Positions 1 through 64,000 of a stretch of DNA of 64,000 nucleotides are shown piece by piece. Within the stretch, counting starts at the first letter, position 1, and the number at the start of each line of letters is the position of its first letter. Below the pieces are notes generated by a model. The model saw only the letters and a list, made by a program, of their open reading frames with translations. It did not search any database and was not told the origin of the DNA. The stretch lies in NCBI RefSeq assembly GCF_002367995.1, contig NZ_AP018207.1, positions 6,398,646 through 6,462,645 of the forward strand, in the 5' to 3' direction. This DNA comes from Calothrix brevissima NIES-22 (GTDB taxonomy: Bacteria; Cyanobacteriota; Cyanobacteriia; Cyanobacteriales; Nostocaceae). The position numbers and the translations under genes are program-made.

Positions 1-1789
1 CATCGCGTAAAGCTTTGTTAGCTGCGGCTGATTCTTTGGGGAGAAATGGCTGAACAACAGCAAGGGGTTGTTGGGCTTTGACGACTTCGCGCCAACGGTT
101 TAACACTAAATTTAGGGTGATTTCACCGTAACCTAAACCGGCAAGTAAATCTTCCACGCTGTGGTAATTACATTTTTCGGCGACACTCTGCATTGCATCT
201 GATTTCAGCAGGCTATCAAAACCGGTTTTACCCAGTTCTTTTTCTAGTAATTCCCGACCGCGAGCCACATTTTCTTCCCGGCGCGATCGCTTGTACCATT
301 GTTTAATCCGGTATTTAGCGGCGGAGGTTCTGACAAAGTTCAACCAATCCAAGCTGGGGTGGCTGTTCTTTTGCGTCATGATTTCCACAATATCGCCGTT
401 TTGCAAGCGGGTTGATAAGGGAACCATGCGCCCGTTCACTTTTGCCCCGGCACAGTGGTTGCCAACTTCAGTGTGAATGTGGTAAGCAAAATCAATACTG
501 GTGGAACCAGGGCTTAAGGGTATGACATCACCTTTCGGGGTGAATACATATACATCATCTTCAAATAAATTATCTTTGACGCTATCTAAATACTCTTGAG
601 CATCTTTTAAATCGCTTTGCCATTCGAGTAATTGCCGCAACCAAGTAAACTTTTCATCAGTGGTACTTAAATGGCTATTGTTAGAATTGCCTGTTTCTTT
701 ATATTTCCAATGGGCAGCAATCCCGTACTCCGCAATATGGTGCATTTCCATTGTGCGAATTTGTACTTCTAACGGACGACCTGTCAGCCCAATTACACCA
801 GTATGCAATGACTGGTAACGGTTCGGTTTTGGTAGCCCAATGTAATCTTTAAATCTACCAGGAATTGGGCGAAAGGCATCATGAACTATGGCTAAAGCAC
901 GGTAACATTCTTCGTTAGTTTCAACAATTATTCGCAATGCGGCTAAGTCATAAATCTCATGAAATTCTTTTTGCTGTCGTTGCATCTTTTGGTAGATACT
1001 ATAAAGATGCTTGGGACGACCGCTAATATCCAGACATTTGATGCTGGCTTGTTGCAAGCGATCGCGTAAAGTGGCTGTAGCTTTGGCTAATTTTTCTTCT
1101 CGCGATGTGCGTTTCTCGGAAACATGCTGTTGAATTTGCCGGAAAGCATCAGGTTCTAAATATTTAAACGATAAATCTTCTAGTTCCCATTTAAAATGCC
1201 AGATCCCCAAACGATTAGCTAAGGGCGCAAAAATATCTCTGGTTTCTTGGGCAATACGGCGGCGTTTTTCATCTGGCATTACTTGTAAAGTTCGCATATT
1301 ATGTAAACGGTCTGCTAACTTCACAACAATGACGCGAATATCTTGCGCCATTGCTAAAAACATCCGGCGAAAGTTTTCCGCTTGACTTTCTGTTTTACTT
1401 TTGAAATTAATTTTAGAAAGTTTAGTAACGCCTTCAACTAATTGTCTAACTTCTGCGCCAAAAAGCTCTCCTATTTGCTCAATTGTGATATCTGTATCTT
1501 CCACTACATCATGGAGAAATCCAGCTGCTATCATAGCAGGACTACCACCTAAATCATATAGTAATCCCGCTACAGCGACGGGATGACAAATGTAAGGTTC
1601 GCCGGATTTACGGTATTGTCCTTGATGCAGTTGATAAGCAAATTCAAATGCACGACAAATTAAATTAGCATCATTAAACCTGCGATCGCTTTCAGCATTG
1701 CCATTACTAGTTTTTGAATGGGTTATGCATTTCTTAAGCCAATCCGGAAGAGGAATATCAACTGAAGAATTAAGAACTATAGTGCTCAT
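1..1789 (-). CDS. relA: Bifunctional (p)ppGpp synthetase/hydrolase RelA/SpoT, C-terminus cut by window edge
   Basis: Long RSH-family enzyme that makes and degrades the stringent-response alarmone (p)ppGpp. The gene starts at an ATG at 1789 (MSTIVLNSSV) and 596 codons are present before the window ends. Reading inward: an N-terminal HD hydrolase domain with the metal motif FLHDVVEDTD (about residues 85-95), a synthetase domain with GRPKHLYSIYQKM and YDLAALRIIV (about residues 250-290), then a TGS domain beginning DVYVFTPKGDVIPL (about residue 412). The helical region follows; the C-terminal ACT domain lies outside the window. Both the hydrolase and synthetase signatures look intact, so it is probably bifunctional. 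No clear Shine-Dalgarno sequence is seen before the start. It stands alone, transcribed away from patD. Confidence 0.95.
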   Translation of the reverse strand, partial: MSTIVLNSSVDIPLPDWLKKCITHSKTSNGNAESDRRFNDANLICRAFEFAYQLHQGQYRKSGEPYICHPVAVAGLLYDLGGSPAMIAAGFLHDVVEDTDITIEQIGELFGAEVRQLVEGVTKLSKINFKSKTESQAENFRRMFLAMAQDIRVIVVKLADRLHNMRTLQVMPDEKRRRIAQETRDIFAPLANRLGIWHFKWELEDLSFKYLEPDAFRQIQQHVSEKRTSREEKLAKATATLRDRLQQASIKCLDISGRPKHLYSIYQKMQRQQKEFHEIYDLAALRIIVETNEECYRALAIVHDAFRPIPGRFKDYIGLPKPNRYQSLHTGVIGLTGRPLEVQIRTMEMHHIAEYGIAAHWKYKETGNSNNSHLSTTDEKFTWLRQLLEWQSDLKDAQEYLDSVKDNLFEDDVYVFTPKGDVIPLSPGSTSIDFAYHIHTEVGNHCAGAKVNGRMVPLSTRLQNGDIVEIMTQKNSHPSLDWLNFVRTSAAKYRIKQWYKRSRREENVARGRELLEKELGKTGFDSLLKSDAMQSVAEKCNYHSVEDLLAGLGYGEITLNLVLNRWREVVKAQQPLAVVQPFLPKESAAANKALRD

Positions 1790-2085
1790 ACAAAGGGGAC
1801 TAGAGGTGATCTGTGGTTAATTTCAGATAGGGACAAAAATTACAGCATTGTCGATAGCAAATGCTGTTGTCCAAAGGCTAGTTCATCAAGTCATATAAAT
1901 CTGATACCTTTATTGCCTATGGTAATCATCCAGTGCGGGTTTCTTGCTGCATCATCCCAAATATATATTGCTGGCAAATGAAGCCTCAAAGCATAATTTG
2001 AGGCTTCTAGTTCTAAAAAGAGCTTAAGAAAGTTTATTGTAGAAAAAAAATTACTTGACATTAATACTATCTTAACTAGCACTGG

Positions 2086-2442
2086 ATGTCTCTAAATAAA
2101 GATAAATATCAGGTATTGGCTAGCTTTCTAGAGGAATTCCGCTCTGATGCTACTAACACCCAACTCAATGCGAATCAACTGCGACAGCGTTTAGCCTCCT
2201 TAAAACAATTGTTTGTACAGCAGATTGTACCTTTAACTGAGGAAGACTCCAAAGAGCAGTCTTATCGGACAGAGATGAGTAAGCAGCTGCGGTTGTTGGA
2301 AATTGACATTATGTTTTTCCAAGGTGCAAGGCAGGTGTCAACTGCACAAGCAAGGCTGCAAACAATTAGCGATCGCTTGACAACTCTAATCCGATATTGC
2401 GATGCTATCCTACGACCAGAAGAAACAAGGGAAGAATCATAA
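2086..2442 (+). CDS. patD: Heterocyst frequency control protein PatD
   Basis: Small 118-residue soluble, helix-rich protein without membrane segments. Its sequence (MSLNKDKYQVLASFLEE at the start, then LRQRLASLKQLFVQQIVPL) resembles the PatD family of heterocystous cyanobacteria. PatD limits how many vegetative cells differentiate and has been linked to FtsZ (family knowledge). The gene stands alone downstream of the divergent relA, with about 300 bases of noncoding DNA upstream. Identification is by remembered family resemblance, not a catalytic motif; the alternative is an uncharacterised cyanobacterial helical protein. If correct, the host makes heterocysts. Confidence 0.7.
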   Translation: MSLNKDKYQVLASFLEEFRSDATNTQLNANQLRQRLASLKQLFVQQIVPLTEEDSKEQSYRTEMSKQLRLLEIDIMFFQGARQVSTAQARLQTISDRLTTLIRYCDAILRPEETREES

Positions 2443-2736
2443 TTAATCCCTGCTCTCTGTTGTTACTTTATCATCCCATTTAAAACTGATTGTTGACAGC
2501 TATTTTCGCCACAAGTTCTCCAATCAGTTATCTATCCCTTGAACTTACGTGATCCCCACGGCAGACTCGGCAATCATCACTGTGGTGAAAATTTACAAAA
2601 ACTTTGATCCCCAAACATACGTTTTCCTGATACTCAAAATCTGAAATTCTGATGTGTAAAGGTTTTCATTATCCCACACCTGAGTCAAAAAAACTTTTTG
2701 GCAGATAATATTTTTCTCTAATCAGAGTATATAAAA

Positions 2737-3345
2737 CTAAATTTTAGTTGATGATTGATTGCCAATTCCTTGAAGTAAAAGCTGAGTAATCCGGCGCATG
2801 TAAGTTTCGACAGGCTCATCTGTAGGTTTAAAGATAATGGCGTAATATAGCGATCCACTCAGCAAGTCAAAAATCAAATCGATATCAGCATTTTGGTGAA
2901 TTTCACCTCTAGTTTTTGCCCGTTCTAAAACTATGGCAAAAGCTTCGCGGCGAGGCATAGTATATTTTGTCCAATAGACTTGGGCAAATTGGGGATTGCT
3001 AGATGCTGTACTGATAATTAAAGCCAGTGTTTCTCGCCCTAAAGGACTGTGAATTTTTTTCGCCGCATTCTCAATGGCAATATCCATATCTCCCCAAAAA
3101 CTACCGGTATCAGGGATGATAAAATCCGCCCGCAGACTTTCAATTGCATCCGCCACTAATTCTTCTTTAGAAGTGTAACGCCGATAGATAGTAGTTTTAC
3201 CAACTCCAGCGCGAGATGCGATCGCTTCGATACTCATGCTTTGATATCCCACCTCTGCAAGTATTTCCAAAGTCGCCTGCAAAATCGCCTTGTCAGCATG
3301 GGTACTACGCGGGCGTCCATTAGGGCTATTTATTTGCTTACTCAT
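2737..3345 (-). CDS. TetR/AcrR-family transcriptional regulator
   Basis: One-component repressor of about 200 residues. The N-terminal TetR helix-turn-helix is clear: GRPRSTHADKAILQATLEIL, then MSIEAIASRAGVGKTTIYRR and the following helix YTSKEELVADAIES. The C-terminal ligand domain is divergent, as usual. A GTG 15 bases further upstream (3360) is also in frame; the ATG at 3345 is preferred because AAAGGTG lies at ribosome-binding distance. The gene is divergent from the MFS exporter at 3506, and a 19-bp palindrome sits between them. The pair therefore looks like a self-regulated efflux unit. The ligand is unknown. Confidence 0.9.
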   Translation of the reverse strand: MSKQINSPNGRPRSTHADKAILQATLEILAEVGYQSMSIEAIASRAGVGKTTIYRRYTSKEELVADAIESLRADFIIPDTGSFWGDMDIAIENAAKKIHSPLGRETLALIISTASSNPQFAQVYWTKYTMPRREAFAIVLERAKTRGEIHQNADIDLIFDLLSGSLYYAIIFKPTDEPVETYMRRITQLLLQGIGNQSSTKI

Positions 3346-3388
3346 ACCTAGTTTTTTCACCTTTATTGCCCTTGACCAATTATATACG

Positions 3389-3407
3389 ATACGCTACCGT
3401 AGCGTAT
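3389..3407. promoter_or_regulatory. Probable TetR operator, 19-bp palindrome
   Basis: Two perfect 9-base arms, ATACGCTAC and GTAGCGTAT, flank a single C. The site lies in the 160-bp gap between the divergent TetR repressor and the MFS exporter, about 45 bases upstream of the repressor start. Size and symmetry fit a TetR dimer site. That it controls both genes is inferred. Confidence 0.7.
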
Positions 3408-3417
3408 AGGTGGTTGT

Positions 3418-3500
3418 ATGGGAGACAAGGGGGACAAGGAGGACAAGGAGGACAAGGAGGACAAGGATGACAAATGCCCAATGCCAAATGCCCAATAAAT
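3418..3500. repeat. STRR tract: 9-mer GGACAAGGA plus ATGCCCA-type heptamers
   Basis: About five copies of a GGACAAGGA-type 9-mer are followed by degenerate ATGCCCA / ATGCCAA heptamers. The tract runs to within a few bases of the exporter start codon and probably forms its 5' untranslated region. Related 9-mers recur at 18865-18902, 22195-22235 and inside the gene at 45267. Confidence 0.85.
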
Positions 3501-3505
3501 AACAA

Positions 3506-5080
3506 ATGACTACTCAAGTAAATCAAGGTGGCTATGTTCAAGGGCCGCTAAAGTGGGCGATCGCATTTTCGGCGGCTTTAGGTGCGATACTAGAGGTAAT
3601 TGATACCAGCATTGTTAACGTGGCGTTGACCTCGATGCAAGCTAGCTTAGGGGCTACTGTCAGTGAGATTGGCTGGGTAGTTACCGGATATGCGATCGCT
3701 AACGTTGTCTTAATTCCCCTATCCGCTTGGTTGGGTGATTACTTTGGTAAAAAAAGTTACTTTATTTTTTCTCTAATTGGCTTTACTATCGCCTCTGTTG
3801 TCTGTGGGCTATCGATTAATCTCCCGATGTTGATTATTTCTCGCATCGCCCAAGGATTATTTGGTGGGGGATTGCTAGCCAAAGCCCAAGCCATCTTATT
3901 TGAAACCTTTCCCCCAGCCGAACAAGGTTTAGCCCAAGCAGTATTTGGGGTAGGAGTAATTTCCGGCCCTGCTATTGGCCCGACTTTAGGCGGCTACTTG
4001 ACTGATGCTTTAGGTTGGCGCTGGATTTTCTTTGTTAATATTCCCTTTGGGATCTTGGCTGTAGCCATGTGTTGGATGTTTTTACCCAAAGATCAAGATA
4101 ATAGTCAAGCACAAAACCAAGCGGTTGATTGGTTAGGTATTGGGTTATTGGTGGTGGCGATTGGCTGTTTGCAAACCTTTTTAGAAGAAGGGGAAAAAGA
4201 AGACTGGTTTTCTTCTGGCTTCATCATCAGTTTAGCGATCGCCAGTGCGCTAGGATTGATACTATTTATTTGGCAAGAATTAAAAACACCTCATCCGGCT
4301 GTAGATTTGCGAGTGTTGCATCACCGTTCCTTAGCTGCGGGGAGTGTCTTATCTGCAATTGTTGGCATGGGATTATATGGCGCACTATTTGCTGTGCCAA
4401 TTTTTGCTCAAAGTATCCTCCACTTTACCGCCACCCAAACAGGACTGTTACTAGCGCCTGGTGCTTTAGCCTCAGCAATTGTCATGGTGATGTTAGGTAA
4501 ATTATCCACCAAAATCGATGCCAGAATTTTAATTGCGATCGGTGGTGTAGGTACAGCTATGGTGATGTTTGATTTATCCAAACTTACTTCCCAAACAGGA
4601 GCCGACGATTTATTTTGGCCATTGGTATGGCGTGGGGCTTTTACAGTACTGATGTTTTTACCTTTGAGTTTAGCAACTTTAGGATCGCTTCCCAAAAAAG
4701 ATGTATCAGCTGGCTCTGGGTTTTACAACCTTACCCGACAACTCGGTGGCAGTATGGGGATTGCGATTCTCACTACCTTGCTAGATAAACGGGAAGCTTT
4801 TCATCGCGCTATATTATTAACAAACCTTAGCCCTTATAATCCAGAAACAACTCAGCGCCTTGATTTACTAACTGCGGCGATGCAAAGTCAAGGTATGGAT
4901 GCAACCACAGCGCAACAACAAGCACTAACCATACTGAGTCAAACTGTAAGTATCCAAGCAGCAGTTTTATCTTTTGCAGATATATTTCGGGTAGTGGGAG
5001 TAGCCTTTCTTTGTTCTTTGCCTTTATTGCTGTTTTTAGGTAAAGGTGGAGCAGGAGCAAAAGCACCAGTCAGTCATTAA
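3506..5080 (+). CDS. DHA2-family MFS drug exporter (EmrB/QacA type)
   Basis: Inner-membrane proton-driven multidrug exporter of 524 residues with about 14 predicted transmembrane segments. Diagnostic motifs are visible: the DHA2 motif EVIDTSIVNVAL in TM1, MFS motif A as GDYFGKKSYF after TM2, and the exporter motif C as GVISGPAIGPTLGG in TM5. An extended hydrophilic tail segment lies between the last two helices, as in EmrB relatives. The gene is divergent from a TetR repressor, with a palindromic operator between them, so expression is probably induced by a compound bound by that repressor. No membrane-fusion partner is adjacent. Substrate unknown. Confidence 0.92.
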   Translation: MTTQVNQGGYVQGPLKWAIAFSAALGAILEVIDTSIVNVALTSMQASLGATVSEIGWVVTGYAIANVVLIPLSAWLGDYFGKKSYFIFSLIGFTIASVVCGLSINLPMLIISRIAQGLFGGGLLAKAQAILFETFPPAEQGLAQAVFGVGVISGPAIGPTLGGYLTDALGWRWIFFVNIPFGILAVAMCWMFLPKDQDNSQAQNQAVDWLGIGLLVVAIGCLQTFLEEGEKEDWFSSGFIISLAIASALGLILFIWQELKTPHPAVDLRVLHHRSLAAGSVLSAIVGMGLYGALFAVPIFAQSILHFTATQTGLLLAPGALASAIVMVMLGKLSTKIDARILIAIGGVGTAMVMFDLSKLTSQTGADDLFWPLVWRGAFTVLMFLPLSLATLGSLPKKDVSAGSGFYNLTRQLGGSMGIAILTTLLDKREAFHRAILLTNLSPYNPETTQRLDLLTAAMQSQGMDATTAQQQALTILSQTVSIQAAVLSFADIFRVVGVAFLCSLPLLLFLGKGGAGAKAPVSH

Positions 5081-5096
5081 GGGACTTGGCAAATTA

Positions 5097-5195
5097 TACC
5101 AATTGGAAAAAATAATGCGACAGATTGTAGGGGCACTGGCACTGCCATGCCCTCTAGAATATTTTGATGTGTCGCAAAGATTATTTGAATTGGTA
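5097..5195. mobile_element. 99-bp MITE, copy 1
   Basis: Imperfect terminal inverted repeats (TACCAATT...GCGACA at the left; TGTCGC...AATTGGTA at the right) bound 99 bases with no coding capacity. A near-identical element of exactly the same length lies at 55416-55514. TA lies immediately outside each end, which would suit a TA-targeting transposase. It starts just after the exporter stop codon. Confidence 0.75.
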
Positions 5196-5207
5196 TTAGT
5201 CATTGCA

Positions 5208-5480
5208 AATCAGCCTTTGATACTCGCGAACCAGTCTTTGATACTGGTTAATCAGTCTTTGATACTGGTTAATCAGTTTTTGATACTCGCGAACCAGTCT
5301 TTGATACTGGTTAATCAGTCTTTGATACTCGCGAACCAGTCTTTGATACTGATTAATCAGTCTTTGATACTCGTTAATGAGTCTTTGATACTGGTTAATC
5401 AGTCTTTGATACTGGTTAATCAGTCTTTGATACTGGTTAATCAGTCTTTGATACTGGTTAATCAGTCTTTGATACTGGTT
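5208..5480. repeat. 13 tandem copies of a 21-bp palindromic unit
   Basis: Thirteen uninterrupted 21-base units. The common unit carries arms AACCAGT and ACTGGTT around a 7-base loop, so each unit can fold into a hairpin. Variants place CGCGA/TCGCG at the junctions. Because 21 is a multiple of three, both strands stay open and would read as 7-residue repeats (NQSLILV on plus, QRLINQY on minus). I do not call a protein: there is no ribosome-binding site and the flanking reading frames consist of other repeat elements. Confidence 0.9.
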
Positions 5481-5496
5481 AATGAGCGACAGATAC

Positions 5497-5575
5497 GTAG
5501 GTTGGGTTGAACGGAGTGAAACCCAACACCCCAAAGCCTTGTATATGTTGGGTTTCGTTCCTCAACCCAACCTAC
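5497..5575. repeat. Dispersed inverted repeat of the GTAGGTTGGGTT family
   Basis: Begins GTAGGTTGGGTTGAACGG and ends CGTTCCTCAACCCAACCTAC, forming a long stem. Related sequence occurs at 44910-45136 (interrupted by another element) and as a half copy at 56145-56174. This family is common in cyanobacterial intergenic DNA. Confidence 0.8.
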
Positions 5576-5615
5576 ATTTGTAGCTACATTTGTAGCGATC
5601 ATTCTTCAAATTGTT

Positions 5616-5668
5616 ATGAGGTACGCGCTTCGGGGCATGGCAGTGCCAGTGCCCCTACAATCAACGAT
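5616..5668. repeat. 53-bp dispersed repeat, inverted copy at 63585-63637
   Basis: These 53 bases recur exactly, in reverse orientation, at 63585-63637. The core TGTAGGGGCACTGGCAC is also found inside the 99-bp MITEs and at about 46592. Noncoding. Confidence 0.85.
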
Positions 5669-5813
5669 CGTTTCTACGTCACCAACTGGCAATCTGCTGT
5701 AAATAAACCAAACTATATTGCAAAACATAAATAGACTTGAACCCCTTACTAATGACGAATGACTAATGACTAATGACATCCCTTGCCCGTTATATTTAAT
5801 TACCCAACCTTGA

Positions 5814-6710
5814 CTATAAATAAGCTGATTTTGCTAGGCTGTAAAAGTCAAATTTCTTTAGCATTTCTAAAAATGTGAATACAGCCGGAATTTGCAGCCC
5901 ATTAGCTAAAATTGCAACACCCATGATTCTTTCCAGGGGTGTTGGTAAACTATATACCTGGACATTGTGAGGAATTGGTACGGCTGCTAGCTGAGGAATA
6001 ATAGCCGCTCTGAGTCCCTGATTGACTAGGCTGACAATTGTAGAGTCTTCTTGAATATCGCTGTTAGTTTGAATGAAATTAGCGACAAACTTCATGTGAT
6101 TGTGGAGATTGCGCCCGCAGGGTAAACAAGATAACAATACTGGTGAATATACTGCTATATCTTCCCAAGTAATTTGTGGGCTGCTAACTTTGGCGTTTGG
6201 TGGTAGCAAAGCGACATATTCATCTCTAATAATTTCCCAGGCTTCAAATTCATCGCTAGTAGGTAAATAAGTGACGCCAAGATCAGCTCGTCCTTCGCGT
6301 AAACAATGTTCTACCTCTAAGTAGGAAAGACATTCTATGATGGTTACAGCTACTTCTGGGAATTGATCGTGAAATTGTGCGATCGCTTTTGGTAATAAAT
6401 GAGTAGCAACGCTGCGAAAAGCTGCAATCCGCACATGTCCACCATGCAATCCTTTAGACAGATTCGCTTCTTGTGCCATCATCCCTAGATGATGTAATGA
6501 TTGACGCGCATGATAGACAATACGCTCTCCCGCAGGTGTAAGTATCGCACCATGACGACCTCTTGCAAACAAAGGTACACCTAATTCTTCTTCTAAAGTA
6601 GCGATCGCATGACTAATGGCAGGTTGGGAAAGTTGCAATTTTAAAGCTGCCTCACTAAAGTTACCACAATCTGCTACAGCAACTACGGCTCGAAGTTGGG
6701 AGAGTTTCAT
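5814..6710 (-). CDS. LysR-family transcriptional regulator
   Basis: 298-residue LysR-type activator/repressor. The N-terminal winged helix-turn-helix is typical: MKLSQLRAVVAVADCGNFSE, then AALKLQLSQPAISHAIATLE and ELGVPLFARG. Residues 90-298 form the co-inducer binding domain. The start is the ATG at 6710. The nearest divergent gene is the small protein at 6954 with the GST at 7238, which are the most likely targets if it follows the usual divergent arrangement (inference). The intervening 240 bp is AT-rich and contains T-N11-A-like sites, but none stands out. Effector unknown. Confidence 0.92.
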   Translation of the reverse strand: MKLSQLRAVVAVADCGNFSEAALKLQLSQPAISHAIATLEEELGVPLFARGRHGAILTPAGERIVYHARQSLHHLGMMAQEANLSKGLHGGHVRIAAFRSVATHLLPKAIAQFHDQFPEVAVTIIECLSYLEVEHCLREGRADLGVTYLPTSDEFEAWEIIRDEYVALLPPNAKVSSPQITWEDIAVYSPVLLSCLPCGRNLHNHMKFVANFIQTNSDIQEDSTIVSLVNQGLRAAIIPQLAAVPIPHNVQVYSLPTPLERIMGVAILANGLQIPAVFTFLEMLKKFDFYSLAKSAYL

Positions 6711-6953
6711 GGCGAATTGACAAAGGGACTAGGGACTAGGGGTTAGGAGCTAGGTGTAAGGGAAGAAAGATTTTGATACTTAGTTATGCTAAAACACAGC
6801 GTCAATAGCTGACTTAATTTTGTCAAAAATATTATATTCGTGTTTTTTATATCTATAAATGGCATTTATAGCAACTATACAAGCCATGTTTTGATTATTT
6901 AGTCAAGTGTTGTTAGAGTTTTGTTGTCACGAGCATCTATCAGGAATAATGTT

Positions 6954-7226
6954 ATGAGGAATGAATTGAGATGCCTACAACCAGAAGAGATAAAAATAAC
7001 TTCTAAAGCTAGTAATATCCTCACTTCAATCAAAGAAATACTGCATAAATTCTGGCAGAATACCGTAAAAATACTACTATCAGATTCTCAAGAATTAGAG
7101 GTTATCCAAAAGGTTGATCGCCAAGGTAATATTTATTGGCAAGCTTACGATCCTGTAAGTGGAAAGTCCTACTCTTCCGGTTCGGAAGTTGATGTATTTA
7201 TGTGGATTGAGCAGTTGTACAGGTAA
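6954..7226 (+). CDS. Small conserved-looking hypothetical protein
   Basis: 90-residue protein, not recognised. The ATG at 6954 has an AGGA eight bases upstream; an upstream TTG at 6921 is less likely. The sequence is soluble, with a helical N-terminal half (ITSKASNILTSIKEILHKFW) and a C-terminal part rich in aromatic and polar residues (YWQAYDPVSGKSYSSG). It lies 11 bases before the GST gene, so the two are probably co-transcribed. No domain, signal peptide or membrane segment is evident. Confidence 0.65.
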   Translation: MRNELRCLQPEEIKITSKASNILTSIKEILHKFWQNTVKILLSDSQELEVIQKVDRQGNIYWQAYDPVSGKSYSSGSEVDVFMWIEQLYR

Positions 7227-7237
7227 TAAAAATCAAC

Positions 7238-7903
7238 ATGACGCAATTTAGATTAGTAATTGGTAATAAAAATTATTCATCTTGGTCATTACGTCCTTGG
7301 TTAGCTTTAAAGCAGCTTGGGGTGCAATTTGAGGAAATTCGCATTCCTCTTTACACCCCAGAAACTGCATCTCAACTTCAGGAATATTCGCCTTCAAAAA
7401 AAGTACCTGTACTTTTAGATAATAATCAAAGTATCTGGGATTCTCTGGCTATTTGCGAATATCTAGCTGAAGAATTTCCTGATTTGCATTGGTGGCCAGA
7501 AGATAAAATTAATCGAGCTTTAGCTCGTTCTATTAGTGCAGAAATGCACTCAGGATTTATCAATCTGCGGCAGAATATGCCCATGAATTGCCGTGCTAAG
7601 TTCCCTGGAAAAGGGTTAAATCCCGAAGTGCAAAAAGATATTGACCGCATTACTAGTATTTGGCAAGAATTTCGCCAAAAATTTGCGGCTGATGGCGATA
7701 TGTTATTTGGTAAATTTACCATTGCTGATGCTATGTTTGCCCCTGTAGTATTGCGGTTTATGACTTACGATGTGCAATTAGATGATATTTCTCGGAAATA
7801 TGCAGAGGCAATTTTAGAACTTCCTGCTATGCAAGAATGGCTAGAAGCAGCTAAACAAGAAACAGAAGTGCTTTCACAATATGAATTTTATCGGGATAAA
7901 TAG
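7238..7903 (+). CDS. Glutathione S-transferase family protein
   Basis: 221-residue cytosolic protein. The N-terminal thioredoxin fold holds the start IGNKNYSSWSLRPWLALKQL, with serines in the glutathione-activating position; the cis-proline segment is KKVPVLL and the Ser/Asp gamma-glutamyl contact is DSLAICEYLAEEFP. An all-helical C-terminal domain follows (FTIADAMFAPVVLRF is the GST N-capping region). It probably conjugates glutathione to electrophiles or reduces peroxides; the substrate cannot be told. It is downstream of and probably co-transcribed with the small gene at 6954, and converges on the GNAT gene at 7928. Confidence 0.9.
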   Translation: MTQFRLVIGNKNYSSWSLRPWLALKQLGVQFEEIRIPLYTPETASQLQEYSPSKKVPVLLDNNQSIWDSLAICEYLAEEFPDLHWWPEDKINRALARSISAEMHSGFINLRQNMPMNCRAKFPGKGLNPEVQKDIDRITSIWQEFRQKFAADGDMLFGKFTIADAMFAPVVLRFMTYDVQLDDISRKYAEAILELPAMQEWLEAAKQETEVLSQYEFYRDK

Positions 7904-7927
7904 GGATTAGAAGCGGGAGAGATTTGA

Positions 7928-8437
7928 TTATGACAAATCAAGTTGCATTTTGAAAGAAGTACCGCCGACTCGGTTGATGACTTCACTACCATCAACCGCT
8001 CGCCAACCAAATTTTTGATATAAACGTAAAGCAGGATTTGAACTTCTGATACTCAATGATATTGAGGGGTAAAAGGCTTTAGCTGCGGCTAATAAATGAG
8101 TGAGTAATTGCGTACCTATGCCTTGATTTCTATATTCTGGCAGAATTGCGATCGCCAATTCTGGCGTTTCGTCATTAATATAACCATAACCGCGATTTTC
8201 GCCAGTCAGTAACCTTATCCATGCAGCACCTACAGGCTGATTACTATCTACTAAACTAGCCAGAAATCCCATATCACCATTAGCACCCCAGTTTTTCACA
8301 TATCTAGCTATTTCGGGATGATTCATGGCATCCTGTATAGTTAAATTACCTTCTTCAGCCATATGTGCTGCTTCATATAGCATTTGCCAAAGAAAAGGTT
8401 CATCTTCTGGTGTTAGTGGAAGAATTAAATAATTCAT
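7928..8437 (-). CDS. GNAT-family N-acetyltransferase
   Basis: 169-residue acetyl-CoA-dependent acetyltransferase. The core acetyl-CoA binding motif A is LAIAILPEYRNQGIGTQLL (R/Q-x-x-G-x-G), followed by the beta5-alpha4 region SLSIRSSNPALRLYQKFGW. The N-terminal half is the usual substrate-binding region. Substrate is not predictable. It ends 24 bases from the convergent GST gene and lies downstream of the PNPOx-like gene on the same strand with a 53-base gap, possibly one transcript. Confidence 0.9.
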   Translation of the reverse strand: MNYLILPLTPEDEPFLWQMLYEAAHMAEEGNLTIQDAMNHPEIARYVKNWGANGDMGFLASLVDSNQPVGAAWIRLLTGENRGYGYINDETPELAIAILPEYRNQGIGTQLLTHLLAAAKAFYPSISLSIRSSNPALRLYQKFGWRAVDGSEVINRVGGTSFKMQLDLS

Positions 8438-8490
8438 AAATTATGGGGCATGTGGTAAGAAGAAAATAGTAATTTTTCTGCTTATTTCCT

Positions 8491-9051
8491 TTAATCTCTA
8501 GGTAAATTGTTTAATGGAGTTGGTAAGCCATCAATACTGATGAGATTTTTTTGCTGTTGATATTCTTTAACGCCTTGTTCGCCTTTTTTATTTGCCCAAT
8601 CGACTAAAATCTCGCGTTGTCCTTGATATTCATAAAGTGGTACGCCAAATCCACAAGAAGTTTGCACTCGTTCAATATCAGCTATGATGATTTGGCGATA
8701 TCCAGGAAGCGTTGTAAAAAGAGGATAAAAGGAGTCCCATTCTGGGGAATCTGGTAATACTGTATACCCGCGACCGTAAAGGCGTAAAATTCGAGCAGCG
8801 CCTTGAAAAGCACAAAATAAAAAGGTAATGCGCCCATTCTCTTGCAAATGTGCTGAGGTTTCGTTACCGCTACCTGTTAAATCTAAATAGCCTACCCGAT
8901 TGGGGGAGAGAATGCGAAAACTATCTAATCCTTTGGGAGATAGATTAACGTGACCTGTGGGGTTTAAAGGTGCGCTACCCACGAAAAAAAGGTGCTGCTG
9001 GTTAATGAATTCTTGTAATTCTTCTGTGATCGAGTCAAAAAGTTTAGCCAT
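8491..9051 (-). CDS. Pyridoxamine 5'-phosphate oxidase-like FMN-binding protein
   Basis: About 186 residues with the split-barrel fold of the PNPOx-like family: HLFFVGSAPLNPTGHVNLSP, then ILSPNRVGYLDLTGSGNETS, ENGRITFLFCAFQ and RILRLYGRG. Such proteins bind FMN or F420 and reduce small molecules. The ATG at 9051 (MAKLFDSITE) is preferred over an upstream in-frame start at 9075, because the family normally begins there. It is not the biosynthetic PdxH. It is followed by the GNAT gene on the same strand. Confidence 0.85.
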   Translation of the reverse strand: MAKLFDSITEELQEFINQQHLFFVGSAPLNPTGHVNLSPKGLDSFRILSPNRVGYLDLTGSGNETSAHLQENGRITFLFCAFQGAARILRLYGRGYTVLPDSPEWDSFYPLFTTLPGYRQIIIADIERVQTSCGFGVPLYEYQGQREILVDWANKKGEQGVKEYQQQKNLISIDGLPTPLNNLPRD

Positions 9052-9571
9052 AAAACCCCATAAATACAACAACACCCAAGCTGCGACTTGCTTAGTGATT
9101 TCCTCTGTTTACTCAGGACACACGGGGTTACAATTACTAATTACATTCTCGCTATGTAATTACGTTTACTTGTATTACCCCCTCTTTACCACATTGAGGA
9201 AATATTAGCTTTCGAGTTGGGTGTTGTTGTTTGTTGACGAGACAGACTATGTAACAGCGTTTTTACCTCTTAACTAGCGTGGACTTTGTCTACTTGGCTG
9301 TTGTATCTGCCAGGGAAGCTTTGTAGCTTCAATTATTAAAATAGCACTATTAATTTATGGTGTCTCATTTTGAAAGTAAACTTTACTGAGATGCAAATAT
9401 ACACTCATTTTGTGTAACAGTTTATTAAATGTAGGGCATGGGGCATTGGATATTTATTAAACGTAACAGTATTTATCTGGAAAAAAGCGATCGCTATTTG
9501 TAGTCGAAAATCACAGAACAAATGTTCTAATTATAATTATCACTTTTATTTAAAGTTGTGATGGAGTGGGG
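9052..9571. other. 520-bp intergenic region between divergent genes
   Basis: AT-rich spacer separating the PNPOx-like gene (minus) from the FecR gene (plus). It should contain both promoters. I see no RNA gene or convincing ORF. A ribosome-binding-like GGAG lies just before the FecR start. Confidence 0.5.
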
Positions 9572-10633
9572 ATGGAGTCATTAAGTCAAAAGCTAATTGT
9601 GGGGATATGTCTGACAGCATCTTGGATAACTCCAGCATTGGCGCAGCAAGATTTACTTACCCGTGCAGAAGTTTACAAGTTGCAAAATCAAGTGCAATTG
9701 TTATTGAAAGATAAACCACCACGCGCTGCGAAAAAGGCTGATGTATTGGTTCCTTTAGATGCACTACAAACAAAAACGCGATCGCGGGCTGAATTATTAT
9801 TTAACGAAGGTGCGCTGGCGAGGATTGGTTCTAGTGCGACTTTTCTATTTAAGCCAGGACTCCGGCGTTATGAAATCACTAACGGCGTTTACAAAGCAGA
9901 AACTATTTTTCAATTGCAAAATGGTACGGCTGTAATCGCCAGTGCGGCTGGTAGTACGGGAACGACAATTGAAACGCCTCAAAGTCGGATTAACATTATT
10001 GCAGCCGCACCACCACCTGGTTCAGATATATTACCCCCAAATGTTACCAGTGGGGCTGTAGCTGTAACTCATAACGGTGCTACGAATACTACTCAAGTTT
10101 TTAATTTAACTAATTTACCTGTTACAGTTACCAATCTTAGCGGAACGCAAACCCAAACTTTACAAGCTGGTCAAACAGTTACCGTTAACAATGGGGTAAT
10201 CAGTCCAGTACAAAACTTTGACTTGCAGAAATTTTATCAAACCAGCCAATTAGCTACAGGATTAGGGCCAGGACAAGAAGCATTAGTAGCCCAAGAATCT
10301 CCGAATGTGCAGTTAATTCTCAATAAAGTGAGAAAAGAGACTTTAGCAGGATTAGAGACTCAAAAAGTCTGGATTGAAGGTTTGTGTAATGTCAATTCCC
10401 GTGGTGGAGCTAGTACGCTCTCTACGAATTGTATCACCACTAATGATGACCCACTGCGGAAATTTGAAGACGAGCGCAATCCCGTGACTCCCCAACCACC
10501 AAGAACAGACCAAAACAATCCAACCGGAGGACAAACTGGCGGTCAAACTGGCGGTCAAACTGGTGGTCAAACTGGAAGAGATACTGGTGTACCAACAGGC
10601 GGTCAAACAGGCAACCAAGGACAAATACCTTAA
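9572..10633 (+). CDS. Secreted FecR-domain protein
   Basis: About 353 residues with a Sec signal peptide (KLIVGICLTASWITPALAQQ). A FecR domain occupies roughly residues 45-150 (RSRAELLFNEGALARIGSSA, then GTAVIASAAGSTGTTIETPQ). A Thr/Asn-rich stretch and a C-terminal low-complexity tail of repeated GGQT follow. In cyanobacteria such proteins occur beside beta-barrel outer membrane proteins and CHASE2 proteins; here the barrel at 11709 is the probable partner, separated from it by the IscB element. The ATG at 9572 is preferred to the GTG two codons earlier. Its exact role in the periplasm is unknown; it has no companion sigma factor or TonB receptor here. Confidence 0.85.
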   Translation: MESLSQKLIVGICLTASWITPALAQQDLLTRAEVYKLQNQVQLLLKDKPPRAAKKADVLVPLDALQTKTRSRAELLFNEGALARIGSSATFLFKPGLRRYEITNGVYKAETIFQLQNGTAVIASAAGSTGTTIETPQSRINIIAAAPPPGSDILPPNVTSGAVAVTHNGATNTTQVFNLTNLPVTVTNLSGTQTQTLQAGQTVTVNNGVISPVQNFDLQKFYQTSQLATGLGPGQEALVAQESPNVQLILNKVRKETLAGLETQKVWIEGLCNVNSRGGASTLSTNCITTNDDPLRKFEDERNPVTPQPPRTDQNNPTGGQTGGQTGGQTGGQTGRDTGVPTGGQTGNQGQIP

Positions 10634-10639
10634 AATGCT

Positions 10640-10851
10640 ATCAGCTAAACACTGGATAACAGTGGAAAAGATAGTCAGATTAAGTCTTTAGAGGACTACG
10701 TTAAAAAAGTCATGACACCTAAGAATTCTTTCCAGTTTTTAGCTCTGTCGTTTAACTTTAAACATCCCTATTTAGCTAAGGAAGTGAGTTAAGCCTAACA
10801 AGCTTTTTTAACCTAATCGAGGAAAACATTACCCTAGCGATAGGAGGACAA
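10640..10851 (+). ncRNA. Candidate omega-RNA region of the IscB element
   Basis: IscB proteins use a guide (omega) RNA encoded directly upstream of their gene. This 210-base noncoding stretch is the only place it could be. It contains short stems, for example CACTG-gataa-CAGTG near 10652 and AAGC/GCTT near 10793, and ends in a good ribosome-binding site (AGGAGG). I could not assign the conserved omega-RNA fold, so the call rests on position. Given the damaged protein, it may be a relic. Confidence 0.3.
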
Positions 10852-11640
10852 ATGTCTAATTTTGTTTTTGTTCTAGACACTAATAAGCAACCGCTAAATT
10901 TAATTCCCCCAGGGGAAGCAAGGAGGTTGTTAACCCAAGGGAAAGCCGCAGTTTATCGGCGCTATCCGTTCACAATAATCTTGAAATTTTCTATAGCCAA
11001 TCGTGATGTAAACTCACATCAATTAAAAATAGACCCAGGTTCCAAAACCACTGGGTTAGCGATTGTGCAAGGAGATAAAGTTATTTGGGGTGCAGAGTTG
11101 ACCCACCGAGGCCAGCAAATCAAAAATGCCTTAGAATCCCGCAGTGTTATCCGCCGCAATCGACGTAACCGCAAAACCCGATACCGTAAACCAAGGTTCC
11201 TCAACCGTACTCGCACTGAAGGATGGTTACCACCCAGTCTAGAGTCCAGGGTACTCAATATTGCTACTTGGGTAAAAAGGCTTTGCCGATACGCTCCTAT
11301 TACTGGCATTTCTCAGGAGTTAGTGAAGTTTGATACTCAGTCTATCCAAAACCCTGAGATTTCCGGTAAGGAATATCAGCAGGGTGATCAGGGATTCCCA
11401 ATTAGGCATAAAACCAGATGCAAGTCTTTCTTTGGTTTTCAGACTGGCGATATGGTACGCGCCACCCTGCCATCAGGCAAGTTTGCGGGTGTCCATGTTG
11501 GGCGCTTAACTGTCAGAGAAAGCGGTGTATTTGAGATGAAGACCTTAATAGGAAAAGTCAGTCCAGTGAGACATAAATACTGTCAAATTCTTCACCGCAA
11601 CGATGGTTATATGTATGGATTTTCCACAAATTTCCCATGA
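10852..11640 (+). CDS. iscB: IscB-family RNA-guided nuclease with internal deletion (no HNH, no RuvC-III)
   Basis: 262 residues, against roughly 400-500 in full IscB. Present: the N-terminal PLMP domain (residues 1-50, FVFVLDTNKQPLNLIPPGEA), RuvC-I (LKIDPGSKTTGLAIV, Asp61), the arginine-rich bridge helix (97-120), RuvC-II (GISQELVKFD, Glu156) and the C-terminal target-interaction region (GFPIRHKTR to about 255). From the family, the HNH nuclease and the RuvC-III His/Asp motif should lie between SGKEYQQG (178) and GFPIRHKTR (181); they are missing, with the frame kept. The start has an AGGAGG site eight bases upstream. It lies between the FecR and barrel genes. It can hardly cleave DNA as it stands, but might still bind RNA and DNA. 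It differs from IsrB, which lacks HNH but keeps all RuvC motifs. Confidence 0.85.
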   Translation: MSNFVFVLDTNKQPLNLIPPGEARRLLTQGKAAVYRRYPFTIILKFSIANRDVNSHQLKIDPGSKTTGLAIVQGDKVIWGAELTHRGQQIKNALESRSVIRRNRRNRKTRYRKPRFLNRTRTEGWLPPSLESRVLNIATWVKRLCRYAPITGISQELVKFDTQSIQNPEISGKEYQQGDQGFPIRHKTRCKSFFGFQTGDMVRATLPSGKFAGVHVGRLTVRESGVFEMKTLIGKVSPVRHKYCQILHRNDGYMYGFSTNFP

Positions 11641-11708
11641 ATCAACTATTAGAGGAATACCGATCGCACAATCAAACAAACTGAATTTATTCTAAATCTT
11701 AAATAACC

Positions 11709-12680
11709 ATGCGTACTTATAAGATTGCGCTTTGTTCGTTAGCTACTTTACTAACTTGGGACATTCATTCTAGTATCGCCGCAGATTCTCCGCAACCATC
11801 ACCAGGAGATACAATAGTCGTTCAACTACCTGTAGTTCCTGGCGATCCCAATAATCCCGCAGACTTTCCTGTCAATGACACTAATCAAGCAGTAGATCCG
11901 CAAGATGTGAAGGATGAATTAGGCGAGATTGAAATCATAACTCCTCGTCAACAACAACCACCCCAACGTCGCCAACCTGATGTGCAACTATTACTGCGTT
12001 CCTCGGCTTTTACCAGTTCTAATATTACAGGTTTTGAAGCATTTCAACCGAGCGATACAGTATTTATTAATAGTGCCACATTACTAGCAACACCTAAACT
12101 AGGAGAAGAAACCAGATTAGTAGCGGCTGCTAGTGGTGGTTTGGTGAGATATGCTGACCAAGGAGACTTTAATTACAACTATCTCAACTTTAATGTGGGG
12201 ATACAGCAAAGAATTGCTAAAGGAATGTATGGTCAATTGGGATGGGTGCAGGAGAGACTATATAGAGATGGAAATGGCGATCGCTTATTATTAGATGATT
12301 CGGTTCGCTTAATTGTAGGGCGACAAGACCAATTAGGCGATCGCCTGAGATTAGATTCATTTTACGAACTCCGCGCCAGCTTTGCCACACCTAGCGAGCA
12401 AAATCGCGTCGCTAACACCTTAGGGGCGCGTTTGCGCTATGATATTACACCTCAACTTCAAGGTGCATTAGATTATCGCTTAAGTTTAAGAGATTTTACC
12501 CAACAAGAGAGATTTGATACGCAAAATCAAATCGGGTTAGAAGCAATTTATAGTATTAATCCAGATTTGTTTATTAGTGGTTCAGCATCTTACCTTTTCG
12601 GTGCTTCATCCGATCCAAATGTGGATTTAGATAATTTTTCTGTAGGGATAAGCATCGGGTTAAATGTGCCTTTGTTCTAA
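11709..12680 (+). CDS. Outer membrane beta-barrel protein
   Basis: 323 residues with a Sec signal peptide (MRTYKIALCSLATLLTWDIH... cleaved near SSIAADS). A proline- and Gln-rich linker (residues 28-90) precedes a C-terminal domain of alternating hydrophobic strands with frequent Tyr, Arg and Gly turns. The protein ends in an aromatic residue (VGISIGLNVPLF), typical for outer membrane barrels recognised by the BAM machinery. Roughly ten strands are suggested. No specific transport family was recognised. Its neighbour upstream, across the IscB gene, is a FecR-domain protein, a common cyanobacterial pairing. Convergent with the RND operon. Confidence 0.75.
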   Translation: MRTYKIALCSLATLLTWDIHSSIAADSPQPSPGDTIVVQLPVVPGDPNNPADFPVNDTNQAVDPQDVKDELGEIEIITPRQQQPPQRRQPDVQLLLRSSAFTSSNITGFEAFQPSDTVFINSATLLATPKLGEETRLVAAASGGLVRYADQGDFNYNYLNFNVGIQQRIAKGMYGQLGWVQERLYRDGNGDRLLLDDSVRLIVGRQDQLGDRLRLDSFYELRASFATPSEQNRVANTLGARLRYDITPQLQGALDYRLSLRDFTQQERFDTQNQIGLEAIYSINPDLFISGSASYLFGASSDPNVDLDNFSVGISIGLNVPLF

Positions 12681-12687
12681 AAACTAT

Positions 12688-13078
12688 CTCTCTTTCCTTG
12701 GCGTCCTTGGCGTCTTGGCGGTTTAATTAAATATTAAATCCATCATTCAAGTAAATTGTCATTAATTTTTATCGCCTAGTTTTGAAATTATCTCGTGATT
12801 AGTTGACTTAAAAAATCCGTTTTTCTCTCTGCGCTCTCTGCGCCCTCTGCGGTTTAAAATTCATTTATTGAACCACAGAGACACAGAGAACACAGAGATA
12901 AGAATAATACCAATTCGCTATGATGCAGGTAATATTTATTTAATGAACCGCCAAGACGCCAAGAACGCCAAGAGAAAAGAAGCCATGATAAGTGCAAGGT
13001 TAGAGAGAATTGACTATGTCTCAATAAATTCTCTACTGCGGTTTTTAATTCATTTGTTGAACCACAGAGGGAATAGGG
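12688..13078. repeat. Nested inverted repeats between convergent genes
   Basis: Two families of cyanobacterial inverted repeats are interleaved: CTTGGCGTCTTGGCGGTTTA (12700s) with its complement ACCGCCAAGACGCCAAG (about 12946), and CTCTCTGCGCTCTCTGCGCC (about 12823) with CCACAGAGACACAGAGAACA (about 12870). A further CCACAGAG copy overlaps the end of the RND gene. Folding of these arms would give long stems that could stop transcription from both sides. No gene is called here. Confidence 0.75.
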
Positions 13079-16000
13079 GCATCTTGCGATTTTGATTGTT
13101 TCCCCCGCCAGACTTTATAATATAAAATTGGCACAGCCGACCGTGATAATATCAAAGATGCCACTTCCCCAGCCATTAAGGAAATTGCTAATCCTTGAAA
13201 AATTGGGTCAGTTAAAATAATTGCAGAACCAACTATTACTGCTGCTGCTGTTAATAGCATCGGACGGAATCGCACTGCACCTGCATCAATTACCGCTTCT
13301 TCTAAAGGTATTCCCTCTTTCAATCGTAATTCAATAAAATCTACCAAAATAATTGAATTACGCACCACAATTCCAGCACCTGCAATAAAGCCAATCATCG
13401 ATGTGGCACTGAAAAATGCTCCCATTAACCAATGTGCCGGCATAATTCCTACTAGAGAAAAGGGAATAGCTGCCATAATTACTAAGGGAGTAATAAACGA
13501 TTGAAACCAACCGACAACGAGGGCATAAATTAACACCAACACCACAGCAAAAGCAATTCCTAAATCGCGGAATACTTCAAAGGTAACGTGCCATTCGCCA
13601 TCCCATTTAATACCAAATTTTTCTGTAGTTGGCGGTTGTTCGGTAAAGTAGGTAGCAATATTATAGCCTTTAGTATGGGAGAGTTTATCGATTTGAGATT
13701 GTACGTTGAGCATAGCATAAACTGCACTTTCAACTTTTCCGGCGACATCAGCAGTTACATAAACAACAGGCTGTAAGTTTTTGTGATAAATACTGTGATC
13801 TGCTGTGGTGGTTTCGGTTTTAATTAAGTCACTGACAGCTACTAAATTACCGTTTAATCCTTTGATTTTTAAGGATTTCAGGTCGGCTAAACTGGTACGA
13901 TTTGCCTGATCTAAGCGTAAATTAATCGCGATATCTTCGCGGGATTTGGCATCATGTAGTAAACCCACATTTTGACCAGATAAAGCAATTTGTAAAACTT
14001 GGGAAATTTGCGCCGGACTAATACCATTCAGGGCAGCTTTTTCTCTGTCAATTATCAAATTATATTCGGTTTGTGGTGATTCCATGTACCAATCTACATC
14101 GACAATATCGGCGGTATTGTGATAAATTTGCCGGATTTGTCGCGCTAGTTCAATTTGTTTTTCGTAATCTGCACCGTAGACTTCGGTAACCAAAGTTTGC
14201 AATACTGGTGGCCCTGGGGGTATTTCTGCTACTTGTACGCGAGCGTTATACTGATCGGCAATTTGCTTTAATTGCGGGCGGATAGCTTTAGCGATATCAT
14301 GACTTTGACGATGGCGATGGCTTCGCCAACGCCCAGGGCGAACGCCTTTTGGTAAAAAATTCACCTGCATATCTGCGATATTCGCACCGGAACGCAAAAA
14401 GTAATGTCGCACCAAGCCATTAAAGTTGTAAGGTGAAGCAGTGCCGATATAGCTTTGGTAATTAGTGACTTCTGGGACTGTGGTTAAATATTGTCCCATT
14501 TCCCGCGTTACCCTCGCCGTTTGTTCTAGGGTTGTCCCTTCTGGCATATTTAAGACAATCTGCAATTCGCTTTTGTTGTCGTAGGGTAGCATTTTCAGAA
14601 TTACTAACCGAAATCCCGCTAACCCCAAAGCTGCTATTAATAACGCCAGTGTTCCCGCAATAAAAGCATTTCCCCATTGACGACGCGCAATTAATGGACT
14701 CATGAAACGGCGATATAGGCGACTGAGAAAGTCTTCCTCTTCATGTCCGTGGTTGTGAGTATTATAATTCCCAAAAAACCGCATCGTCGCCCAAGGGACA
14801 ACAATAAACGCCACTAAAGCTGAGAATATCATAGCGGCGGAGGCTCCTAAAGGAATGGGGCGCATATATGGCCCCATTAAGCCGCCGACAAACGCCATTG
14901 GTAAAATCGCCGCAATTACGGTTAATGTTGCCAAAATCGTCGGATTTCCCACCTCGTCTACAGCTTCGAGGACAATTTTTTGTAGCGTCTTTTGGCGGTT
15001 CCGCGATAATTGCATTCGGGTTTTGTTTTCGGGAAGTTGCAAATGACGACCAACATTTTCTACCACCACGATCGCATCATCGACTAAAATGCCAATGGAG
15101 AAGATTAGCGCAAAAAATGTTACCCGGTTTAAAGTAAAGCCGTAAAATACAAAACTAGCCAGAGTCAGCGCTAAGGTTACAGGGATGGATACAGCCACCA
15201 CCATCGCCTCTTTTTTACCTAGTGCAAACCACATCAGGACAGTAACAGAAATTACCGCAATCCCCATGTGAACTAACAACTCATTAGAACGTTCCGCAGC
15301 AGTTTCGCCATAATCCCGCGTGACTGTTAGCTGTACATAGTTGGGGATGTAATTGTGCTGAATTTCCTTTAATTTATGCAATACATGATGGGAAACTTGA
15401 ATTGCATTTGCACCCTGACGTTTTGCGATCGCAATTGTCACCGCATCCGCTTCACCCTGAGTTACTTTTTTACCCTGTCCAAAAAATACATAACTAGCTG
15501 GTTCTTCTGCACCATCGGTAATATTAGCTACATCACGCAAATATACAGGTTGATTATTCGCCACACTCACAACTAAATTTTGAGCATCTGATGCCGAGCG
15601 AATAAAGCTTTGAGTTCTAATTAAGAAAGATTGATTATTTTGACTTAAAGCACCGCTTGCTAGTTCGGTGTTTTGTAACTGTAAGGCTTGAGAAATATCT
15701 AAGGGAGTTAAACCAAAGGCATTTAACCTCACTGGGTCAAGTTCAATGCGTAACTGTCGTTTCTGACCGCCAATAATTGTGGTTTCAGAAACATCTGGTA
15801 CTTGCTTAATTTGCTCATCTAATTGCGCCGCTATTTGACGTAAATCAGTAGCATTGGCTTGATTACTCCACAAAGTTAAGGTGAGAATAGGGACATCATC
15901 AATGGCGCGAGATTTAATTAAAGGTTGAGAAACACCAGCAGGTATTTTATCGAAGTTAGCATAGAGTTTGTTGTACAATTGGACAATAGCATCTTCGGTT

Positions 16001-16335
16001 TTTTGACCGACATAAAACCGGACAATAGCAACAGATGAACCAGGGCGAGAAGTAGAATAAACATACTCAACACCGGGTAATTCTTTAATTAACTTCTCCA
16101 TTGGGAAGGTAACACGCTGTTCTACCTCTTTGGCTGTAGCACCAGGCATTTGCACAAATACATCTGCCATTGGCACTGTAATTTGCGGTTCTTCTTCGCG
16201 GGGGAGAATTATCGTTGCGCCAATGCCTAATAATAATGAAACTAAAATAATTAGGGGAGTTAATTTAGAGGCTATAAATTTTTTGGCTAGGTTGCCAACA
16301 AAACCAAGTTTAGGTTGTGAACTTTTACCATTCAT
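13045..16335 (-). CDS. RND-family efflux permease (HAE-like)
   Basis: 1096-residue inner-membrane proton/substrate antiporter, the usual RND size, with 12 helices and two large periplasmic loops. The N-terminus has [20 protein letters not shown] and the family motif [14 protein letters not shown]4 has [13 protein letters not shown] with the two aspartates of the proton relay, typical of multidrug rather than metal-ion (CzcA) pumps. The membrane-fusion partner lies directly upstream on the same strand (16506). An oddity is the segment [16 protein letters not shown] encoded around 14300-14350, where DNA resembling a dispersed palindromic repeat seems to have been inserted in frame. No outer membrane TolC gene is nearby. 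Substrate unknown; the neighbours suggest sulfur-related stress. Confidence 0.93.
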
Positions 16336-16369
16336 AAGATATGCAGTTTTGTAAGAGGAGAACGAACCG

Positions 16370-16440
16370 CGTTCGCCGAAGGCGTTCCCGAAGGGTAGTA
16401 CACGAAGTACACGTTCGCCGAAGGCGTTCCCGAAGGGTAG
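16370..16440. repeat. Two direct copies of a 29-bp GC-rich palindromic repeat
   Basis: Copies at 16370-16398 and 16412-16440 share CGTTCGCCGAAGGCGTTCCC and end CGAAGGGTAG. They lie in the 170-bp gap between the membrane-fusion gene and the RND permease on the same transcript. They are separated by 13 bases (TACACGAAGTACA, itself palindromic). They could form mRNA stems that tune the ratio of the two proteins. A related core is inserted inside the RND gene near 14325 and in the element at 45010. Confidence 0.8.
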
Positions 16441-16505
16441 GAAGATGATAAAAATAGAGTTTCTAATTCTCTGCGTCTCTGCGTCTCTGCGTGAGATAAA
16501 ACCCT

Positions 16506-17939
16506 TTACTTATTAGCAACAACCTGCTGTCCATCATGCAGTTCTTCAATATTACTAATAATGATGCGATCGCCTGTTTCCAACCCGGAAACAATTTCTA
16601 CTTTTTTATCTTGTACTTTCCCGGTTTTTACCCAGCGTAATTGAGCAATATTATTCGCTGTAATTACATAAACGCCTTCTAATTGACCGCGCTGAAAAAC
16701 AGCATTTTCCGGAATCATCATCACTGTGCGCGTTTCACGGGGTAATTCTAAGCGTCCAAACATTCCTGGCATTAATTGATAGGAATTATCCAAAGCAACT
16801 TTTACCGTAAAACTACGTGAATTTAAGTTAGCAGAAGGTACAATTTGCCGCACGCGACCAGTAACGGAACGGTTCACAGTATCTAGCTGTACTGTGACTT
16901 CGTCCCCTAATTTAACTAGAGAAATCAATGATTCTGGGACTGCGAGACTTAAACGTAGGCGATTGGTGCTTTCTAATGTCACTATAGGCTGTCCTGGCCC
17001 GGCGATCGCACCCACTTCTGTATGCTTTTTGGTAATCACGCCGGCAAAGGGGGCGGTGACAGTACCATAGTTTAAGTTAGCGAGGGTTTGCTGTTGTCCG
17101 GCTTTGGCTTGCTGGACTTGGGAACGTGCTTGTTCTACACCGGCTTTGGCTTGCTGGACTTGGGAACCGGCTTGTTGTACGCCTGCTTTGGCGCGATCAA
17201 TACCCCGTTTGGCTTGATCGATACCTGCTTTGGCTTGTTTAATTCTGGCTTGGATTAATGCGACTTGTGTATTTGCTTGATCCAACTGTGATTGACTCAC
17301 AGCACCATCTTTTTGCAGCATTGTCATGCGGCGTTGATTTAATTGCGCATCAGCTAGCTGTGCTTCTGCTTCCTGTAATTGGGCTTCGGCTTCACGTTGA
17401 GCCGCTTCCGCTTGATTTAACTGTGCTTCAGCTTGAGATTTACTAGCTATTGCTTGAGTTTCTGCGGCTGAGGCGACTGTAACGCCAGCTTGCGCTTGAG
17501 CAATGGCGGCTAATGCTTGATTTCCTTGAGCTTGGATATCTTTAACATCAATAATAGCCAGGACTTGACCGGCTTTAACTTTGTCACCTTCTGCTACAGG
17601 TAGACGTTGAATTTGTCCTTGGATGCGGCTGGTTGTTGTGACAGTTTCCACAGATTCGATAGTACCAGTGAGACTGCTGCCACCAGCAATAGATTCTGGG
17701 GCGGCTGTTGTCGTTTCCACTTCTAGGGGTTGGAGATGGGCGGTTATCGTTTCCGTTGATTCGGAAGGGTGACGCAATAACCACAACCAAGCTATACCCC
17801 CAAAAGCTAACGCAAAAACGCTAATTAAAGCGATCGTCCGCAGCCGCTTGGGTTTCTTGGGTTGTAGTTCTGGGGCTGGTTCTGGGGTAATATCTGTATG
17901 CGTAGCTTCCAAGTGAACGGACGATTGATCGTTAAACAT
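16506..17939 (-). CDS. RND periplasmic adaptor (membrane-fusion) protein
   Basis: 477 residues. A single N-terminal anchor ([20 protein letters not shown], about residues 35-55) is followed by a lipoyl-like half motif ([20 protein letters not shown]), an unusually long Ala/Gln-rich coiled-coil hairpin (about residues 125-290, with many repeats of the type [14 protein letters not shown]), the second lipoyl half ([20 protein letters not shown]), then beta-barrel and membrane-proximal domains. It would link the RND permease encoded just downstream to an outer membrane channel. The repeat-rich hairpin suggests internal duplication of heptads. It lies 14 bases downstream of the rhodanese gene, so the genes probably form one transcript. 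Confidence 0.92.
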
Positions 17940-17952
17940 AAGTTTTATCTAG

Positions 17953-18300
17953 CTAGGGATTGTTTCCGCGTTGCAAAGGATAGCCCAACTGTTGCCATGT
18001 CATAATGCCGCCTTGCAAGTTGTAAACTTTAAAGTAGCCTTGCTCCACTAACCAACGGGCTGTAGCTAAACTGCGGTGTCCTGATAGGCAAGTAACAACT
18101 ATTAATTGGTCTTTGGGAATTTCCTCTAAGATACTGCTTTGGCTGAGGTAACGCGCTCCGGGAATATGCCCAAGAAGGTACTCCATCCAACTGCGAGCAT
18201 CGATAATTGTGAATTGTGCTTGACGCGATCGCAGTTGTCGAGGATTTAAGCTAAAAGGTTGGGTTTGATTGTGTTGATTATCGTTGAGAGTACGTTTCAT
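17953..18300 (-). CDS. Rhodanese-like sulfurtransferase
   Basis: About 115 residues, one rhodanese domain: FTIIDARSWMEYLLGHIPGA, then the active-site loop VTCLSGHRS with the catalytic cysteine, and LVEQGYFKVYNLQGGIMTW. It would move sulfane sulfur from persulfides. The ATG at 18300 (MKRTLNDN) is chosen; an in-frame start at 18378 would only translate an upstream STRR tract (CCAAAATC type). It lies next to an ArsR repressor and a sulfide:quinone oxidoreductase-like gene, which supports a role in sulfide or persulfide detoxification. Confidence 0.92.
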   Translation of the reverse strand: MKRTLNDNQHNQTQPFSLNPRQLRSRQAQFTIIDARSWMEYLLGHIPGARYLSQSSILEEIPKDQLIVVTCLSGHRSLATARWLVEQGYFKVYNLQGGIMTWQQLGYPLQRGNNP

Positions 18301-18421
18301 CAGAATTTTGGATTTTAGATTTTGGATTTTGGATTGGGGTAATTCTCTTGCGCCTGTTTTGGAGATTATTTTTCTCACGCAGAGGCGCAGAGGCGCAGAG
18401 AGAATGAGGTTGAGGAGTGAT

Positions 18422-18817
18422 TTAAACTCGACCCATAACTGAGAAGGATTTGATAAATGGCCCTGCCATACGTGGATCTTTAATCATGGCAAGATAATCT
18501 CCTACACGGAATTGCAGTTTTCGTGACATATAAGCCATGCTTAATCCCATCATGTTTAAGCCTTTGGTTACCCACTGTTGCCAATGATCCTTGTCGGCGC
18601 GTAAGTCCCAGTTGAGTTTTTGCCCATTGTAGGTCTCTGCATGGATGGCTTTTCCATCGATAATGGTCAGTACACCTCTTGGTTCTGGCTCATCTTCAAA
18701 CCCATAACCAATTACTGAACTGAAATGAATTTGTTTGAGTGCATCTGCTAACTCAGGCTCTTGATTCCATTTTTCTGCGTAAGCTTGCATCCATTCTGAG
18801 GAAAATAATTCTGTCAT
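18422..18817 (-). CDS. SCP-2 sterol-transfer-like protein
   Basis: 131-residue soluble protein resembling the SCP-2 sterol-transfer fold: a beta-rich part (GVLTIIDGKAIHAETYNG), then LMMGLSMAYMSRKLQFRVGD-like helix and strand, and the end IKDPRMAGPFIKSFSVMGRV. Members bind hydrophobic ligands or act as small domains in lipid metabolism. In this cluster it sits between the rhodanese and the ArsR gene on the same strand, so it may help deliver a hydrophobic substrate to the efflux pump, but that is speculative. Start at 18817. Confidence 0.7.
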   Translation of the reverse strand: MTELFSSEWMQAYAEKWNQEPELADALKQIHFSSVIGYGFEDEPEPRGVLTIIDGKAIHAETYNGQKLNWDLRADKDHWQQWVTKGLNMMGLSMAYMSRKLQFRVGDYLAMIKDPRMAGPFIKSFSVMGRV

Positions 18818-18831
18818 GTTTTTACTCCAAT

Positions 18832-18977
18832 TAGGGACTAGGGACTAGGGACTAGAAGGGAAGGGAGACAAGGGGGACAAGGGGGACAAGGGGGACAAGG
18901 GAGTTTTCTTCCCCATGCCCAATGCCCAATGCCCAATGCCCAATGCCCAATGCCCAATGCCCCATGCCCCATGCCCA
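18832..18977. repeat. Three consecutive STRR tracts
   Basis: In order: GGGACTA heptamers, a GGGGGACAA 9-mer about four times, and CCCAATG heptamers about eight times, running right up to the stop codon of the ArsR gene. The tract separates ArsR from the SCP-2-like gene. Confidence 0.9.
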
Positions 18978-18978
18978 T

Positions 18979-19272
18979 TCATCTGATAACGTTGCGGAAA
19001 ACATGTTTGCACATAGATAAAAGTTCAGTGTCGATGACGCGGTAGTAGCGCCAAGAACCCTCACGGCGACAGGTTAAAACTCCTGCGTCTTTCATTAGTT
19101 GCAAGTGTCTAGAGACGTTGCCTTGTTTTAGCCCAGTGCGATCGCATATTTCTTGCACAGTCTGCTCTTGATTGCATAATGCTCCTAAAATTTGCAATCT
19201 TGTCGGTTCTGCCAGAACTTTAAAGCGGCGTGCTAGTAATTCTAATTCGTTCGGGTTTAGCGCAATTTCCAT
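18979..19272 (-). CDS. ArsR/SmtB-family repressor
   Basis: 97-residue winged-helix repressor: FKVLAEPTRLQILGALC, then TVQEICDRTGLKQGNVSRHL (recognition helix) and the wing CRREGSWRYYRV. It has four cysteines (33, 43, 68, 88), but I do not see the classical ArsR CxCxxC site. The neighbourhood (rhodanese, SQR-like enzyme) makes a persulfide sensor of the SqrR/BigR kind plausible, with a Cys pair as switch; a metal sensor is the alternative. It lies downstream of the SQR-like gene on the same strand, with 154 bases between, and probably represses this cluster. Confidence 0.9.
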   Translation of the reverse strand: MEIALNPNELELLARRFKVLAEPTRLQILGALCNQEQTVQEICDRTGLKQGNVSRHLQLMKDAGVLTCRREGSWRYYRVIDTELLSMCKHVFRNVIR

Positions 19273-19349
19273 ACATCTTTAATAACGATTATTCCCATAA
19301 ATTCAGTTGTCAAATAACCAGATTTAGTACGAAACTTTGATTTTTGGGC

Positions 19350-19381
19350 GGTGCGTTGCGCTACGCGACAACACACCCTAC
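19350..19381. repeat. 32-bp dispersed repeat (GGTGCGTTGCGCTACGCG type)
   Basis: GGTGCGTTGCGCTACGCG followed by ACAACACACCCTAC. Identical 32-base copies are at 51984-52015 and, inverted, at 29726-29757. All three are intergenic and near gene ends, so they may act as transcription stops. Confidence 0.9.
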
Positions 19382-19426
19382 ATTTTCTAAACTTTCTACA
19401 AATGACAAATGACAAATGACCAATAA

Positions 19427-20731
19427 CTATTTCATTTCCACAGGTTGAGGATTTTGTGATAAATCCAATTCTTCAATTGGTTTTACTAGGGTTAAACCCA
19501 TAAGATTTAATCCCCAATGCTCGAACCAAGGAACTGCTAAACCCCAACGCATTTTTGCTAAGAAAAACTTCTCAAAAGCAGTCTTCGCCCAGCTTACCCA
19601 AAGTCCTTCTTTAGCTATGGCTCTCCGCCTTTGTTGAGTAATGGGATCTGGTAAAACTTGGTCTGCTAAAAATGCAATTCCTGTATCGCCAAAATCGGCT
19701 AAACAAAGTGCTTCTAAAGTTGGTGTTACCAAGGGTGCAGAAATTGCTTTCAGTTGGACAGCAATGTTATGAGCTACAGCCATTCCCATTGCTTCTGTCA
19801 TTTGTCCTGTTTTGGGTACACCGATGGGAATTGGTGTTTGTTCTGGTGGTTTGAGTTGGGTAATTACTCCTACGCTATATATGGAGGAAAATTGAGGATG
19901 TTGGTAAGTTGGTAGTACAGGTAAAAATCCTTTTTGATCAGTTAAACCAGGCGCTTCTCGTAAGAAACGCGGCCCGCGAAATGGCGGAAGTAACATACTA
20001 AAACTAAAGGGTAGAGAACGCCCATTTGCTAAATAAATTGTGTCTGTCCCAACATAGCTAATAGAAGTATTTTCCAGTACTGTGATTTCTTTTTCTTGCA
20101 GTAATTTAGTTACTAACTCCGCAGAATTTGCCATTCCCCCAATTCCCAAATGTCCAACATAGGGTTCTGGGGTGACAAAGGTAATAGAAGCGCGATCGCG
20201 TAATCCATATTTTCGCAGTAACCAATCTGTTAGTAATGCAAACTCGTAAGCCGGGCCAAAACAACTAGCGCCGGGTACTGCTCCCACCACAATAGGCCCT
20301 GGTTCTTGAAGAAACTTTTTCCAACATTCCGCAGCTTGGATTGCATGATGTGGATTACACACCGATTGCACATATCCTCGATCCAATCCAGGGATTGCGT
20401 CTAATGCTAATTCTGCACCCGTCGCAATTACTATGTAGTCATAAGCAATTACAGTATCGTTGACAACGATTTGCTGTAATTCTGGTTGAATTTGGCTAAC
20501 TCCTCCTAATATCCAATCTATCCCGCGATTTACTAGCAGATTTTTTACATCTAATTGAATACTCTCAAGTTCTCTCAGATTCAACCCTACCCAAGGTAGA
20601 GAAGGAATAAAAGTGAACTGAGGGGTATTGGAAATGAGTGTAATTTGGTGCTGTTTTGGTAATAGTCGTCGCAGTTCGTAGGTAACGGGTAATCCGCCGA
20701 TTCCCGCACCAATCACCACAATTCGAGCCAT
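19427..20731 (-). CDS. Sulfide:quinone oxidoreductase-like flavoprotein
   Basis: 434-residue FAD-dependent oxidoreductase. The N-terminus is the Rossmann motif IVVIGAGIGGLPVTYELRRL; the second dinucleotide motif is IVIATGAELALDAIPG. VVGAVPGASCFGPAYEFALL carries the conserved cysteine of the sulfide:quinone reductase region, and a C-terminal Cys occurs in LEALCLADFGDTGIAF. SQRs oxidise sulfide to polysulfide at the membrane and feed electrons to quinone; the C-terminal amphipathic end (LMGLTLVKPIEELDL) could mediate membrane contact. NDH-2-like enzymes are the alternative. Neighbouring ArsR, rhodanese and efflux genes fit sulfide stress. Confidence 0.85.
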   Translation of the reverse strand: MARIVVIGAGIGGLPVTYELRRLLPKQHQITLISNTPQFTFIPSLPWVGLNLRELESIQLDVKNLLVNRGIDWILGGVSQIQPELQQIVVNDTVIAYDYIVIATGAELALDAIPGLDRGYVQSVCNPHHAIQAAECWKKFLQEPGPIVVGAVPGASCFGPAYEFALLTDWLLRKYGLRDRASITFVTPEPYVGHLGIGGMANSAELVTKLLQEKEITVLENTSISYVGTDTIYLANGRSLPFSFSMLLPPFRGPRFLREAPGLTDQKGFLPVLPTYQHPQFSSIYSVGVITQLKPPEQTPIPIGVPKTGQMTEAMGMAVAHNIAVQLKAISAPLVTPTLEALCLADFGDTGIAFLADQVLPDPITQQRRRAIAKEGLWVSWAKTAFEKFFLAKMRWGLAVPWFEHWGLNLMGLTLVKPIEELDLSQNPQPVEMK

Positions 20732-21332
20732 AAAATTCCCCCCGGTAACTATTTAATACAGCCAGAGTCAACCAGCTCTCACTAGTTACGAGGTGCACTC
20801 AGTGATACCGTCTCGTGGCATCTACGACTGACATCCCACAGCAGTTTGACCTCATAACTACCATCTTATGATATAACTATATAGTAATACAAGAGGCTAG
20901 TAAATTAAAATGATAAAAATCTTTACATTCAATTTCAGGTTTTTACGCTGTGGCAGTTTTTGAGGAATAGAGTATGAGGAAGAAATACAGCAGGTTGCAA
21001 CTTCTGCTTAGTTCATTTCCCTGACAAACAAAAAATCATTATATAGATATATATCTAGGACTTACGCAGTGTCAGATATTTTTCATGCTTTTTGTCAATG
21101 GTCAATAGTCCATAGTCCAAAAACCTGAATTTTGACCATTGACTTTTGACTTTTGACCACCCTTGTGAGGGTTTTTGTGTTCGGTGCGTAAGTCCTAATA
21201 TCTATGTTTTAAGCAAGATAAATGACAAGAAAGATAATCGAAGTCAGCTATGATGTTACTTAGATAAATATTTAACTTATAAATAAGTATATATACGTAT
21301 TTAGTGGTCGATAGCGCGACTGGAAAAATGAT
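20732..21332. other. 600-bp intergenic region
   Basis: AT-rich DNA between divergent transcription units. It holds the promoter side of the SQR-like gene and one complete MITE (21056-21197, listed separately). No other gene or RNA is evident. Confidence 0.5.
21056..21197. mobile_element. 142-bp MITE with target-site duplication
   Basis: Perfect 13-base terminal inverted repeats, TAGGACTTACGCA and TGCGTAAGTCCTA, bound 142 bases. ATATC lies directly outside both ends (21051-21055 and 21198-21202), a 5-bp target duplication. The interior contains STRR-like TTGACCATTGACTTTTGAC sequence and no ORF. It probably moved with a transposase encoded elsewhere. Confidence 0.85.
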
Positions 21333-21491
21333 ATGAAAGTAGTTAAAAAACTTTTGGCAATATGTTTTCTATTATTTGGTATACCATTTTCTACAATGGC
21401 GGTTGTAGATATTCTCAATCCGCAAACTACACCTAATTTTCAGTCTGGGTTTAAATCCCCGTCTGAAATTTTTTTGAATTTTGAATTTTGA
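21333..21491 (+). pseudogene. Truncated small membrane/secreted protein
   Basis: 52 codons: a hydrophobic N-terminus (KLLAICFLLFGIPFSTMAVV), then DILNPQTTP, after which the reading frame runs into a TTTTGAA heptamer STRR and stops. The beginning resembles a cyanobacterial family of about 140 residues that starts with a signal/membrane segment and D-x-LNP. That suggests the 3' part has been lost and replaced by the repeat. It lies 48 bases before the DUF4129 gene. The alternative is a genuine short lipoprotein-like peptide. Confidence 0.45.
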
Positions 21492-21539
21492 ATTTTGAAT
21501 TTTGAATTCTGAATTGTTAACCCCCTTTCCCAATTTCCT

Positions 21540-22148
21540 ATGCCAACAGATTCTTTTGAAAAAACAAGCTGGGATTGGCAGCTTTCTCAATTACGCCAAC
21601 AAGTGAGTGAATGGATAGAATATGAATTTTCCCGATTTCAATCGGCGCTACCAGAATGGCCTCAAAAATGGGCTATTAGTCCTTGGTTAGCGAAAGTACT
21701 CTATTTTCTGTTTTGGTTGCTTGTTGGCGGATTGTTGATTTGGTTGGCTTGGCGATTGTGGAGAGAATTCCGCCCCTATATCTATGCTTGGTTAAGGAGT
21801 AGAGCTAACAATTTTGCTAATAACCCAGCAACAGCATCTAATGAATTATCTATTGGTTTATTGTTAGAGCGATCGCAACAATTTTACCGTCAGGGTAATT
21901 ATCGAGAAGCTTGTCGTTCATTATATCTCGCCTTATTACAGCAGTTACACGATCGCAGCGTCATTCGCCATCAACCCAGCCGCACTGATGGCGAATATTT
22001 GCAATTGCTACGTTCCTCTGTCACCCCCATCCAACCCTATGAAACTTTAATTACCACTCACGAACAATTGTGTTTTAGCAATGCCGAAATTTTGCCAGAA
22101 AATTATGAGCATTGCCAACAAGCGTATCGAGAGATAGCAGGGGAGTAA
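21540..22148 (+). CDS. DUF4129-domain membrane protein
   Basis: 202 residues: a cytosolic or periplasmic N-terminal region, one or two membrane segments (VLYFLFWLLVGGLLIWLAWR, about residues 60-80), and a C-terminal DUF4129 domain with LLLERSQQFYRQGNYREACR, then SLYLALLQQLHDRSVIRHQP and RTDGEYLQLLR. The C-terminal domain is a transglutaminase/TPR-associated module of unknown function, often next to MoxR/DUF58 genes, though none is here. Its start follows a TTTTGAA-type STRR. Confidence 0.85.
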   Translation: MPTDSFEKTSWDWQLSQLRQQVSEWIEYEFSRFQSALPEWPQKWAISPWLAKVLYFLFWLLVGGLLIWLAWRLWREFRPYIYAWLRSRANNFANNPATASNELSIGLLLERSQQFYRQGNYREACRSLYLALLQQLHDRSVIRHQPSRTDGEYLQLLRSSVTPIQPYETLITTHEQLCFSNAEILPENYEHCQQAYREIAGE

Positions 22149-22154
22149 AGAGCC

Positions 22155-22245
22155 AATGGTCAGTGGTCAGTGGTCAGTGGTCAGTAGTCAGTAGTCTCCC
22201 TTGTCCCCCTTGTCCCCCTTGTCCCCCTTGTCCTCCTTCCCTAGC
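22155..22245. repeat. STRR tracts GGTCAGT and CCCCTTGTC
   Basis: About four copies of a GTCAGTG-type heptamer, then about five of the 9-mer CCCCTTGTC, fill the gap between two convergent genes and run to the stop codon of the DUF1565 gene. Confidence 0.88.
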
Positions 22246-22247
22246 CC

Positions 22248-24395
22248 CTAATTCAACACTTGAATCATCGCTCTTAAACCATTGGTGTTGAGCATATTCA
22301 CTACCCCTTCAGCGTTTGAGCGATTGCTAAATACGCCCGCTTGCATCAAGTTGCGTCCTTGAGAAACTGTGGAGAAAGAACCAGGAACAAGGTATCTGAC
22401 TACTTCTTGATCTCTTTCACTGGCGACTTCCACTAATACGCGGAAACGTACACCCATTGGTGCAAACCCTGTTGTGTATGATGGGGGATTGCTACCCATT
22501 GGCGCTACTGCATTGGGTAAGGAATTTGGATTGATGGGTGTTGTATTGTTGTAGGAAGTTGGACTATTACCCATCGGCGTCATAGCACTATCGGGTATGG
22601 GACTGTTACCAATAGGCGCTACTGCATTGGGTAAGGAATCTGGATTTATGGGTGCGATATTAGGTGCAATATTATTCGGTGTAGCTACGCCATAATTCCC
22701 AGTTGGATAACTGTCCGGTACGGGAACTCGGCGCATATTCCGAGTATTACCAACCGGGATATTGGAACTAGGAACAGGCAAAATATTAGAACCCGTAGAT
22801 GCAACAGGTCGCCTTTGTGACGACTGTTTTTTACCTCTGGCTCTGGATGCTGGCTTAACTACAGAGTTGCTTGGCTGTTGGGGTGGGGTAAACTCGATTG
22901 CACTAGGATTAATTTGTACGTAATTTAACTGAGGTACATTGCCAGAATTAGTTACAGGAGGTACATTCGCTACTGGTGTTTGTCCGCCTACCAAGCTGCT
23001 GGGAACAGGAAAGCCAGGAACTGATGAGTTAACTGTCGGGGTAGGTGTAGTAACAACTGGATTCGGTTTAGGAAGGTTGCGTGATGTATTGGCTGGATGG
23101 AGTGGTAAGAGTTGGGGATTCAGTCTGCCAATATTTAGGTTATTAGGCGAATTACTGTTATTGGCTGGGATGTTTACTTGGCTAGGAGTTTCCACCATTC
23201 CCGGCGCAGAGAAGATAATCTCACCTGTATTTGGTACTTCTTGCTGTGCGCTAGATGCGGGAGGGGTATTACTAGCAATGAGTGTTCTGGGAACTTGAAG
23301 ATTTACTCTACCAGCAATGCGATCGCCTGCGAGATTATTCCCGACAGCAGTAATTACCTGTTTGGCGGCATTGGCGTTAATGTCGTAACGGGCATTATTG
23401 CGAAATTGATTACCACCTGGTTCCGCACTATTACCTAAATCTGGCATGGCTTGCGCGATCGCTACCATGCCATCTTCTTTACTGCCTTCAATAATATTAT
23501 TGCGTAATACTGGGCGAGCATTAGCTTGAACGACTATGCCAGACCTATTTTGTTGAATTTGATTATTTAAAATAACCGGAGTCGCATTTTGAGCAATATT
23601 AATTCCATAGCCAGTTTCTTGAAACACATTCTCTCTTACCTGAGCTTGAGAGGTACCAGCAAGGGTAATCCCATTAGCTCCATTGCGATAAAAGGTATTC
23701 TGGCTAATAGTGGGTGTCGCAGTTCCCGTTACAAATACCCCATCCTGAGTATTTCCAGTAAATGTGTTCTGTGAAACTACTGAATTACTAGACTCAATCC
23801 ATACACCATAACCCCTGGGATTGGGATTAGTTACAGTCACCCCAGTTAAACCTGCTTGGTTTGCGCCGACAATTGCCACATTTTGACCGCCATAACTGCG
23901 GCTGAGGTATTCACCGCCACCTTGAATTGTAATCCCTTGACCTTGATTGCTAGGGTTTCCTTGAAGAGAAACGCCTTGTCTGAGGATTAAAGGAAACGAC
24001 TCACCAGTTTCACTGCTATAAGTACCTGGACTCAGGGTAATTACTGTATTTGGCGTAGCTTTTTGTAATGCTTGGGTAATAGTTTTAAAAGGATTGCTTT
24101 CCCCACCATTACCTTCTTTATCTTCGCCAGTCGCCGGGTTGACAAACAGCTCGTTTACCTGAGAAATTTGCTTTTCTCCCACAGGCGGTACTTGTCCGAA
24201 AGCACTACCAACAGCGCCTCCCAGGAAAGTCAACAGAGCTAAACTGATACCAATACTCAAAGATAATACGGAGACGCGACTAACTGTATTCAGTCTCAAA
24301 TCTGCGGTAGAAAATGGGCGATCGCTCTTAGCAACTACCGTTGCTGGCAGAATTTCAGACCTACGATCTCTAGGAAACACAATAGGGGAAATCAC
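22248..24395 (-). CDS. Secreted DUF1565 parallel beta-helix protein with SPOR-like end
   Basis: 715 residues. An N-terminal hydrophobic segment (VSVLSLSIGISLALLTFLGG) is a signal or anchor. DUF1565 follows (LFVNPATGEDKEGNGGESNP), leading into a right-handed parallel beta-helix (about residues 130-360) with repeated N-x-F/I rungs such as VSQNTFTGNTQDGVFVTGTA and ISQNTFYRNGANGITLAG. A long Pro/Asn-rich linker (about 370-640) contains repeats of NPNSLPNAVAPMG. The last 75 residues (GSFSTVSQGRNLMQAGVFSN...) look like a SPOR-type module, which usually binds denuded peptidoglycan. The start is a GTG with AGGAG 10 bases upstream. Cell-envelope location is likely; the beta-helix ligand is unknown. 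Confidence 0.85.
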   Translation of the reverse strand: MISPIVFPRDRRSEILPATVVAKSDRPFSTADLRLNTVSRVSVLSLSIGISLALLTFLGGAVGSAFGQVPPVGEKQISQVNELFVNPATGEDKEGNGGESNPFKTITQALQKATPNTVITLSPGTYSSETGESFPLILRQGVSLQGNPSNQGQGITIQGGGEYLSRSYGGQNVAIVGANQAGLTGVTVTNPNPRGYGVWIESSNSVVSQNTFTGNTQDGVFVTGTATPTISQNTFYRNGANGITLAGTSQAQVRENVFQETGYGINIAQNATPVILNNQIQQNRSGIVVQANARPVLRNNIIEGSKEDGMVAIAQAMPDLGNSAEPGGNQFRNNARYDINANAAKQVITAVGNNLAGDRIAGRVNLQVPRTLIASNTPPASSAQQEVPNTGEIIFSAPGMVETPSQVNIPANNSNSPNNLNIGRLNPQLLPLHPANTSRNLPKPNPVVTTPTPTVNSSVPGFPVPSSLVGGQTPVANVPPVTNSGNVPQLNYVQINPSAIEFTPPQQPSNSVVKPASRARGKKQSSQRRPVASTGSNILPVPSSNIPVGNTRNMRRVPVPDSYPTGNYGVATPNNIAPNIAPINPDSLPNAVAPIGNSPIPDSAMTPMGNSPTSYNNTTPINPNSLPNAVAPMGSNPPSYTTGFAPMGVRFRVLVEVASERDQEVVRYLVPGSFSTVSQGRNLMQAGVFSNRSNAEGVVNMLNTNGLRAMIQVLN

Positions 24396-25006
24396 CGTGA
24401 CAGCACTCCTGTGAAGATAGAATAAATTTTTATACTCTGAATTAATAGTATGTCGATTATGTTACTCAACATATTCACCAATTGCCTATTGGGATATACA
24501 CAGTCATAAGTTCAAAAAACTGGTTTTTGCTCAAATAAATATTAAGTATTATGAAGCCGTGGGAGATAACACCTAATGTATAAGAGTTCAGACTTGTAAA
24601 AGCCTGAAAGCGCCATAAAAAATACACCCTGTAGCTAAAGCGCTCATTGTTGATGAAAACCTGTTAAATTCAGTAGATTTAACATTGTCTAAATATATTA
24701 ACCATATTTATGGTATATGTCCTGCAAATATGGCAGAAGATTTACAGATGGGGTTGATGGTTGACGGTTGACTGTTGACTGTTGACTGTTGACAAATGTA
24801 CGGGCGGGTTCACAAATATCCTCACCGATTAACGATTATTCTCAATAAACCCGCCCCTACTGACTACTGACTACTGACTACTGACTACTGACTACTGACA
24901 AAAAACAGATAAACATCTACGGGCGACGATGTTTATCTGTATATGTCTAGAGAGAAGTTTTGCTTGTGTTTTCTAGCTAATAAAAAGGTGAACTAGAAAA
25001 GTCCAC
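24396..25006. other. 610-bp intergenic region with STRRs
   Basis: AT-rich DNA upstream of the DUF1565 gene, followed by GTTGACT heptamers (about 24758-24795) and CTGACTA heptamers (about 24857-24900), then a terminator hairpin. No gene is supported. Confidence 0.6.
24905..24940 (-). terminator. Rho-independent terminator of the glycosyltransferase
   Basis: Perfect 13-bp arms ACAGATAAACATC and GATGTTTATCTGT with a 10-base loop; on the minus strand it is followed by six T. It lies 67 bases downstream of the glycosyltransferase stop codon. Confidence 0.85.
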
Positions 25007-26092
25007 CTAAATGCGGCTTGCACCTAAACCCGCTAAACTATGAGAACGACCATTTTCGGCAAATCGCTTTTGCACAATTTGGCGATACACGGCTTCATAA
25101 CTGTCTGTCATCTTTTGCAAGCTAAAGCGGTTTTCTACATGCTGTCTGCAGGCGTAGCGATCTAAATCTGCAACTTTAGCGATCGCACTGATAAATTCAT
25201 CAGTATTTTCGCAGAGAAAGCCTGTTTTACCATCATCGATGACTTCCACTGTCGAGCCGAGTTTCATGGCAATTACTGGTGTCCCCGCAGCCATAGATTC
25301 CACCATGACTAACCCAAATGGTTCGCGCCAAGTAATAGGAAATAAGGTAGCTACAGCACCACCCATCAGAGCATTTTTTTGCTCGTGGTTGGCTTCACCT
25401 AAATATTCTATTTGCTTACCATCAATTAGGGGTTTAACTTCTTTCTCGTAATATTCCACATCCACAATATCTACTTTCCCAGCAATTTTTAAATGCCAAC
25501 CAGATTGTTTAGCAACTTGTATCGCTAAATGGGTTCCTTTCTCTGGCGATATCCTACCTAAAAATGCTAGATAAGGGGGATCGTTAGGTTGAGCGTGAAA
25601 TTGATAACTGCTAACATCAATTCCGTTGTATGCAGTAGCTACATAATTCAACCCTAATCTAGTTTCGCGTTGCGCCTCAGAAATGCTGATATAAGGTTGA
25701 TTTTTGGCAAATTGAAACATCTTTTCGTTGTCAGGGGTAAAAATCCCATGCAAGGTATGAACTGTAGGAGTTTTTACGAGATTCGCGTAGGGTAATGCTG
25801 CACAACCCATGTGAGAATGAATGATATCAAATTCGTCGGCTCGCTCGTAGACTGAACCCAATTGCAACATCTCGTAAATGCCATATTCCTTGACATGGGG
25901 ATCGAGTCTTAAAGCACGAGGGTGAACCGATTGCAGCTCTGCCAAACTGATAGAATCTCCCGATGCAAATAATGTCACTTCATGTCCGCGTCGCACCAGT
26001 TCATCAGTTAGCAACCCCACTACTAACTCTATACCTCCATAAGCGGGAGGGGGAACTCTTTCCCATAGTGGGGCTATTTGAGCAATTCGCAT
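25007..26092 (-). CDS. GT4-family glycosyltransferase
   Basis: About 361 residues with the GT-B fold of family 4. The N-terminal acceptor domain begins MRIAQIAPLWERVPPPAYGG; the donor domain has FLGRISPEKGTHLAIQVAKQ and the GT4 signature EPFGLVMVESMAAGTPVIAM with the catalytic E-x7-E. It would transfer an activated sugar to an acceptor in the cytosol, perhaps an envelope or compatible-solute glycan. The ATG at 26092 is preferred, with AGGAGG six bases upstream; a GTG precedes it. It is alone, with its own terminator. Confidence 0.92.
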   Translation of the reverse strand: MRIAQIAPLWERVPPPAYGGIELVVGLLTDELVRRGHEVTLFASGDSISLAELQSVHPRALRLDPHVKEYGIYEMLQLGSVYERADEFDIIHSHMGCAALPYANLVKTPTVHTLHGIFTPDNEKMFQFAKNQPYISISEAQRETRLGLNYVATAYNGIDVSSYQFHAQPNDPPYLAFLGRISPEKGTHLAIQVAKQSGWHLKIAGKVDIVDVEYYEKEVKPLIDGKQIEYLGEANHEQKNALMGGAVATLFPITWREPFGLVMVESMAAGTPVIAMKLGSTVEVIDDGKTGFLCENTDEFISAIAKVADLDRYACRQHVENRFSLQKMTDSYEAVYRQIVQKRFAENGRSHSLAGLGASRI

Positions 26093-26616
26093 CACAAACC
26101 TCCTAAAAATTTAGTCTTGGCTGAGATATTTCTGCTTTGCAAGTTGCATGGTTAATGAATAATTTTCAGTAATGCAACCTAAGCTCAAAGCACCCTGTGA
26201 ACGCCAAGCGTATTCTGAATTACTAGAGAATAGTAAAATTTTAGTTTAAGTCTTTTCTTCTATCTTTGTAGGGAATTTATCTGATACTTCAGAGGTAAAA
26301 AAATGCTTTTTGAGCCAATATATAATATTTATCCATATTTATACTTCGCTACAAATAATTGGGCAATTGATTGATTTAGCAATCAAATCATCTGGAAACA
26401 GATGCTTAAGTCTTGCTGCTACAGTAAACTCTAAATTATTTGCGAACACCTTCTTTGTGTTCCTTTTGGCAAAGGGAAAAATTCTTTTTTCTTGACTTCT
26501 GCCTTCTGCCCTCTGCCCTCTGCCTTTGTTCGATCGCGTGTAATCACTTATCTTGACTGCTAAACATAGTCAGAATATAATTATTGGCTGATTAAAATTT
26601 ATCTAACCACCTTAAC
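26093..26616. other. 520-bp intergenic region
   Basis: AT-rich spacer between divergent genes. It carries a short CTGCCCTCTGC repeat near 26505. No ORF has a plausible start, and no RNA gene was recognised. It must hold the promoters of both flanking genes. Confidence 0.5.
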
Positions 26617-27417
26617 GTGAATATCCCTTCCTCCTCAAAAAAACCGCGTGTCGTTTGGCAGGCGGTTTTATCAGTAATTATATTTATCTTTATGTACCTG
26701 CCCATACTGGTACTATCTTTTTATAGCTTCAATAAATCGCCTTACAGTGCCAGTTGGCAAGGATTTACTCTCGATTGGTATCGGCAATTATTCAGCGATG
26801 AGCGTATTACTTCAGCTTTGCAGAATAGTTTAATCGTTGCCTTTAGCGCAGTGGCAATTTCCGCAGTCTTAGGAACATTAATGGCTGTAGGTTTAGCGCG
26901 TTATCAGTTTCCCCTGAAGAAATTGTATCAGGGGATAGCTTATTTACCGTTGATTATTCCCGATATTGCGATCGCTGTCGCCACCCTCGTATTTTTAGCC
27001 GCATTTGCCATTCCCTTAAGTTTGTGGACAGTTATTGCAGCCCATGTAGTATTTTGTCTCGCCTACGTCGGTTTAGTCGTTTCTTCCCGCTTGGCGCACT
27101 TAAACCCTCACCTGGAAGAAGCAGCCTTAGATTTAGGCGCAACACCAGTACAGGCTTTTATCAAAGTATTATTACCTCAATTAATGCCTGGTATTATTGC
27201 GGGTTGTTTATTAGCTTTTGTCTTGAGTGTAGATGATTTTCTGATTGCGAGTTTTACCGCAGGTAGTGGTTATAACACCTTACCAATGGAAATTTTTAGT
27301 CGCATTAGAACCGGAGTCAAACCAGATATTAATGCTTTGAGCGTCATCTTAATTTTAGTTTCTGCCTTCGTCGCTTTTGTAGCCGAATTAATTCGCGCTT
27401 ACGGAGATGAAAATTAA
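26617..27417 (+). CDS. potC: ABC transporter permease, spermidine/putrescine PotC type
   Basis: 266-residue inner-membrane permease with six membrane segments. The EAA loop that contacts the ATPase is EEAALDLGATPVQAFIKVLL, and the PotC-like segment LSVDDFLIASFTAGSG follows it. It would form a heterodimer with a PotB-type permease and work with a PotA ATPase and PotD binding protein. None of those is next to it, so it is an orphan in this window. The start is a GTG at 26617, preceded by weak ribosome-binding sequence. Confidence 0.85.
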   Translation: MNIPSSSKKPRVVWQAVLSVIIFIFMYLPILVLSFYSFNKSPYSASWQGFTLDWYRQLFSDERITSALQNSLIVAFSAVAISAVLGTLMAVGLARYQFPLKKLYQGIAYLPLIIPDIAIAVATLVFLAAFAIPLSLWTVIAAHVVFCLAYVGLVVSSRLAHLNPHLEEAALDLGATPVQAFIKVLLPQLMPGIIAGCLLAFVLSVDDFLIASFTAGSGYNTLPMEIFSRIRTGVKPDINALSVILILVSAFVAFVAELIRAYGDEN

Positions 27418-27772
27418 AAATTAGCAGTTAATTAACAGTCAAAACCTTTAAGCAAGCCGCTTTGAATTTCGCCGCAGCAATTAATAAATTTACTAATTAG
27501 TTGTATTTGGTAATACAACTCTAATTCTGTTGACAAATATAGGAAATTACTATTATTATTCTTATGTAATAAAAATAATTGCTCTTATATTTACACCTAT
27601 TTAAAAAGTTACAAACAGAGTTCAACAAATAAATCACATAGCTCCATCTTAATTGCATCATTTAATTATCTACACAGATTAAATCTGTGCGTATTTATTT
27701 GTCTGTAAATCTGTTTTTACTATTAGATAATATTGGGGCTAACTTTGGACAAGATGCTACCTACCCTACATT
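27418..27772. other. 355-bp AT-rich intergenic region
   Basis: Low-GC spacer between potC and the kinase-FGE gene. ACAGATTAAATCTGT near 27675 is a short palindrome (perfect arms ACAGATT/AATCTGT) that could be an operator or stem. Nothing else stands out. Confidence 0.5.
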
Positions 27773-29617
27773 ATGCAAATCTGCCAAAATCCCAATTGCT
27801 CAAATCCCTTCAATCATGACGGCAATGTATTTTGTATAAGTTGCGGACAAAGTAACTTTGGCAAAATGTTGCGCAACCGCTACCGTGTTTTAAGACTATT
27901 AGGTGAAGGCGGTTTTAGTAGAACTTATGCAGCCGAAGACGCAGATAGGCTAGATGCGCCTTGTGTCATCAAGCAATTTTTTCCCCAAGTTCAAGGTACA
28001 GGACAACGTCAGAAAGCCGCAGAATTCTTTAAAGAAGAAGCATTTCGGCTGTATGAATTAGGAGAAAATCATACCCAAATTCCCCGATTATTAGCTTACT
28101 TTGAACAAGGTTCTAGTTTATATCTAGTCCAAGAATTTATTCAAGGTAAAACCCTGTTACAAGAAGTTCAAAAACAATGCTTTCAGGAAAATGAAATTCG
28201 CCAATTATTAACTGATATATTGCCAGTTCTCGATTTTATTCATTCACGCAATGTAATTCATCGAGATATTAAACCAGAAAATATTATTCGCCGCGATAGT
28301 GATAGGAAACCAGTATTAATTGATTTTGGTGGCGCAAAACAAGTAACCCAAACCAGTTTAGCCAAACAAGCTACAGTCATTTATACAATTGGTTATGCGC
28401 CTACAGAACAAATGGCTGGTTTTGCTTGTCATGCTAGTGATTTGTATGCTTTAGGTGTAACTTGTATTCGCCTATTAACTCAATGTTTGCCCTTACAAAA
28501 CGGTGATGGCAACATTAAAGATAATCTGTATGATGCCATGAATGCTCAATGGTTATGGCCAGAAAAATTGCAAGAACATGGCATTACTATTAGTGATGGT
28601 TTAGCGAAAATACTGGATAAACTGCTGCAACATTTACCCAAAGATAGATATCAAACAGCTAACGAAGTTTTGAATGATTTAAAATCTACCACCACATCAA
28701 CTCTAGAAGCAGAAATTTTTGCAATTTCCCAGCGACTATTACTCACGGGAACGCCAAAGACAAAACAACAAAAACCTATCAAACCCCTACCTTCCTTACA
28801 AAACTTTGAATTTGATGTCGTCACAGTAGACACAGGTGGTAGAGAAGTAAACCGCGATCGCATGTATAGTAAATACTTTACCGAAGAATTGGGAAAAGCG
28901 ATCGCCCTAGAAATGGTTTCAATTCCTGGCGGTACTTTCATGATGGGTTCTCCAGAATGTGAAGGTGATGCTGACGAACGTCCCCAACATCTAGTTACAG
29001 TCGCACCCTTTTTCATGGGGAAATATCCGATTACCCAAGCACAGTGGAAAGTTGTCTCCACATTACCAAAAATTAAACAATCATTAAATCCCAACCCCTC
29101 CAAAAATAAAGGCCCCAATCGTCCAGTCGAGAATGTATCTTGGCATGAAGCTGTGGAATTTTGTGCCAGATTAGCCGAAAAAACCGGACGCGAATATCGT
29201 TTACCCAGCGAAGCTGAATGGGAATATGCTTGTCGCGCTGGAACTAAGACATCCTTTCATTTTGGGGAAACCATTACCCCAGAATTAGTCAGCTGTAGTT
29301 ACAGCGATACCAAATACCGCAAAGAAACCACCAACGTTGGTAGTTTTGAAGTTGCCAACGCCTTTGGATTGTACGACATGCACGGGCTAGTGTGGGAATG
29401 GTGCGCCGATCCTTGGCACAATAATTATCAAGGCGCACCCGCAGACGCTAGAGTTTGGGAAGAAGGTGGTGATATTCATCGTCGCGTACTCCGTGGCGGT
29501 TCCTGGAGTTTTGGCGCAGAACTTTGTCGCAGTGCTAGTCGCAGTTGGAATGAGTCAGACGGTGGATTGAGAATTTGTGGCTTTCGGGTAGTTTTTTCTG
29601 TGGAAGGAAATAGTTAA
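27773..29617 (+). CDS. Ser/Thr protein kinase fused to FGE-sulfatase-like domain
   Basis: 614 residues. An N-terminal zinc ribbon (CQNPNCSNPFNHDGNVFC, then CG) is followed by a Hanks-type kinase (about residues 35-300): glycine loop LLGEGGFSRTYAAED, invariant Lys in CVIKQF, catalytic loop VIHRDIKPENI, DFGGAKQ. The C-terminal part (about 375-612) is a formylglycine-generating-enzyme-like domain: SIPGGTFMMGSPECEGDADE, PVENVSWHEAVEFC, YRLPSEAEWEYACRAGT, DMHGLVWEWC, RVLRGGSW. The two catalytic cysteines of true FGEs, expected after GGSW, are not seen (SFGAELCRSASRSW); one Cys aligns with a structural position. This fusion is a known cyanobacterial architecture; the FGE-like part probably acts as a sensor or binding module rather than an oxidase. 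Confidence 0.9.
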   Translation: MQICQNPNCSNPFNHDGNVFCISCGQSNFGKMLRNRYRVLRLLGEGGFSRTYAAEDADRLDAPCVIKQFFPQVQGTGQRQKAAEFFKEEAFRLYELGENHTQIPRLLAYFEQGSSLYLVQEFIQGKTLLQEVQKQCFQENEIRQLLTDILPVLDFIHSRNVIHRDIKPENIIRRDSDRKPVLIDFGGAKQVTQTSLAKQATVIYTIGYAPTEQMAGFACHASDLYALGVTCIRLLTQCLPLQNGDGNIKDNLYDAMNAQWLWPEKLQEHGITISDGLAKILDKLLQHLPKDRYQTANEVLNDLKSTTTSTLEAEIFAISQRLLLTGTPKTKQQKPIKPLPSLQNFEFDVVTVDTGGREVNRDRMYSKYFTEELGKAIALEMVSIPGGTFMMGSPECEGDADERPQHLVTVAPFFMGKYPITQAQWKVVSTLPKIKQSLNPNPSKNKGPNRPVENVSWHEAVEFCARLAEKTGREYRLPSEAEWEYACRAGTKTSFHFGETITPELVSCSYSDTKYRKETTNVGSFEVANAFGLYDMHGLVWEWCADPWHNNYQGAPADARVWEEGGDIHRRVLRGGSWSFGAELCRSASRSWNESDGGLRICGFRVVFSVEGNS

Positions 29618-29725
29618 AATTAGTTTTTGTAACTCATCAACCTGTTATAAACACCCATAAATTATGCGTGTTTATTTGTTGTTTAGTCAACTTGAATCTA
29701 CATTTCAAATTGTGTTAAAAATCTT

Positions 29726-29757
29726 GTAGGGTGTGTTGTCGCGTAGCGCAACGCACC
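29726..29757. repeat. 32-bp dispersed repeat, inverted copy
   Basis: Reverse complement of the 32-base repeat at 19350-19381 and 51984-52015. It lies 108 bases after the kinase stop codon and 59 bases before the deformylase start. Confidence 0.9.
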
Positions 29758-29816
29758 TTGAAGAATCCCAAAATTTAATTGCTATATTAAAAGACATTAA
29801 AAAAGGAGTTTATTAA

Positions 29817-30353
29817 ATGTCAGATTTAATGCCAATTATTCAAATAGGCAATCCTATCCTACGCCAGCAATCCACATCAATTGATAATATCCACAATCCA
29901 GAAATCCAAAAACTCATTGACGATTTAATTGAAACAGTTGCTCAAGCTAATGGCGTAGGTATTGCTGCACCACAAATTGCTGAATCTCATCGTTTATTTA
30001 TTGTCGCATCGCGCCCTAATCCCAGATATCCCCATGCGCCAGAAATGGCACCAACTGCAATGATTAATCCAAAAATTATTGCTCATTCTAACGAAGTAGT
30101 GAAAGGTTGGGAAGGATGTTTGAGCGTTCCTGGAATTAGAGGATTTGTGCCAAGATATCAAAAAATTACAGTTGAATATACAGACCGTAATGGCAATTTA
30201 CAAACACAAGAATTAACTGATTTTGTAGCGCGAATTTTTCAACATGAATATGACCATCTTGAAGGTATTCTGTTTGTAGATCGATTAGAGAGCAAAGAGG
30301 ATATGATAACAGAAGAAGAATATCAAGAACTTATTGTGAATCAGACTAAGTGA
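29817..30353 (+). CDS. def: Peptide deformylase
   Basis: 178-residue metalloenzyme removing the N-formyl group from nascent proteins. All three motifs are present: GVGIAAPQ, EGCLS (metal Cys) and QHEYDHLEG (two metal His and the catalytic Glu). The length is normal for bacterial enzymes. The start has AAAGGAG six to eight bases upstream. It is monocistronic here; it is not next to fmt as in many bacteria. Confidence 0.95.
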   Translation: MSDLMPIIQIGNPILRQQSTSIDNIHNPEIQKLIDDLIETVAQANGVGIAAPQIAESHRLFIVASRPNPRYPHAPEMAPTAMINPKIIAHSNEVVKGWEGCLSVPGIRGFVPRYQKITVEYTDRNGNLQTQELTDFVARIFQHEYDHLEGILFVDRLESKEDMITEEEYQELIVNQTK

Positions 30354-30370
30354 AAATATCGACATTATGA

Positions 30371-30391
30371 GGGTTTAGCAATGCTAAACCC
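30371..30391 (+). terminator. Hairpin after def
   Basis: GGGTTTAGCA and TGCTAAACCC, perfect 10-base arms with one base between, 17 bases after the def stop codon, with TATTTTTTCT nearby. Probable terminator. Confidence 0.6.
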
Positions 30392-30404
30392 CTACAATTC
30401 TATT

Positions 30405-30484
30405 TTTTCTCTCTGTGTTCTCTGCGTCTCTGTGGTTCAATAAATTAATTTAAACCGCAGAGACACAGAGGACACAGAGAAAAT
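30405..30484. repeat. Inverted repeat of the TCTCTGCGTCTCTGTGG family
   Basis: TCTCTGTGTTCTCTGCGTCT... on the left pairs with CCGCAGAGACACAGAGGACA... on the right across 15 bases. The same family recurs near 12825-12900. It may back up termination after def. Confidence 0.85.
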
Positions 30485-30665
30485 TAGAAGTTACTTGATG
30501 ATTTTATTTATTAATTACCTTTGAAGATGCGCCTACGGTAGGAAGCACCAGAGGTTAGCAAGCTTCTTGATGATTCTATTTTTAATCGATAGGTTACAAA
30601 CAAATAGTCCAAAAAACTGATAGCCGAGAAACATTGAAATTAGAGAACATTAGGAAAAATCTCAG

Positions 30666-31298
30666 TTACCGTTTTTTCGCAGAACATAACCGGAGATTTC
30701 CCCGACTAGCAAAACTCCCATCAGAAATCCAACCTTCTTTCGGAGACGCGATCGCAATCCAATTTTTCCCATCCACTTCTACAATAGAGGCTGGGTAACT
30801 ATCCAGTCTAACAGTTTTTCCATTAGCCACTGTTCCCAAGCTGCGGGAATTCTGTCTAGGTTCCTCCCTAATTACCAAACCTTGTTTATTGTAAGTATCA
30901 ACCCGCAGACAATTCACATTCTGCAAACTCGTTTTAATTGCAGTGCTGCTGTATGTATGCAAAAAACGTCCGCTAACCCAACAGCCAGATTCTACCTGTC
31001 CTGTACCAATTCGCTGAAGTGAATTACTCAATCTAAACCAATATGTAATTTTCTTAGATCCCCCATCAGTTTTACAAGCATTCTCAAAATCTAAATATCC
31101 CCCTAACTCTAAATTAGAAAAACCCGAATTAAAATCAGCCTTAGAAGCTTCTGCTTTTGTCCGCCATAAACTCCATCCTGCTTGTGGTTCATTGCGAGAT
31201 CCGTTAGGATTATCTGATTTTGCTTGCACAGCCAATGGTGATAATAAACATACACCAACTAGCCAACTTAAAAAATAGTTAGGTAAAAATTTGTTCAT
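30666..31298 (-). CDS. Secreted SH3b-domain protein
   Basis: 210 residues with a signal peptide (YFLSWLVGVCLLSPLAVQAK). A middle region of unknown type with several cysteines (CKTDGGSKKITYWFRLSNSL) precedes a C-terminal bacterial SH3 domain (about residues 135-205: LRVDTYNKQGLVIREEPRQN, TVANGKTVRLD, EGWISDGS). Such domains bind peptidoglycan peptides or proteins in the periplasm. Four or more cysteines could form disulfides. No enzyme domain is attached. Monocistronic. Confidence 0.75.
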   Translation of the reverse strand: MNKFLPNYFLSWLVGVCLLSPLAVQAKSDNPNGSRNEPQAGWSLWRTKAEASKADFNSGFSNLELGGYLDFENACKTDGGSKKITYWFRLSNSLQRIGTGQVESGCWVSGRFLHTYSSTAIKTSLQNVNCLRVDTYNKQGLVIREEPRQNSRSLGTVANGKTVRLDSYPASIVEVDGKNWIAIASPKEGWISDGSFASRGNLRLCSAKKR

Positions 31299-31522
31299 GT
31301 TTGGTATATTACTCCTATTTAATTTGTAAACTGAAACTTGGAGATAGGGTGATTATGCAACGCCAATTTTATATGATTTATTTGCGTAGGTGCATAAAAG
31401 TATAGTTTTTTTAACGCAAAGGTACGCGGAGTTTTTTTGGAGGTTTATATCTCGCAAAATCATGGGGTGCATGTTCCGTTTAAGGGAAATTTTCTACATA
31501 ATTATTTATCAATTAATGAAAT

Positions 31523-32554
31523 ATGACTCAATTACCACAATCTACAATTACAGGTATCTACGAAGTATGCATCGGAATTACAGACCCAATTTATGCAATT
31601 CAATATTGGGAACAATTTGGTTATCGGATTGGTAAAGTAGGGGAATTATCTGTAGATGTCGCCAAGCAATTATATGGTGTGAATTCAGCTTTACGTTCAA
31701 TTCGCCTTTACCACCAAGATGCAGATCATGGATTAATTCGCTTAATGATTTGGCAAAATCCCATCAATCAGGGATTAGGAACAGCTTCGATGAAAATTAA
31801 GGGAAATCGTTGGGCAACAGCCTTAACTGCTGATACATTAACTATTTTAAATCATGCCGATGAAGCAAAAGCTGCTGGTTGGGATATTCGCTACACACAT
31901 CCTTATTGGGAAATAATTTATAACAAGGAAAGAAAAAGCCAACCTTTTACTGAACCTGCGGTTGGGGTGCGGGAAATATTGTTATTACAACCGTTATCAA
32001 GACAAGTTTTCTTCCAAAGATTTGGTTATACAATGCCCCATTATGGACAAATTAACTCTAATGCAGCATTTAAGACTAGCCAGTTTACCCACATGGGTTT
32101 AATTGTTCAAGATGACAGCAAAGAAACCTTGAATTTTTACGAAGATGTTTTAGGTTTGTTGCGTGTACGCGATGATGTCGAAACTACCTATGAAGCTTCC
32201 CCAGCAGGGCGTGATATTTTTGACCTCAATCCTGGAGAAAAATTTATTGTTACCGCCTTTGACGATCCGCGTTCTTCTGTTTATGATTTCATGGCTGCTC
32301 GTAGTGGTAGACTTTACATCGTTCGCTTCCCTGAAAGCATCAATTTAGAGTCACACTTTGAATCCGCACAACCCGGTAGCTTGGGAATGTCATTGTATAC
32401 CTACAGAGTGCGGGGAATTGAAAAATATTGCGATCGCATTCACAACAGTTCAGCCCAAAATATCACGAATATAGTCACTAACGAATTTGGCGAGACAAGT
32501 TTCTCCTTCCGTTCTCCCGATGGCTATTTCTGGAATTTGGTAGAAAATTGTTGA
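31523..32554 (+). CDS. Two-domain VOC (glyoxalase/dioxygenase fold) protein
   Basis: 343 residues with two vicinal-oxygen-chelate modules, about 12-140 (GIYEVCIGITDPIYAIQYWE) and 185-335 (FTHMGLIVQDDSKETLNFYE, DVLGLLRVRDD, FSFRSPDGYFWNLVE). The second module looks like the better-conserved one, but I cannot assign a complete set of metal ligands. Members include extradiol dioxygenases, glyoxalases and fosfomycin-resistance enzymes; the substrate is not predictable. The start is the ATG at 31523. Followed by an STRR and the YdcF gene. Confidence 0.8.
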   Translation: MTQLPQSTITGIYEVCIGITDPIYAIQYWEQFGYRIGKVGELSVDVAKQLYGVNSALRSIRLYHQDADHGLIRLMIWQNPINQGLGTASMKIKGNRWATALTADTLTILNHADEAKAAGWDIRYTHPYWEIIYNKERKSQPFTEPAVGVREILLLQPLSRQVFFQRFGYTMPHYGQINSNAAFKTSQFTHMGLIVQDDSKETLNFYEDVLGLLRVRDDVETTYEASPAGRDIFDLNPGEKFIVTAFDDPRSSVYDFMAARSGRLYIVRFPESINLESHFESAQPGSLGMSLYTYRVRGIEKYCDRIHNSSAQNITNIVTNEFGETSFSFRSPDGYFWNLVENC

Positions 32555-32620
32555 TGGTTAACTGTTGACTGTTGACGGTTGACTGTTGACGGTTGACAAA
32601 TGACAAATGACAAATGACAA
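32555..32620. repeat. STRR: GTTGACT/GTTGACG then ACAAATG heptamers
   Basis: Five GTTGACN heptamers and four ACAAATG heptamers join two genes. The last ACAAATG unit supplies the start codon of the next gene; the earlier ATGs run into TGA within a few codons. Confidence 0.9.
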
Positions 32621-33220
32621 ATGACAAAATCACAAAAACGATGGCTGATGCTGATTTTACTAGCTTTTATATCTGCCTTATTGCTAGCAATTACATCTAC
32701 AGCTATCAGTATTTATTTGTACGGTAATAAAACCTATACGACTAAAGCAGAAGCAGCTATTGTTTTAGGTGCAGCAGTTTGGGGAAAAGAACCATCTCCT
32801 GTATTTCGTGAAAGACTAAATCACGCGATTAATTTGTATCAAAATCAGCAGATTAACAAAATAATTTTTACTGGGGGAGTGGGCGAACCTAATGAAGCTG
32901 CGGAAGCGATAATTGGCAAAAATTATGCTTTAGCTAGACAAGTAAAATTAAATGATATTCTCATTGAAACCGAATCGCGCACAACTTACCAAAATCTCAA
33001 AAATGCTCGTTCTGTAGCCTATAATTCCAAATTAAATAAATTTCTCATTGTCAGCGATCCATTGCACATGAAACGCGCGGTACTGATGGCTATAAATTTA
33101 GATATGGATGCATATCCATCACCTACACCTACTACCCGCTATCGTAGTTTCCGCAGTCAAATGGAGTTTCTGATACGAGAAACTTATTTTTACTTGGTAT
33201 ACCTCGTGTTTAAAATTTAG
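32621..33220 (+). CDS. YdcF/SanA/ElyC-family envelope protein (DUF218)
   Basis: 199 residues: an N-terminal membrane anchor (LMLILLAFISALLLAITSTA) and a DUF218 domain (AIVLGAAVWGKEPSPVFRER, FTGGVGEPNEAAEA, ILIETESRTTYQNLKNA, VSDPLHMKRAV). Relatives affect envelope integrity (SanA, vancomycin tolerance; ElyC, undecaprenyl-phosphate metabolism). The start codon sits within an STRR. Confidence 0.88.
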   Translation: MTKSQKRWLMLILLAFISALLLAITSTAISIYLYGNKTYTTKAEAAIVLGAAVWGKEPSPVFRERLNHAINLYQNQQINKIIFTGGVGEPNEAAEAIIGKNYALARQVKLNDILIETESRTTYQNLKNARSVAYNSKLNKFLIVSDPLHMKRAVLMAINLDMDAYPSPTPTTRYRSFRSQMEFLIRETYFYLVYLVFKI

Positions 33221-33340
33221 CTATTAGCTGAATTTGGTATATTTTGCCATCAAAATAATTCTGTTTAATTGCGAGTAACCTCAACCGGAAGATAGGTAAA
33301 AAGGTGAGAAATAAATATAAAAAGAGCCGAAGAAAAAACT

Positions 33341-33877
33341 ATGTTGATGAGAATTTGGGCTGTTACCGTTTTAGTAACTTATTCTTGGTTCATGGCTGAA
33401 GTCGTAGCTGCTGAACCAATCCAAGTTGTCGCAGCTTCTCCCCAAAGCGATGCTCAACCCATTATTGTCAATAAAGCTGAATTTGGCGTACAACGAGTTG
33501 GTTCCCAAGGTAAAACCACCTTTATTCCTACCTTTAGAGTCCCGCTACAAGAAGGAACTAAATATGGCTGGCAAATTCAACTCAAAAATTACAAGGGTGC
33601 AGTAACATGGAGAGAAATTCTCAGATTACCAAAACGTCCAGAAACCTGGGGTGTAGATAGCGGACAAGACTTGAACATTTCCCCAGATGGTAAAGAAGCA
33701 GTAACGAAGCGCACACAAAATACTACCGATGGTGTGATTAAGAATTTTTGGACGATCGCACCTGGCGATCCCGATGGTAAACATAGAATTCAAGTCTATA
33801 TTGACGATCGCCTAATTGCTGTCTTCGAGTTTGAAATTGTTCCTCTCAAAAAGCCGAAAGCCGAAGGGAGAATTTAG
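33341..33877 (+). CDS. Secreted protein of unknown function
   Basis: 178 residues with a signal peptide (MLMRIWAVTVLVTYSWFMAE, cleavage near VVAAEP). The mature part is beta-rich, with GWQIQLKNYKGAVTWREILR, RPETWGVD and a C-terminal KHRIQVYIDDRLIAVFEFEI strand pair. It looks like a small immunoglobulin-like or jelly-roll fold. I do not recognise the family. It is monocistronic with a strong hairpin after it. Confidence 0.7.
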   Translation: MLMRIWAVTVLVTYSWFMAEVVAAEPIQVVAASPQSDAQPIIVNKAEFGVQRVGSQGKTTFIPTFRVPLQEGTKYGWQIQLKNYKGAVTWREILRLPKRPETWGVDSGQDLNISPDGKEAVTKRTQNTTDGVIKNFWTIAPGDPDGKHRIQVYIDDRLIAVFEFEIVPLKKPKAEGRI

Positions 33878-33890
33878 CGATCGCATTTCG

Positions 33891-33909
33891 GGGTGGGGTC
33901 TCCCCACCC
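33891..33909 (+). terminator. GC-rich hairpin after the secreted protein
   Basis: GGGTGGGG and CCCCACCC with a three-base loop, 14 bases after the stop codon. No long T-run follows, so efficiency is uncertain. Confidence 0.55.
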
Positions 33910-34175
33910 TTAACGATTTGTCCATGATTAACAATTTATCAGTATTATTGTCAAGGCGATTGGTAAGGGTAATTACTGTTGACGATATTTAATTAAATCA
34001 AACACAAGATAAAGATTAGGTGTGATTTTTGGGGGAAGAAATGGGAATTATAAGGATTGGTCTTTTATTAGGCAATTTTTAATTTTAAAAAGCTCAGATT
34101 TTCTTTATTTTCTCTTAATAGAATTAGTATCCGTGCTGAGATGAATCTTGCTGGCAGAGAAAATAAATTTATTAT

Positions 34176-35903
34176 ATGAGTACAGTTATTACTGGTAGTT
34201 ATGACATTCGGTTATTAATTCTTTCAATAGCGATCGCACTACTGGCTGCTTACACCAGTTTAGATTTAGCGGAACGAGTGCGCAGATCAACAGGTTACGC
34301 GCAAATTGGTTGGTTAATTGGCGGTGCGATCGCAATGGGAACTGGTATTTGGTCTATGCACTTTGTGGGCATACTCGCCTTTCATTTACCAATTCCTGTA
34401 AAATATGATATATTTACTGTGCTGATATCAGTTTTGGCAGCTATTTTCGCCTCAGGCTGTGCTTTATTTTTTGTCAGTCAGGAAGTAATGGGTATACCCA
34501 ATTTACTTGCTGGTAGTCTATTGATGGGGCTGGGTATTACCACCATGCACTATACGGGAATGGTGGCGATGCGTCTGAATGCGAGTATTCATTACAACTA
34601 TCTATTAGTAGGAATTTCCATTGCGATCGCTTTTATCGTTTCCTTCGCAGCTTTATGGTTAGCATTTCATCTACCCGATCGCCATACTGTAGCCTATAGA
34701 AGGAAGAAAATATTTAGTGCGATGATTATGGGCGCAGCTATCCCTACTGTACATTATACAGGAATGACTGCTACTAACTTTCATGCGATCGCAGTAGTAC
34801 AGACACCTTCAGCGATGGCTGTTGATGCTGCTGCGCTAGCTACAACTATTGGGATTGTCACCTTTGCAATTTTAGGATTAGCATTAATAATTTCTTTAGA
34901 GACAACTGCAATTGAGAGAACAGTAGCTTTAGCCAATCTCGAACATGAAACTATCCAACGTCAACATATAGAAAGATGTTTCCAGCAACAACAAGCGAGT
35001 AAACTAGAACAAGCTTTACAACAATTGCAACGCACTCAAGCCAAATTAGCACATACAGAAAAAATCTCTTCTTTAGGACAGTTAGTTGCAGGTGTTGCTC
35101 ATGAAGTGAATAATCCGATAAATTTTATCTCTGGTAATTTGTCTCTAGCTAACGACTATATTCAAGATTTAATTAATATAGTCAACCTTTACCGCCAAAA
35201 GTTTCCCGAACCGGGTAAGGAAATTGAACAGCAAACAAAAGCTATTGATTTAGAATTCTTGCTGATAGATTTACCCAAAATGATTACCTCAATGAAATTG
35301 GGTAGCGATCGCATTCAAGAAATCATGGAATCATTGCGCAATTTTTCGCGCCTAGATGGAACTGAGAAAAAAATTGCCGATATTCATCAGGGAATTAACA
35401 CTACTCTGATGATTTTACAGCATCGTCTCAAAGCTACCACAAATCGTCCTGCCATTCAAATTGTCAAGCATTATGGTAATTTACCGCAAATTGATTGCTA
35501 TATCGGACAACTCAACCAAGTTTTTATGAATTTGTGCGCCAATGCGATTGATGCGTTAGAAGAGTCGAACCAGAACAAAAGTTTTGCTGATTTACTCGCC
35601 CATCCTAATATCATTACCATCACCACCAATAGCGATGATAATTATCTAATTATCAAAATTGCCGATAATGGTACAGGAATGTCAGAAGAAGTGCGATCGC
35701 AATTATTTGACGCTTTCTTCACCACCAAGTCAGAAGGTAAAGGTACAGGCTTAGGATTAGCGATTAGTCATCAGATTATCACAGAAATGCACTCTGGCAG
35801 TTTGCATTGTGTCTCGTCTCTAGGAAAAGGTACAGAATTTACCATTCAAATCCCTCTAGTCACAGCAACTTCTCCCAATTCATCATCTAAACTCTGCTTT
35901 TAA
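34176..35903 (+). CDS. MHYT-domain sensor histidine kinase
   Basis: 575 residues. Seven N-terminal membrane segments form an MHYT sensor with its repeats SMHFVGILAF, TTMHYTGMVAM and PTVHYTGMTATN (thought to bind metal, possibly sensing O2, CO or NO). A short coiled coil leads to the kinase core: H box GQLVAGVAHEVNNPINFISG, N box FMNLCANAIDALEE, G boxes KIADNGTGMSEE and GKGTGLGLAISHQI. No response regulator is adjacent. The core closely resembles that of the kinase at 61486. Confidence 0.93.
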   Translation: MSTVITGSYDIRLLILSIAIALLAAYTSLDLAERVRRSTGYAQIGWLIGGAIAMGTGIWSMHFVGILAFHLPIPVKYDIFTVLISVLAAIFASGCALFFVSQEVMGIPNLLAGSLLMGLGITTMHYTGMVAMRLNASIHYNYLLVGISIAIAFIVSFAALWLAFHLPDRHTVAYRRKKIFSAMIMGAAIPTVHYTGMTATNFHAIAVVQTPSAMAVDAAALATTIGIVTFAILGLALIISLETTAIERTVALANLEHETIQRQHIERCFQQQQASKLEQALQQLQRTQAKLAHTEKISSLGQLVAGVAHEVNNPINFISGNLSLANDYIQDLINIVNLYRQKFPEPGKEIEQQTKAIDLEFLLIDLPKMITSMKLGSDRIQEIMESLRNFSRLDGTEKKIADIHQGINTTLMILQHRLKATTNRPAIQIVKHYGNLPQIDCYIGQLNQVFMNLCANAIDALEESNQNKSFADLLAHPNIITITTNSDDNYLIIKIADNGTGMSEEVRSQLFDAFFTTKSEGKGTGLGLAISHQIITEMHSGSLHCVSSLGKGTEFTIQIPLVTATSPNSSSKLCF

Positions 35904-36037
35904 AGCGAAAAATATTCCTATTCCTCTCTGCGCCTTTGTGCGTACCCGAGTTCTTTGGGTTTCTAAGCATTGTAGACAGAGATTTTTATTGCCATTTCTG
36001 AAACACATTAATGTTTCAAAAAAGACACAATTTATGG

Positions 36038-36980
36038 GTAAGGATTCAGGTCAATCAATTTTGGATTTTGGATTTTGGATTTTAGATTAACCCCATGCAT
36101 AAATGCAGGGGCTTTAATTAAAAATTGTGGATTTTGGATTTTAGATTTATTCCACGAATTAATTCGGGGGCTTGGAACCCGTTTAGATTCTTTAAATTTT
36201 GAATCTTCAATCCAAAATTTAAAATCTAAAATCTAAAATTCGGTCAGGGGGTATTGACAAGTGTGACAGACGAGGCGGATTATCACAATTATGGAAAAAG
36301 ACCTGCCGCTAAAGTTAGACCGCGAAACCCTTGGACAGTTGGCAACCGAACAACTGGTGGATATCATTATCGAGCAGGCGATCGCGATAGAGACGCTAAA
36401 CATGCGTTTATAACGGTTACGACGTAAAAGCCCAACAGAAATGTTTAGCACATTTACGCCGCCATTTTAAGAAGCTGATCAAGCTTCCAGGCTTAAACAA
36501 CCTTGAAATTGGGAATAAATTCGTCAATCTGATTGATGAAGCATTTAAAAACTACAGTTTATTCCAGAAAAATCAAAATATCCTAGAGTTCTTGAGTTGG
36601 GGTTCTCAGTTCAAAGCACTAGTTGAGTCATCCATAAATCAGTGGATTGGGAAAGCAGGGGGGGACGCTGGTAAGCTTTTACGATCGCTACGGGATAAAG
36701 CACATCAATGGTGGTATTTTATAGACCATCCAGAGATCCCTGGGGATAATAACCTAGCGGAACGATCGCTCCGTTTGGCTGTAACGAAACGTAAAGTCAG
36801 TGGTGGCTCTCGCTCGATGGAGAGATTTAAACATACTGCCAATTTATTGACGGTCGTACAAACTTGTCGTCGTCAAGGGCGTTCTGTTATTGAATTTTTT
36901 GAGCAAGCTATAAAAGCGATGGTTCACTCTGGTGTACAAGCACCATCTTTAATTTCTTAAATTTAGACCTGAATCCTTAC
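36038..36980 (+). mobile_element. IS66-family element remnant
   Basis: Terminal inverted repeats GTAAGGATTCAGGTC (36038) and GACCTGAATCCTTAC (36966-36980) bound 943 bases, against roughly 2-2.5 kb in complete IS66 elements. No 8-bp target duplication is seen (ATTTATGG left, CTCGTGCT right). The left 190 bases are filled by GGATTTT/AAATCTA STRRs, and the transposase has a large internal deletion. Accessory IS66 ORFs are missing. Confidence 0.85.
36291..36960 (+). pseudogene. IS66 transposase, internally deleted
   Basis: N-terminal piece of 40 codons (MEKDLPLKLDRETLGQLATE...VDIIIEQ) ends at TAA 36411. A C-terminal piece runs open from 36424 to 36960 (QKCLAHLRRHFKKLIKLPGL, then DNNLAERSLRLAVTKRKVSG, including the final DDE Glu region). 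The zinc finger and most of the catalytic core are gone. Not functional. Confidence 0.85.
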
Positions 36981-37219
36981 CTCGTGCTCTAGCTAGTTAT
37001 GGATATGCTGCTGACGGTCTGCGTGGCTTTATGCAAACTCTACACGAACGCTATGGTTCTAGTGGTCAAAGTTATGCTTCAACTCATCCTTCTTCTCAAG
37101 AAAGAGTTAGGTATCTTGAGGAATTGATTACCCGCAATGGTTACAATCGTTATGCTTTTGAAGGCGTAGAAAAACACAGTCTTATTCAAAAGCGAGTCAG
37201 AGAGTTGATAGGAGCATAG
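36981..37219 (+). pseudogene. C-terminal fragment of an M48-family metallopeptidase
   Basis: Begins directly at the IS66 right end and is open in frame: RALASYGYAADGLRGFMQTL, then SSGQSYASTHPSSQERVRYL, typical of the M48 C-terminal part after the metal Glu helix. The zinc motif HExxH and the N-terminus are not on the other side of the IS66 remnant, so the gene was broken and its 5' part lost from this place. Confidence 0.7.
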
Positions 37220-37290
37220 GAGTGTCAACTGATTTTCATAGAGTTCCAAAAGCTCGCTCTTTTGACATTTATTTAGCTTAACTTATAACA

Positions 37291-37791
37291 ATGTACCAGT
37301 TTAAAGACATTATTCGAGGATTAATATCTTGGTTTGGTTGGGTAGCATATATCATCTGGATTTCTTGTTATGTCTTGTTAACGATCATTGTGGGTATAGT
37401 CATATTAATCATGCCAGTTATCGCTTATATCTCTTTTGCCTTCGCTTCTAGTATAGCTAGGCTGGCACTAGGAGGTATGGGATTCAATGATACAAGACCA
37501 AGCTACCACAGCCAATTTGAACTTACTCCTAGCGATAATATCGGTTATAGTCTTGCTACAGCTTTTGTATCTGTTGTTCGCTTTATCTTTAACCTGATTT
37601 TTGTACTCCCATTCAAATACTTGATTGGTCGTTACACAGGTATGCCACTAGAAACTTCTATAGTTGAACTTCCTGGCTATATAATTCAGAGTATTAGCTA
37701 TTTACGCCCTCCACATGCATTTAGCTTTTACTGTGGCATTGTCAGCTTTCCATTGATGGTTGGACTCTACTTTTACTTAACCAAAATCTAA
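37291..37791 (+). CDS. Membrane protein of unknown function
   Basis: 166 residues with about four membrane segments (YIIWISCYVLLTIIVGIVIL, MPVIAYISFAFASSIARLAL, VSVVRFIFNLIFVLPFKYLI, FYCGIVSFPLMVGLYFYL). No known motif is seen. It lies 71 bases after the M48 fragment, on the same strand, and may once have been in its operon. Confidence 0.65.
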   Translation: MYQFKDIIRGLISWFGWVAYIIWISCYVLLTIIVGIVILIMPVIAYISFAFASSIARLALGGMGFNDTRPSYHSQFELTPSDNIGYSLATAFVSVVRFIFNLIFVLPFKYLIGRYTGMPLETSIVELPGYIIQSISYLRPPHAFSFYCGIVSFPLMVGLYFYLTKI

Positions 37792-37822
37792 CATCTTTTC
37801 TCTGTTTATCCACCACAAAAAT

Positions 37823-37863
37823 AACCCTTGCAATTCTCCTCGAGTAGAGAATTAGCAAGGGTT
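37823..37863. terminator. Bidirectional terminator between convergent genes
   Basis: AACCCTTGCAATTCTC pairs with GAGAATTAGCAAGGGTT (one bulged A) across an eight-base loop. It lies between the membrane protein (plus) and leuA (minus), 17 bases beyond the leuA stop codon. Confidence 0.75.
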
Positions 37864-37879
37864 ACGAGCCGAGATTTAT

Positions 37880-39484
37880 CTAGACTTTCTGGGGAGTCGC
37901 TTCTTCTGTCTTCTCTTTAGACTGCAAAGAAGAATACAACCTATTCAGTGCATTTACGTAAGCCTGCGCCGAAGCCACAATAATATCTGTATTGGCTGCA
38001 TGACCTGAGAAAATCCGCGATTCATGCTTTAACCGGATAGTTACTTCGCCAATCGCATCAATACCTGCTGTAACCGATTGTACAGAAAACTCAATCAACT
38101 GATTAGGTACGTTAACTACACGGTTAATTGCCTTATAAACTGCATCCACAGGCCCGGTACCAATGGCGGCGTCGGTTAATTCTTGTCCTTCGGGAGTGCG
38201 CAAGGTAACGGTGGCGGTAGGTTGGGCGTTGCTTCCACAGGAAACTTGCACCAATTCTACTTTAAACAAATCCGGCGCTTGTTGAATTTCATCGTTGACG
38301 ATCGCTTCTAAATCCCAATCGGAGATTTCTTTCTTTTTATCAGCGACTTCTTTGAATCTGACAAAGGCTTTATTCAATTCGCTTTCAGATAGTTCAAAGC
38401 CCAATTCTTTTAAACGGGTGCGGAAAGCGTTTCTCCCGGAATGTTTACCCAAGACGATTTGATTGTCTGTTAAGCCAATCAATTGGGCATCCATGATTTC
38501 ATAGGTCAGCTTGTTCTTTAATACACCATCTTGGTGAATGCCGGATTCGTGGGCAAAGGCGTTAGCCCCGACGATGGCTTTATTTGGCTGCACCAACATC
38601 CCAGTTAAATTAGACACCAGGCGTGAGGATCTATAGATTTCCTTGGTGTCGATATTTGTCAGGGATTGTTCAGAATCGGCTGGTCTGCCCAAGAAGGGAT
38701 TAAAATATTGTCGCCGCACATGCAACGCCATCACCAATTCTTCTAAAGCTGCATTCCCGGCACGTTCGCCAATGCCGTTGATGGTACATTCTAATTGTCT
38801 CGCACCATTTTTGACTGCTTCTAGGAAGTTGGCAACGGCTAAACCTAAGTCGTTGTGTCCGTGAACAGAAATAATCGCTTTGTCGATGTTGGGGACATTT
38901 TCTTTTATCCCCTTAATTATTGCCCCAAATTCGCTGGGGGTTGTGTAACCCACAGTATCGGGAATATTCACTGTGGTTGCTCCAGCTGCGATCGCTCTTT
39001 CTAAGACTTGGTACAAAAATTCGGGATCGGAGCGTCCGGCATCTTCTGGGGAAAATTCTACATCATCGGTGAAGCTTTTAGCATAGGCGACCATTTCCTC
39101 CGCGATCGCAATTACTTCTGACTTGGTTTTTTTCAGCTTGTACTTGAGATGAATATCAGATGTGGCGATAAATGTGTGAATTCTACCTTTCGCTGCTGGT
39201 TTAATCGCTTCGGCTGCGGCTTTGATATCATCATGCTTGGCTCTGGCTAAACTACAGATTACCGGGCCATTTTCTGTACCGACAACTTGGGCGATTTTGT
39301 TGACTGCTTCAAAATCTCCCGGACTTGCAAACGCAAAACCCGCTTCAATGACATCTACCCCAAGCCGCGCCAACTGCTTGGCTATTACTAGCTTTTCATC
39401 TATATTTAAGGTCGCTCCCGGACATTGTTCGCCATCGCGCAATGTCGTATCAAATATGATAATTCGCTCTGGTTGGCTGCTCAT
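37880..39484 (-). CDS. leuA: 2-isopropylmalate synthase
   Basis: 534-residue enzyme joining acetyl-CoA and 2-oxoisovalerate in leucine synthesis. TIM-barrel motifs are [16 protein letters not shown] (metal Asp), [14 protein letters not shown] (metal His-x-His) and [14 protein letters not shown]. The C-terminal third is the LeuA allosteric domain that binds leucine ([11 protein letters not shown]..., residues 395-520). The length is normal. It stands alone; no leader peptide is evident. The ATG at 39484 is the natural start, and the plus-strand reading frames overlapping it are shadows. Confidence 0.96.
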
Positions 39485-39580
39485 TTTCTCTTTGTTTAGT
39501 TTAGGGTGGACTTTTTGCTATAACTACACTTGGATTTTAGGTTTTTTACTATTTACGTTTGTAAATATTTGTTAACTATA

Positions 39581-40102
39581 TTAGGCTTCAGTCTTTTCTA
39601 TTCGGTCTCTAATATCATTCAAATCTATATATCTATCAGTAGCATTACGTAATTCTCTGGCAATCATGCCTTCTGTGGAAACTACTGTAATGTGTGTATT
39701 TTTTGAGCGTAATAGTTCAATTGCCCGTTCAAAATCGCCATCGCCGCTAAATAAAACTACTCTATCGTATTGATCTACTGTATTAAACATATCAACAACA
39801 ATTTCAATATCTAGATTAGCTTTTTGCGAGTACCTCCCGGAAGAATCATCATAATATTCTTTGAGAATTTTCGTTCGTACTGTATATCCTAAACTAATTA
39901 GAGCATCACGGAAACCTCGTTGATCTTGGGGGTCTTTTAAACCAGTGTACCAGAAGGCATTAATTAAGGTTGTTTCTGCTTGTTCATGTTTAAAATATTC
40001 TAATACTCGCCTGGGGTCGAAAAACCAGCCATTTTTTTGCTGCGCATAGAACATATTGTTTCCGTCTACAAAAATAGACAGACGATTCATAGGAGATACC
40101 AT
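39581..40102 (-). CDS. NYN-domain (LabA/DUF88-like) protein
   Basis: 173-residue PIN-like NYN domain: FVDGNNMFYAQQ with the first acidic residue, NLDIEIVVDMF, and LFSGDGDFERAIELLRS with the Asp-rich metal site. In cyanobacteria, LabA-type members affect circadian output or colony behaviour, and the fold suggests RNase activity; the substrate is not known. An internal ATG at 40090 (MNRLSIF) is a possible alternative start. It is upstream of leuA on the same strand with a 96-base gap. Confidence 0.88.
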   Translation of the reverse strand: MVSPMNRLSIFVDGNNMFYAQQKNGWFFDPRRVLEYFKHEQAETTLINAFWYTGLKDPQDQRGFRDALISLGYTVRTKILKEYYDDSSGRYSQKANLDIEIVVDMFNTVDQYDRVVLFSGDGDFERAIELLRSKNTHITVVSTEGMIARELRNATDRYIDLNDIRDRIEKTEA

Positions 40103-41007
40103 AAAAAATTACACCTAAATAATAGAAAAGAATTGTAGATTGAACAATAGATTATAGCAATTATCAATCGCTCAATTTGCTAATATCTATAAAGTGTATC
40201 TTCATGTATAGCTTTTATCTTAACCTCTTTAAATTCATTAATAATAGCGGCAACATTAGAGCAGATCCTGGAGACTCTGAGCTTGGGATCTAGGGCAATA
40301 CAAGCCTTACCCTCCGATCAAAATCTACCAATAAATTAGACTTAATAACAGTAATCTTCACTGTATAACAGTTCAGTTTACTCCTAAAGAGGTATGGTAG
40401 AACCTGTAAGGGAGAAGTTAGGCTAAAGCGCATCTCTAATTTTTGCCATCATCAACAGGACAGAATTTTTTGGCTGGATTGGCGTTACCGCAGTGACAGA
40501 AGTTGCGGAAAATAAACTTCTGTTTAAAATCTTTGCTTCGCTTGTCAATGGCAAATATATATTGAGATCGTTGGCTGAGGGAGGGGGATAAAACCAGTTG
40601 CGATCTAACTTGCCCTCTGGGTGATGCTACGATCGTCATTAATACTGATGTCAGTTGCACAGATAATGCTACTGATCAATGAAAACTGACAAGCTTTGCA
40701 GCGTCAACTCGCAATTAGTGGTATAGATGTTGGGGTAGATCTCATCTCCAGCAAGTGTAAAGACCAAGGATTTTTAGCTGAGTACTTGGGAAGATTACAG
40801 CTTGCAACTGTTTGCAAGAATGAGGTCAGGATTGTAAAAATAACTATAAGTAAGCAAAGTAGCGATATGAATACAAATTTGGGGGAAATTAATTAATAGA
40901 TGCCAAATGTATAAGTTTCTCATTTAAGTCAGATTTCAATGTGGTTGCACGAAAACAGGGTCTGAATAAATAAAAGTTGTTGTACCTTAATTATTCAATA
41001 ACACGAT
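40103..41007. other. 900-bp intergenic region without a supported gene
   Basis: Largest empty gap in the window. Short open frames at 40436-40660 (minus) and 40696-40896 (plus) lack ribosome-binding sites and recognisable content. The region must contain the CHASE2-kinase promoter. No tRNA, riboswitch or known repeat was recognised. Confidence 0.5.
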
Positions 41008-43341
41008 ATGGCAGAAGAACCTACCTCTACCGCAACTAAACAAGATGTCTCTGCTAGCGATGGACGGTTAAGCAAACCGACAAAAGCCACTTCGACCACT
41101 TCAACTTACCGTTCCAAGCTGATAACTTGGTTGGGTCATCTGTTGACTGGTGCTTCAGCAATTGGCGCAGCCATGCTGAGTACTTCTGGTATGGGTATGG
41201 TGCAATTGATGGAAAGTCAGGCGATTTCGACTTTTTTTCAACTGCGGGGGCCAGTAAATCCTCCAGAAGACATTGTGATTTTGGCAATCGACAATCAGTC
41301 TGTATCAGTCCCTGAACAGTACTATAAAACAAATCCACGACAGTATGCTTACCTGGAACCACTGAAATCTTATCCATTTAAACGTGCTGCATATGCCCAA
41401 GTTATTGAAAAATTGATGCAGGCTGGTGCTAAGGCTGTGGCGTTGGATGTTGTGTTTGATACTCCAAGCAGTTATGGTGCGGCGGACGATCGCCAATTGC
41501 AAGCAGCTTTAGAAAAATACGGTAGTAAAGTCACTTTAGCAGCCCTGTACGAACACTTTGAGACCCATCAAGGAAACTTTGTGCAGCTAACGCAACCGCA
41601 AAGGATGTTTCATAAAGGTTCAGTATCAATTGGGACGGTAAACTTTCCCATAGAGGTAGATGGCAAAATTCACCGTTTAGCCAGCGAGTATACGCAGCTA
41701 TTGGCAACTAATGATTTAATTACTGATAAGATGCCCTCATTTGACGAAGCGGTACTGAGGGCGGCACAAATTAATTATCCTCGACCTAAAGGCGATCGCA
41801 TTCATTTTTGGGGGACTTCTGGGACATTTGAAGAAATTCCCTTTTGGTATGTACTTGACCCGGAAAATTGGCAAAATTATTTGCAACGGGGTAAGGTATT
41901 CCAAAATAAAATTGTGATTATTGGCGCGACAGCTCAATTAGGCAATGATTTTTATGCTGTAGCGGCGGGTAGTCACTGGCTCTATCCCGAACGCATGGCT
42001 GGGGTAGAAATCCATGCCAATGCGATCGCGACTTTAATGTACGATAAAGCGATCGCCCAAGGTATCACTAGTCCCCCCTTGCGCGGTTTATTTGTACTCA
42101 CCATAGTTGGGGGTGCAATCTTTATTTGTACTCGCAGTAAACGTGGTAGCACGCGCTTGATTTGTAGCTTGGGATTAGCAATGATTTGGGGCGGAATGAG
42201 CTATGTATTGTTTATCGCCAACGATTTAATTTTTCCTACAACTATACCCATAATTGCGATCGCTTTTAGTGGTTTCACCTATCTGGGAACCGAAATAATT
42301 AGAGAAAGTATTAAAAAACGGCAATTAATTGATATATTTCGCAAACATCAATCTTCAGCAGTAGTGCAAGAAATTATCAGCCAACAAGATGACTTGCAAG
42401 ACTTACTCCAGCAACGGAATTTAGCCTTAGCTGGGATCATACTGGGCGGACGCTATAAAATTGTCAAAGTTCTCGGTTCTGGCGGCTTTAGCGAAACCTA
42501 CATTTCCGAAGATACCCATCGTCCGGGAAATCCCCGTTGTGTAGTCAAACAGCTCAAACCTGCAAATACCAAATCCACAGGATTGCAACTAGCCAGACGT
42601 TTATTTAACTCCGAAGCCCAAACATTAGAAAGATTGGGTAACCATCCGCAAATACCCCAGCTATTAGCTTATTTTGAACAAAACGAAGAATTTTATTTAG
42701 TGCAAGAATTTATAGTCGGTCATCCTTTAAGCCAGGAATTATCTCCCGGTCAATGTCTATCAGAAACCTCTGTTATTGATACTTTACGAGATTTATTGCA
42801 AACATTAGCATTTGTCCATGAAAATAAAGTAATTCACCGCGATATTAAACCTAGTAATATTATTCGCCGCCATTCTGACTGGAAACTAGTATTAATCGAC
42901 TTTGGTGCAGTCAAAGACGTATCTGCACCACCAATGGAAAATCAAGAACATACCCCCTTCACCATTGGCATTGGTACTAAAGGTTATGCACCTAACGAAC
43001 AATGTTTTGGTCGTCCCCAATATAGTAGCGATATCTATGCAGTCGGGATGATAGGTATTAAAGCCTTGACTGGTATCTCCCCCCACGAGTTTAAAAGAGA
43101 TAGTGAGGGTGAGTTGCAATGGCGCGATCGGGTAGAAGTCAGCGAACCCTTAGCAGACATTCTTAGCCAAATGGTATTGGAAGATTATAAGCAACGCTAT
43201 CAAACTGCAAGGGAGGCTTTAATCGCCTTTGAGCAGTTGAGTACATATATCAATAAAAATACTATGAGGCAAAATAATTCGTCAATTCCTACTGCACCTT
43301 CAGACGATCCCGATGCACCAACTACACCTTGGCAAGATTGA
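41008..43341 (+). CDS. CHASE2-domain Ser/Thr protein kinase
   Basis: 777 residues. An N-terminal membrane segment (about 35-60) is followed by an extracytoplasmic CHASE2 sensor (about 75-370; DIVILAIDNQSVSVP, AGAKAVALDVVFDTPSS, GKVFQNKIVIIGATA), then several helices (about 370-435) and a cytoplasmic Hanks kinase (475-745): LGSGGFSETYISED, CVVKQL, VIHRDIKPSNI, LIDFGAVKD. It would phosphorylate proteins in response to an unknown periplasmic signal. The C-terminus is a short Asp/Pro-rich tail. The kinase core resembles the one at 27773. Confidence 0.92.
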   Translation: MAEEPTSTATKQDVSASDGRLSKPTKATSTTSTYRSKLITWLGHLLTGASAIGAAMLSTSGMGMVQLMESQAISTFFQLRGPVNPPEDIVILAIDNQSVSVPEQYYKTNPRQYAYLEPLKSYPFKRAAYAQVIEKLMQAGAKAVALDVVFDTPSSYGAADDRQLQAALEKYGSKVTLAALYEHFETHQGNFVQLTQPQRMFHKGSVSIGTVNFPIEVDGKIHRLASEYTQLLATNDLITDKMPSFDEAVLRAAQINYPRPKGDRIHFWGTSGTFEEIPFWYVLDPENWQNYLQRGKVFQNKIVIIGATAQLGNDFYAVAAGSHWLYPERMAGVEIHANAIATLMYDKAIAQGITSPPLRGLFVLTIVGGAIFICTRSKRGSTRLICSLGLAMIWGGMSYVLFIANDLIFPTTIPIIAIAFSGFTYLGTEIIRESIKKRQLIDIFRKHQSSAVVQEIISQQDDLQDLLQQRNLALAGIILGGRYKIVKVLGSGGFSETYISEDTHRPGNPRCVVKQLKPANTKSTGLQLARRLFNSEAQTLERLGNHPQIPQLLAYFEQNEEFYLVQEFIVGHPLSQELSPGQCLSETSVIDTLRDLLQTLAFVHENKVIHRDIKPSNIIRRHSDWKLVLIDFGAVKDVSAPPMENQEHTPFTIGIGTKGYAPNEQCFGRPQYSSDIYAVGMIGIKALTGISPHEFKRDSEGELQWRDRVEVSEPLADILSQMVLEDYKQRYQTAREALIAFEQLSTYINKNTMRQNNSSIPTAPSDDPDAPTTPWQD

Positions 43342-43360
43342 TTGAGTTGCTAGATACCCT

Positions 43361-43395
43361 TAGATCCCCGACTTCTTGAAGAAGTCGGGGATCTA
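43361..43395. terminator. 35-bp perfect palindrome after the CHASE2 kinase
   Basis: Arms TAGATCCCCGACTTCTT and its exact complement around one base. A near-identical palindrome follows the CHAT gene at 51908. There is no T-run, so it is a dispersed repeat placed where it could stop or stabilise transcripts. Confidence 0.7.
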
Positions 43396-43479
43396 ACCAT
43401 GCAAGACGCTGTATATTGATAATTCTGCTGACCCAGTTTGCAGTAAAATTAGTCCTTTAGATAGAGGAGGGCAAAATAG

Positions 43480-44832
43480 ATGACTAAGGTCATCATTGTA
43501 CGGCATGGTCAAAGTAGCTATAACACCGAGCGGCGGATTCAAGGACGCACTGATGCGTCACAATTGACTCAAAAAGGTCAGAATGATGCTACCAAATTAG
43601 GCCAAGCCCTCAGTAATATTGCATTCAACGCCATTTACAGCAGTCCCTTACAACGGGCAAAGCAGACAGCAGAAATTATTCATCATCAATTAGCCAATGC
43701 TACGGGAAAAGCTGCTGTTATCCAAACTTCTGATAAATTGTTGGAAATAGACTTGCCTTTGTGGGAAAGAATGCTCACATCTGAGGTCAAGGAACAGTAT
43801 GCTGAAGATTATAAAACTTGGCACGAACATCCCGACGAATTGCGGATGTTGCTAGAAGATGCACAGGGAACTAAAGAACATTTCCCTGTATTGTCTTTAT
43901 ACGCTCAAGCTAAAGAATTTTGGCAAGAAATATTACCCCATCATCAAGGCGAAACAATTTTGATTGTGGGGCATAATGGCATTAATCGCGCTTTAATTAG
44001 CACAGCTTTAGGCGTTTCCCCCAGTCGCTACCATTCCGTACAACAATCTAATTGTGGCATCACAATTTTAAATTTTGCTGGCGGTTTAGGCGATGCAGTT
44101 CAGCTAGAGTCTTTAAATCAAACACAACATACAGGCGAAATTTTGCCTTCATTTAGACCAGGACATGAAGGTGTAAGATTATTACTGGTACGTCATGGGG
44201 AAACAGAGTGGAATCGCCAAACTAGATTTCAAGGACAAATTGACGTTCCCCTGAATGATAACGGCAGAAGTCAGGCGCAAAAAGCCGGAGAGTTTCTGAA
44301 AGATGTAGCCATTGATTTTGCCGTTAGCAGTTCTATGCAACGTCCTAAAGAAACAGCAGAGATTATATTACAGCACCATCCGCAGATACATTTGGAATTG
44401 CAAGATGGTTTAAGAGAAATTAGTCACGGACTTTGGGAAGGCAAATTAGAATTAGAAATTGAACAAGAATTTCCTGGTGAATTGGAACGCTGGCGCACAG
44501 TTCCCGCCGAGGTACAAATGCCAGAAGGGGAAAATTTGCAACAAGTCTGGGAACGTAGCGTTGCAGCTTGGCAAGCTATTGTGCAAGCCGCAGCTAAAAG
44601 CGAACTTAAAACCGGCATAGTCGTAGCTCACGATGCTACTAACAAAACTTTACTATGTCATATTCTGGGTTTACCTGCAGATAACTTCTGGAATTTCCGC
44701 CAGGGTAACGGTGCAGTTAGTGTCATTGATTATCCATCAGGCCCGGATGGTTTACCAGTGCTGCAAGCGATGAATATTACCGCGCATTTAGGTGGCGGGG
44801 TATTTGATAAAACAGCTGCTGGAGCATTGTAG
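43480..44832 (+). CDS. Protein with two histidine phosphatase domains
   Basis: 450 residues built of two phosphoglycerate-mutase-like modules. The first starts IIVRHGQSSYNTERRIQGRT and closes with LIVGHNGINRALISTA; the second has LLVRHGETEWNRQTRFQGQI (about residue 234) and VVAHDATNKTLLCHIL. Each RHG supplies the catalytic histidine. Relatives hydrolyse phosphoesters such as phosphoserine, 3-phosphoglycerate or alpha-ribazole phosphate; the specificity is not evident. A strong GAGGAGG precedes the start. A two-domain form is known in cyanobacteria. Confidence 0.88.
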   Translation: MTKVIIVRHGQSSYNTERRIQGRTDASQLTQKGQNDATKLGQALSNIAFNAIYSSPLQRAKQTAEIIHHQLANATGKAAVIQTSDKLLEIDLPLWERMLTSEVKEQYAEDYKTWHEHPDELRMLLEDAQGTKEHFPVLSLYAQAKEFWQEILPHHQGETILIVGHNGINRALISTALGVSPSRYHSVQQSNCGITILNFAGGLGDAVQLESLNQTQHTGEILPSFRPGHEGVRLLLVRHGETEWNRQTRFQGQIDVPLNDNGRSQAQKAGEFLKDVAIDFAVSSSMQRPKETAEIILQHHPQIHLELQDGLREISHGLWEGKLELEIEQEFPGELERWRTVPAEVQMPEGENLQQVWERSVAAWQAIVQAAAKSELKTGIVVAHDATNKTLLCHILGLPADNFWNFRQGNGAVSVIDYPSGPDGLPVLQAMNITAHLGGGVFDKTAAGAL

Positions 44833-44909
44833 AGATTGGTGTTAAGGCTGTTGACGGTTGACACTTCGACAAGCTCAGTGCGGCGCGGTTGACGGTTGAC
44901 AGGATAATT

Positions 44910-45136
44910 GTAGGTTGGGTAGAGCGTCAGCGAAACCCAACAAAGGGGAGCATCCCAAATGTGCAAAAACGCCCTCACCCTATAAGGGTGGGGCTAGAAA
45001 TACGAAGCCTGCCTACCCTTCGGGAACGTCTTCGACGAACGCAGGCTAAAAGTTTGATAGCCTGTGAAGGCAGGCTTTGGTGTTGGGTTACCCTACGGGA
45101 AGCCGCTCCGCGTCTACGTTCCTCAACCCAACCTAC
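44910..45136. repeat. GTAGGTTGGGT element interrupted by a second repeat
   Basis: Outer arms GTAGGTTGGGT...AAACCCAACA and TGTTGGGTT...CTCAACCCAACCTAC enclose a GGGAGCATCCCAAATGTGC sequence (from 44946) that is the inverted copy of one end of the MITE at 54146. The interior also has a GCCTGCC...GGCAGGC stem. A composite of two repeats. Confidence 0.8.
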
Positions 45137-45266
45137 GCCTTTATTCCCCCTGCTCCCTGCCCCCTGCCTCTTTTACTCTGATAGATTGGATAATTTTATT
45201 CTGAAATTTCCTAGATGAAAATAGACTAACAGTGGCAGCACTGATAAATAATAGCTGAAAGCTCAC

Positions 45267-46562
45267 ATGACAACTGAATTGTTACAACAAGTACGGGTTA
45301 TAGATCCGGTTTCTGGAACCGATAAAATAGCGGATGTGTTGATTGCTGATGGTTTTATCCAAGCGATCGCATCTCATATTACCGATGTTAGTTCCGATAC
45401 TCAAATTAGAGATTGTCGGGGTTTAGTTCTAGGGACGGGGTTGGTGGATTTGTACAGCCAATCTGGTGAACCAGGGTTTGAAGAACGGGAAACTCTCTCA
45501 TCTCTGTTGCAAGCGGCGGCGGCTGGTGGCTTTACTAGAGTTAGTATTTTACCGAATACATCTCCCGCCATTGATAACCCGGCGCTTGTGGCACAGTTTC
45601 AGAAGGTGAGGGGAAGGGGACAAGGGGGACAAGGGGGACAAGGGGGAGAGTCTTTTGTTGTCCCGCAGTTGGAAGTATGGGGTGGGATGACGTTGGATTT
45701 GGCGGGGAAGCAGTTGACGGAGTTGGCAGATTTAGCGGCGGCGGGTGTGGTTGGCTTTACTGATGGGCAGCCAAGGGAGAATTTGGGGCTGGTAAGGCGG
45801 GTGTTAGAATATTTACTGCCTTTCGATAAACCAGTAGCTTTTTGGGCTTGCGATCGCCAATTGGCTGCGAATGGAGTAATGCGCGAAGGTGCCGATGCAT
45901 TGCGGTTTGGGTTACCGCCAATACCAGAGAGTGCAGAAACATCTGCGATCGCATCTTTATTAGAATTAGTCGCTAGCATCGGTAATTCTCACGTGCATAT
46001 TATGCGTGTTTCTACTGCACGTAGTGTAGAATTAATTGCCTCAGCTAAGGCATCGGGTTTACCAATTACCGCTAGTACTACCTGGATGCATTTATTATTA
46101 GATACCAAAGCTGTTAAGAGTTATCACACCAGCTTGCATTTAGATCCACCTTTGGGTACGCCTAAAGATATGGCAGCCTTAAGGGAAGGGGTACGTACAG
46201 GGATTATAGATGCGATCGCGATCGATCATGCACCTTTCACCTATGAAGAAAAAGTCCAAGCCTTTGCAGAAGCACCACCGGGAGCTATTGGCTTGGAGTT
46301 AGCCTTACCTTTGTTATGGCAACATTTAGTAGAGACGGGAGAATTCACCCCATTAGAATTATGGCGTGCTTTGAGTAGTCGTCCGGCAGAATGTTTGCGA
46401 CAAAAGTTAACAGGTTTGACAGCAAATCAAAAAGCAGAATTAACTCTATTCGATCCGCAGCAAAGTTGGAAAGTTGAAAGTAAAAATCTGCATACACTTT
46501 CTCGTAATACACCTTGGTTAGGGCAACAATTGCAAGGGCGTGTTGTGCAGATTTGGTGTTAG
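45267..46562 (+). CDS. pyrC: Dihydroorotase-like protein, probably non-catalytic
   Basis: 431-residue amidohydrolase-fold protein of the dihydroorotase family: VIDPVSGTDKIADVLI, GGFTRVSILPNTSPAIDNPA, GVVGFTDGQP, IDAIAIDHAPFTYEE. The metal-binding segment, normally D-x-H-x-H-x-R-x-P, reads VDLYSQSGEPGFEE, so both histidines and the arginine are replaced; the DHAPH motif is DHAPF. It is therefore likely a structural or regulatory dihydroorotase homologue, like the inactive partners of aspartate transcarbamoylase. A 9-mer STRR (GGGGGACAA, 45609-45647) is in frame and encodes RGRGQGGQGGQGGE. Preceded by the composite repeat at 44910. Confidence 0.8.
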   Translation: MTTELLQQVRVIDPVSGTDKIADVLIADGFIQAIASHITDVSSDTQIRDCRGLVLGTGLVDLYSQSGEPGFEERETLSSLLQAAAAGGFTRVSILPNTSPAIDNPALVAQFQKVRGRGQGGQGGQGGESFVVPQLEVWGGMTLDLAGKQLTELADLAAAGVVGFTDGQPRENLGLVRRVLEYLLPFDKPVAFWACDRQLAANGVMREGADALRFGLPPIPESAETSAIASLLELVASIGNSHVHIMRVSTARSVELIASAKASGLPITASTTWMHLLLDTKAVKSYHTSLHLDPPLGTPKDMAALREGVRTGIIDAIAIDHAPFTYEEKVQAFAEAPPGAIGLELALPLLWQHLVETGEFTPLELWRALSSRPAECLRQKLTGLTANQKAELTLFDPQQSWKVESKNLHTLSRNTPWLGQQLQGRVVQIWC

Positions 46563-46628
46563 TAGGGGGTAAGTTTTCACCCTATCAATGATTGTAGGGG
46601 CACTGGCACTGCCATGCCCTGGCATTGC

Positions 46629-46825
46629 CCATACGTGTCAACTTAACGCGAAACCCGCTTTGTAGAAGGGTTTTTGCCCTCACCCCCAACCCCTCTCCCG
46701 GTGGGAGAGGGGAGCAAGAGATTTAATTCCCCTTCTCCTGGGGGAGAAGGGGTTAGGGGATGAGGGCGAAAGTTTTTGTACAACGCCCGCCCTATATAGC
46801 TTTTAGCTTAAGTTGACACCAATAA
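46629..46825. mobile_element. About 195-bp MITE, inverted relative of the one at 47850
   Basis: Ends GTGTCAACTTAA and TTAAGTTGACACCAAT, with the interior stem CCCCAACCCCTCTCCCGG...GGGAGAGGGG. The same element lies in the opposite orientation at 47850-48045, 1.0 kb away. No target duplication is evident for this copy. Its left flank continues a TGTAGGGGCACTGGCAC repeat. Confidence 0.75.
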
Positions 46826-46885
46826 ACAATGTTGTAGCCCCACAACATATCGCATTCGTTTTACAATTAAAATGAAGATTCCATC

Positions 46886-47314
46886 CTAATTTGTAGCGGC
46901 TGGTTTCTTGCCATTACCGTTGCTATTTACATTAGGAATAAATTCCATTGGTGCAGAATTAGGAGTTGATGCGTCACTTTTTGCGGCGCGGCGGCGTTGG
47001 TTTTTTGGTACTCCTCCCGCCTTGCCATACTCTACACTGCTTTTGCCATATTTTGTGGCAACTCCTAACAGTATAAGCTCTGTCATATCGCCTAATTCGC
47101 GCTCGGTTTCTAGCATTTCTCGGTATAACCCATCCAAGTTAGAAAGGGCTGTATTGTATGCATATTCTTGAGATTGCATTTTCTCAATGAGAGTGCGAAA
47201 CCCAGGTAAAGTCAGTCCATTACCTACATCTAAATTGGGATTGATTGAGTTCATGCTAGCAGCACGACGTACTGCTCTTTCTAAAACTTTAGAGCTTCTT
47301 TTTTGACGCGCCAT
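46886..47314 (-). CDS. Conserved-looking hypothetical protein
   Basis: 142 residues, not recognised. Basic N-terminus (MARQKRSSKVLERAVRRAAS), helical centre (TLIEKMQSQEYAYNTALSNL, DGLYREMLETERELGDMTEL) and a low-complexity basic/Asn-rich tail ending PAATN. The tail and Lys/Arg content would allow nucleic-acid contact, but that is a guess. It lies between the two MITEs, on the minus strand. Confidence 0.6.
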   Translation of the reverse strand: MARQKRSSKVLERAVRRAASMNSINPNLDVGNGLTLPGFRTLIEKMQSQEYAYNTALSNLDGLYREMLETERELGDMTELILLGVATKYGKSSVEYGKAGGVPKNQRRRAAKSDASTPNSAPMEFIPNVNSNGNGKKPAATN

Positions 47315-47502
47315 ATTCTACACCTACTGATAAATAATCGTTGATATTATTTACCTTAAAAATTTTATGTGCCGATCAGCCTGGGAATATTTCGGCAAAT
47401 ATAAAATAGCTTTTGCTACACAGAGATTTAAGTAATAAGTAGGTGGATTCTGGATATAAGTTGATAAATCAGGAAATTAAGCGCCTGATTTACTGTTAAC
47501 TT

Positions 47503-47755
47503 GCGGAAAACACCAAAATGACTGCGCGATTTACCGAAATGAGAAGGTGATAAGGCTTTTTGAGTAGATAAAATAGCTTTTTACTTGCGGAAAACACTAA
47601 AATGAGTGCGCGATTTACTAAAATGAGAAAGCAGTAAGGCTTTTTGAGAAGGTAAAATAGCTTTTTGCCTGCGGAAAACACAATAATGAGAAGGCAGTAA
47701 GGCATTTTAAGAACTCGTTTAAGCATTTCGAGTAAGTAAAATGGCTTTTTGCCTA
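47503..47755. repeat. 84-bp tandem repeat, about 2.5 to 3 copies
   Basis: GCGGAAAACAC starts recur at 47503, 47587 and 47671, exactly 84 bases apart. Each unit contains two AAAATGAGA boxes, GCGCGATTTAC, and TAGCTTTTT. The third copy is diverged. The minus-strand frame through it is low-complexity and has no ribosome-binding site, so no gene is called. Confidence 0.85.
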
Positions 47756-47831
47756 CTAAATTCAGCTTTATGTATTTTTTTGATATAGCGATCGCATCTT
47801 AAAAGCTATTTTCAGGTAAATAGACCACGCT

Positions 47832-48098
47832 GTAGGGGCACGGCACCGACCATTGGTGTCAACTTAAGCTAAAAGCTATATACGGCGAGTATTGTACAAA
47901 AACTTTCGCCCTCATCCCCTAACCCCTTCTCCCCCAGGAGAAGGGGAATTAAATCTCTTGCTCCCCTCTCCCACCGGGAGAGGGGTTGGGGGTGAGGGCA
48001 TAACGTTGTCACCAAGCGGGTTTCACGTTAAGTTGACACCAATGGGCACCGAAAATCTTTTAGTACATACAGTAATTTTACTAGTGCCGTGCCCCTAC
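47832..48098. mobile_element. MITE inserted into an older palindromic repeat
   Basis: Inner element 47850-48045: perfect 18-base inverted ends, CCATTGGTGTCAACTTAA and its complement, directly flanked by GCACCGA on both sides (47843-47849, 48046-48052), a 7-bp target duplication. Removing it rejoins an outer inverted repeat, GTAGGGGCACGGCAC (47832) and GTGCCGTGCCCCTAC (48084-48098). Confidence 0.9.
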
Positions 48099-48392
48099 GA
48101 CAGATGTGGTTCAAAGAGGTGAAAACTGCCGTAATTAATACGTATAGCCCTAATGACAAATGACCAATGACAAATTACATAACCCCCCACCCCTCAAAGA
48201 TATATGTAATTGCAACGCCAAAAAACTCAGCGCCAACAGCGTCAGCAGATGATTATGCACCGACAAACTTTATTAAATCTGGCGAAAAACACTAAAAAAA
48301 TTCTAATAAACCCTGCTATAATAACTAAAATACCCAAAATCTATCTTTCACAGTCACCACTTACGAATTACAGCCTTTTCAAGCTTAACCCG

Positions 48393-51300
48393 ATGAAATT
48401 GCTAACTTGGTCAATCGCTACAGCAATGACATTAGGACTACTAGTGAGTATACCAAGGGAAGTTGCAGGACAAGCCCAACCACCACTATCAGCCCAACAA
48501 TCCGCAGAGTTAGCCGAAGCCGAGCGACTGAATCAACAAGTGGAGCAGTTATATCAGCAAGGCAAATATAGTGAAGCCATCCCCCTTGCAGAAAGAGCCT
48601 TAACGATTCGCGAGCAGGTGCTGGGTAAAGAACATCCCGATGTCGCTACTAGCCTGAACAATTTAGCAGAACTTTACCGGGAACAGGGGAATTATGCCAA
48701 AGCTGAACCGCTGTACCTCCGCTCCCTGGCGATTCGCGAGCAGATGCTGGGTAAAGAACATCCTGATGTCGCTACTAGCCTGAACAATTTAGCAGAACTT
48801 TACCGGGAACAGGGGAATTATGCCAAAGCCGAACCGCTGTACCTCCGCTCCCTGGCGATTCGCGAGCAGATGCTGGGTAAAGAACATCCCCATGTCGCTA
48901 CTAGCCTGAACAATTTAGCAGAACTTTACCGGGAACAGGGGAATTATGCCAAAGCCGAACCGCTGTACCTCCGCTCCCTGGCGATTCGAGAGAAAGTGCT
49001 GGGTAAAGAACATCCCCATGTCGCTACTAGCCTGAACAATTTAGCAGAACTTTATCGGGAACAGAGGAATTATGCCAAAGCCGAACCGCTGTACCTCCGC
49101 TCCCTGGCGATTCGCGAGCAGATGCTGGGTAAAGAACATCCCCATGTCGCTACTAGCCTGAACAATTTAGCATTACTTTACGACTCACAGAGGAATTATG
49201 CCAAAGCCGAACCGCTGTACCTCCGCTCCCTGGCGATTTACGAGAAAGTGCTGGGTAAAGAACATCCCGATGTCGCTACTAGCCTGAACAATTTAGCTGG
49301 ACTTTACGACTCACAGCTGAATTATGCCAAAGCCGAACCGCTGTACCTCCGCTCCCTGGCGATTCGAGAGAAAGTGCTGGGTAAAGAACATCCCCATGTC
49401 GCTCTTAGCCTGAACAATTTAGCATTCCTTTACTCCTCACAGGGGAATTATACCAAAGCCGAACCGCTGTACCTCCGCTCCCTGGCAATTCGTGAGCAGG
49501 TGCTGGGTAAAGAACATCCCGATGTCGCTCTTAGCCTGAACAATTTAGCTGCAATTTACCGAGAACAGGGGAATTATGCCAAAGCTGAACCGCTGTACCT
49601 CCGCTCCCTGGCAATTCGCGAGCAGGTGCTGGGTAAAGAACATCCCGATGTCGCTACTAGCCTGAACAATTTAGCTGGACTTTACGACTCACAGAGGAAT
49701 TATGCCAAAGCCGAACCGCTGTACCTCCGCTCCCTGGCGATTTACGAGAAAGTGCTGGGTAAAGAACATCCCCATGTCGCTCTTAGCCTGAACAATTTAG
49801 CTGCACTTTACCGAGAACAGGGGAATTATGCCAAAGCCGAACCGCTGTACCTCCGCTCCCTGGCGATTCGCGAGCAGGTGCTGGGTAAAAAACATCCCGA
49901 TGTCGCACAAAGCCTGAACAATTTAGCTGTACTTTACGACTCACAGGGGAATTATGCCAAAGCCGAACCGCTGTACCTCCGCTCCCTGGCGATTCGTGAG
50001 CAGGTGCTGGGTAAAGAACATCCCCGTGTCGCTACTAGCCTGAACAATTTAGCAGAACATTACCGGGAACAGGGGAATTATGCCAAAGCCGAACCGCTGT
50101 ACCTCCGCTCCCTGGCGATTCGTGAGCAGGTGCTGGGTAAAGAACATCCCGATGTCGCTCTTAGCCTGAGAAATTTAGCTCTATTTTATTGGGCAAAGGG
50201 TGATATCAATCGCACCACCGATGTTCTCACCCGTGGACTCGCAGTTGAAGAACAAAATTTGCAACTCATCTATGCTGTGGGTTCAGAACAAAGAAAACAA
50301 AACTACGCTCAAACTTTTATTAGAAGAACTGACATTTCCGTTTCCCTCGCCCTACAACAATCTACCAACAACCCCACATTAGCCAAACTCGCCCTAACTA
50401 CTGTACTCCAGCGTAAAGGTCGCGTACTAGATGCCATGACTGACACAGTGCAGACATTACGCACCCAGTTAGCAGCCAACCCAGAAATTAAAAAGCTGTT
50501 TGATGATTGGTTGAACGTGCAGCAACAGTTAGCTGCCTTAGTATATCGCGGACAAGGGCAAGAGAAATTTGAGGTTTATCAAGCTCAAATTAAACAACTA
50601 GAAGCCGAAAAAGAACGCTTAGAAGAACAGTTAAGTGCTAAAAGTGCCGAATTCCGCAAAACAATTCCAAGAGTGGAATTAGCTGCTATCCAAGCCCAAA
50701 TTCCCCAGGATGCTGCACTGGTGGAAATTTTGCAATACCAGCCATTTAATCCCAAAGCTAAAAAAGGCGAAACACGGGGTAAACCGCGTTATGCAGCAGC
50801 AGTGTTGCGTGCTGCTGGGGAACCGAAGTGGGTTGATTTAGGAGAAGCTGCAGTAATTGATCAATTAGCTATTAGTTGGCGAGCAGAGTTAGCAACCAGA
50901 AGACCATTTAAAAAACACGCCCGTGCCTTAAATAAGCAAATCATGGCTCCCATCCGTCCCCTGTTAGGCGATGCGCGTCACCTGTTGCTTTCACCAGATG
51001 GACAGTTAAACTTGATACCCTTTGAAGCCCTCAAAGATGAGCAAAATCAATATCTCGTCCAACGTTACGCTTTTTCTTACCTCACCACTGGGCGAGATTT
51101 ACTCAGCTTCCAAACCACAGCCAAAGCATCCTCAAATCCTGTAGTCTTTGCAAATATCGACTACAACCAACAAGATAACACTGTTGCTGCCAAATCCCGT
51201 GGTACAAATCAGCGTTCTATTGACTTTGCTAATTTAAAATTTGGCTCATTAAAATCAACTTTAGCAGAAGGGCAACAAATCCAAAAGATTTTACCCCAAG

Positions 51301-51896
51301 CAAATCTCATATTAGGAAAACAAGCCACAGAAGCGGCGATTAAACAATTAAATGCACCGAGAATTTTACATTTAGCAACTCACGGTTTCTTTTTACCAGA
51401 TGAAGAAGTTAAACCCCCAACTAATGCTTTTAATCAGCAATTAGATAAAGCCCCAGTTTTAAATGTAGAAAATCCCTTATTACGTTCTGGTTTAGCTTTG
51501 GCTGGATTTAATAACCGTCAACAAAAAGCCGATACAGATGATGGAGTTCTCACAGCTTTAGAAGTTGCTGGTTTAAATTTACGGGGTACGGAATTAGTAG
51601 TTTTATCTGCTTGTGAAACTGGGCTTGGTGATGTGAAAATTGGTGGCGGTGTTTATGGGTTGCGCCGTGCTTTGGTAATTGCAGGTTCGCAAACTCAACT
51701 ATTAAGTTTATGGCTAGTAGATGATGATGGCACGAAAGATTTAATGGTGAAATATTATGAGAAATTGCGAGCAGGTAAGGGTAGACATGAAGCGTTGCGA
51801 GAGGTGCAGTTAGAGTTATTAAATAATCCCAAATATCAGCATCCTTATTATTGGGCGAGTTTTATTCCTTCGGGCAATTGGCGGGGGATGAAGTAG
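48393..51896 (+). CDS. TPR-CHAT protein (caspase-like protease fused to TPRs)
   Basis: About 1167 residues. A signal-like segment opens it (MKLLTWSIATAMTLGLLVSI); earlier in-frame starts (48210 TTG, 48249 ATG) would add a basic leader. Twelve 42-residue kinesin-light-chain-type TPR units follow (about 48645-50170), differing at only a few positions. A helical linker precedes the C-terminal CHAT domain, with His in ILHLATHGFFLPDEE and Cys in VVLSACETGLGDVKI. CHAT domains are clan-CD proteases or pseudo-proteases; TPR-CHAT proteins include the peptidase of type III-E CRISPR (Craspase) and stress-related cyanobacterial proteins. No cas gene is adjacent. Both putative catalytic residues are present. 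Substrate unknown. Confidence 0.92.
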   Translation: MKLLTWSIATAMTLGLLVSIPREVAGQAQPPLSAQQSAELAEAERLNQQVEQLYQQGKYSEAIPLAERALTIREQVLGKEHPDVATSLNNLAELYREQGNYAKAEPLYLRSLAIREQMLGKEHPDVATSLNNLAELYREQGNYAKAEPLYLRSLAIREQMLGKEHPHVATSLNNLAELYREQGNYAKAEPLYLRSLAIREKVLGKEHPHVATSLNNLAELYREQRNYAKAEPLYLRSLAIREQMLGKEHPHVATSLNNLALLYDSQRNYAKAEPLYLRSLAIYEKVLGKEHPDVATSLNNLAGLYDSQLNYAKAEPLYLRSLAIREKVLGKEHPHVALSLNNLAFLYSSQGNYTKAEPLYLRSLAIREQVLGKEHPDVALSLNNLAAIYREQGNYAKAEPLYLRSLAIREQVLGKEHPDVATSLNNLAGLYDSQRNYAKAEPLYLRSLAIYEKVLGKEHPHVALSLNNLAALYREQGNYAKAEPLYLRSLAIREQVLGKKHPDVAQSLNNLAVLYDSQGNYAKAEPLYLRSLAIREQVLGKEHPRVATSLNNLAEHYREQGNYAKAEPLYLRSLAIREQVLGKEHPDVALSLRNLALFYWAKGDINRTTDVLTRGLAVEEQNLQLIYAVGSEQRKQNYAQTFIRRTDISVSLALQQSTNNPTLAKLALTTVLQRKGRVLDAMTDTVQTLRTQLAANPEIKKLFDDWLNVQQQLAALVYRGQGQEKFEVYQAQIKQLEAEKERLEEQLSAKSAEFRKTIPRVELAAIQAQIPQDAALVEILQYQPFNPKAKKGETRGKPRYAAAVLRAAGEPKWVDLGEAAVIDQLAISWRAELATRRPFKKHARALNKQIMAPIRPLLGDARHLLLSPDGQLNLIPFEALKDEQNQYLVQRYAFSYLTTGRDLLSFQTTAKASSNPVVFANIDYNQQDNTVAAKSRGTNQRSIDFANLKFGSLKSTLAEGQQIQKILPQANLILGKQATEAAIKQLNAPRILHLATHGFFLPDEEVKPPTNAFNQQLDKAPVLNVENPLLRSGLALAGFNNRQQKADTDDGVLTALEVAGLNLRGTELVVLSACETGLGDVKIGGGVYGLRRALVIAGSQTQLLSLWLVDDDGTKDLMVKYYEKLRAGKGRHEALREVQLELLNNPKYQHPYYWASFIPSGNWRGMK

Positions 51897-51907
51897 GAAC
51901 TTCATTA

Positions 51908-51940
51908 AGATCCCCGACTTCTTAAAGAAGTCGGGGATCT
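51908..51940. terminator. Palindrome after the TPR-CHAT gene
   Basis: AGATCCCCGACTTCTT and its exact complement around one A, 11 bases past the CHAT stop codon. Near-identical to 43361-43395. Probably stops or protects the transcript; function not shown. Confidence 0.65.
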
Positions 51941-51983
51941 GGTCTTCAGTGTCTTCAGTGAGATAAAAAAGATATAGAGTGGC

Positions 51984-52015
51984 GGTGCGTTGCGCTACGC
52001 GACAACACACCCTAC
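51984..52015. repeat. 32-bp dispersed repeat, same orientation as 19350
   Basis: Identical to 19350-19381. It lies in the gap between the convergent CHAT and transketolase-like genes, five bases from the latter's stop codon. Confidence 0.9.
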
Positions 52016-52019
52016 TCAA

Positions 52020-53921
52020 CTAATTACTTAATTCTTTCACCTTTTTAATAATGCCCACAGGATCGATACCTTGATGGGGGTACTGTTCCCACAAACCACC
52101 AGAACCTTCTTTATAAGTCCCCAGGTGCGCATATTTGGGAGTTAACCCCCGTTCTAATAACCAGGTACCAAAACGGCTACCTAAGCCTGTGCGACGGTTG
52201 AAGGCTTCGACGACTAAAACAAAGGGTGCTTTACCAATTTTAGCGATCGCTTCTTCATCCACGACATTTAAAGTCGGCTTGTTAATCAAACCTACATCTA
52301 AGCCTTCCTGCTTCAAGCGTTCTACCGCATCCACGCAACGGTATAAAGCATCGCCAAAGCTGACAATATAACCTTGTGTGCCTTCGCGGATGATTTCATC
52401 TTTACCGGGGATAAATTTGTAACCATCGCCAAAAAATTCATTTCCGTTACTATCCAATATATTCGGGACTTTGGAACGGGTGGAGAATATAAACCGCAAT
52501 CCTGGATCGAAAAATATCGCTTCTACACAAGCTGTCATTTGATTGACATCGGCGGGGAAGTAAAGTTTTGTATCATAGCGATCATCCAAGCCATTATCGG
52601 CAAACATATTATTTAAGCCGAAGTGACAGGTATTATCTGCCATGTCATCGATACCTGCATGGGAAAAGTGACACAGAACGTTAGATTGGTTTAACCGCGC
52701 CATTGTAATTTCGGAAATGCACATTTCTAAAAAGGCGCTGAAGGTGGCGAAAATGCCTTGTTTGCCTTTTACCATCCCAAACCCAGCCGCAGCCGAGAAA
52801 TTACCTCTTTCCATGATGCCTGAGGGTATAAATACTTCGGGATAGGTATCGTGGATTTTCTTCAATCCGCAGGAGCCTTCTAAGTCGCTATCAATTACTC
52901 TGACTTTCTCTTTGCGTTCGGCTTCACTCATGCGACTGAGGACATTTACCACCGCTTCGCCAAAAACGTTGCGATTTGCGCCCCATTTGTCGCTAACACC
53001 GAGAAATGTATAGGTTTGCTTGGGTTTTTCGATATTTTTCAGGTATTCCACCGCCGCAGTTTGTCCGCGAGATTCGAGATATTTTATCGCCAAATCGACG
53101 GAAATCACATCATGTCCGTGGGTTGAGCCTTCTAAACCTGCAATACCGGGACACATGGGACGTTTGTTAATAACTGCGATCGCGCCTGGTGTATTTACAG
53201 CTTCGCAAAGGCGGCTGTACAAATCGTCTAAATCTTCCCCATCGCCCTCAAGTATCTTTAAACCATGTCCCTCTAAGGTTTTGGCGACGGTGAAACCCGG
53301 TAAATATTTAGAAGGATGTCCGGCAATTGTCACATCATTATCATCAATGATCAGTTTAACGTTGAGATGTTGCGCGATCGCCAAACGTGCCGCTTCTGCA
53401 TCGTTACCTTCCTGCTGGGAACCATCGGAACCGAGACAGAAAACCACTTTCCCCGGATTCGCCATTGCGATACCATTTACGTAAGGCCACACATGTCCCA
53501 AACGACCAGAGCTAAATTTTACACCAGGCGTAAATCCTAGTTCTGGATGCCCCGGTAAATGAGAATGGGCTGCACGATATTGTAGAAGCTGCTCTGCGGG
53601 TAAATGCCCATGTAGCGTTGACAGAAGATACTGAGTAGCCACGCGATGTCCGGCTTCATCAAAGAAAATCGGCACAAATTGTTCAGCCGCCCCCCGGAAG
53701 AAAGCATCAAGAATCATCACTTCTGGGACTGTATCATAGGGGCCGCCAGTGTGCCCGCCTACGCCTCTAGCCGCACCTGTGGCTGTAAAAAACACGATCG
53801 CATCTCGGCAAAGTTGAATATTTGCTTTGAGCGCATCTCGCTGTTCTGCTGTTAGGGTAGCATTCGCAGGATTGAGCGATAAATATTTGTAAGCACCGAG
53901 ATCGATAGGAAATTTAGTCAT
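52020..53921 (-). CDS. Transketolase-like thiamine diphosphate enzyme
   Basis: 633 residues with all three transketolase domains. The ThDP motif is GSDGSQQEGNDAEAARLAIA...DDND; an N-terminal region with HSHLPGHPELGFTPG contributes catalytic histidines; the pyrimidine-binding domain contains FSAFLEMCISEITMARLNQS. It differs in detail from the Calvin-cycle TktA (no DRDRFVLS-type segment), so it may act on other sugars. It is divergent from the DeoR regulator at 54604, a common pairing for sugar catabolism. The start is the ATG at 53921, just after an STRR (GGGCATT). Confidence 0.85.
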   Translation of the reverse strand: MTKFPIDLGAYKYLSLNPANATLTAEQRDALKANIQLCRDAIVFFTATGAARGVGGHTGGPYDTVPEVMILDAFFRGAAEQFVPIFFDEAGHRVATQYLLSTLHGHLPAEQLLQYRAAHSHLPGHPELGFTPGVKFSSGRLGHVWPYVNGIAMANPGKVVFCLGSDGSQQEGNDAEAARLAIAQHLNVKLIIDDNDVTIAGHPSKYLPGFTVAKTLEGHGLKILEGDGEDLDDLYSRLCEAVNTPGAIAVINKRPMCPGIAGLEGSTHGHDVISVDLAIKYLESRGQTAAVEYLKNIEKPKQTYTFLGVSDKWGANRNVFGEAVVNVLSRMSEAERKEKVRVIDSDLEGSCGLKKIHDTYPEVFIPSGIMERGNFSAAAGFGMVKGKQGIFATFSAFLEMCISEITMARLNQSNVLCHFSHAGIDDMADNTCHFGLNNMFADNGLDDRYDTKLYFPADVNQMTACVEAIFFDPGLRFIFSTRSKVPNILDSNGNEFFGDGYKFIPGKDEIIREGTQGYIVSFGDALYRCVDAVERLKQEGLDVGLINKPTLNVVDEEAIAKIGKAPFVLVVEAFNRRTGLGSRFGTWLLERGLTPKYAHLGTYKEGSGGLWEQYPHQGIDPVGIIKKVKELSN

Positions 53922-53942
53922 TTGTTATTTGTCCTTTGTTAA

Positions 53943-54012
53943 TTATTGGGCATTGGGCATTGGGCATTGGGCATTGGGCATTGATAACCGTCAACCGTCA
54001 ACCGTCAACAAT
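53943..54012. repeat. STRR: ATTGGGC and GTCAACC heptamers
   Basis: Five ATTGGGC heptamers followed by three to four GTCAACC/GTCAACA units in the promoter region of the transketolase-like gene. Confidence 0.88.
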
Positions 54013-54145
54013 CAAATTTGCACGAATGTACTTGAATGCAAGTGAAGATACGGTTAAATGTACGAAAACATGCACTTTACCGCTATTGTGAAATGAATAA
54101 CCCTAGCAGCAATCTCTCTTTTGGCAGAAGATAGGCTGAATTGTC

Positions 54146-54330
54146 GGGAGCATCCCAATTTTGACGCAATACCCTAGAAGGGTATTGCTATAGCAACAAA
54201 GCCTGCCTACCCTTCGGGAACGTCTTCGACGAACGCAGGCTATCAAACTTTTAGCAAAAGAAGGCAGGCTTCGTATTTCTAGCCCCACCCTTATAGGGTG
54301 AGGGCGTTTTTGCACATTTGGGATGCTCCC
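54146..54330. mobile_element. 185-bp MITE with 13-bp inverted ends
   Basis: GGGAGCATCCCAA and TTGGGATGCTCCC are perfect inverted ends. GAATTGTC precedes and TAATTGTC follows, an 8-bp target duplication with one mismatch. The right 70 bases occur inverted in the composite repeat at 44946. The interior has a nested stem with GCCTGCC...GGCAGGC and a CGTTCGCC-related core. Confidence 0.85.
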
Positions 54331-54603
54331 TAATTGTCTCCTTCCTGGTATAGGAAGCAGCAGTTAAAAGTTATATCAAGTCCGGTTAAACACCGACCGA
54401 TATGTTGACAGGGTTCAGGCGTAACCCTTACTCTGTAAGGATTCAGAGCAATGGATACAGGGAGAGTTTTATTGATCGGCAATTAGGCGGACATCAGATT
54501 GAGTCTAATGCTTGTGATTTGCTGGTATTGAACTTTATGTAATAAGTATAAACTCACAAACGTGCAATTTCAAGATTAAAAACGCAACTTCAGGAAGATT
54601 TTT

Positions 54604-55368
54604 ATGTTGACTGCTGAACGCCGACAATTCATCCTTGAACTTCTCAATCGTGATAAAAAGGTGCTATCAACGGAACTGAGTGCTGTATTGAAGGTTTCGG
54701 AAGATACGATTCGGCGGGATTTGCGGGAACTTGCAGAAGCAGGACTTTTGCAGAGGGTACATGGTGGTGCATTGCTGACTTCTCCAGCAACCGCCAGTTA
54801 CGCAGATCGGCAAAAACAAGCACCGAAAGAAAAAGAAGCGATCGCTCGTGCCGCAGCTAAATTAGTTTGTCCGGGGCAGGTGGTAATATTAGATGGCGGT
54901 ACAACAACGCTACAGGTAACGCGCCATTTACCCCCAGATTTACAAGCTACTGTAGTGACAAATAGCCCACCAATTGCGATCGCTTTAGCCGAACATCCTT
55001 ATATAGAAGTTGTGATGTTAGGTGGTAAGCTCTACAAAAAAGCTTTAGTTAACGTGGGTACAGTCACCATTGAGTCATTGCGGATGATTCGTGCAGATTT
55101 GTGCATGTTAGGGGTGTGCAGTTTGCATCCAGAGGTGGGAATTAGTGTCCCAAATTTAGATGAAGCCCATGTGAAACGCGCCATGATTGCGGGTTCAGCT
55201 GAGGTAGTCGGATTAGTCACAGCGCAAAAGTTAGATACAGCCGCACCTTATGTAGTTGAGTCAATTCATGCGTTGACTTATCTGGTAACTGCACCCACAG
55301 TATCTAATGATATGCTGGCGGCTTATAAAGATTTAGGTTTAACAATTATTCGTGATGAAAATGAATAA
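54604..55368 (+). CDS. DeoR/GlpR-family transcriptional repressor
   Basis: 254 residues. The N-terminal DeoR helix-turn-helix is complete (RRQFILELLNRDKKVLSTEL, then KVSEDTIRRDLRELAEAGLL, QRVHGGALL), and the C-terminal ISOCOT-like sensor domain follows (VVILDGGTTTLQVTRHLP, GGKLYKKALVN, ADLCMLGVCSLH), typical of binding a phosphorylated sugar. It is divergent from the transketolase-like gene at 52020, with a MITE between, and may control it. AGGAAG precedes the ATG. Confidence 0.92.
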   Translation: MLTAERRQFILELLNRDKKVLSTELSAVLKVSEDTIRRDLRELAEAGLLQRVHGGALLTSPATASYADRQKQAPKEKEAIARAAAKLVCPGQVVILDGGTTTLQVTRHLPPDLQATVVTNSPPIAIALAEHPYIEVVMLGGKLYKKALVNVGTVTIESLRMIRADLCMLGVCSLHPEVGISVPNLDEAHVKRAMIAGSAEVVGLVTAQKLDTAAPYVVESIHALTYLVTAPTVSNDMLAAYKDLGLTIIRDENE

Positions 55369-55415
55369 AAAAGATTTAATATCCTTTCTGCTTCAATACT
55401 TATAATGAGAACTAA

Positions 55416-55514
55416 TACCAATTGGAAAAAAGAATGCGACAGATTGTAGGGGCACTGGCACTGCCATGCCCTCTAGAATATTTTGATGTGTCGCAAATAT
55501 TATTTGAATTGCTA
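55416..55514. mobile_element. 99-bp MITE, copy 2
   Basis: Same length and almost the same sequence as 5097-5195, with ends TACCAATTGG and AATTGCTA. It lies 30 bases upstream of the xisH remnant and may have replaced its 5' part. Confidence 0.75.
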
Positions 55515-55544
55515 TAACATCAAGACAAGGTGAAAATTTAATTA

Positions 55545-55649
55545 GAGCTTGAGAAAATAGATAATATGCAAATTATTATTCAACAATATCAATTACTTTT
55601 AGTAATTTATGACATTGAAAATGAGGTAATCGTCCAATGGCTAAATTAG
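55545..55649 (+). pseudogene. xisH: xisH 3' fragment
   Basis: About 34 codons that match the end of XisH, the endonuclease-fold factor co-acting with XisI in fdxN-element excision: QQYQLLLVIYD, then ENEVIVQWLN and stop. An in-frame TAA lies just upstream, so the rest of the gene is missing. The end overlaps the xisI start by 13 bases, as in intact xisHI pairs. Confidence 0.65.
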
Positions 55650-55972
55650 AAGAATATAGAAAATATATAAAGCAGATATTAACAGAATATAGCCAGTATT
55701 ATAAATCTGATAATCAGGTAGAAGCACAAACTATATTTGATAGCGAACACGACCATTATCAATTAGTATATGTTGGTTGAAAAAATAAACGGCGTGTATA
55801 TGGTTGTGTTTTGCATTTAGATATTAAAAATGAAAAAATTTGGATTCAGCATAATGGCACAGAAGCCAATATTGCTGATGAATTAGTAGCTTTAGGCGTT
55901 CCTAAGCAAGATATTGTCTTAGGATTTCACTCACCTTATAAAAGACAGTTTACAGATTTTGCGGTTGGGTAA
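55637..55972 (+). pseudogene. xisI: xisI with a nonsense codon
   Basis: 112-codon XisI-family frame: MAKLEEYRKYIKQILTEYSQ, then YQLVYVGW-stop-KNKRRVYGC-type junction and IWIQHNGTEANIADELVALG, ending FHSPYKRQFTDFAVG. Codon 48 (55778-55780) is TGA where the family has Trp (TGG), a single G-to-A change; the rest is intact. XisI controls excision of the fdxN element and has many orphan copies. Either a recent pseudogene or, less likely, a readthrough gene. Confidence 0.75.
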
Positions 55973-55993
55973 AATGCTGATATAGCAGCATTT
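55972..55993 (+). terminator. Hairpin after xisI
   Basis: AAATGCTG and CAGCATTT with a six-base loop, overlapping the stop codon, then TAATTTT. Possible terminator and boundary to the CRISPR-like repeats. Confidence 0.5.
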
Positions 55994-55995
55994 AA

Positions 55996-56106
55996 TTTTC
56001 AATCCCGCGAACGGGTTTCATTAATTTGAAAGTTTGATGAGTGGGAAAACAGCCTAACAGTTTTATTAGGTTTCAATCCCGTTGCCGGGTTTCATTAATT
56101 TGAAAG
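55996..56106. CRISPR. Two-repeat CRISPR-like unit with one 37-base spacer
   Basis: Repeat 1 (55996-56032) and repeat 2 (56070-56106) are both 37 bases and enclose a 37-base unique spacer. Both read TTTCAATCCCG...CGGG and end TTTCATTAATTTGAAAG; the inner loop differs (CGAA against TTGC) but the CCCG/CGGG stem is kept. Cyanobacterial CRISPR repeats share this form (GTTTCAATCCC start, GAAAG-type end). No cas gene is in the window, so this may be an orphan or decayed array. Confidence 0.5.
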
Positions 56107-56144
56107 AATAAGCCGGGAAGTGATAAGGAAATTTAGCCCGAAAA

Positions 56145-56174
56145 TGTTGGGTTTCGTTCCTCAACCCAACCTAC
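56145..56174. repeat. Half copy of the GTAGGTTGGGTT repeat
   Basis: TGTTGGGTTTCGTTCC followed by TCAACCCAACCTAC, same as the right arm at 5546-5575. Confidence 0.8.
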
Positions 56175-56214
56175 AATTAAGTCGAATTTAGAGTTTGAAA
56201 ACAGTCCCTAGTCC

Positions 56215-57690
56215 CTAGACTAAAGTATTCGCGCACAAAATCCCAGATGCGGCGACTGCGGGGACACCAATTCCGGGAATGGTGCTGTCACCAACGCGGT
56301 ACAAACCTTGGATAGGTGTGTGGGTGCTGGGAAACATACCTTTATCAGCTGCGATCGCGGGGCCATAGCTTCCCTGATATCTTCTTAAATAATGGGCATG
56401 AGTTAAAGGTGTCCCAATTAATTCAACTACTACACGCTGACGAATATCCGGGATAACTTTTTCTAAAGCGCGATATAAAGTTTGCGCTTTCTCCTGTTTC
56501 TTGGCTTCATAATCTTGGTTTCTTTCCCAACCACTATAAGGTTCTAAAGTGTAAGCATGAACTACATGATGTCCAACTGGCGCTAAATTTCCATCCCACA
56601 CGCTAGGAATAGAAATCATGCAAGTATTTCCTGGGGTGGTAATATCTTGCTGGGAATCGTGAACTACCACATGATGTCCGGTTAAATTCTCCAAACCATC
56701 AGCGCGGATACCTAAATGTAAATGCATAAAGCTGTCAACGGCTGGCGTTTCTAAGGCTTCCTGACGATATTTGGCTGGTAAATCTTCGGGACGCAATAAA
56801 TAATTGTAGGTATCCCAAATACTCGCATTGGAAATTACAATCGGCGCGTGAATAACTTCGCCTTTTTCCAACCGAACACCCACAACCTTACCCGATTCCA
56901 CCAAAATTTGCTCGACATGACAGCCTAAGCGTAACTCTCCCCCCCAGCGTTTTAAACCCCTAACTAATGCTTGTACAATTGCCGCACTACCCCCCACCGG
57001 ATACTCTACTCCTGCACGGGAACGTTCACCTAACATAAAAGCTACCTCTGGCGTAATTGTCCCATGCGCCTTTAAACCAGAGAGCAGAAAGCATTCTACA
57101 TCAATCAACCTACGTACCCAAGCATCTTTAACTGTTGCATCCATCACCTTACCAACCGAACTTTGCACCAGTGGTAAGTAAGGCAGCATTTTGATTAAGG
57201 AAGGTAAGTAATTTTTAATTAATGTAAATATTACCCGCCAATCTGAGCGCAAAGCTAAAGTAGGGATATCGCGCATAGCTGCATATAGCCCTAACAAGCG
57301 TTCTGTAAAGCGTTGGAGTTCCTGCGCACCTTGGGGTGTAACGCGCTGTACTTCCTGCAAATAACGCTGTGTATCGCGATAAATAGCAATAGTAGCTTCA
57401 GGAAAATGGTAATGTCCTAGAGGATCGTAGGGTATAACTTGAATGGATTCGCCAAGAAGATCCAAAACTTGTTTGAGCGGATTCAAGCTTTGGGTATCAG
57501 TTAAACCACAATAGAAAGAAGGGCCAGAATCAAATTCAAAACCTTGTCGTCTAAAACTGTGAGCCGCACCTCCGGGAATCACATGACTTTCGCAGACGAT
57601 CGCTCGTTTGCCATAATAAGCCAATAATCCCGCAGCACACAATCCGCCAATACCGCTACCGATTACTATGACAACATCTTTATCTTGCAT
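56215..57690 (-). CDS. CrtISO/phytoene-desaturase-like FAD oxidoreductase
   Basis: About 491 residues. The N-terminal FAD motif is VVIVIGSGIGGLCAAGLLAY, followed by PGGAAHSFRRQGFEFDSGPS, the signature of the phytoene desaturase/carotene isomerase family; the C-terminal FAD-binding end is GLYRVGDSTIPGIGVPAVAA. Such enzymes desaturate or isomerise carotenoids or saturate retinol-like compounds. The ATG at 57690 is preferred to a TTG at 57705. It is followed by CRISPR-like repeats on one side and STRRs on the other; the Mla-type and Rieske genes are divergent from it. The carotenoid substrate is not known. Confidence 0.85.
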   Translation of the reverse strand: MQDKDVVIVIGSGIGGLCAAGLLAYYGKRAIVCESHVIPGGAAHSFRRQGFEFDSGPSFYCGLTDTQSLNPLKQVLDLLGESIQVIPYDPLGHYHFPEATIAIYRDTQRYLQEVQRVTPQGAQELQRFTERLLGLYAAMRDIPTLALRSDWRVIFTLIKNYLPSLIKMLPYLPLVQSSVGKVMDATVKDAWVRRLIDVECFLLSGLKAHGTITPEVAFMLGERSRAGVEYPVGGSAAIVQALVRGLKRWGGELRLGCHVEQILVESGKVVGVRLEKGEVIHAPIVISNASIWDTYNYLLRPEDLPAKYRQEALETPAVDSFMHLHLGIRADGLENLTGHHVVVHDSQQDITTPGNTCMISIPSVWDGNLAPVGHHVVHAYTLEPYSGWERNQDYEAKKQEKAQTLYRALEKVIPDIRQRVVVELIGTPLTHAHYLRRYQGSYGPAIAADKGMFPSTHTPIQGLYRVGDSTIPGIGVPAVAASGILCANTLV

Positions 57691-57705
57691 ACAGTCTATA
57701 GTCAA

Positions 57706-58013
57706 GAGTCAAGGGTCAAAAGTCAAGGGTCAACAGTCAATTGTCAACAGTCAACAGTCAACAGTCAACAGTCAATTGTCAACAGTCAACAGTCAACAGT
57801 CAACAGTCAATTGTCAACAGTGCAAAATTTACTGAACATTAACCCTTAACCATTGAACATTAATGATTAACCCTTGAACATTAACGATTAACTATTGAAC
57901 ATTAACCCTTAACCATTGACCATTGACCATTGACCATTGACCATTGACCATTGACCATTGACCATTGACCATTGACCATTAACCATTGACCATTGACCAT
58001 TGACCATTGACCA
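57706..58013. repeat. 300-bp block of heptamer STRRs (GTCAACA, CATTGAC)
   Basis: About 16 GTCAACA-type and then about 20 ACCATTG-type heptamers fill the whole gap between two divergent genes; the last units reach the ABC gene start codon. Largest STRR in the window. It must include both promoters. Confidence 0.95.
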
Positions 58014-58799
58014 ATGACTAATGAACCATTAATTGAACTAAAAGGCGTGTCTAAGTCCTTTGGTAGTAATAAGGTTTTAGATAATATAGATTTAACTATT
58101 TATCGAGGCGAGGCTTTAGGAATTATCGGCCCTTCTGGGACTGGTAAATCAACAATTTTACGTGTAATAGCAGGATTGCTGCTTCCCGATGCGGGAGAGA
58201 TTTACGTCCAAGGGGTGCGGCGCAAAGGTTTGATTGAAGATGGGGATGAAACTGTGGGGATTGGGATGGTGTTTCAACAAGCGGCGCTGTTTGATTCCTT
58301 AACAGTAGAAGAAAATGTCGGATTTTTACTGTATCAGAATTCCAAAATGTCGCGATCGCGGATTCGCGATTTGGTACATACCAAACTAGAGATGGTAGGT
58401 TTACCGGGAATCGGGGATCTCTACCCTTCGGAATTATCTGGCGGGATGCGCAAACGTGTCAGCTTTGCACGGGCGATTATGTCTAACCCAGATAATGACA
58501 GAGAAGGGCCAGAAATCTTACTTTATGATGAACCTACAGCCGGACTCGATCCCATCGCCTCCACAGTCATCGAAGATTTAATTCGCCATTTGCAACAGGC
58601 GCAAGGTGTTTGCAGCACTTATGCCATTGTGACTCATCAAGACAGCACAATTCGTCGTACCGCAGACCAAATTATATTTCTGTATCAGGGTAGAGTCCAA
58701 TGGCAAGGTACAGTGAGTGAAATAGATAGCACAGACCATCCATTAATTAGACAATTCATGAGTGGAAGTGTGCAAGGGCCAATACAGGTTGTCGGCTAG
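58014..58799 (+). CDS. ABC ATPase, MlaF-like
   Basis: 261-residue ATP-binding protein: Walker A GPSGTGKST, signature LSGGMRKRVSFARAI, Walker B ILLYDEPTAGLDP, and H loop VTHQD. LSGGMRKR and the following MCE protein place it in the Mla lipid-transport branch. It would power movement of lipids between membranes; the MlaE permease is not in this window. The start overlaps the STRR (ACTAATGAACC); the frame beginning ATGACTAATG is used. A gap of 17 bases to the next gene suggests co-transcription. Confidence 0.93.
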   Translation: MTNEPLIELKGVSKSFGSNKVLDNIDLTIYRGEALGIIGPSGTGKSTILRVIAGLLLPDAGEIYVQGVRRKGLIEDGDETVGIGMVFQQAALFDSLTVEENVGFLLYQNSKMSRSRIRDLVHTKLEMVGLPGIGDLYPSELSGGMRKRVSFARAIMSNPDNDREGPEILLYDEPTAGLDPIASTVIEDLIRHLQQAQGVCSTYAIVTHQDSTIRRTADQIIFLYQGRVQWQGTVSEIDSTDHPLIRQFMSGSVQGPIQVVG

Positions 58800-58816
58800 A
58801 TGGATGGAGGAGAATT

Positions 58817-60229
58817 ATGCGATCGCGTACAGTTAGAGAAGGTTCTGTAGGGCTAATTGTCCTTCTAGGGTTGGGAGTCTTTGGGCTAATCGTTATCTGG
58901 TTGAATCGCGTTAGTACTAGTCGTAATTCCTACAAAGCAATTGTGGAATTTGCGAATGCTGGGGGAATGCAAAAAGGCTCTACAGTCCGCTATCGGGGCG
59001 TGAAAGTAGGCAGTATTTCCGCGATTCGTCCCATGCCCAATAATATAGAAGTAGAAATTGAAATCTTTCAACCGAATCTCATCATTCCCAAAGATGTGGT
59101 AGTAGAAGCCAATCAAAGCGGATTGATTAGTGAAAGCATGATTGATATTACACCGCGCACTGCGATCGCGACTACAGATGTAACTGCTAAACCCCTAGAT
59201 AAAAATTGCGATCGCGAATTAATTATCTGTAATGGTACTCGCTTAAAAGGGCAAATTGGCATCAGTGTAGATGAACTGATTCGCAGTAGCACCACTATAG
59301 CTAATAGATATAGCGACCCAGAATTTAAACGCGATATCAAAAGATTACTAGAAACATCCACCGCCGCCGCCACAAGTTTCACCGCGCTGAGTCGGGATTT
59401 ACAAAATTTGTCCAGAAGCGCCCAAGGACAATTAAGCACATTTTCAAGTACAGCCAATTCCGTCCAACGGGCGACAAATCAATTAACTGCATCTTCCAGC
59501 CGCACAGTTAACGAACTCGGATCAGCCGCTAAACAATTTAGTCTCACCGCCAATCAAGCCAGTAGATTATTAACTAACTTAGATAACTTAGTTACAACCA
59601 ATCGTTCTTCATTAGTGGCAGCTTTAAATAATCTTACCGAAACCAGCAATCAATTACGAACTACATTTACAGCCTTATCCCCAGCAGTAGATCGTTTAGC
59701 CCAAGGTGAAATCATCAAAAATTTAGAAACACTCTCAGCCAACGCCGCCCAAGCATCAGCTAATTTACGCAATGCAACTAACACTTTAAACGATCCCAAA
59801 AACGCCTTATTATTACAACAAACTTTAGATTCCGCCAGACTCACCTTTGAAAATACCCAAAAAATCACCTCAGATTTAGATGAATTAACAGGCGATCCCA
59901 AATTCCGCAGCAACCTGCGCCAATTGGTAAATGGTTTGAGTAGTTTAGTATCTTCTACACAGCAAATGGAACAAACTGCACAAGTAGCAGTCACATTAGA
60001 TTCCCTCAAAGCCTCAATTAATCAACCAAACGCCAAACTTCCCACCCCTGCGATCAAACCACCAGCCGTCACTATTAACCCCGTACCCACATCTGTGAAA
60101 ATTGTCGATAAAAATCCACAGCCACCAGCTACCTTATCTCCTCCCCAACCAACGCCAGAAGAACTGTTACAAAAATTACGCGAATATAGCAAGCAACGAG
60201 AACAAGAGAATCTAGGAAAGGTGGATTAG
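58817..60229 (+). CDS. MlaD-like MCE-domain substrate-binding protein
   Basis: 470 residues: an N-terminal anchor (VGLIVLLGLGVFGLIVIWLN), an MCE domain (about 40-125: ANAGGMQKGSTVRYRGVKVG), then a long helical Ser/Thr/Asn-rich periplasmic region (LSRDLQNLSRSAQGQLSTFS) and a Pro-rich tail. MCE proteins form hexameric rings or tubes that carry lipids. GGAGGAG precedes the ATG. Operon with the ATPase. Confidence 0.92.
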   Translation: MRSRTVREGSVGLIVLLGLGVFGLIVIWLNRVSTSRNSYKAIVEFANAGGMQKGSTVRYRGVKVGSISAIRPMPNNIEVEIEIFQPNLIIPKDVVVEANQSGLISESMIDITPRTAIATTDVTAKPLDKNCDRELIICNGTRLKGQIGISVDELIRSSTTIANRYSDPEFKRDIKRLLETSTAAATSFTALSRDLQNLSRSAQGQLSTFSSTANSVQRATNQLTASSSRTVNELGSAAKQFSLTANQASRLLTNLDNLVTTNRSSLVAALNNLTETSNQLRTTFTALSPAVDRLAQGEIIKNLETLSANAAQASANLRNATNTLNDPKNALLLQQTLDSARLTFENTQKITSDLDELTGDPKFRSNLRQLVNGLSSLVSSTQQMEQTAQVAVTLDSLKASINQPNAKLPTPAIKPPAVTINPVPTSVKIVDKNPQPPATLSPPQPTPEELLQKLREYSKQREQENLGKVD

Positions 60230-60236
60230 AGCAGAG

Positions 60237-60323
60237 GCAGGGCGCAGGGCGCAGGGCGCAGGGGGAAGAAATGATTGACTATTGACTATTGACCATTGAC
60301 CATTGACCATTGACTATTGACAA
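60237..60323. repeat. STRR: GGGCGCAG then TTGACCA/ACAAATG
   Basis: Three GGCGCAG units, then TTGACTA/TTGACCA heptamers and ACAAATG units that supply the start codon of the Rieske gene. Confidence 0.88.
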
Positions 60324-61376
60324 ATGACAAATGACAACTTTTTCTTACGTAATGTTTGGTATTATGCTTTGCCAAGCGATCGCTTAAAACCCGGTAAAGC
60401 GATCGCGCGGACTTTTTTAGGCGAACCAGTTTTACTATGTCGTACCCAAGCGGGTAAGGTATTTGCACTCCGAGATATTTGTCCCCATCGGGGGATACCC
60501 TTAAGTTGCGGGCGATTTGATGGACAGGAAGTTGAATGCTGTTATCACGGTTGGCGTTTTGATTATGGTGGACGTTGTACGGTGATTCCATCTTTAACCG
60601 AAGGGCAAAACGTCGATTTAAATCGCTATAACGTGCAATATTACGAAATTCGGGAAAAGCAGGGTAATATCTGGATTTATATGCCCGAACCGGGTAAATC
60701 TCAGTCTCCACCACGAGAAATGGAAGTACCAGAGATTCCCGGATTTGGCGATCGCCCGCCCCAATTAGTCGAGGTGATGCGCTTCCCCTGTTTTGTCGAT
60801 CATGCAGTCTTAGGCTTAATCGATCCCGCCCATTCGCCTTACGTACATCGCGTCTGGTGGTGGCGTTCGGGACAATTGCACGATGAAATTAAGCAATTTG
60901 ACCCCTCACCCTATGGGTTTACCATGCGTAAACACCAATTACCCGTCAATACAGGTTCAGCTTATAAGTTCATCGGCGGCGGCATCCCGGAAACAGAGAT
61001 TTCCTTTCGTATCCCCGGAATACGCATCGAAAATACCACCACCACCAAACATCAAGTCTGCAACCTCACAGCCATCACGCCCATTTCCGAAACCGAAACC
61101 GAAGTTAACTTTGCCTTTTATTGGACACCCACCTGGGCAGGATTTGCCAAGCCTTTGATACGTTTATTTACCAGAGCATTTCTCGACCAAGACCGCAGAG
61201 TAGTAGAAAAGCAGCAAATTGGTTTAAAATACGACCCCGTGCTGCGACTAATCAAAGATTCCGATATGCAAGCGCTATGGTATTACCAATTAAAGCGCGA
61301 ATACGCCCGTTCCTTAGCCGAAGACCGTCCATTTGTCAACCCAGTAAAAAGTCAATTATTACACTGGCGCGCTTAG
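60324..61376 (+). CDS. Rieske 2Fe-2S aromatic-ring oxygenase, alpha subunit
   Basis: 350 residues. The Rieske cluster is Cys53-x-His55 (ICPHRGIPL) and Cys72-x2-His75 (ECCYHGW). The mononuclear iron site is in the C-terminal half (DHAVLGLIDPAHSPYVH, two His and an Asp). The family includes chlorophyllide a oxygenase, PaO, Tic55 and CMO-like enzymes in cyanobacteria. Substrate unknown; the divergent CrtISO-like gene is one candidate pathway partner. The start codon lies in an STRR. Confidence 0.9.
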   Translation: MTNDNFFLRNVWYYALPSDRLKPGKAIARTFLGEPVLLCRTQAGKVFALRDICPHRGIPLSCGRFDGQEVECCYHGWRFDYGGRCTVIPSLTEGQNVDLNRYNVQYYEIREKQGNIWIYMPEPGKSQSPPREMEVPEIPGFGDRPPQLVEVMRFPCFVDHAVLGLIDPAHSPYVHRVWWWRSGQLHDEIKQFDPSPYGFTMRKHQLPVNTGSAYKFIGGGIPETEISFRIPGIRIENTTTTKHQVCNLTAITPISETETEVNFAFYWTPTWAGFAKPLIRLFTRAFLDQDRRVVEKQQIGLKYDPVLRLIKDSDMQALWYYQLKREYARSLAEDRPFVNPVKSQLLHWRA

Positions 61377-61485
61377 TACAAAATCTCATTCTCCGCGTAC
61401 CTCTGCGCCTACCTTTGCGCACCTTTGCGTTTAAATTCCACCCCTAACCCCTAGCCCCTAGTCCCTAGCCCCTAACCCCTAACCC

Positions 61486-63318
61486 CTATTTCTGATTCAT
61501 CGGAATTTCGATTTTAAACTCAGTTCCTTTTCCCGGTGTAGAAATAAATTTCAGCTTACCCTTGTGCTTATCTACGACAATTTTGTAACTCACAGATAAT
61601 CCTAAACCAGTACCTTGTCCCACCGGCTTAGTTGTGAAAAAAGGGTCAAATATGCGCGATTGAGCACTTTCATAAATTCCCGGGCCATTATCTTTAATAC
61701 TAATTCTAATTCTACAATCTTCTATAATTTCAGTATGAATTTTAATCAGACCATGCTGGTTTTTAGTTTCTTGATTTTCTAAGGCATCAATAGCATTTAC
61801 CAAAATATTCATAAATACTTGGTTCATTTGCCCAGCATAACACTCAATTTTTGGTAAATTTCCATATTCTTTAATTATCTCAATTCTTGTAGCATTAGGC
61901 TTATTTTTCAAGCGATGTTGCAAAATTAGCAAAGTACTGTCAATGCCTTCATGAATATTTACTAATTTCATATCGGCTTCGTCAAGTCGCGAAAAATTCC
62001 GTAAACTCAAGACTATTTCACGGATGCGTTGCGCACCCACTTTCATAGAGTTAATAACTTTTGGTAAATCATCATAAATGTAATCTAAATCTATATCTTC
62101 AGTCAGGTCTAATATTTCTGGATCTGTGTAACCATAGCGTTTTTGATAAATCTCTACTAATGTCAGTAAATCAGTTGTATAGTTACTAATATGTGAAAGA
62201 TTGCCATAAATAAAATTTACTGGATTATTAACCTCGTGGGCAACACCTGCTACCAATTGACCAAGTGCAGACATTTTTTCAGCTTGTATCAGTTGCGATT
62301 GCATCTCCTTTAATGAGTCTAAAGCTTGACTAAGTTCTTGAGTTCTTTCATCTACCCGAGTTTCTAAATTTTGGCGGGCTAATTCTAATTCATGGGTATA
62401 TTGTGATAAGCGTTGGATCAGACTATTGAGTGATGTAGCTAATACTCCCACTTCATCTCCTGTCATCACAGGAGCTAATCTATTAAACTTTAATTCTTCA
62501 GTTGTGCGCCTTGCTACATCCGTCACAGCCAAAATTGGCTCTGTGAGAATACGGGTGGTGTAGCTAGCAACAACAGCAGCCAGCATCACTGATAATAAGA
62601 TACTGGACACAACAATTCTAAAGCGAATTTTTTCAGCATTAATTAATGCTGCATTTGCTATCTTTTCGTCTTCATAAGAGGCAGAAATTACATGATTTAG
62701 TTGATCGTCGATAACATCATATTTTAGCGCTAATTGACTGCTAGAAAATTTTACCCAAACTTCCTGTCTAATTTCGATTTGTTCATTGCTTAAATTCAAA
62801 TTTACAGGATTTTTATTAATTAATTCTTCTACTTGAGAGATATATTTTTTAATTACACTTGAGTAAGTTTTCAGGAAAAATGGTATACCCTCAGTGTTTA
62901 GCTGTTGTTGATAATTTTTGCTGGTTATATGTAAATTTAGTTCAGACCATAGCCTTTTAAGTTCTGCTGAATCTTGAAAGAAATCAGCATATTGTTGATG
63001 TAATAATTCCTGCTTGTGAGTGAGCAAGGGAATAATTTGTAATTGACTAGTTCTTGTTTGTAATAAAGCAATTTGTAACCGATGCAGTAGATTTATTTCG
63101 TAGTAAGCATCATCTCGTTGCTGCTGGGCAAATTTTTGGTAGTAATCTCCAATGACTATACCGCCAACTATACCCACAACAGCAATACTGAGGCTAATTA
63201 CATATCCATAACGAATTTTTTGTCCAATATTTAAGTTATAAATTTTCTTCCCCAAAAAACTTACCCTTGGCTGTAAAAAAGTTTTTTTTAAGTTATGAGG
63301 AATTCGTTTAACCTGCAT
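61486..63318 (-). CDS. HAMP-domain sensor histidine kinase
   Basis: 610 residues: a membrane segment (about 35-57), a periplasmic helical sensor (about 60-225), a second membrane segment (VVSSILLSVMLAAVVASYTT), HAMP (about 255-305), a coiled coil, then the kinase core with H box GQLVAGVAHEVNNPVNFIYG, N box FMNILVNAIDALEN, and G boxes KDNGPGIYES and GQGTGLGLSVSYKI. The core is almost the same as in the MHYT kinase at 34176. No response regulator is beside it. Confidence 0.93.
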   Translation of the reverse strand: MQVKRIPHNLKKTFLQPRVSFLGKKIYNLNIGQKIRYGYVISLSIAVVGIVGGIVIGDYYQKFAQQQRDDAYYEINLLHRLQIALLQTRTSQLQIIPLLTHKQELLHQQYADFFQDSAELKRLWSELNLHITSKNYQQQLNTEGIPFFLKTYSSVIKKYISQVEELINKNPVNLNLSNEQIEIRQEVWVKFSSSQLALKYDVIDDQLNHVISASYEDEKIANAALINAEKIRFRIVVSSILLSVMLAAVVASYTTRILTEPILAVTDVARRTTEELKFNRLAPVMTGDEVGVLATSLNSLIQRLSQYTHELELARQNLETRVDERTQELSQALDSLKEMQSQLIQAEKMSALGQLVAGVAHEVNNPVNFIYGNLSHISNYTTDLLTLVEIYQKRYGYTDPEILDLTEDIDLDYIYDDLPKVINSMKVGAQRIREIVLSLRNFSRLDEADMKLVNIHEGIDSTLLILQHRLKNKPNATRIEIIKEYGNLPKIECYAGQMNQVFMNILVNAIDALENQETKNQHGLIKIHTEIIEDCRIRISIKDNGPGIYESAQSRIFDPFFTTKPVGQGTGLGLSVSYKIVVDKHKGKLKFISTPGKGTEFKIEIPMNQK

Positions 63319-63840
63319 ATATTTAAATTTTTATATAATAATTTAATTTTAGATGGTAAAAATTCTAAATATAGAATTTATATCGAACCTTTAAAATATC
63401 AGTGGCAAATAGTCAAAAACTTCAGATTATCTTCCTTTGCAGCAAGCTAGACGGAAGTTATATATCAGCCTATTCAGTTCTTACACCCACTATCTCCTCT
63501 AAATATTACAGCTTTCAGGCTAAGTATTGTATGTATTAATAATTTTGTATTTACAGCATATTACCAGTTGCTGAGGTACAGATTATCGTTGATTGTAGGG
63601 GCACTGGCACTGCCATGCCCCGAAGCGCGTACCTCATTTACTTGAAATATGCTGTATAAGTAATAACCTCAATTAAGGTTGGTGGTTGTTTGACTTAATT
63701 AATAGAAATATTACGGAGGAAAAATGAGAAAAAAATGAGGATGGCTAAATATTTAATTGAATCTTTGTTAATAAATGAAGATATCGGTGAACCCACCCCT
63801 ACGAACAACTGACATCTGACACGGGAAGCGCAATAAAAAA
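63319..63840. other. 520-bp intergenic region with a dispersed repeat
   Basis: AT-rich; upstream of the histidine kinase and downstream of chlB. It contains the 53-bp repeat 63585-63637, the exact inverse of 5616-5668. No gene is supported. Confidence 0.55.
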
Positions 63841-63859
63841 AGCATCCTGTGTGGATGCT
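63841..63859 (-). terminator. Terminator of chlB
   Basis: AGCATCC and GGATGCT with a five-base loop; on the minus strand, six or more T follow. It is 28 bases past the ChlB stop codon. Confidence 0.8.
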
Positions 63860-63886
63860 CTAATTTTTTGACAATTAAGTGTTAGC

Positions 63887-64000
63887 CTAAGCGCCAACAG
63901 CTTCTTTAGCTGCGTAAAGTACTTCAGAGTTGATGTCTTTAATACCGCGATCGCGTGCAAATTTTTCGGTGTTGCGTTTGACTTTACCGCGCACAAACCC
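63887..64000 (-). CDS. chlB: Light-independent protochlorophyllide reductase subunit ChlB, C-terminal end only
   Basis: The last 37 codons are visible: [18 protein letters not shown], then [17 protein letters not shown] and TAG. This is the PCP-reductase C-terminal domain of ChlB, part of the dark-operative, nitrogenase-like enzyme that makes chlorophyllide. The rest lies beyond the window edge. A stand-alone PCP-reductase small protein is the alternative. Confidence 0.75.

What the first reader, a model, noticed from the sequence alone, without database searches (positions are those of the whole stretch)
10852..11640. IscB gene that lost HNH and RuvC-III but kept its reading frame
Residues 1-178 are a good IscB N-terminus (PLMP, RuvC-I Asp61, bridge helix, RuvC-II Glu156) and 181-262 a good IscB C-terminus, joined at EYQQG/GFPIRHKTR. 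Around 170 residues that should hold HNH and RuvC-III are missing. The frame and all other parts look unmutated and the ribosome-binding site is strong. Short CAGGG repeats flank the junction (near 11380-11395). An RNA-guided DNA binder without nuclease activity, or a very recent decay product, would both be of interest. It is not IsrB, which keeps RuvC-III.
Basis: partly seen in the sequence, partly recalled or inferred. Interest (0 to 1): 0.7.

Follow-up and report, generated by a model that had tools for sequence, protein, structure and literature searches.

The report
Nuclease-less IscB beside intact guide RNA
A cyanobacterial jumping-gene protein related to Cas9 has cleanly lost its DNA-cutting parts while keeping its reading frame and its guide RNA, and similar in-frame losses occur independently in other cyanobacteria, hinting that the non-cutting protein may still be useful.

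Summary
Window 10852-11640 encodes a 262-aa IscB with PLMP, RuvC-I, bridge helix, RuvC-II and the C-terminal TAM-interacting domain; a 501-nt in-frame deletion removed HNH and RuvC-III. A full-length HEARO/omega-RNA lies directly upstream, the transposon ends are recognisable, and none of 69 strongly conserved columns of the retained parts has changed.

No second copy of this junction appeared in the rows listed, so no conserved family was found. It is an in-frame deletion derivative of an IscB mobile element; its guide has one perfect match, its own left flank.

The wider survey is more interesting than the single gene. Simple large internal deletions in IscB genes are nearly all in frame: 11 of 12 classified, window included, plus one found later, all with different junctions; short repeats predict 0.37-0.41. 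In one genome a mini-IscB sits at three sites with one identical junction, frame kept, pN/pS 0.21-0.27.

Best reading: a nuclease-null omega-RNP, mobilised in trans. Whether it still works as a regulator or antagonist of active IscB is unproven.

The parts
10617..10636 (+). putative guide segment of the omega-RNA (left flank of the element)
   Evidence: upstream sequence of related copies diverges at 10636/10637; 19 nt of it have one perfect match in the genome, itself; guide position inferred from recalled IscB biology
10637..10832 (+). HEARO / omega-RNA scaffold, full-length model match 1-211
   Evidence: Rfam RF02033, 121.6 bits against a gathering score of 83; also found by the whole-genome search
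10842..10847 (+). Shine-Dalgarno AGGAGG
   Evidence: read from sequence
10852..11640 (+). iscB derivative, 262 aa, HNH and RuvC-III deleted in frame
11032..11034 (+). RuvC-I Asp61 codon, kept
   Evidence: alignment
11131..11211 (+). bridge-helix region, kept in sequence
   Evidence: RRNRRNRKTRYRKPRF conserved; boundaries approximate; low confidence in the model
11317..11319 (+). RuvC-II Glu156 codon, kept
   Evidence: alignment
11383..11394 (+). deletion junction (codons 178-181), two CAGGG words around it
11392..11625 (+). C-terminal TAM-interacting (PID/TI) domain, kept
   Evidence: alignment; block means of pLDDT 81-89 over residues 191-250
11641..11661 (+). right end of the transposon, ends near ...GAATACC
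   Evidence: similar sequence after the stop in related copies, then divergence
11662..11667 (+). GATCGC target flank (part of a HIP1-like octamer)
   Evidence: same word at the aligned place in 13 of 15 related rows, some of them identical copies; GCGATCGC at the matching place of empty site L123, not in empty site L124

Best explanation
The gene is an in-frame internal-deletion derivative of an IS200/IS605-type IscB (ISC) mobile element. It sits between two host genes with its left end, omega-RNA and right end preserved (shown). It can be moved in trans, since the genome carries Y1 transposases and one intact IscB (shown as presence, inferred as use). The protein lacks HNH and RuvC-III, so it should not cut DNA (inferred from motifs). 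It keeps the parts that in IsrB contact the omega-RNA, the guide and the TAM duplex, so it most likely still forms an omega-RNP that binds without cutting: it contacts its own omega-RNA and ribosome-binding site, and competes with intact IscB for the same RNA and empty donor sites (inferred). It belongs to a recurrent, polyphyletic class of deletion derivatives in which the reading frame is kept far more often than chance, so a translated non-nuclease product is probably favoured at class level. For this single copy, selection cannot be told apart from recency.
For: Domains, junction and 501-nt net loss. HEARO at 121.6 bits. Left end and right end. Own genome: 4 HEARO copies, one intact IscB, 7 Y1 transposase matches. 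Zero deviations at 69 conserved columns against a mean of 1.52 in 136 full-length IscBs. Of 88 short-frame copies, 11 simple in-frame deletions against 1 out of frame. Junction microhomology 0-5 nt in 6 of 6 examined; in-phase fraction of repeated 3-5 nt words 0.37-0.41. Frame-blind subset 10 of 11, P 0.0007 at p=0.40. Same-junction mobile trio with pN/pS 0.21-0.27. Model: PLMP, RuvC-I and TI parts confident. IsrB paper, passages read: PLMP touches the omega-RNA hairpin holding the Shine-Dalgarno sequence and this could regulate expression; the scaffold touches all parts except the HNH linker (PMC9581776).
Against: No same-junction homologue of this copy was seen. The guide is not reprogrammed. 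The model has pTM 0.49, pLDDT below 50 at residues 108-118 and 158-189 (bridge-helix end and junction), and matches IscB/IsrB structures only at TM 0.44-0.48, so RNP formation is open. Some other in-frame derivatives have lost most of the TI domain (L316, L317, L343, L349), so one shared DNA-binding role cannot explain the class. L316 and L341 look partly decayed: 5 and 3 deviations at conserved columns, and L341 lacks the first residues and a HEARO match. Frameshifted and nonsense IscBs are common (34 of 88), so IscB function is often dispensable. The frame bias rests on 12-13 events and was noticed after the first ones.
Confidence: 0.55

Rival explanations
1. Very recent, functionless deletion: the frame was kept by luck (about 1 in 3) and the product is dead weight on a non-autonomous element.
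For: Single copy, unique junction among the rows listed. The deletion seen in Nostoc mirabile is absent from the full-length copy at the same site in N. favosum, so recent in-place deletions do happen. Many IscBs are broken.
Against: Class-level excess of in-frame deletions and constrained divergence of a mobile derivative.
Confidence: 0.35
2. Domesticated RNA-guided transcription regulator, the IscB counterpart of TldR, repressing a host promoter.
For: Nuclease motifs lost while omega-RNA, RuvC-I/II, bridge helix and TI domain are kept. TldRs arose from TnpB by repeated nuclease inactivation (PMC13418256, passages).
Against: The guide has one perfect match, its own flank; 3-mismatch matches number 7, against 9 for the backwards control. 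No conserved partner gene or same-junction homologue seen in the listed rows.
Confidence: 0.07
3. Assembly or sequencing artefact that joined two ends of an IscB gene.
For: Reads were not available.
Against: Contig of 8.5 Mb. Independent genomes show the same kind of event with clean frames.
Confidence: 0.03

Closest known systems
IscB (OMEGA, ISC transposons)
   Same: PLMP, RuvC-I, bridge helix, RuvC-II, C-terminal domain, HEARO RNA, transposon ends
   Different: HNH and RuvC-III absent, so no cutting expected
IsrB nickase
   Same: no HNH, RuvC-I/II, PLMP, omega-RNA
   Different: IsrB keeps RuvC-III and nicks DNA; this protein is by sequence an IscB that lost both. The same genome has a separate IsrB-like gene (L345)
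TldR (nuclease-dead TnpB repressors)
   Same: transposon-derived RNA-guided protein with its nuclease inactivated
   Different: TnpB lineage; many TldRs have evolved associations with non-transposon genes, whereas this guide still copies the element's flank
MITE-like and other non-autonomous IS200/IS605 derivatives (recalled)
   Same: ends kept, internal part deleted, moved in trans
   Different: here the reading frame and omega-RNA are kept

Membership tests
IscB | PLMP + RuvC-I Asp + bridge helix + RuvC-II Glu | tested here: met
IscB | HNH domain | tested here: not met
   absent from the ORF
IscB | RuvC-III | tested here: not met
   absent from the ORF
IscB | HEARO/omega-RNA directly upstream | tested here: met
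IscB | RNA-guided DNA cleavage | not testable with these tools
   needs biochemistry; loss predicted from motifs
IscB | NCBIfam NF040563 cut-off 175 bits | tested here: met
   260.1 bits, but only profile 1-184 of 314; a name from this model overstates the function
IsrB | lacks HNH | tested here: met
IsrB | keeps RuvC-III | tested here: not met
TldR-like regulator | nuclease inactivated, RNA scaffold kept | tested here: met
   (motif loss; activity not measured)
TldR-like regulator | guide aimed at a host promoter | tested here: not met
   one perfect match, its own flank
TldR-like regulator | conserved outside the transposon, with a partner gene | tested here: inconclusive
   no same-junction copy in the listed rows, which are truncated
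Nuclease-null IscB deletion derivative (proposed class) | in-frame internal deletion with natural C-terminus kept | tested here: met

The most novel reading that the evidence does not exclude
IscB elements repeatedly shed their nuclease domains by in-frame deletion, and the resulting translated, mobile, nuclease-free mini-IscBs are kept by selection because their omega-RNA-binding half regulates the element or antagonises active IscB. That would be a naturally recurring, dominant-negative-like form of an RNA-guided nuclease.
Probability: 0.3. Interest if true: 0.85.

Novelty: new variant of a known kind. Interest (0 to 1): 0.55.

Why it matters
Nuclease-dead relatives are known for TnpB (TldR). 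No natural counterpart for IscB turned up in the listings of the held library (most subscription papers are not held). If mini-IscBs are kept by selection, then part of IscB's job in its transposon does not need cutting, which makes a basic question about OMEGA systems testable. The standard model names such proteins 'RNA-guided endonuclease IscB' above its cut-off (window, L028, L058 and L074; L343 falls below), so part of the class is hidden by annotation. They are also compact scaffolds of roughly 90-350 aa.

Tried and rejected
Same-junction homologues of the window gene: none in the listed rows of 8 genus, 217 family and 388 order genomes (lists of 8 and 17 truncated). Plasmid collection: 75 records with a match, 40 listed; 39 have two pieces that span about a full gene and one (H36) matched only residues 1-178 in one piece and was not opened.

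Second target for the guide: none above control. HEARO retention as a mark of function: 9 of 10 in-frame deletion loci given have it, but so do 7 of 10 other broken or rearranged copies given, so it does not discriminate. Polarised dN/dS: usable for only 7 of 11 derivatives (not the window) and 9 of 27 controls; summed dN/dS was 0.081 in derivatives and 0.081 in their full-length sisters, against 0.175 and 0.047 in controls, but dS is saturated or negative in several cases, so it is weak. Selection against premature stops alone: rejected, since small frameshifts and nonsense copies are common (34 of 88). Phase bias of microhomology as full explanation: insufficient at the 0-5 nt seen.

Left out of the frame count: three deletion-plus-filler copies (L097, L335, L344; frame registers equal, but L097 and L335 have stops in the filler), and twelve further loci fetched and read, among them two small frameshifts, several cut by contig ends, and L364, an IsrB-like frame with an in-frame RuvC-III loss found inside one alignment piece. 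L346-L348 were also not counted. Nine of the 18 short loci were treated as duplicates of genome loci by matching contig lengths or sequences. Contig-end rows G430:C18, G310:C290, G222:C29 and G050:C128, and other distant (30-41%) short rows, were not fetched. The first pool of full-length genes used a motif too strict (117 genes) and was replaced (136).

Full report
OBSERVATION. The ORF at 10852-11640 is real: 262 codons, with AGGAGG starting ten bases before the ATG. Pfam RRXRR covers residues 5-178 and the NCBIfam IscB model covers only its first 184 of 314 positions. Alignment to full-length IscBs places the junction at EYQQG(D)|(Q)GFPIRH; the lost part carries HNH and RuvC-III. The net loss against the nearest full-length gene is 501 nt, in frame. 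The four best full-length relatives are 77-79% identical in the left part and 80-85% in the right, too far to see the parental junction.

THE ELEMENT. A full-length HEARO match (121.6 bits) runs from 10637 to 10832. Related copies align from 10637 onward and not before, which fixes the left end; the 16-20 nt upstream are the guide by analogy with known IscBs (guide position recalled). After the stop, related copies share a sequence like GATTAGAGGAATA-C and then GATCGC before they diverge, so the right end is near 11661; GATCGC is at the aligned place in 13 of 15 related rows, some of them identical copies (L147 has GATCGG, L224 is not alignable there). Of two genus relatives that keep both flanking genes, L123 has GCGATCGC at the empty site and L124 does not, so that GATCGC is flank rather than element is likely but rests on one site. 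The insertion lies between a 355-aa ORF without a Pfam match and a beta-barrel porin-like gene.

THE GENOME. The host genome has 9.26 Mb. It holds one intact IscB (open frame 461), a second IscB that keeps the C-terminal part from about residue 96 on, an IsrB-like gene of about 362 aa without HNH by my reading, four HEARO copies, two of which have no IscB-like ORF of 80 aa or more in the loci held, and seven Y1 transposase matches. Trans-mobilisation is therefore possible. Its genus-mate G002 has an IscB at the same coordinates as one on a Tolypothrix sp. PCC 7712 plasmid, so the host is probably a Tolypothrix-like cyanobacterium (inference).

STATE OF THE GENE. At 69 columns conserved in at least 93% of 136 full-length IscBs the window protein has no deviation; the pool mean is 1.52. 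So either the deletion is young or the rest is constrained. The AlphaFold model has confident PLMP, RuvC-I and C-terminal parts (block means up to 95 and 89), but pLDDT below 50 at residues 108-118 (bridge-helix end) and 158-189 (junction) and pTM 0.49. Foldseek's ten matches at E up to 0.001 are all IscB or IsrB structures, at TM-scores of only 0.44-0.48.

SAME JUNCTION ELSEWHERE. None seen for the window copy. The searches instead turned up other deletions. L028 (Nostoc mirabile CHAB5784, the same locus as L166) lost RuvC-II and HNH. L058 lost HNH and RuvC-III. L074 lost HNH alone and is IsrB-like in layout.

SURVEY. In 160 loci found with an N-terminal query (80 from genomes, 80 from viral contigs), 142 have 400 codons or more and 18 are shorter. 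Among the 18, two are simple large deletions, both in frame (L166, L217), and none is out of frame. Adding short-frame copies from the listed rows (loci, and regions fetched), a rule-based classification of 88 copies gave 11 simple in-frame deletions, 1 out of frame (L107), 3 deletions with filler, 25 small frameshifts, 9 nonsense, 8 insertions, 14 with the C-terminus lost, 14 cut by contig ends and 3 others. The 14 with lost C-termini show no convincing C-terminal remnant in the 1.2-2.6 kb held downstream (best 25 bits; one has a run of N). The in-frame set is: window (L001), L028, L058, L074, L090, L316, L317, L318, L340, L341, L343. A twelfth (L349) was found later in the same genome as L340 and L343.

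IS THE FRAME BIAS REAL? Junction microhomology in six cases with a usable parent is 0, 1, 5, 0, 0 and 0 nt. Repeated words of 3-5 nt in IscB genes are in phase 0.37-0.41 of the time, so that is a fairer null than 1/3. Leaving out the window and L058, which were met through a query that spans a junction, and counting L349, gives 10 of 11, P = 0.00073 at 0.40; L028 was first met in the same way but also by the N-terminal query. All events give 12 of 13, P = 0.00014. Counting the three G758 events as one gives 8 of 9, P about 0.004 at 0.40 (by hand). The hypothesis was formed after the first three events, and the numbers are small.

A MOBILE MINI-IscB. In genome G758 three copies (L343, L346, L347) share one identical junction from the bridge helix to the last 37 residues and have different downstream flanks. 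Two are cut at the 5' side by contig ends. A full-length relative (L350) and two further in-frame derivatives (L340, L349) are in the same genome. Pairwise nonsynonymous:synonymous counts over 112 codons are 11.5:12.5, 10:14 and 5.5:6.5, pN/pS 0.21-0.27. Tree-wide that is about 30 changes with 16 or 17 synonymous, P 0.0003 or less for a synonymous share of 0.228 and 0.002-0.006 for 0.30. Gene conversion with L340-like copies could mimic part of this.

MECHANISM. In IsrB the omega-RNA scaffold touches all parts except the HNH linker, the PLMP domain contacts the terminal hairpin that holds the Shine-Dalgarno sequence, and the C-terminal domain reads the TAM (PMC9581776, passages read). The window protein keeps these regions, so binding of omega-RNA and perhaps of target DNA without cutting is the most likely surviving activity (inference). 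Its guide has no second perfect target in the genome, so the likely partners are its own leader RNA, empty donor sites and the RNA pool of intact IscB. A TldR-like role is not indicated. TldR facts come from passages of PMC13418256.

NOVELTY. The listings of six library searches showed no description of natural nuclease-null IscB deletion derivatives. Two papers I wanted, the OMEGA paper of 2021 and the TldR paper of 2024, are not held. I rate the gene a new variant of a known kind. The class-level frame retention is the part worth following.

Noticed in passing
L006, L011-L014, L021, L022 (own genome G000:C1:3209900 and genus-mates): A stand-alone 64-72 aa PLMP-only miniprotein (RRXRR positions 1-58 for L012) is conserved in the genus with partly alignable flanks, pN/pS 0.00-0.27 among five copies, and no HEARO match up to E 0.1 in the four loci tested. 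Many family genomes have a best IscB match of only about E 1e-8 to 1e-14 whose place was not listed, perhaps the same thing. Possibly a domesticated IscB N-terminus.
   Followed up: partly
window 11662-11667 and right flanks of related copies: The window's IscB subfamily seems to insert directly beside GATCGC, the core of the abundant HIP1 octamer GCGATCGC (64 copies in this 64-kb window against 0.5 expected), suggesting a HIP1-like TAM. It is not general: 22 of 131 full-length copies have CGATCG within 80 nt of the stop, background 6%.
   Followed up: partly
L364 (G275:C16): IsrB-like 319-codon frame that lacks the stretch with the RuvC-III motif seen in L367, in frame: a possible nuclease-dead IsrB.
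   Followed up: no
L133, L134 (own genome): Two HEARO RNAs (149.5 and 140.2 bits) with no IscB-like ORF of 80 aa or more in the loci held.
   Followed up: no
L018-L020, L026, L027: C-terminal IscB remnants (frames up to 54 codons) in several genus-mates, with a weak HEARO-like match on L018 (31.9 bits, below the gathering score).
   Followed up: no
L166 and L160: Nostoc mirabile carries the deleted IscB at the same site where N. favosum has the full-length one: an in-place loss of 474 nt.
   Followed up: yes
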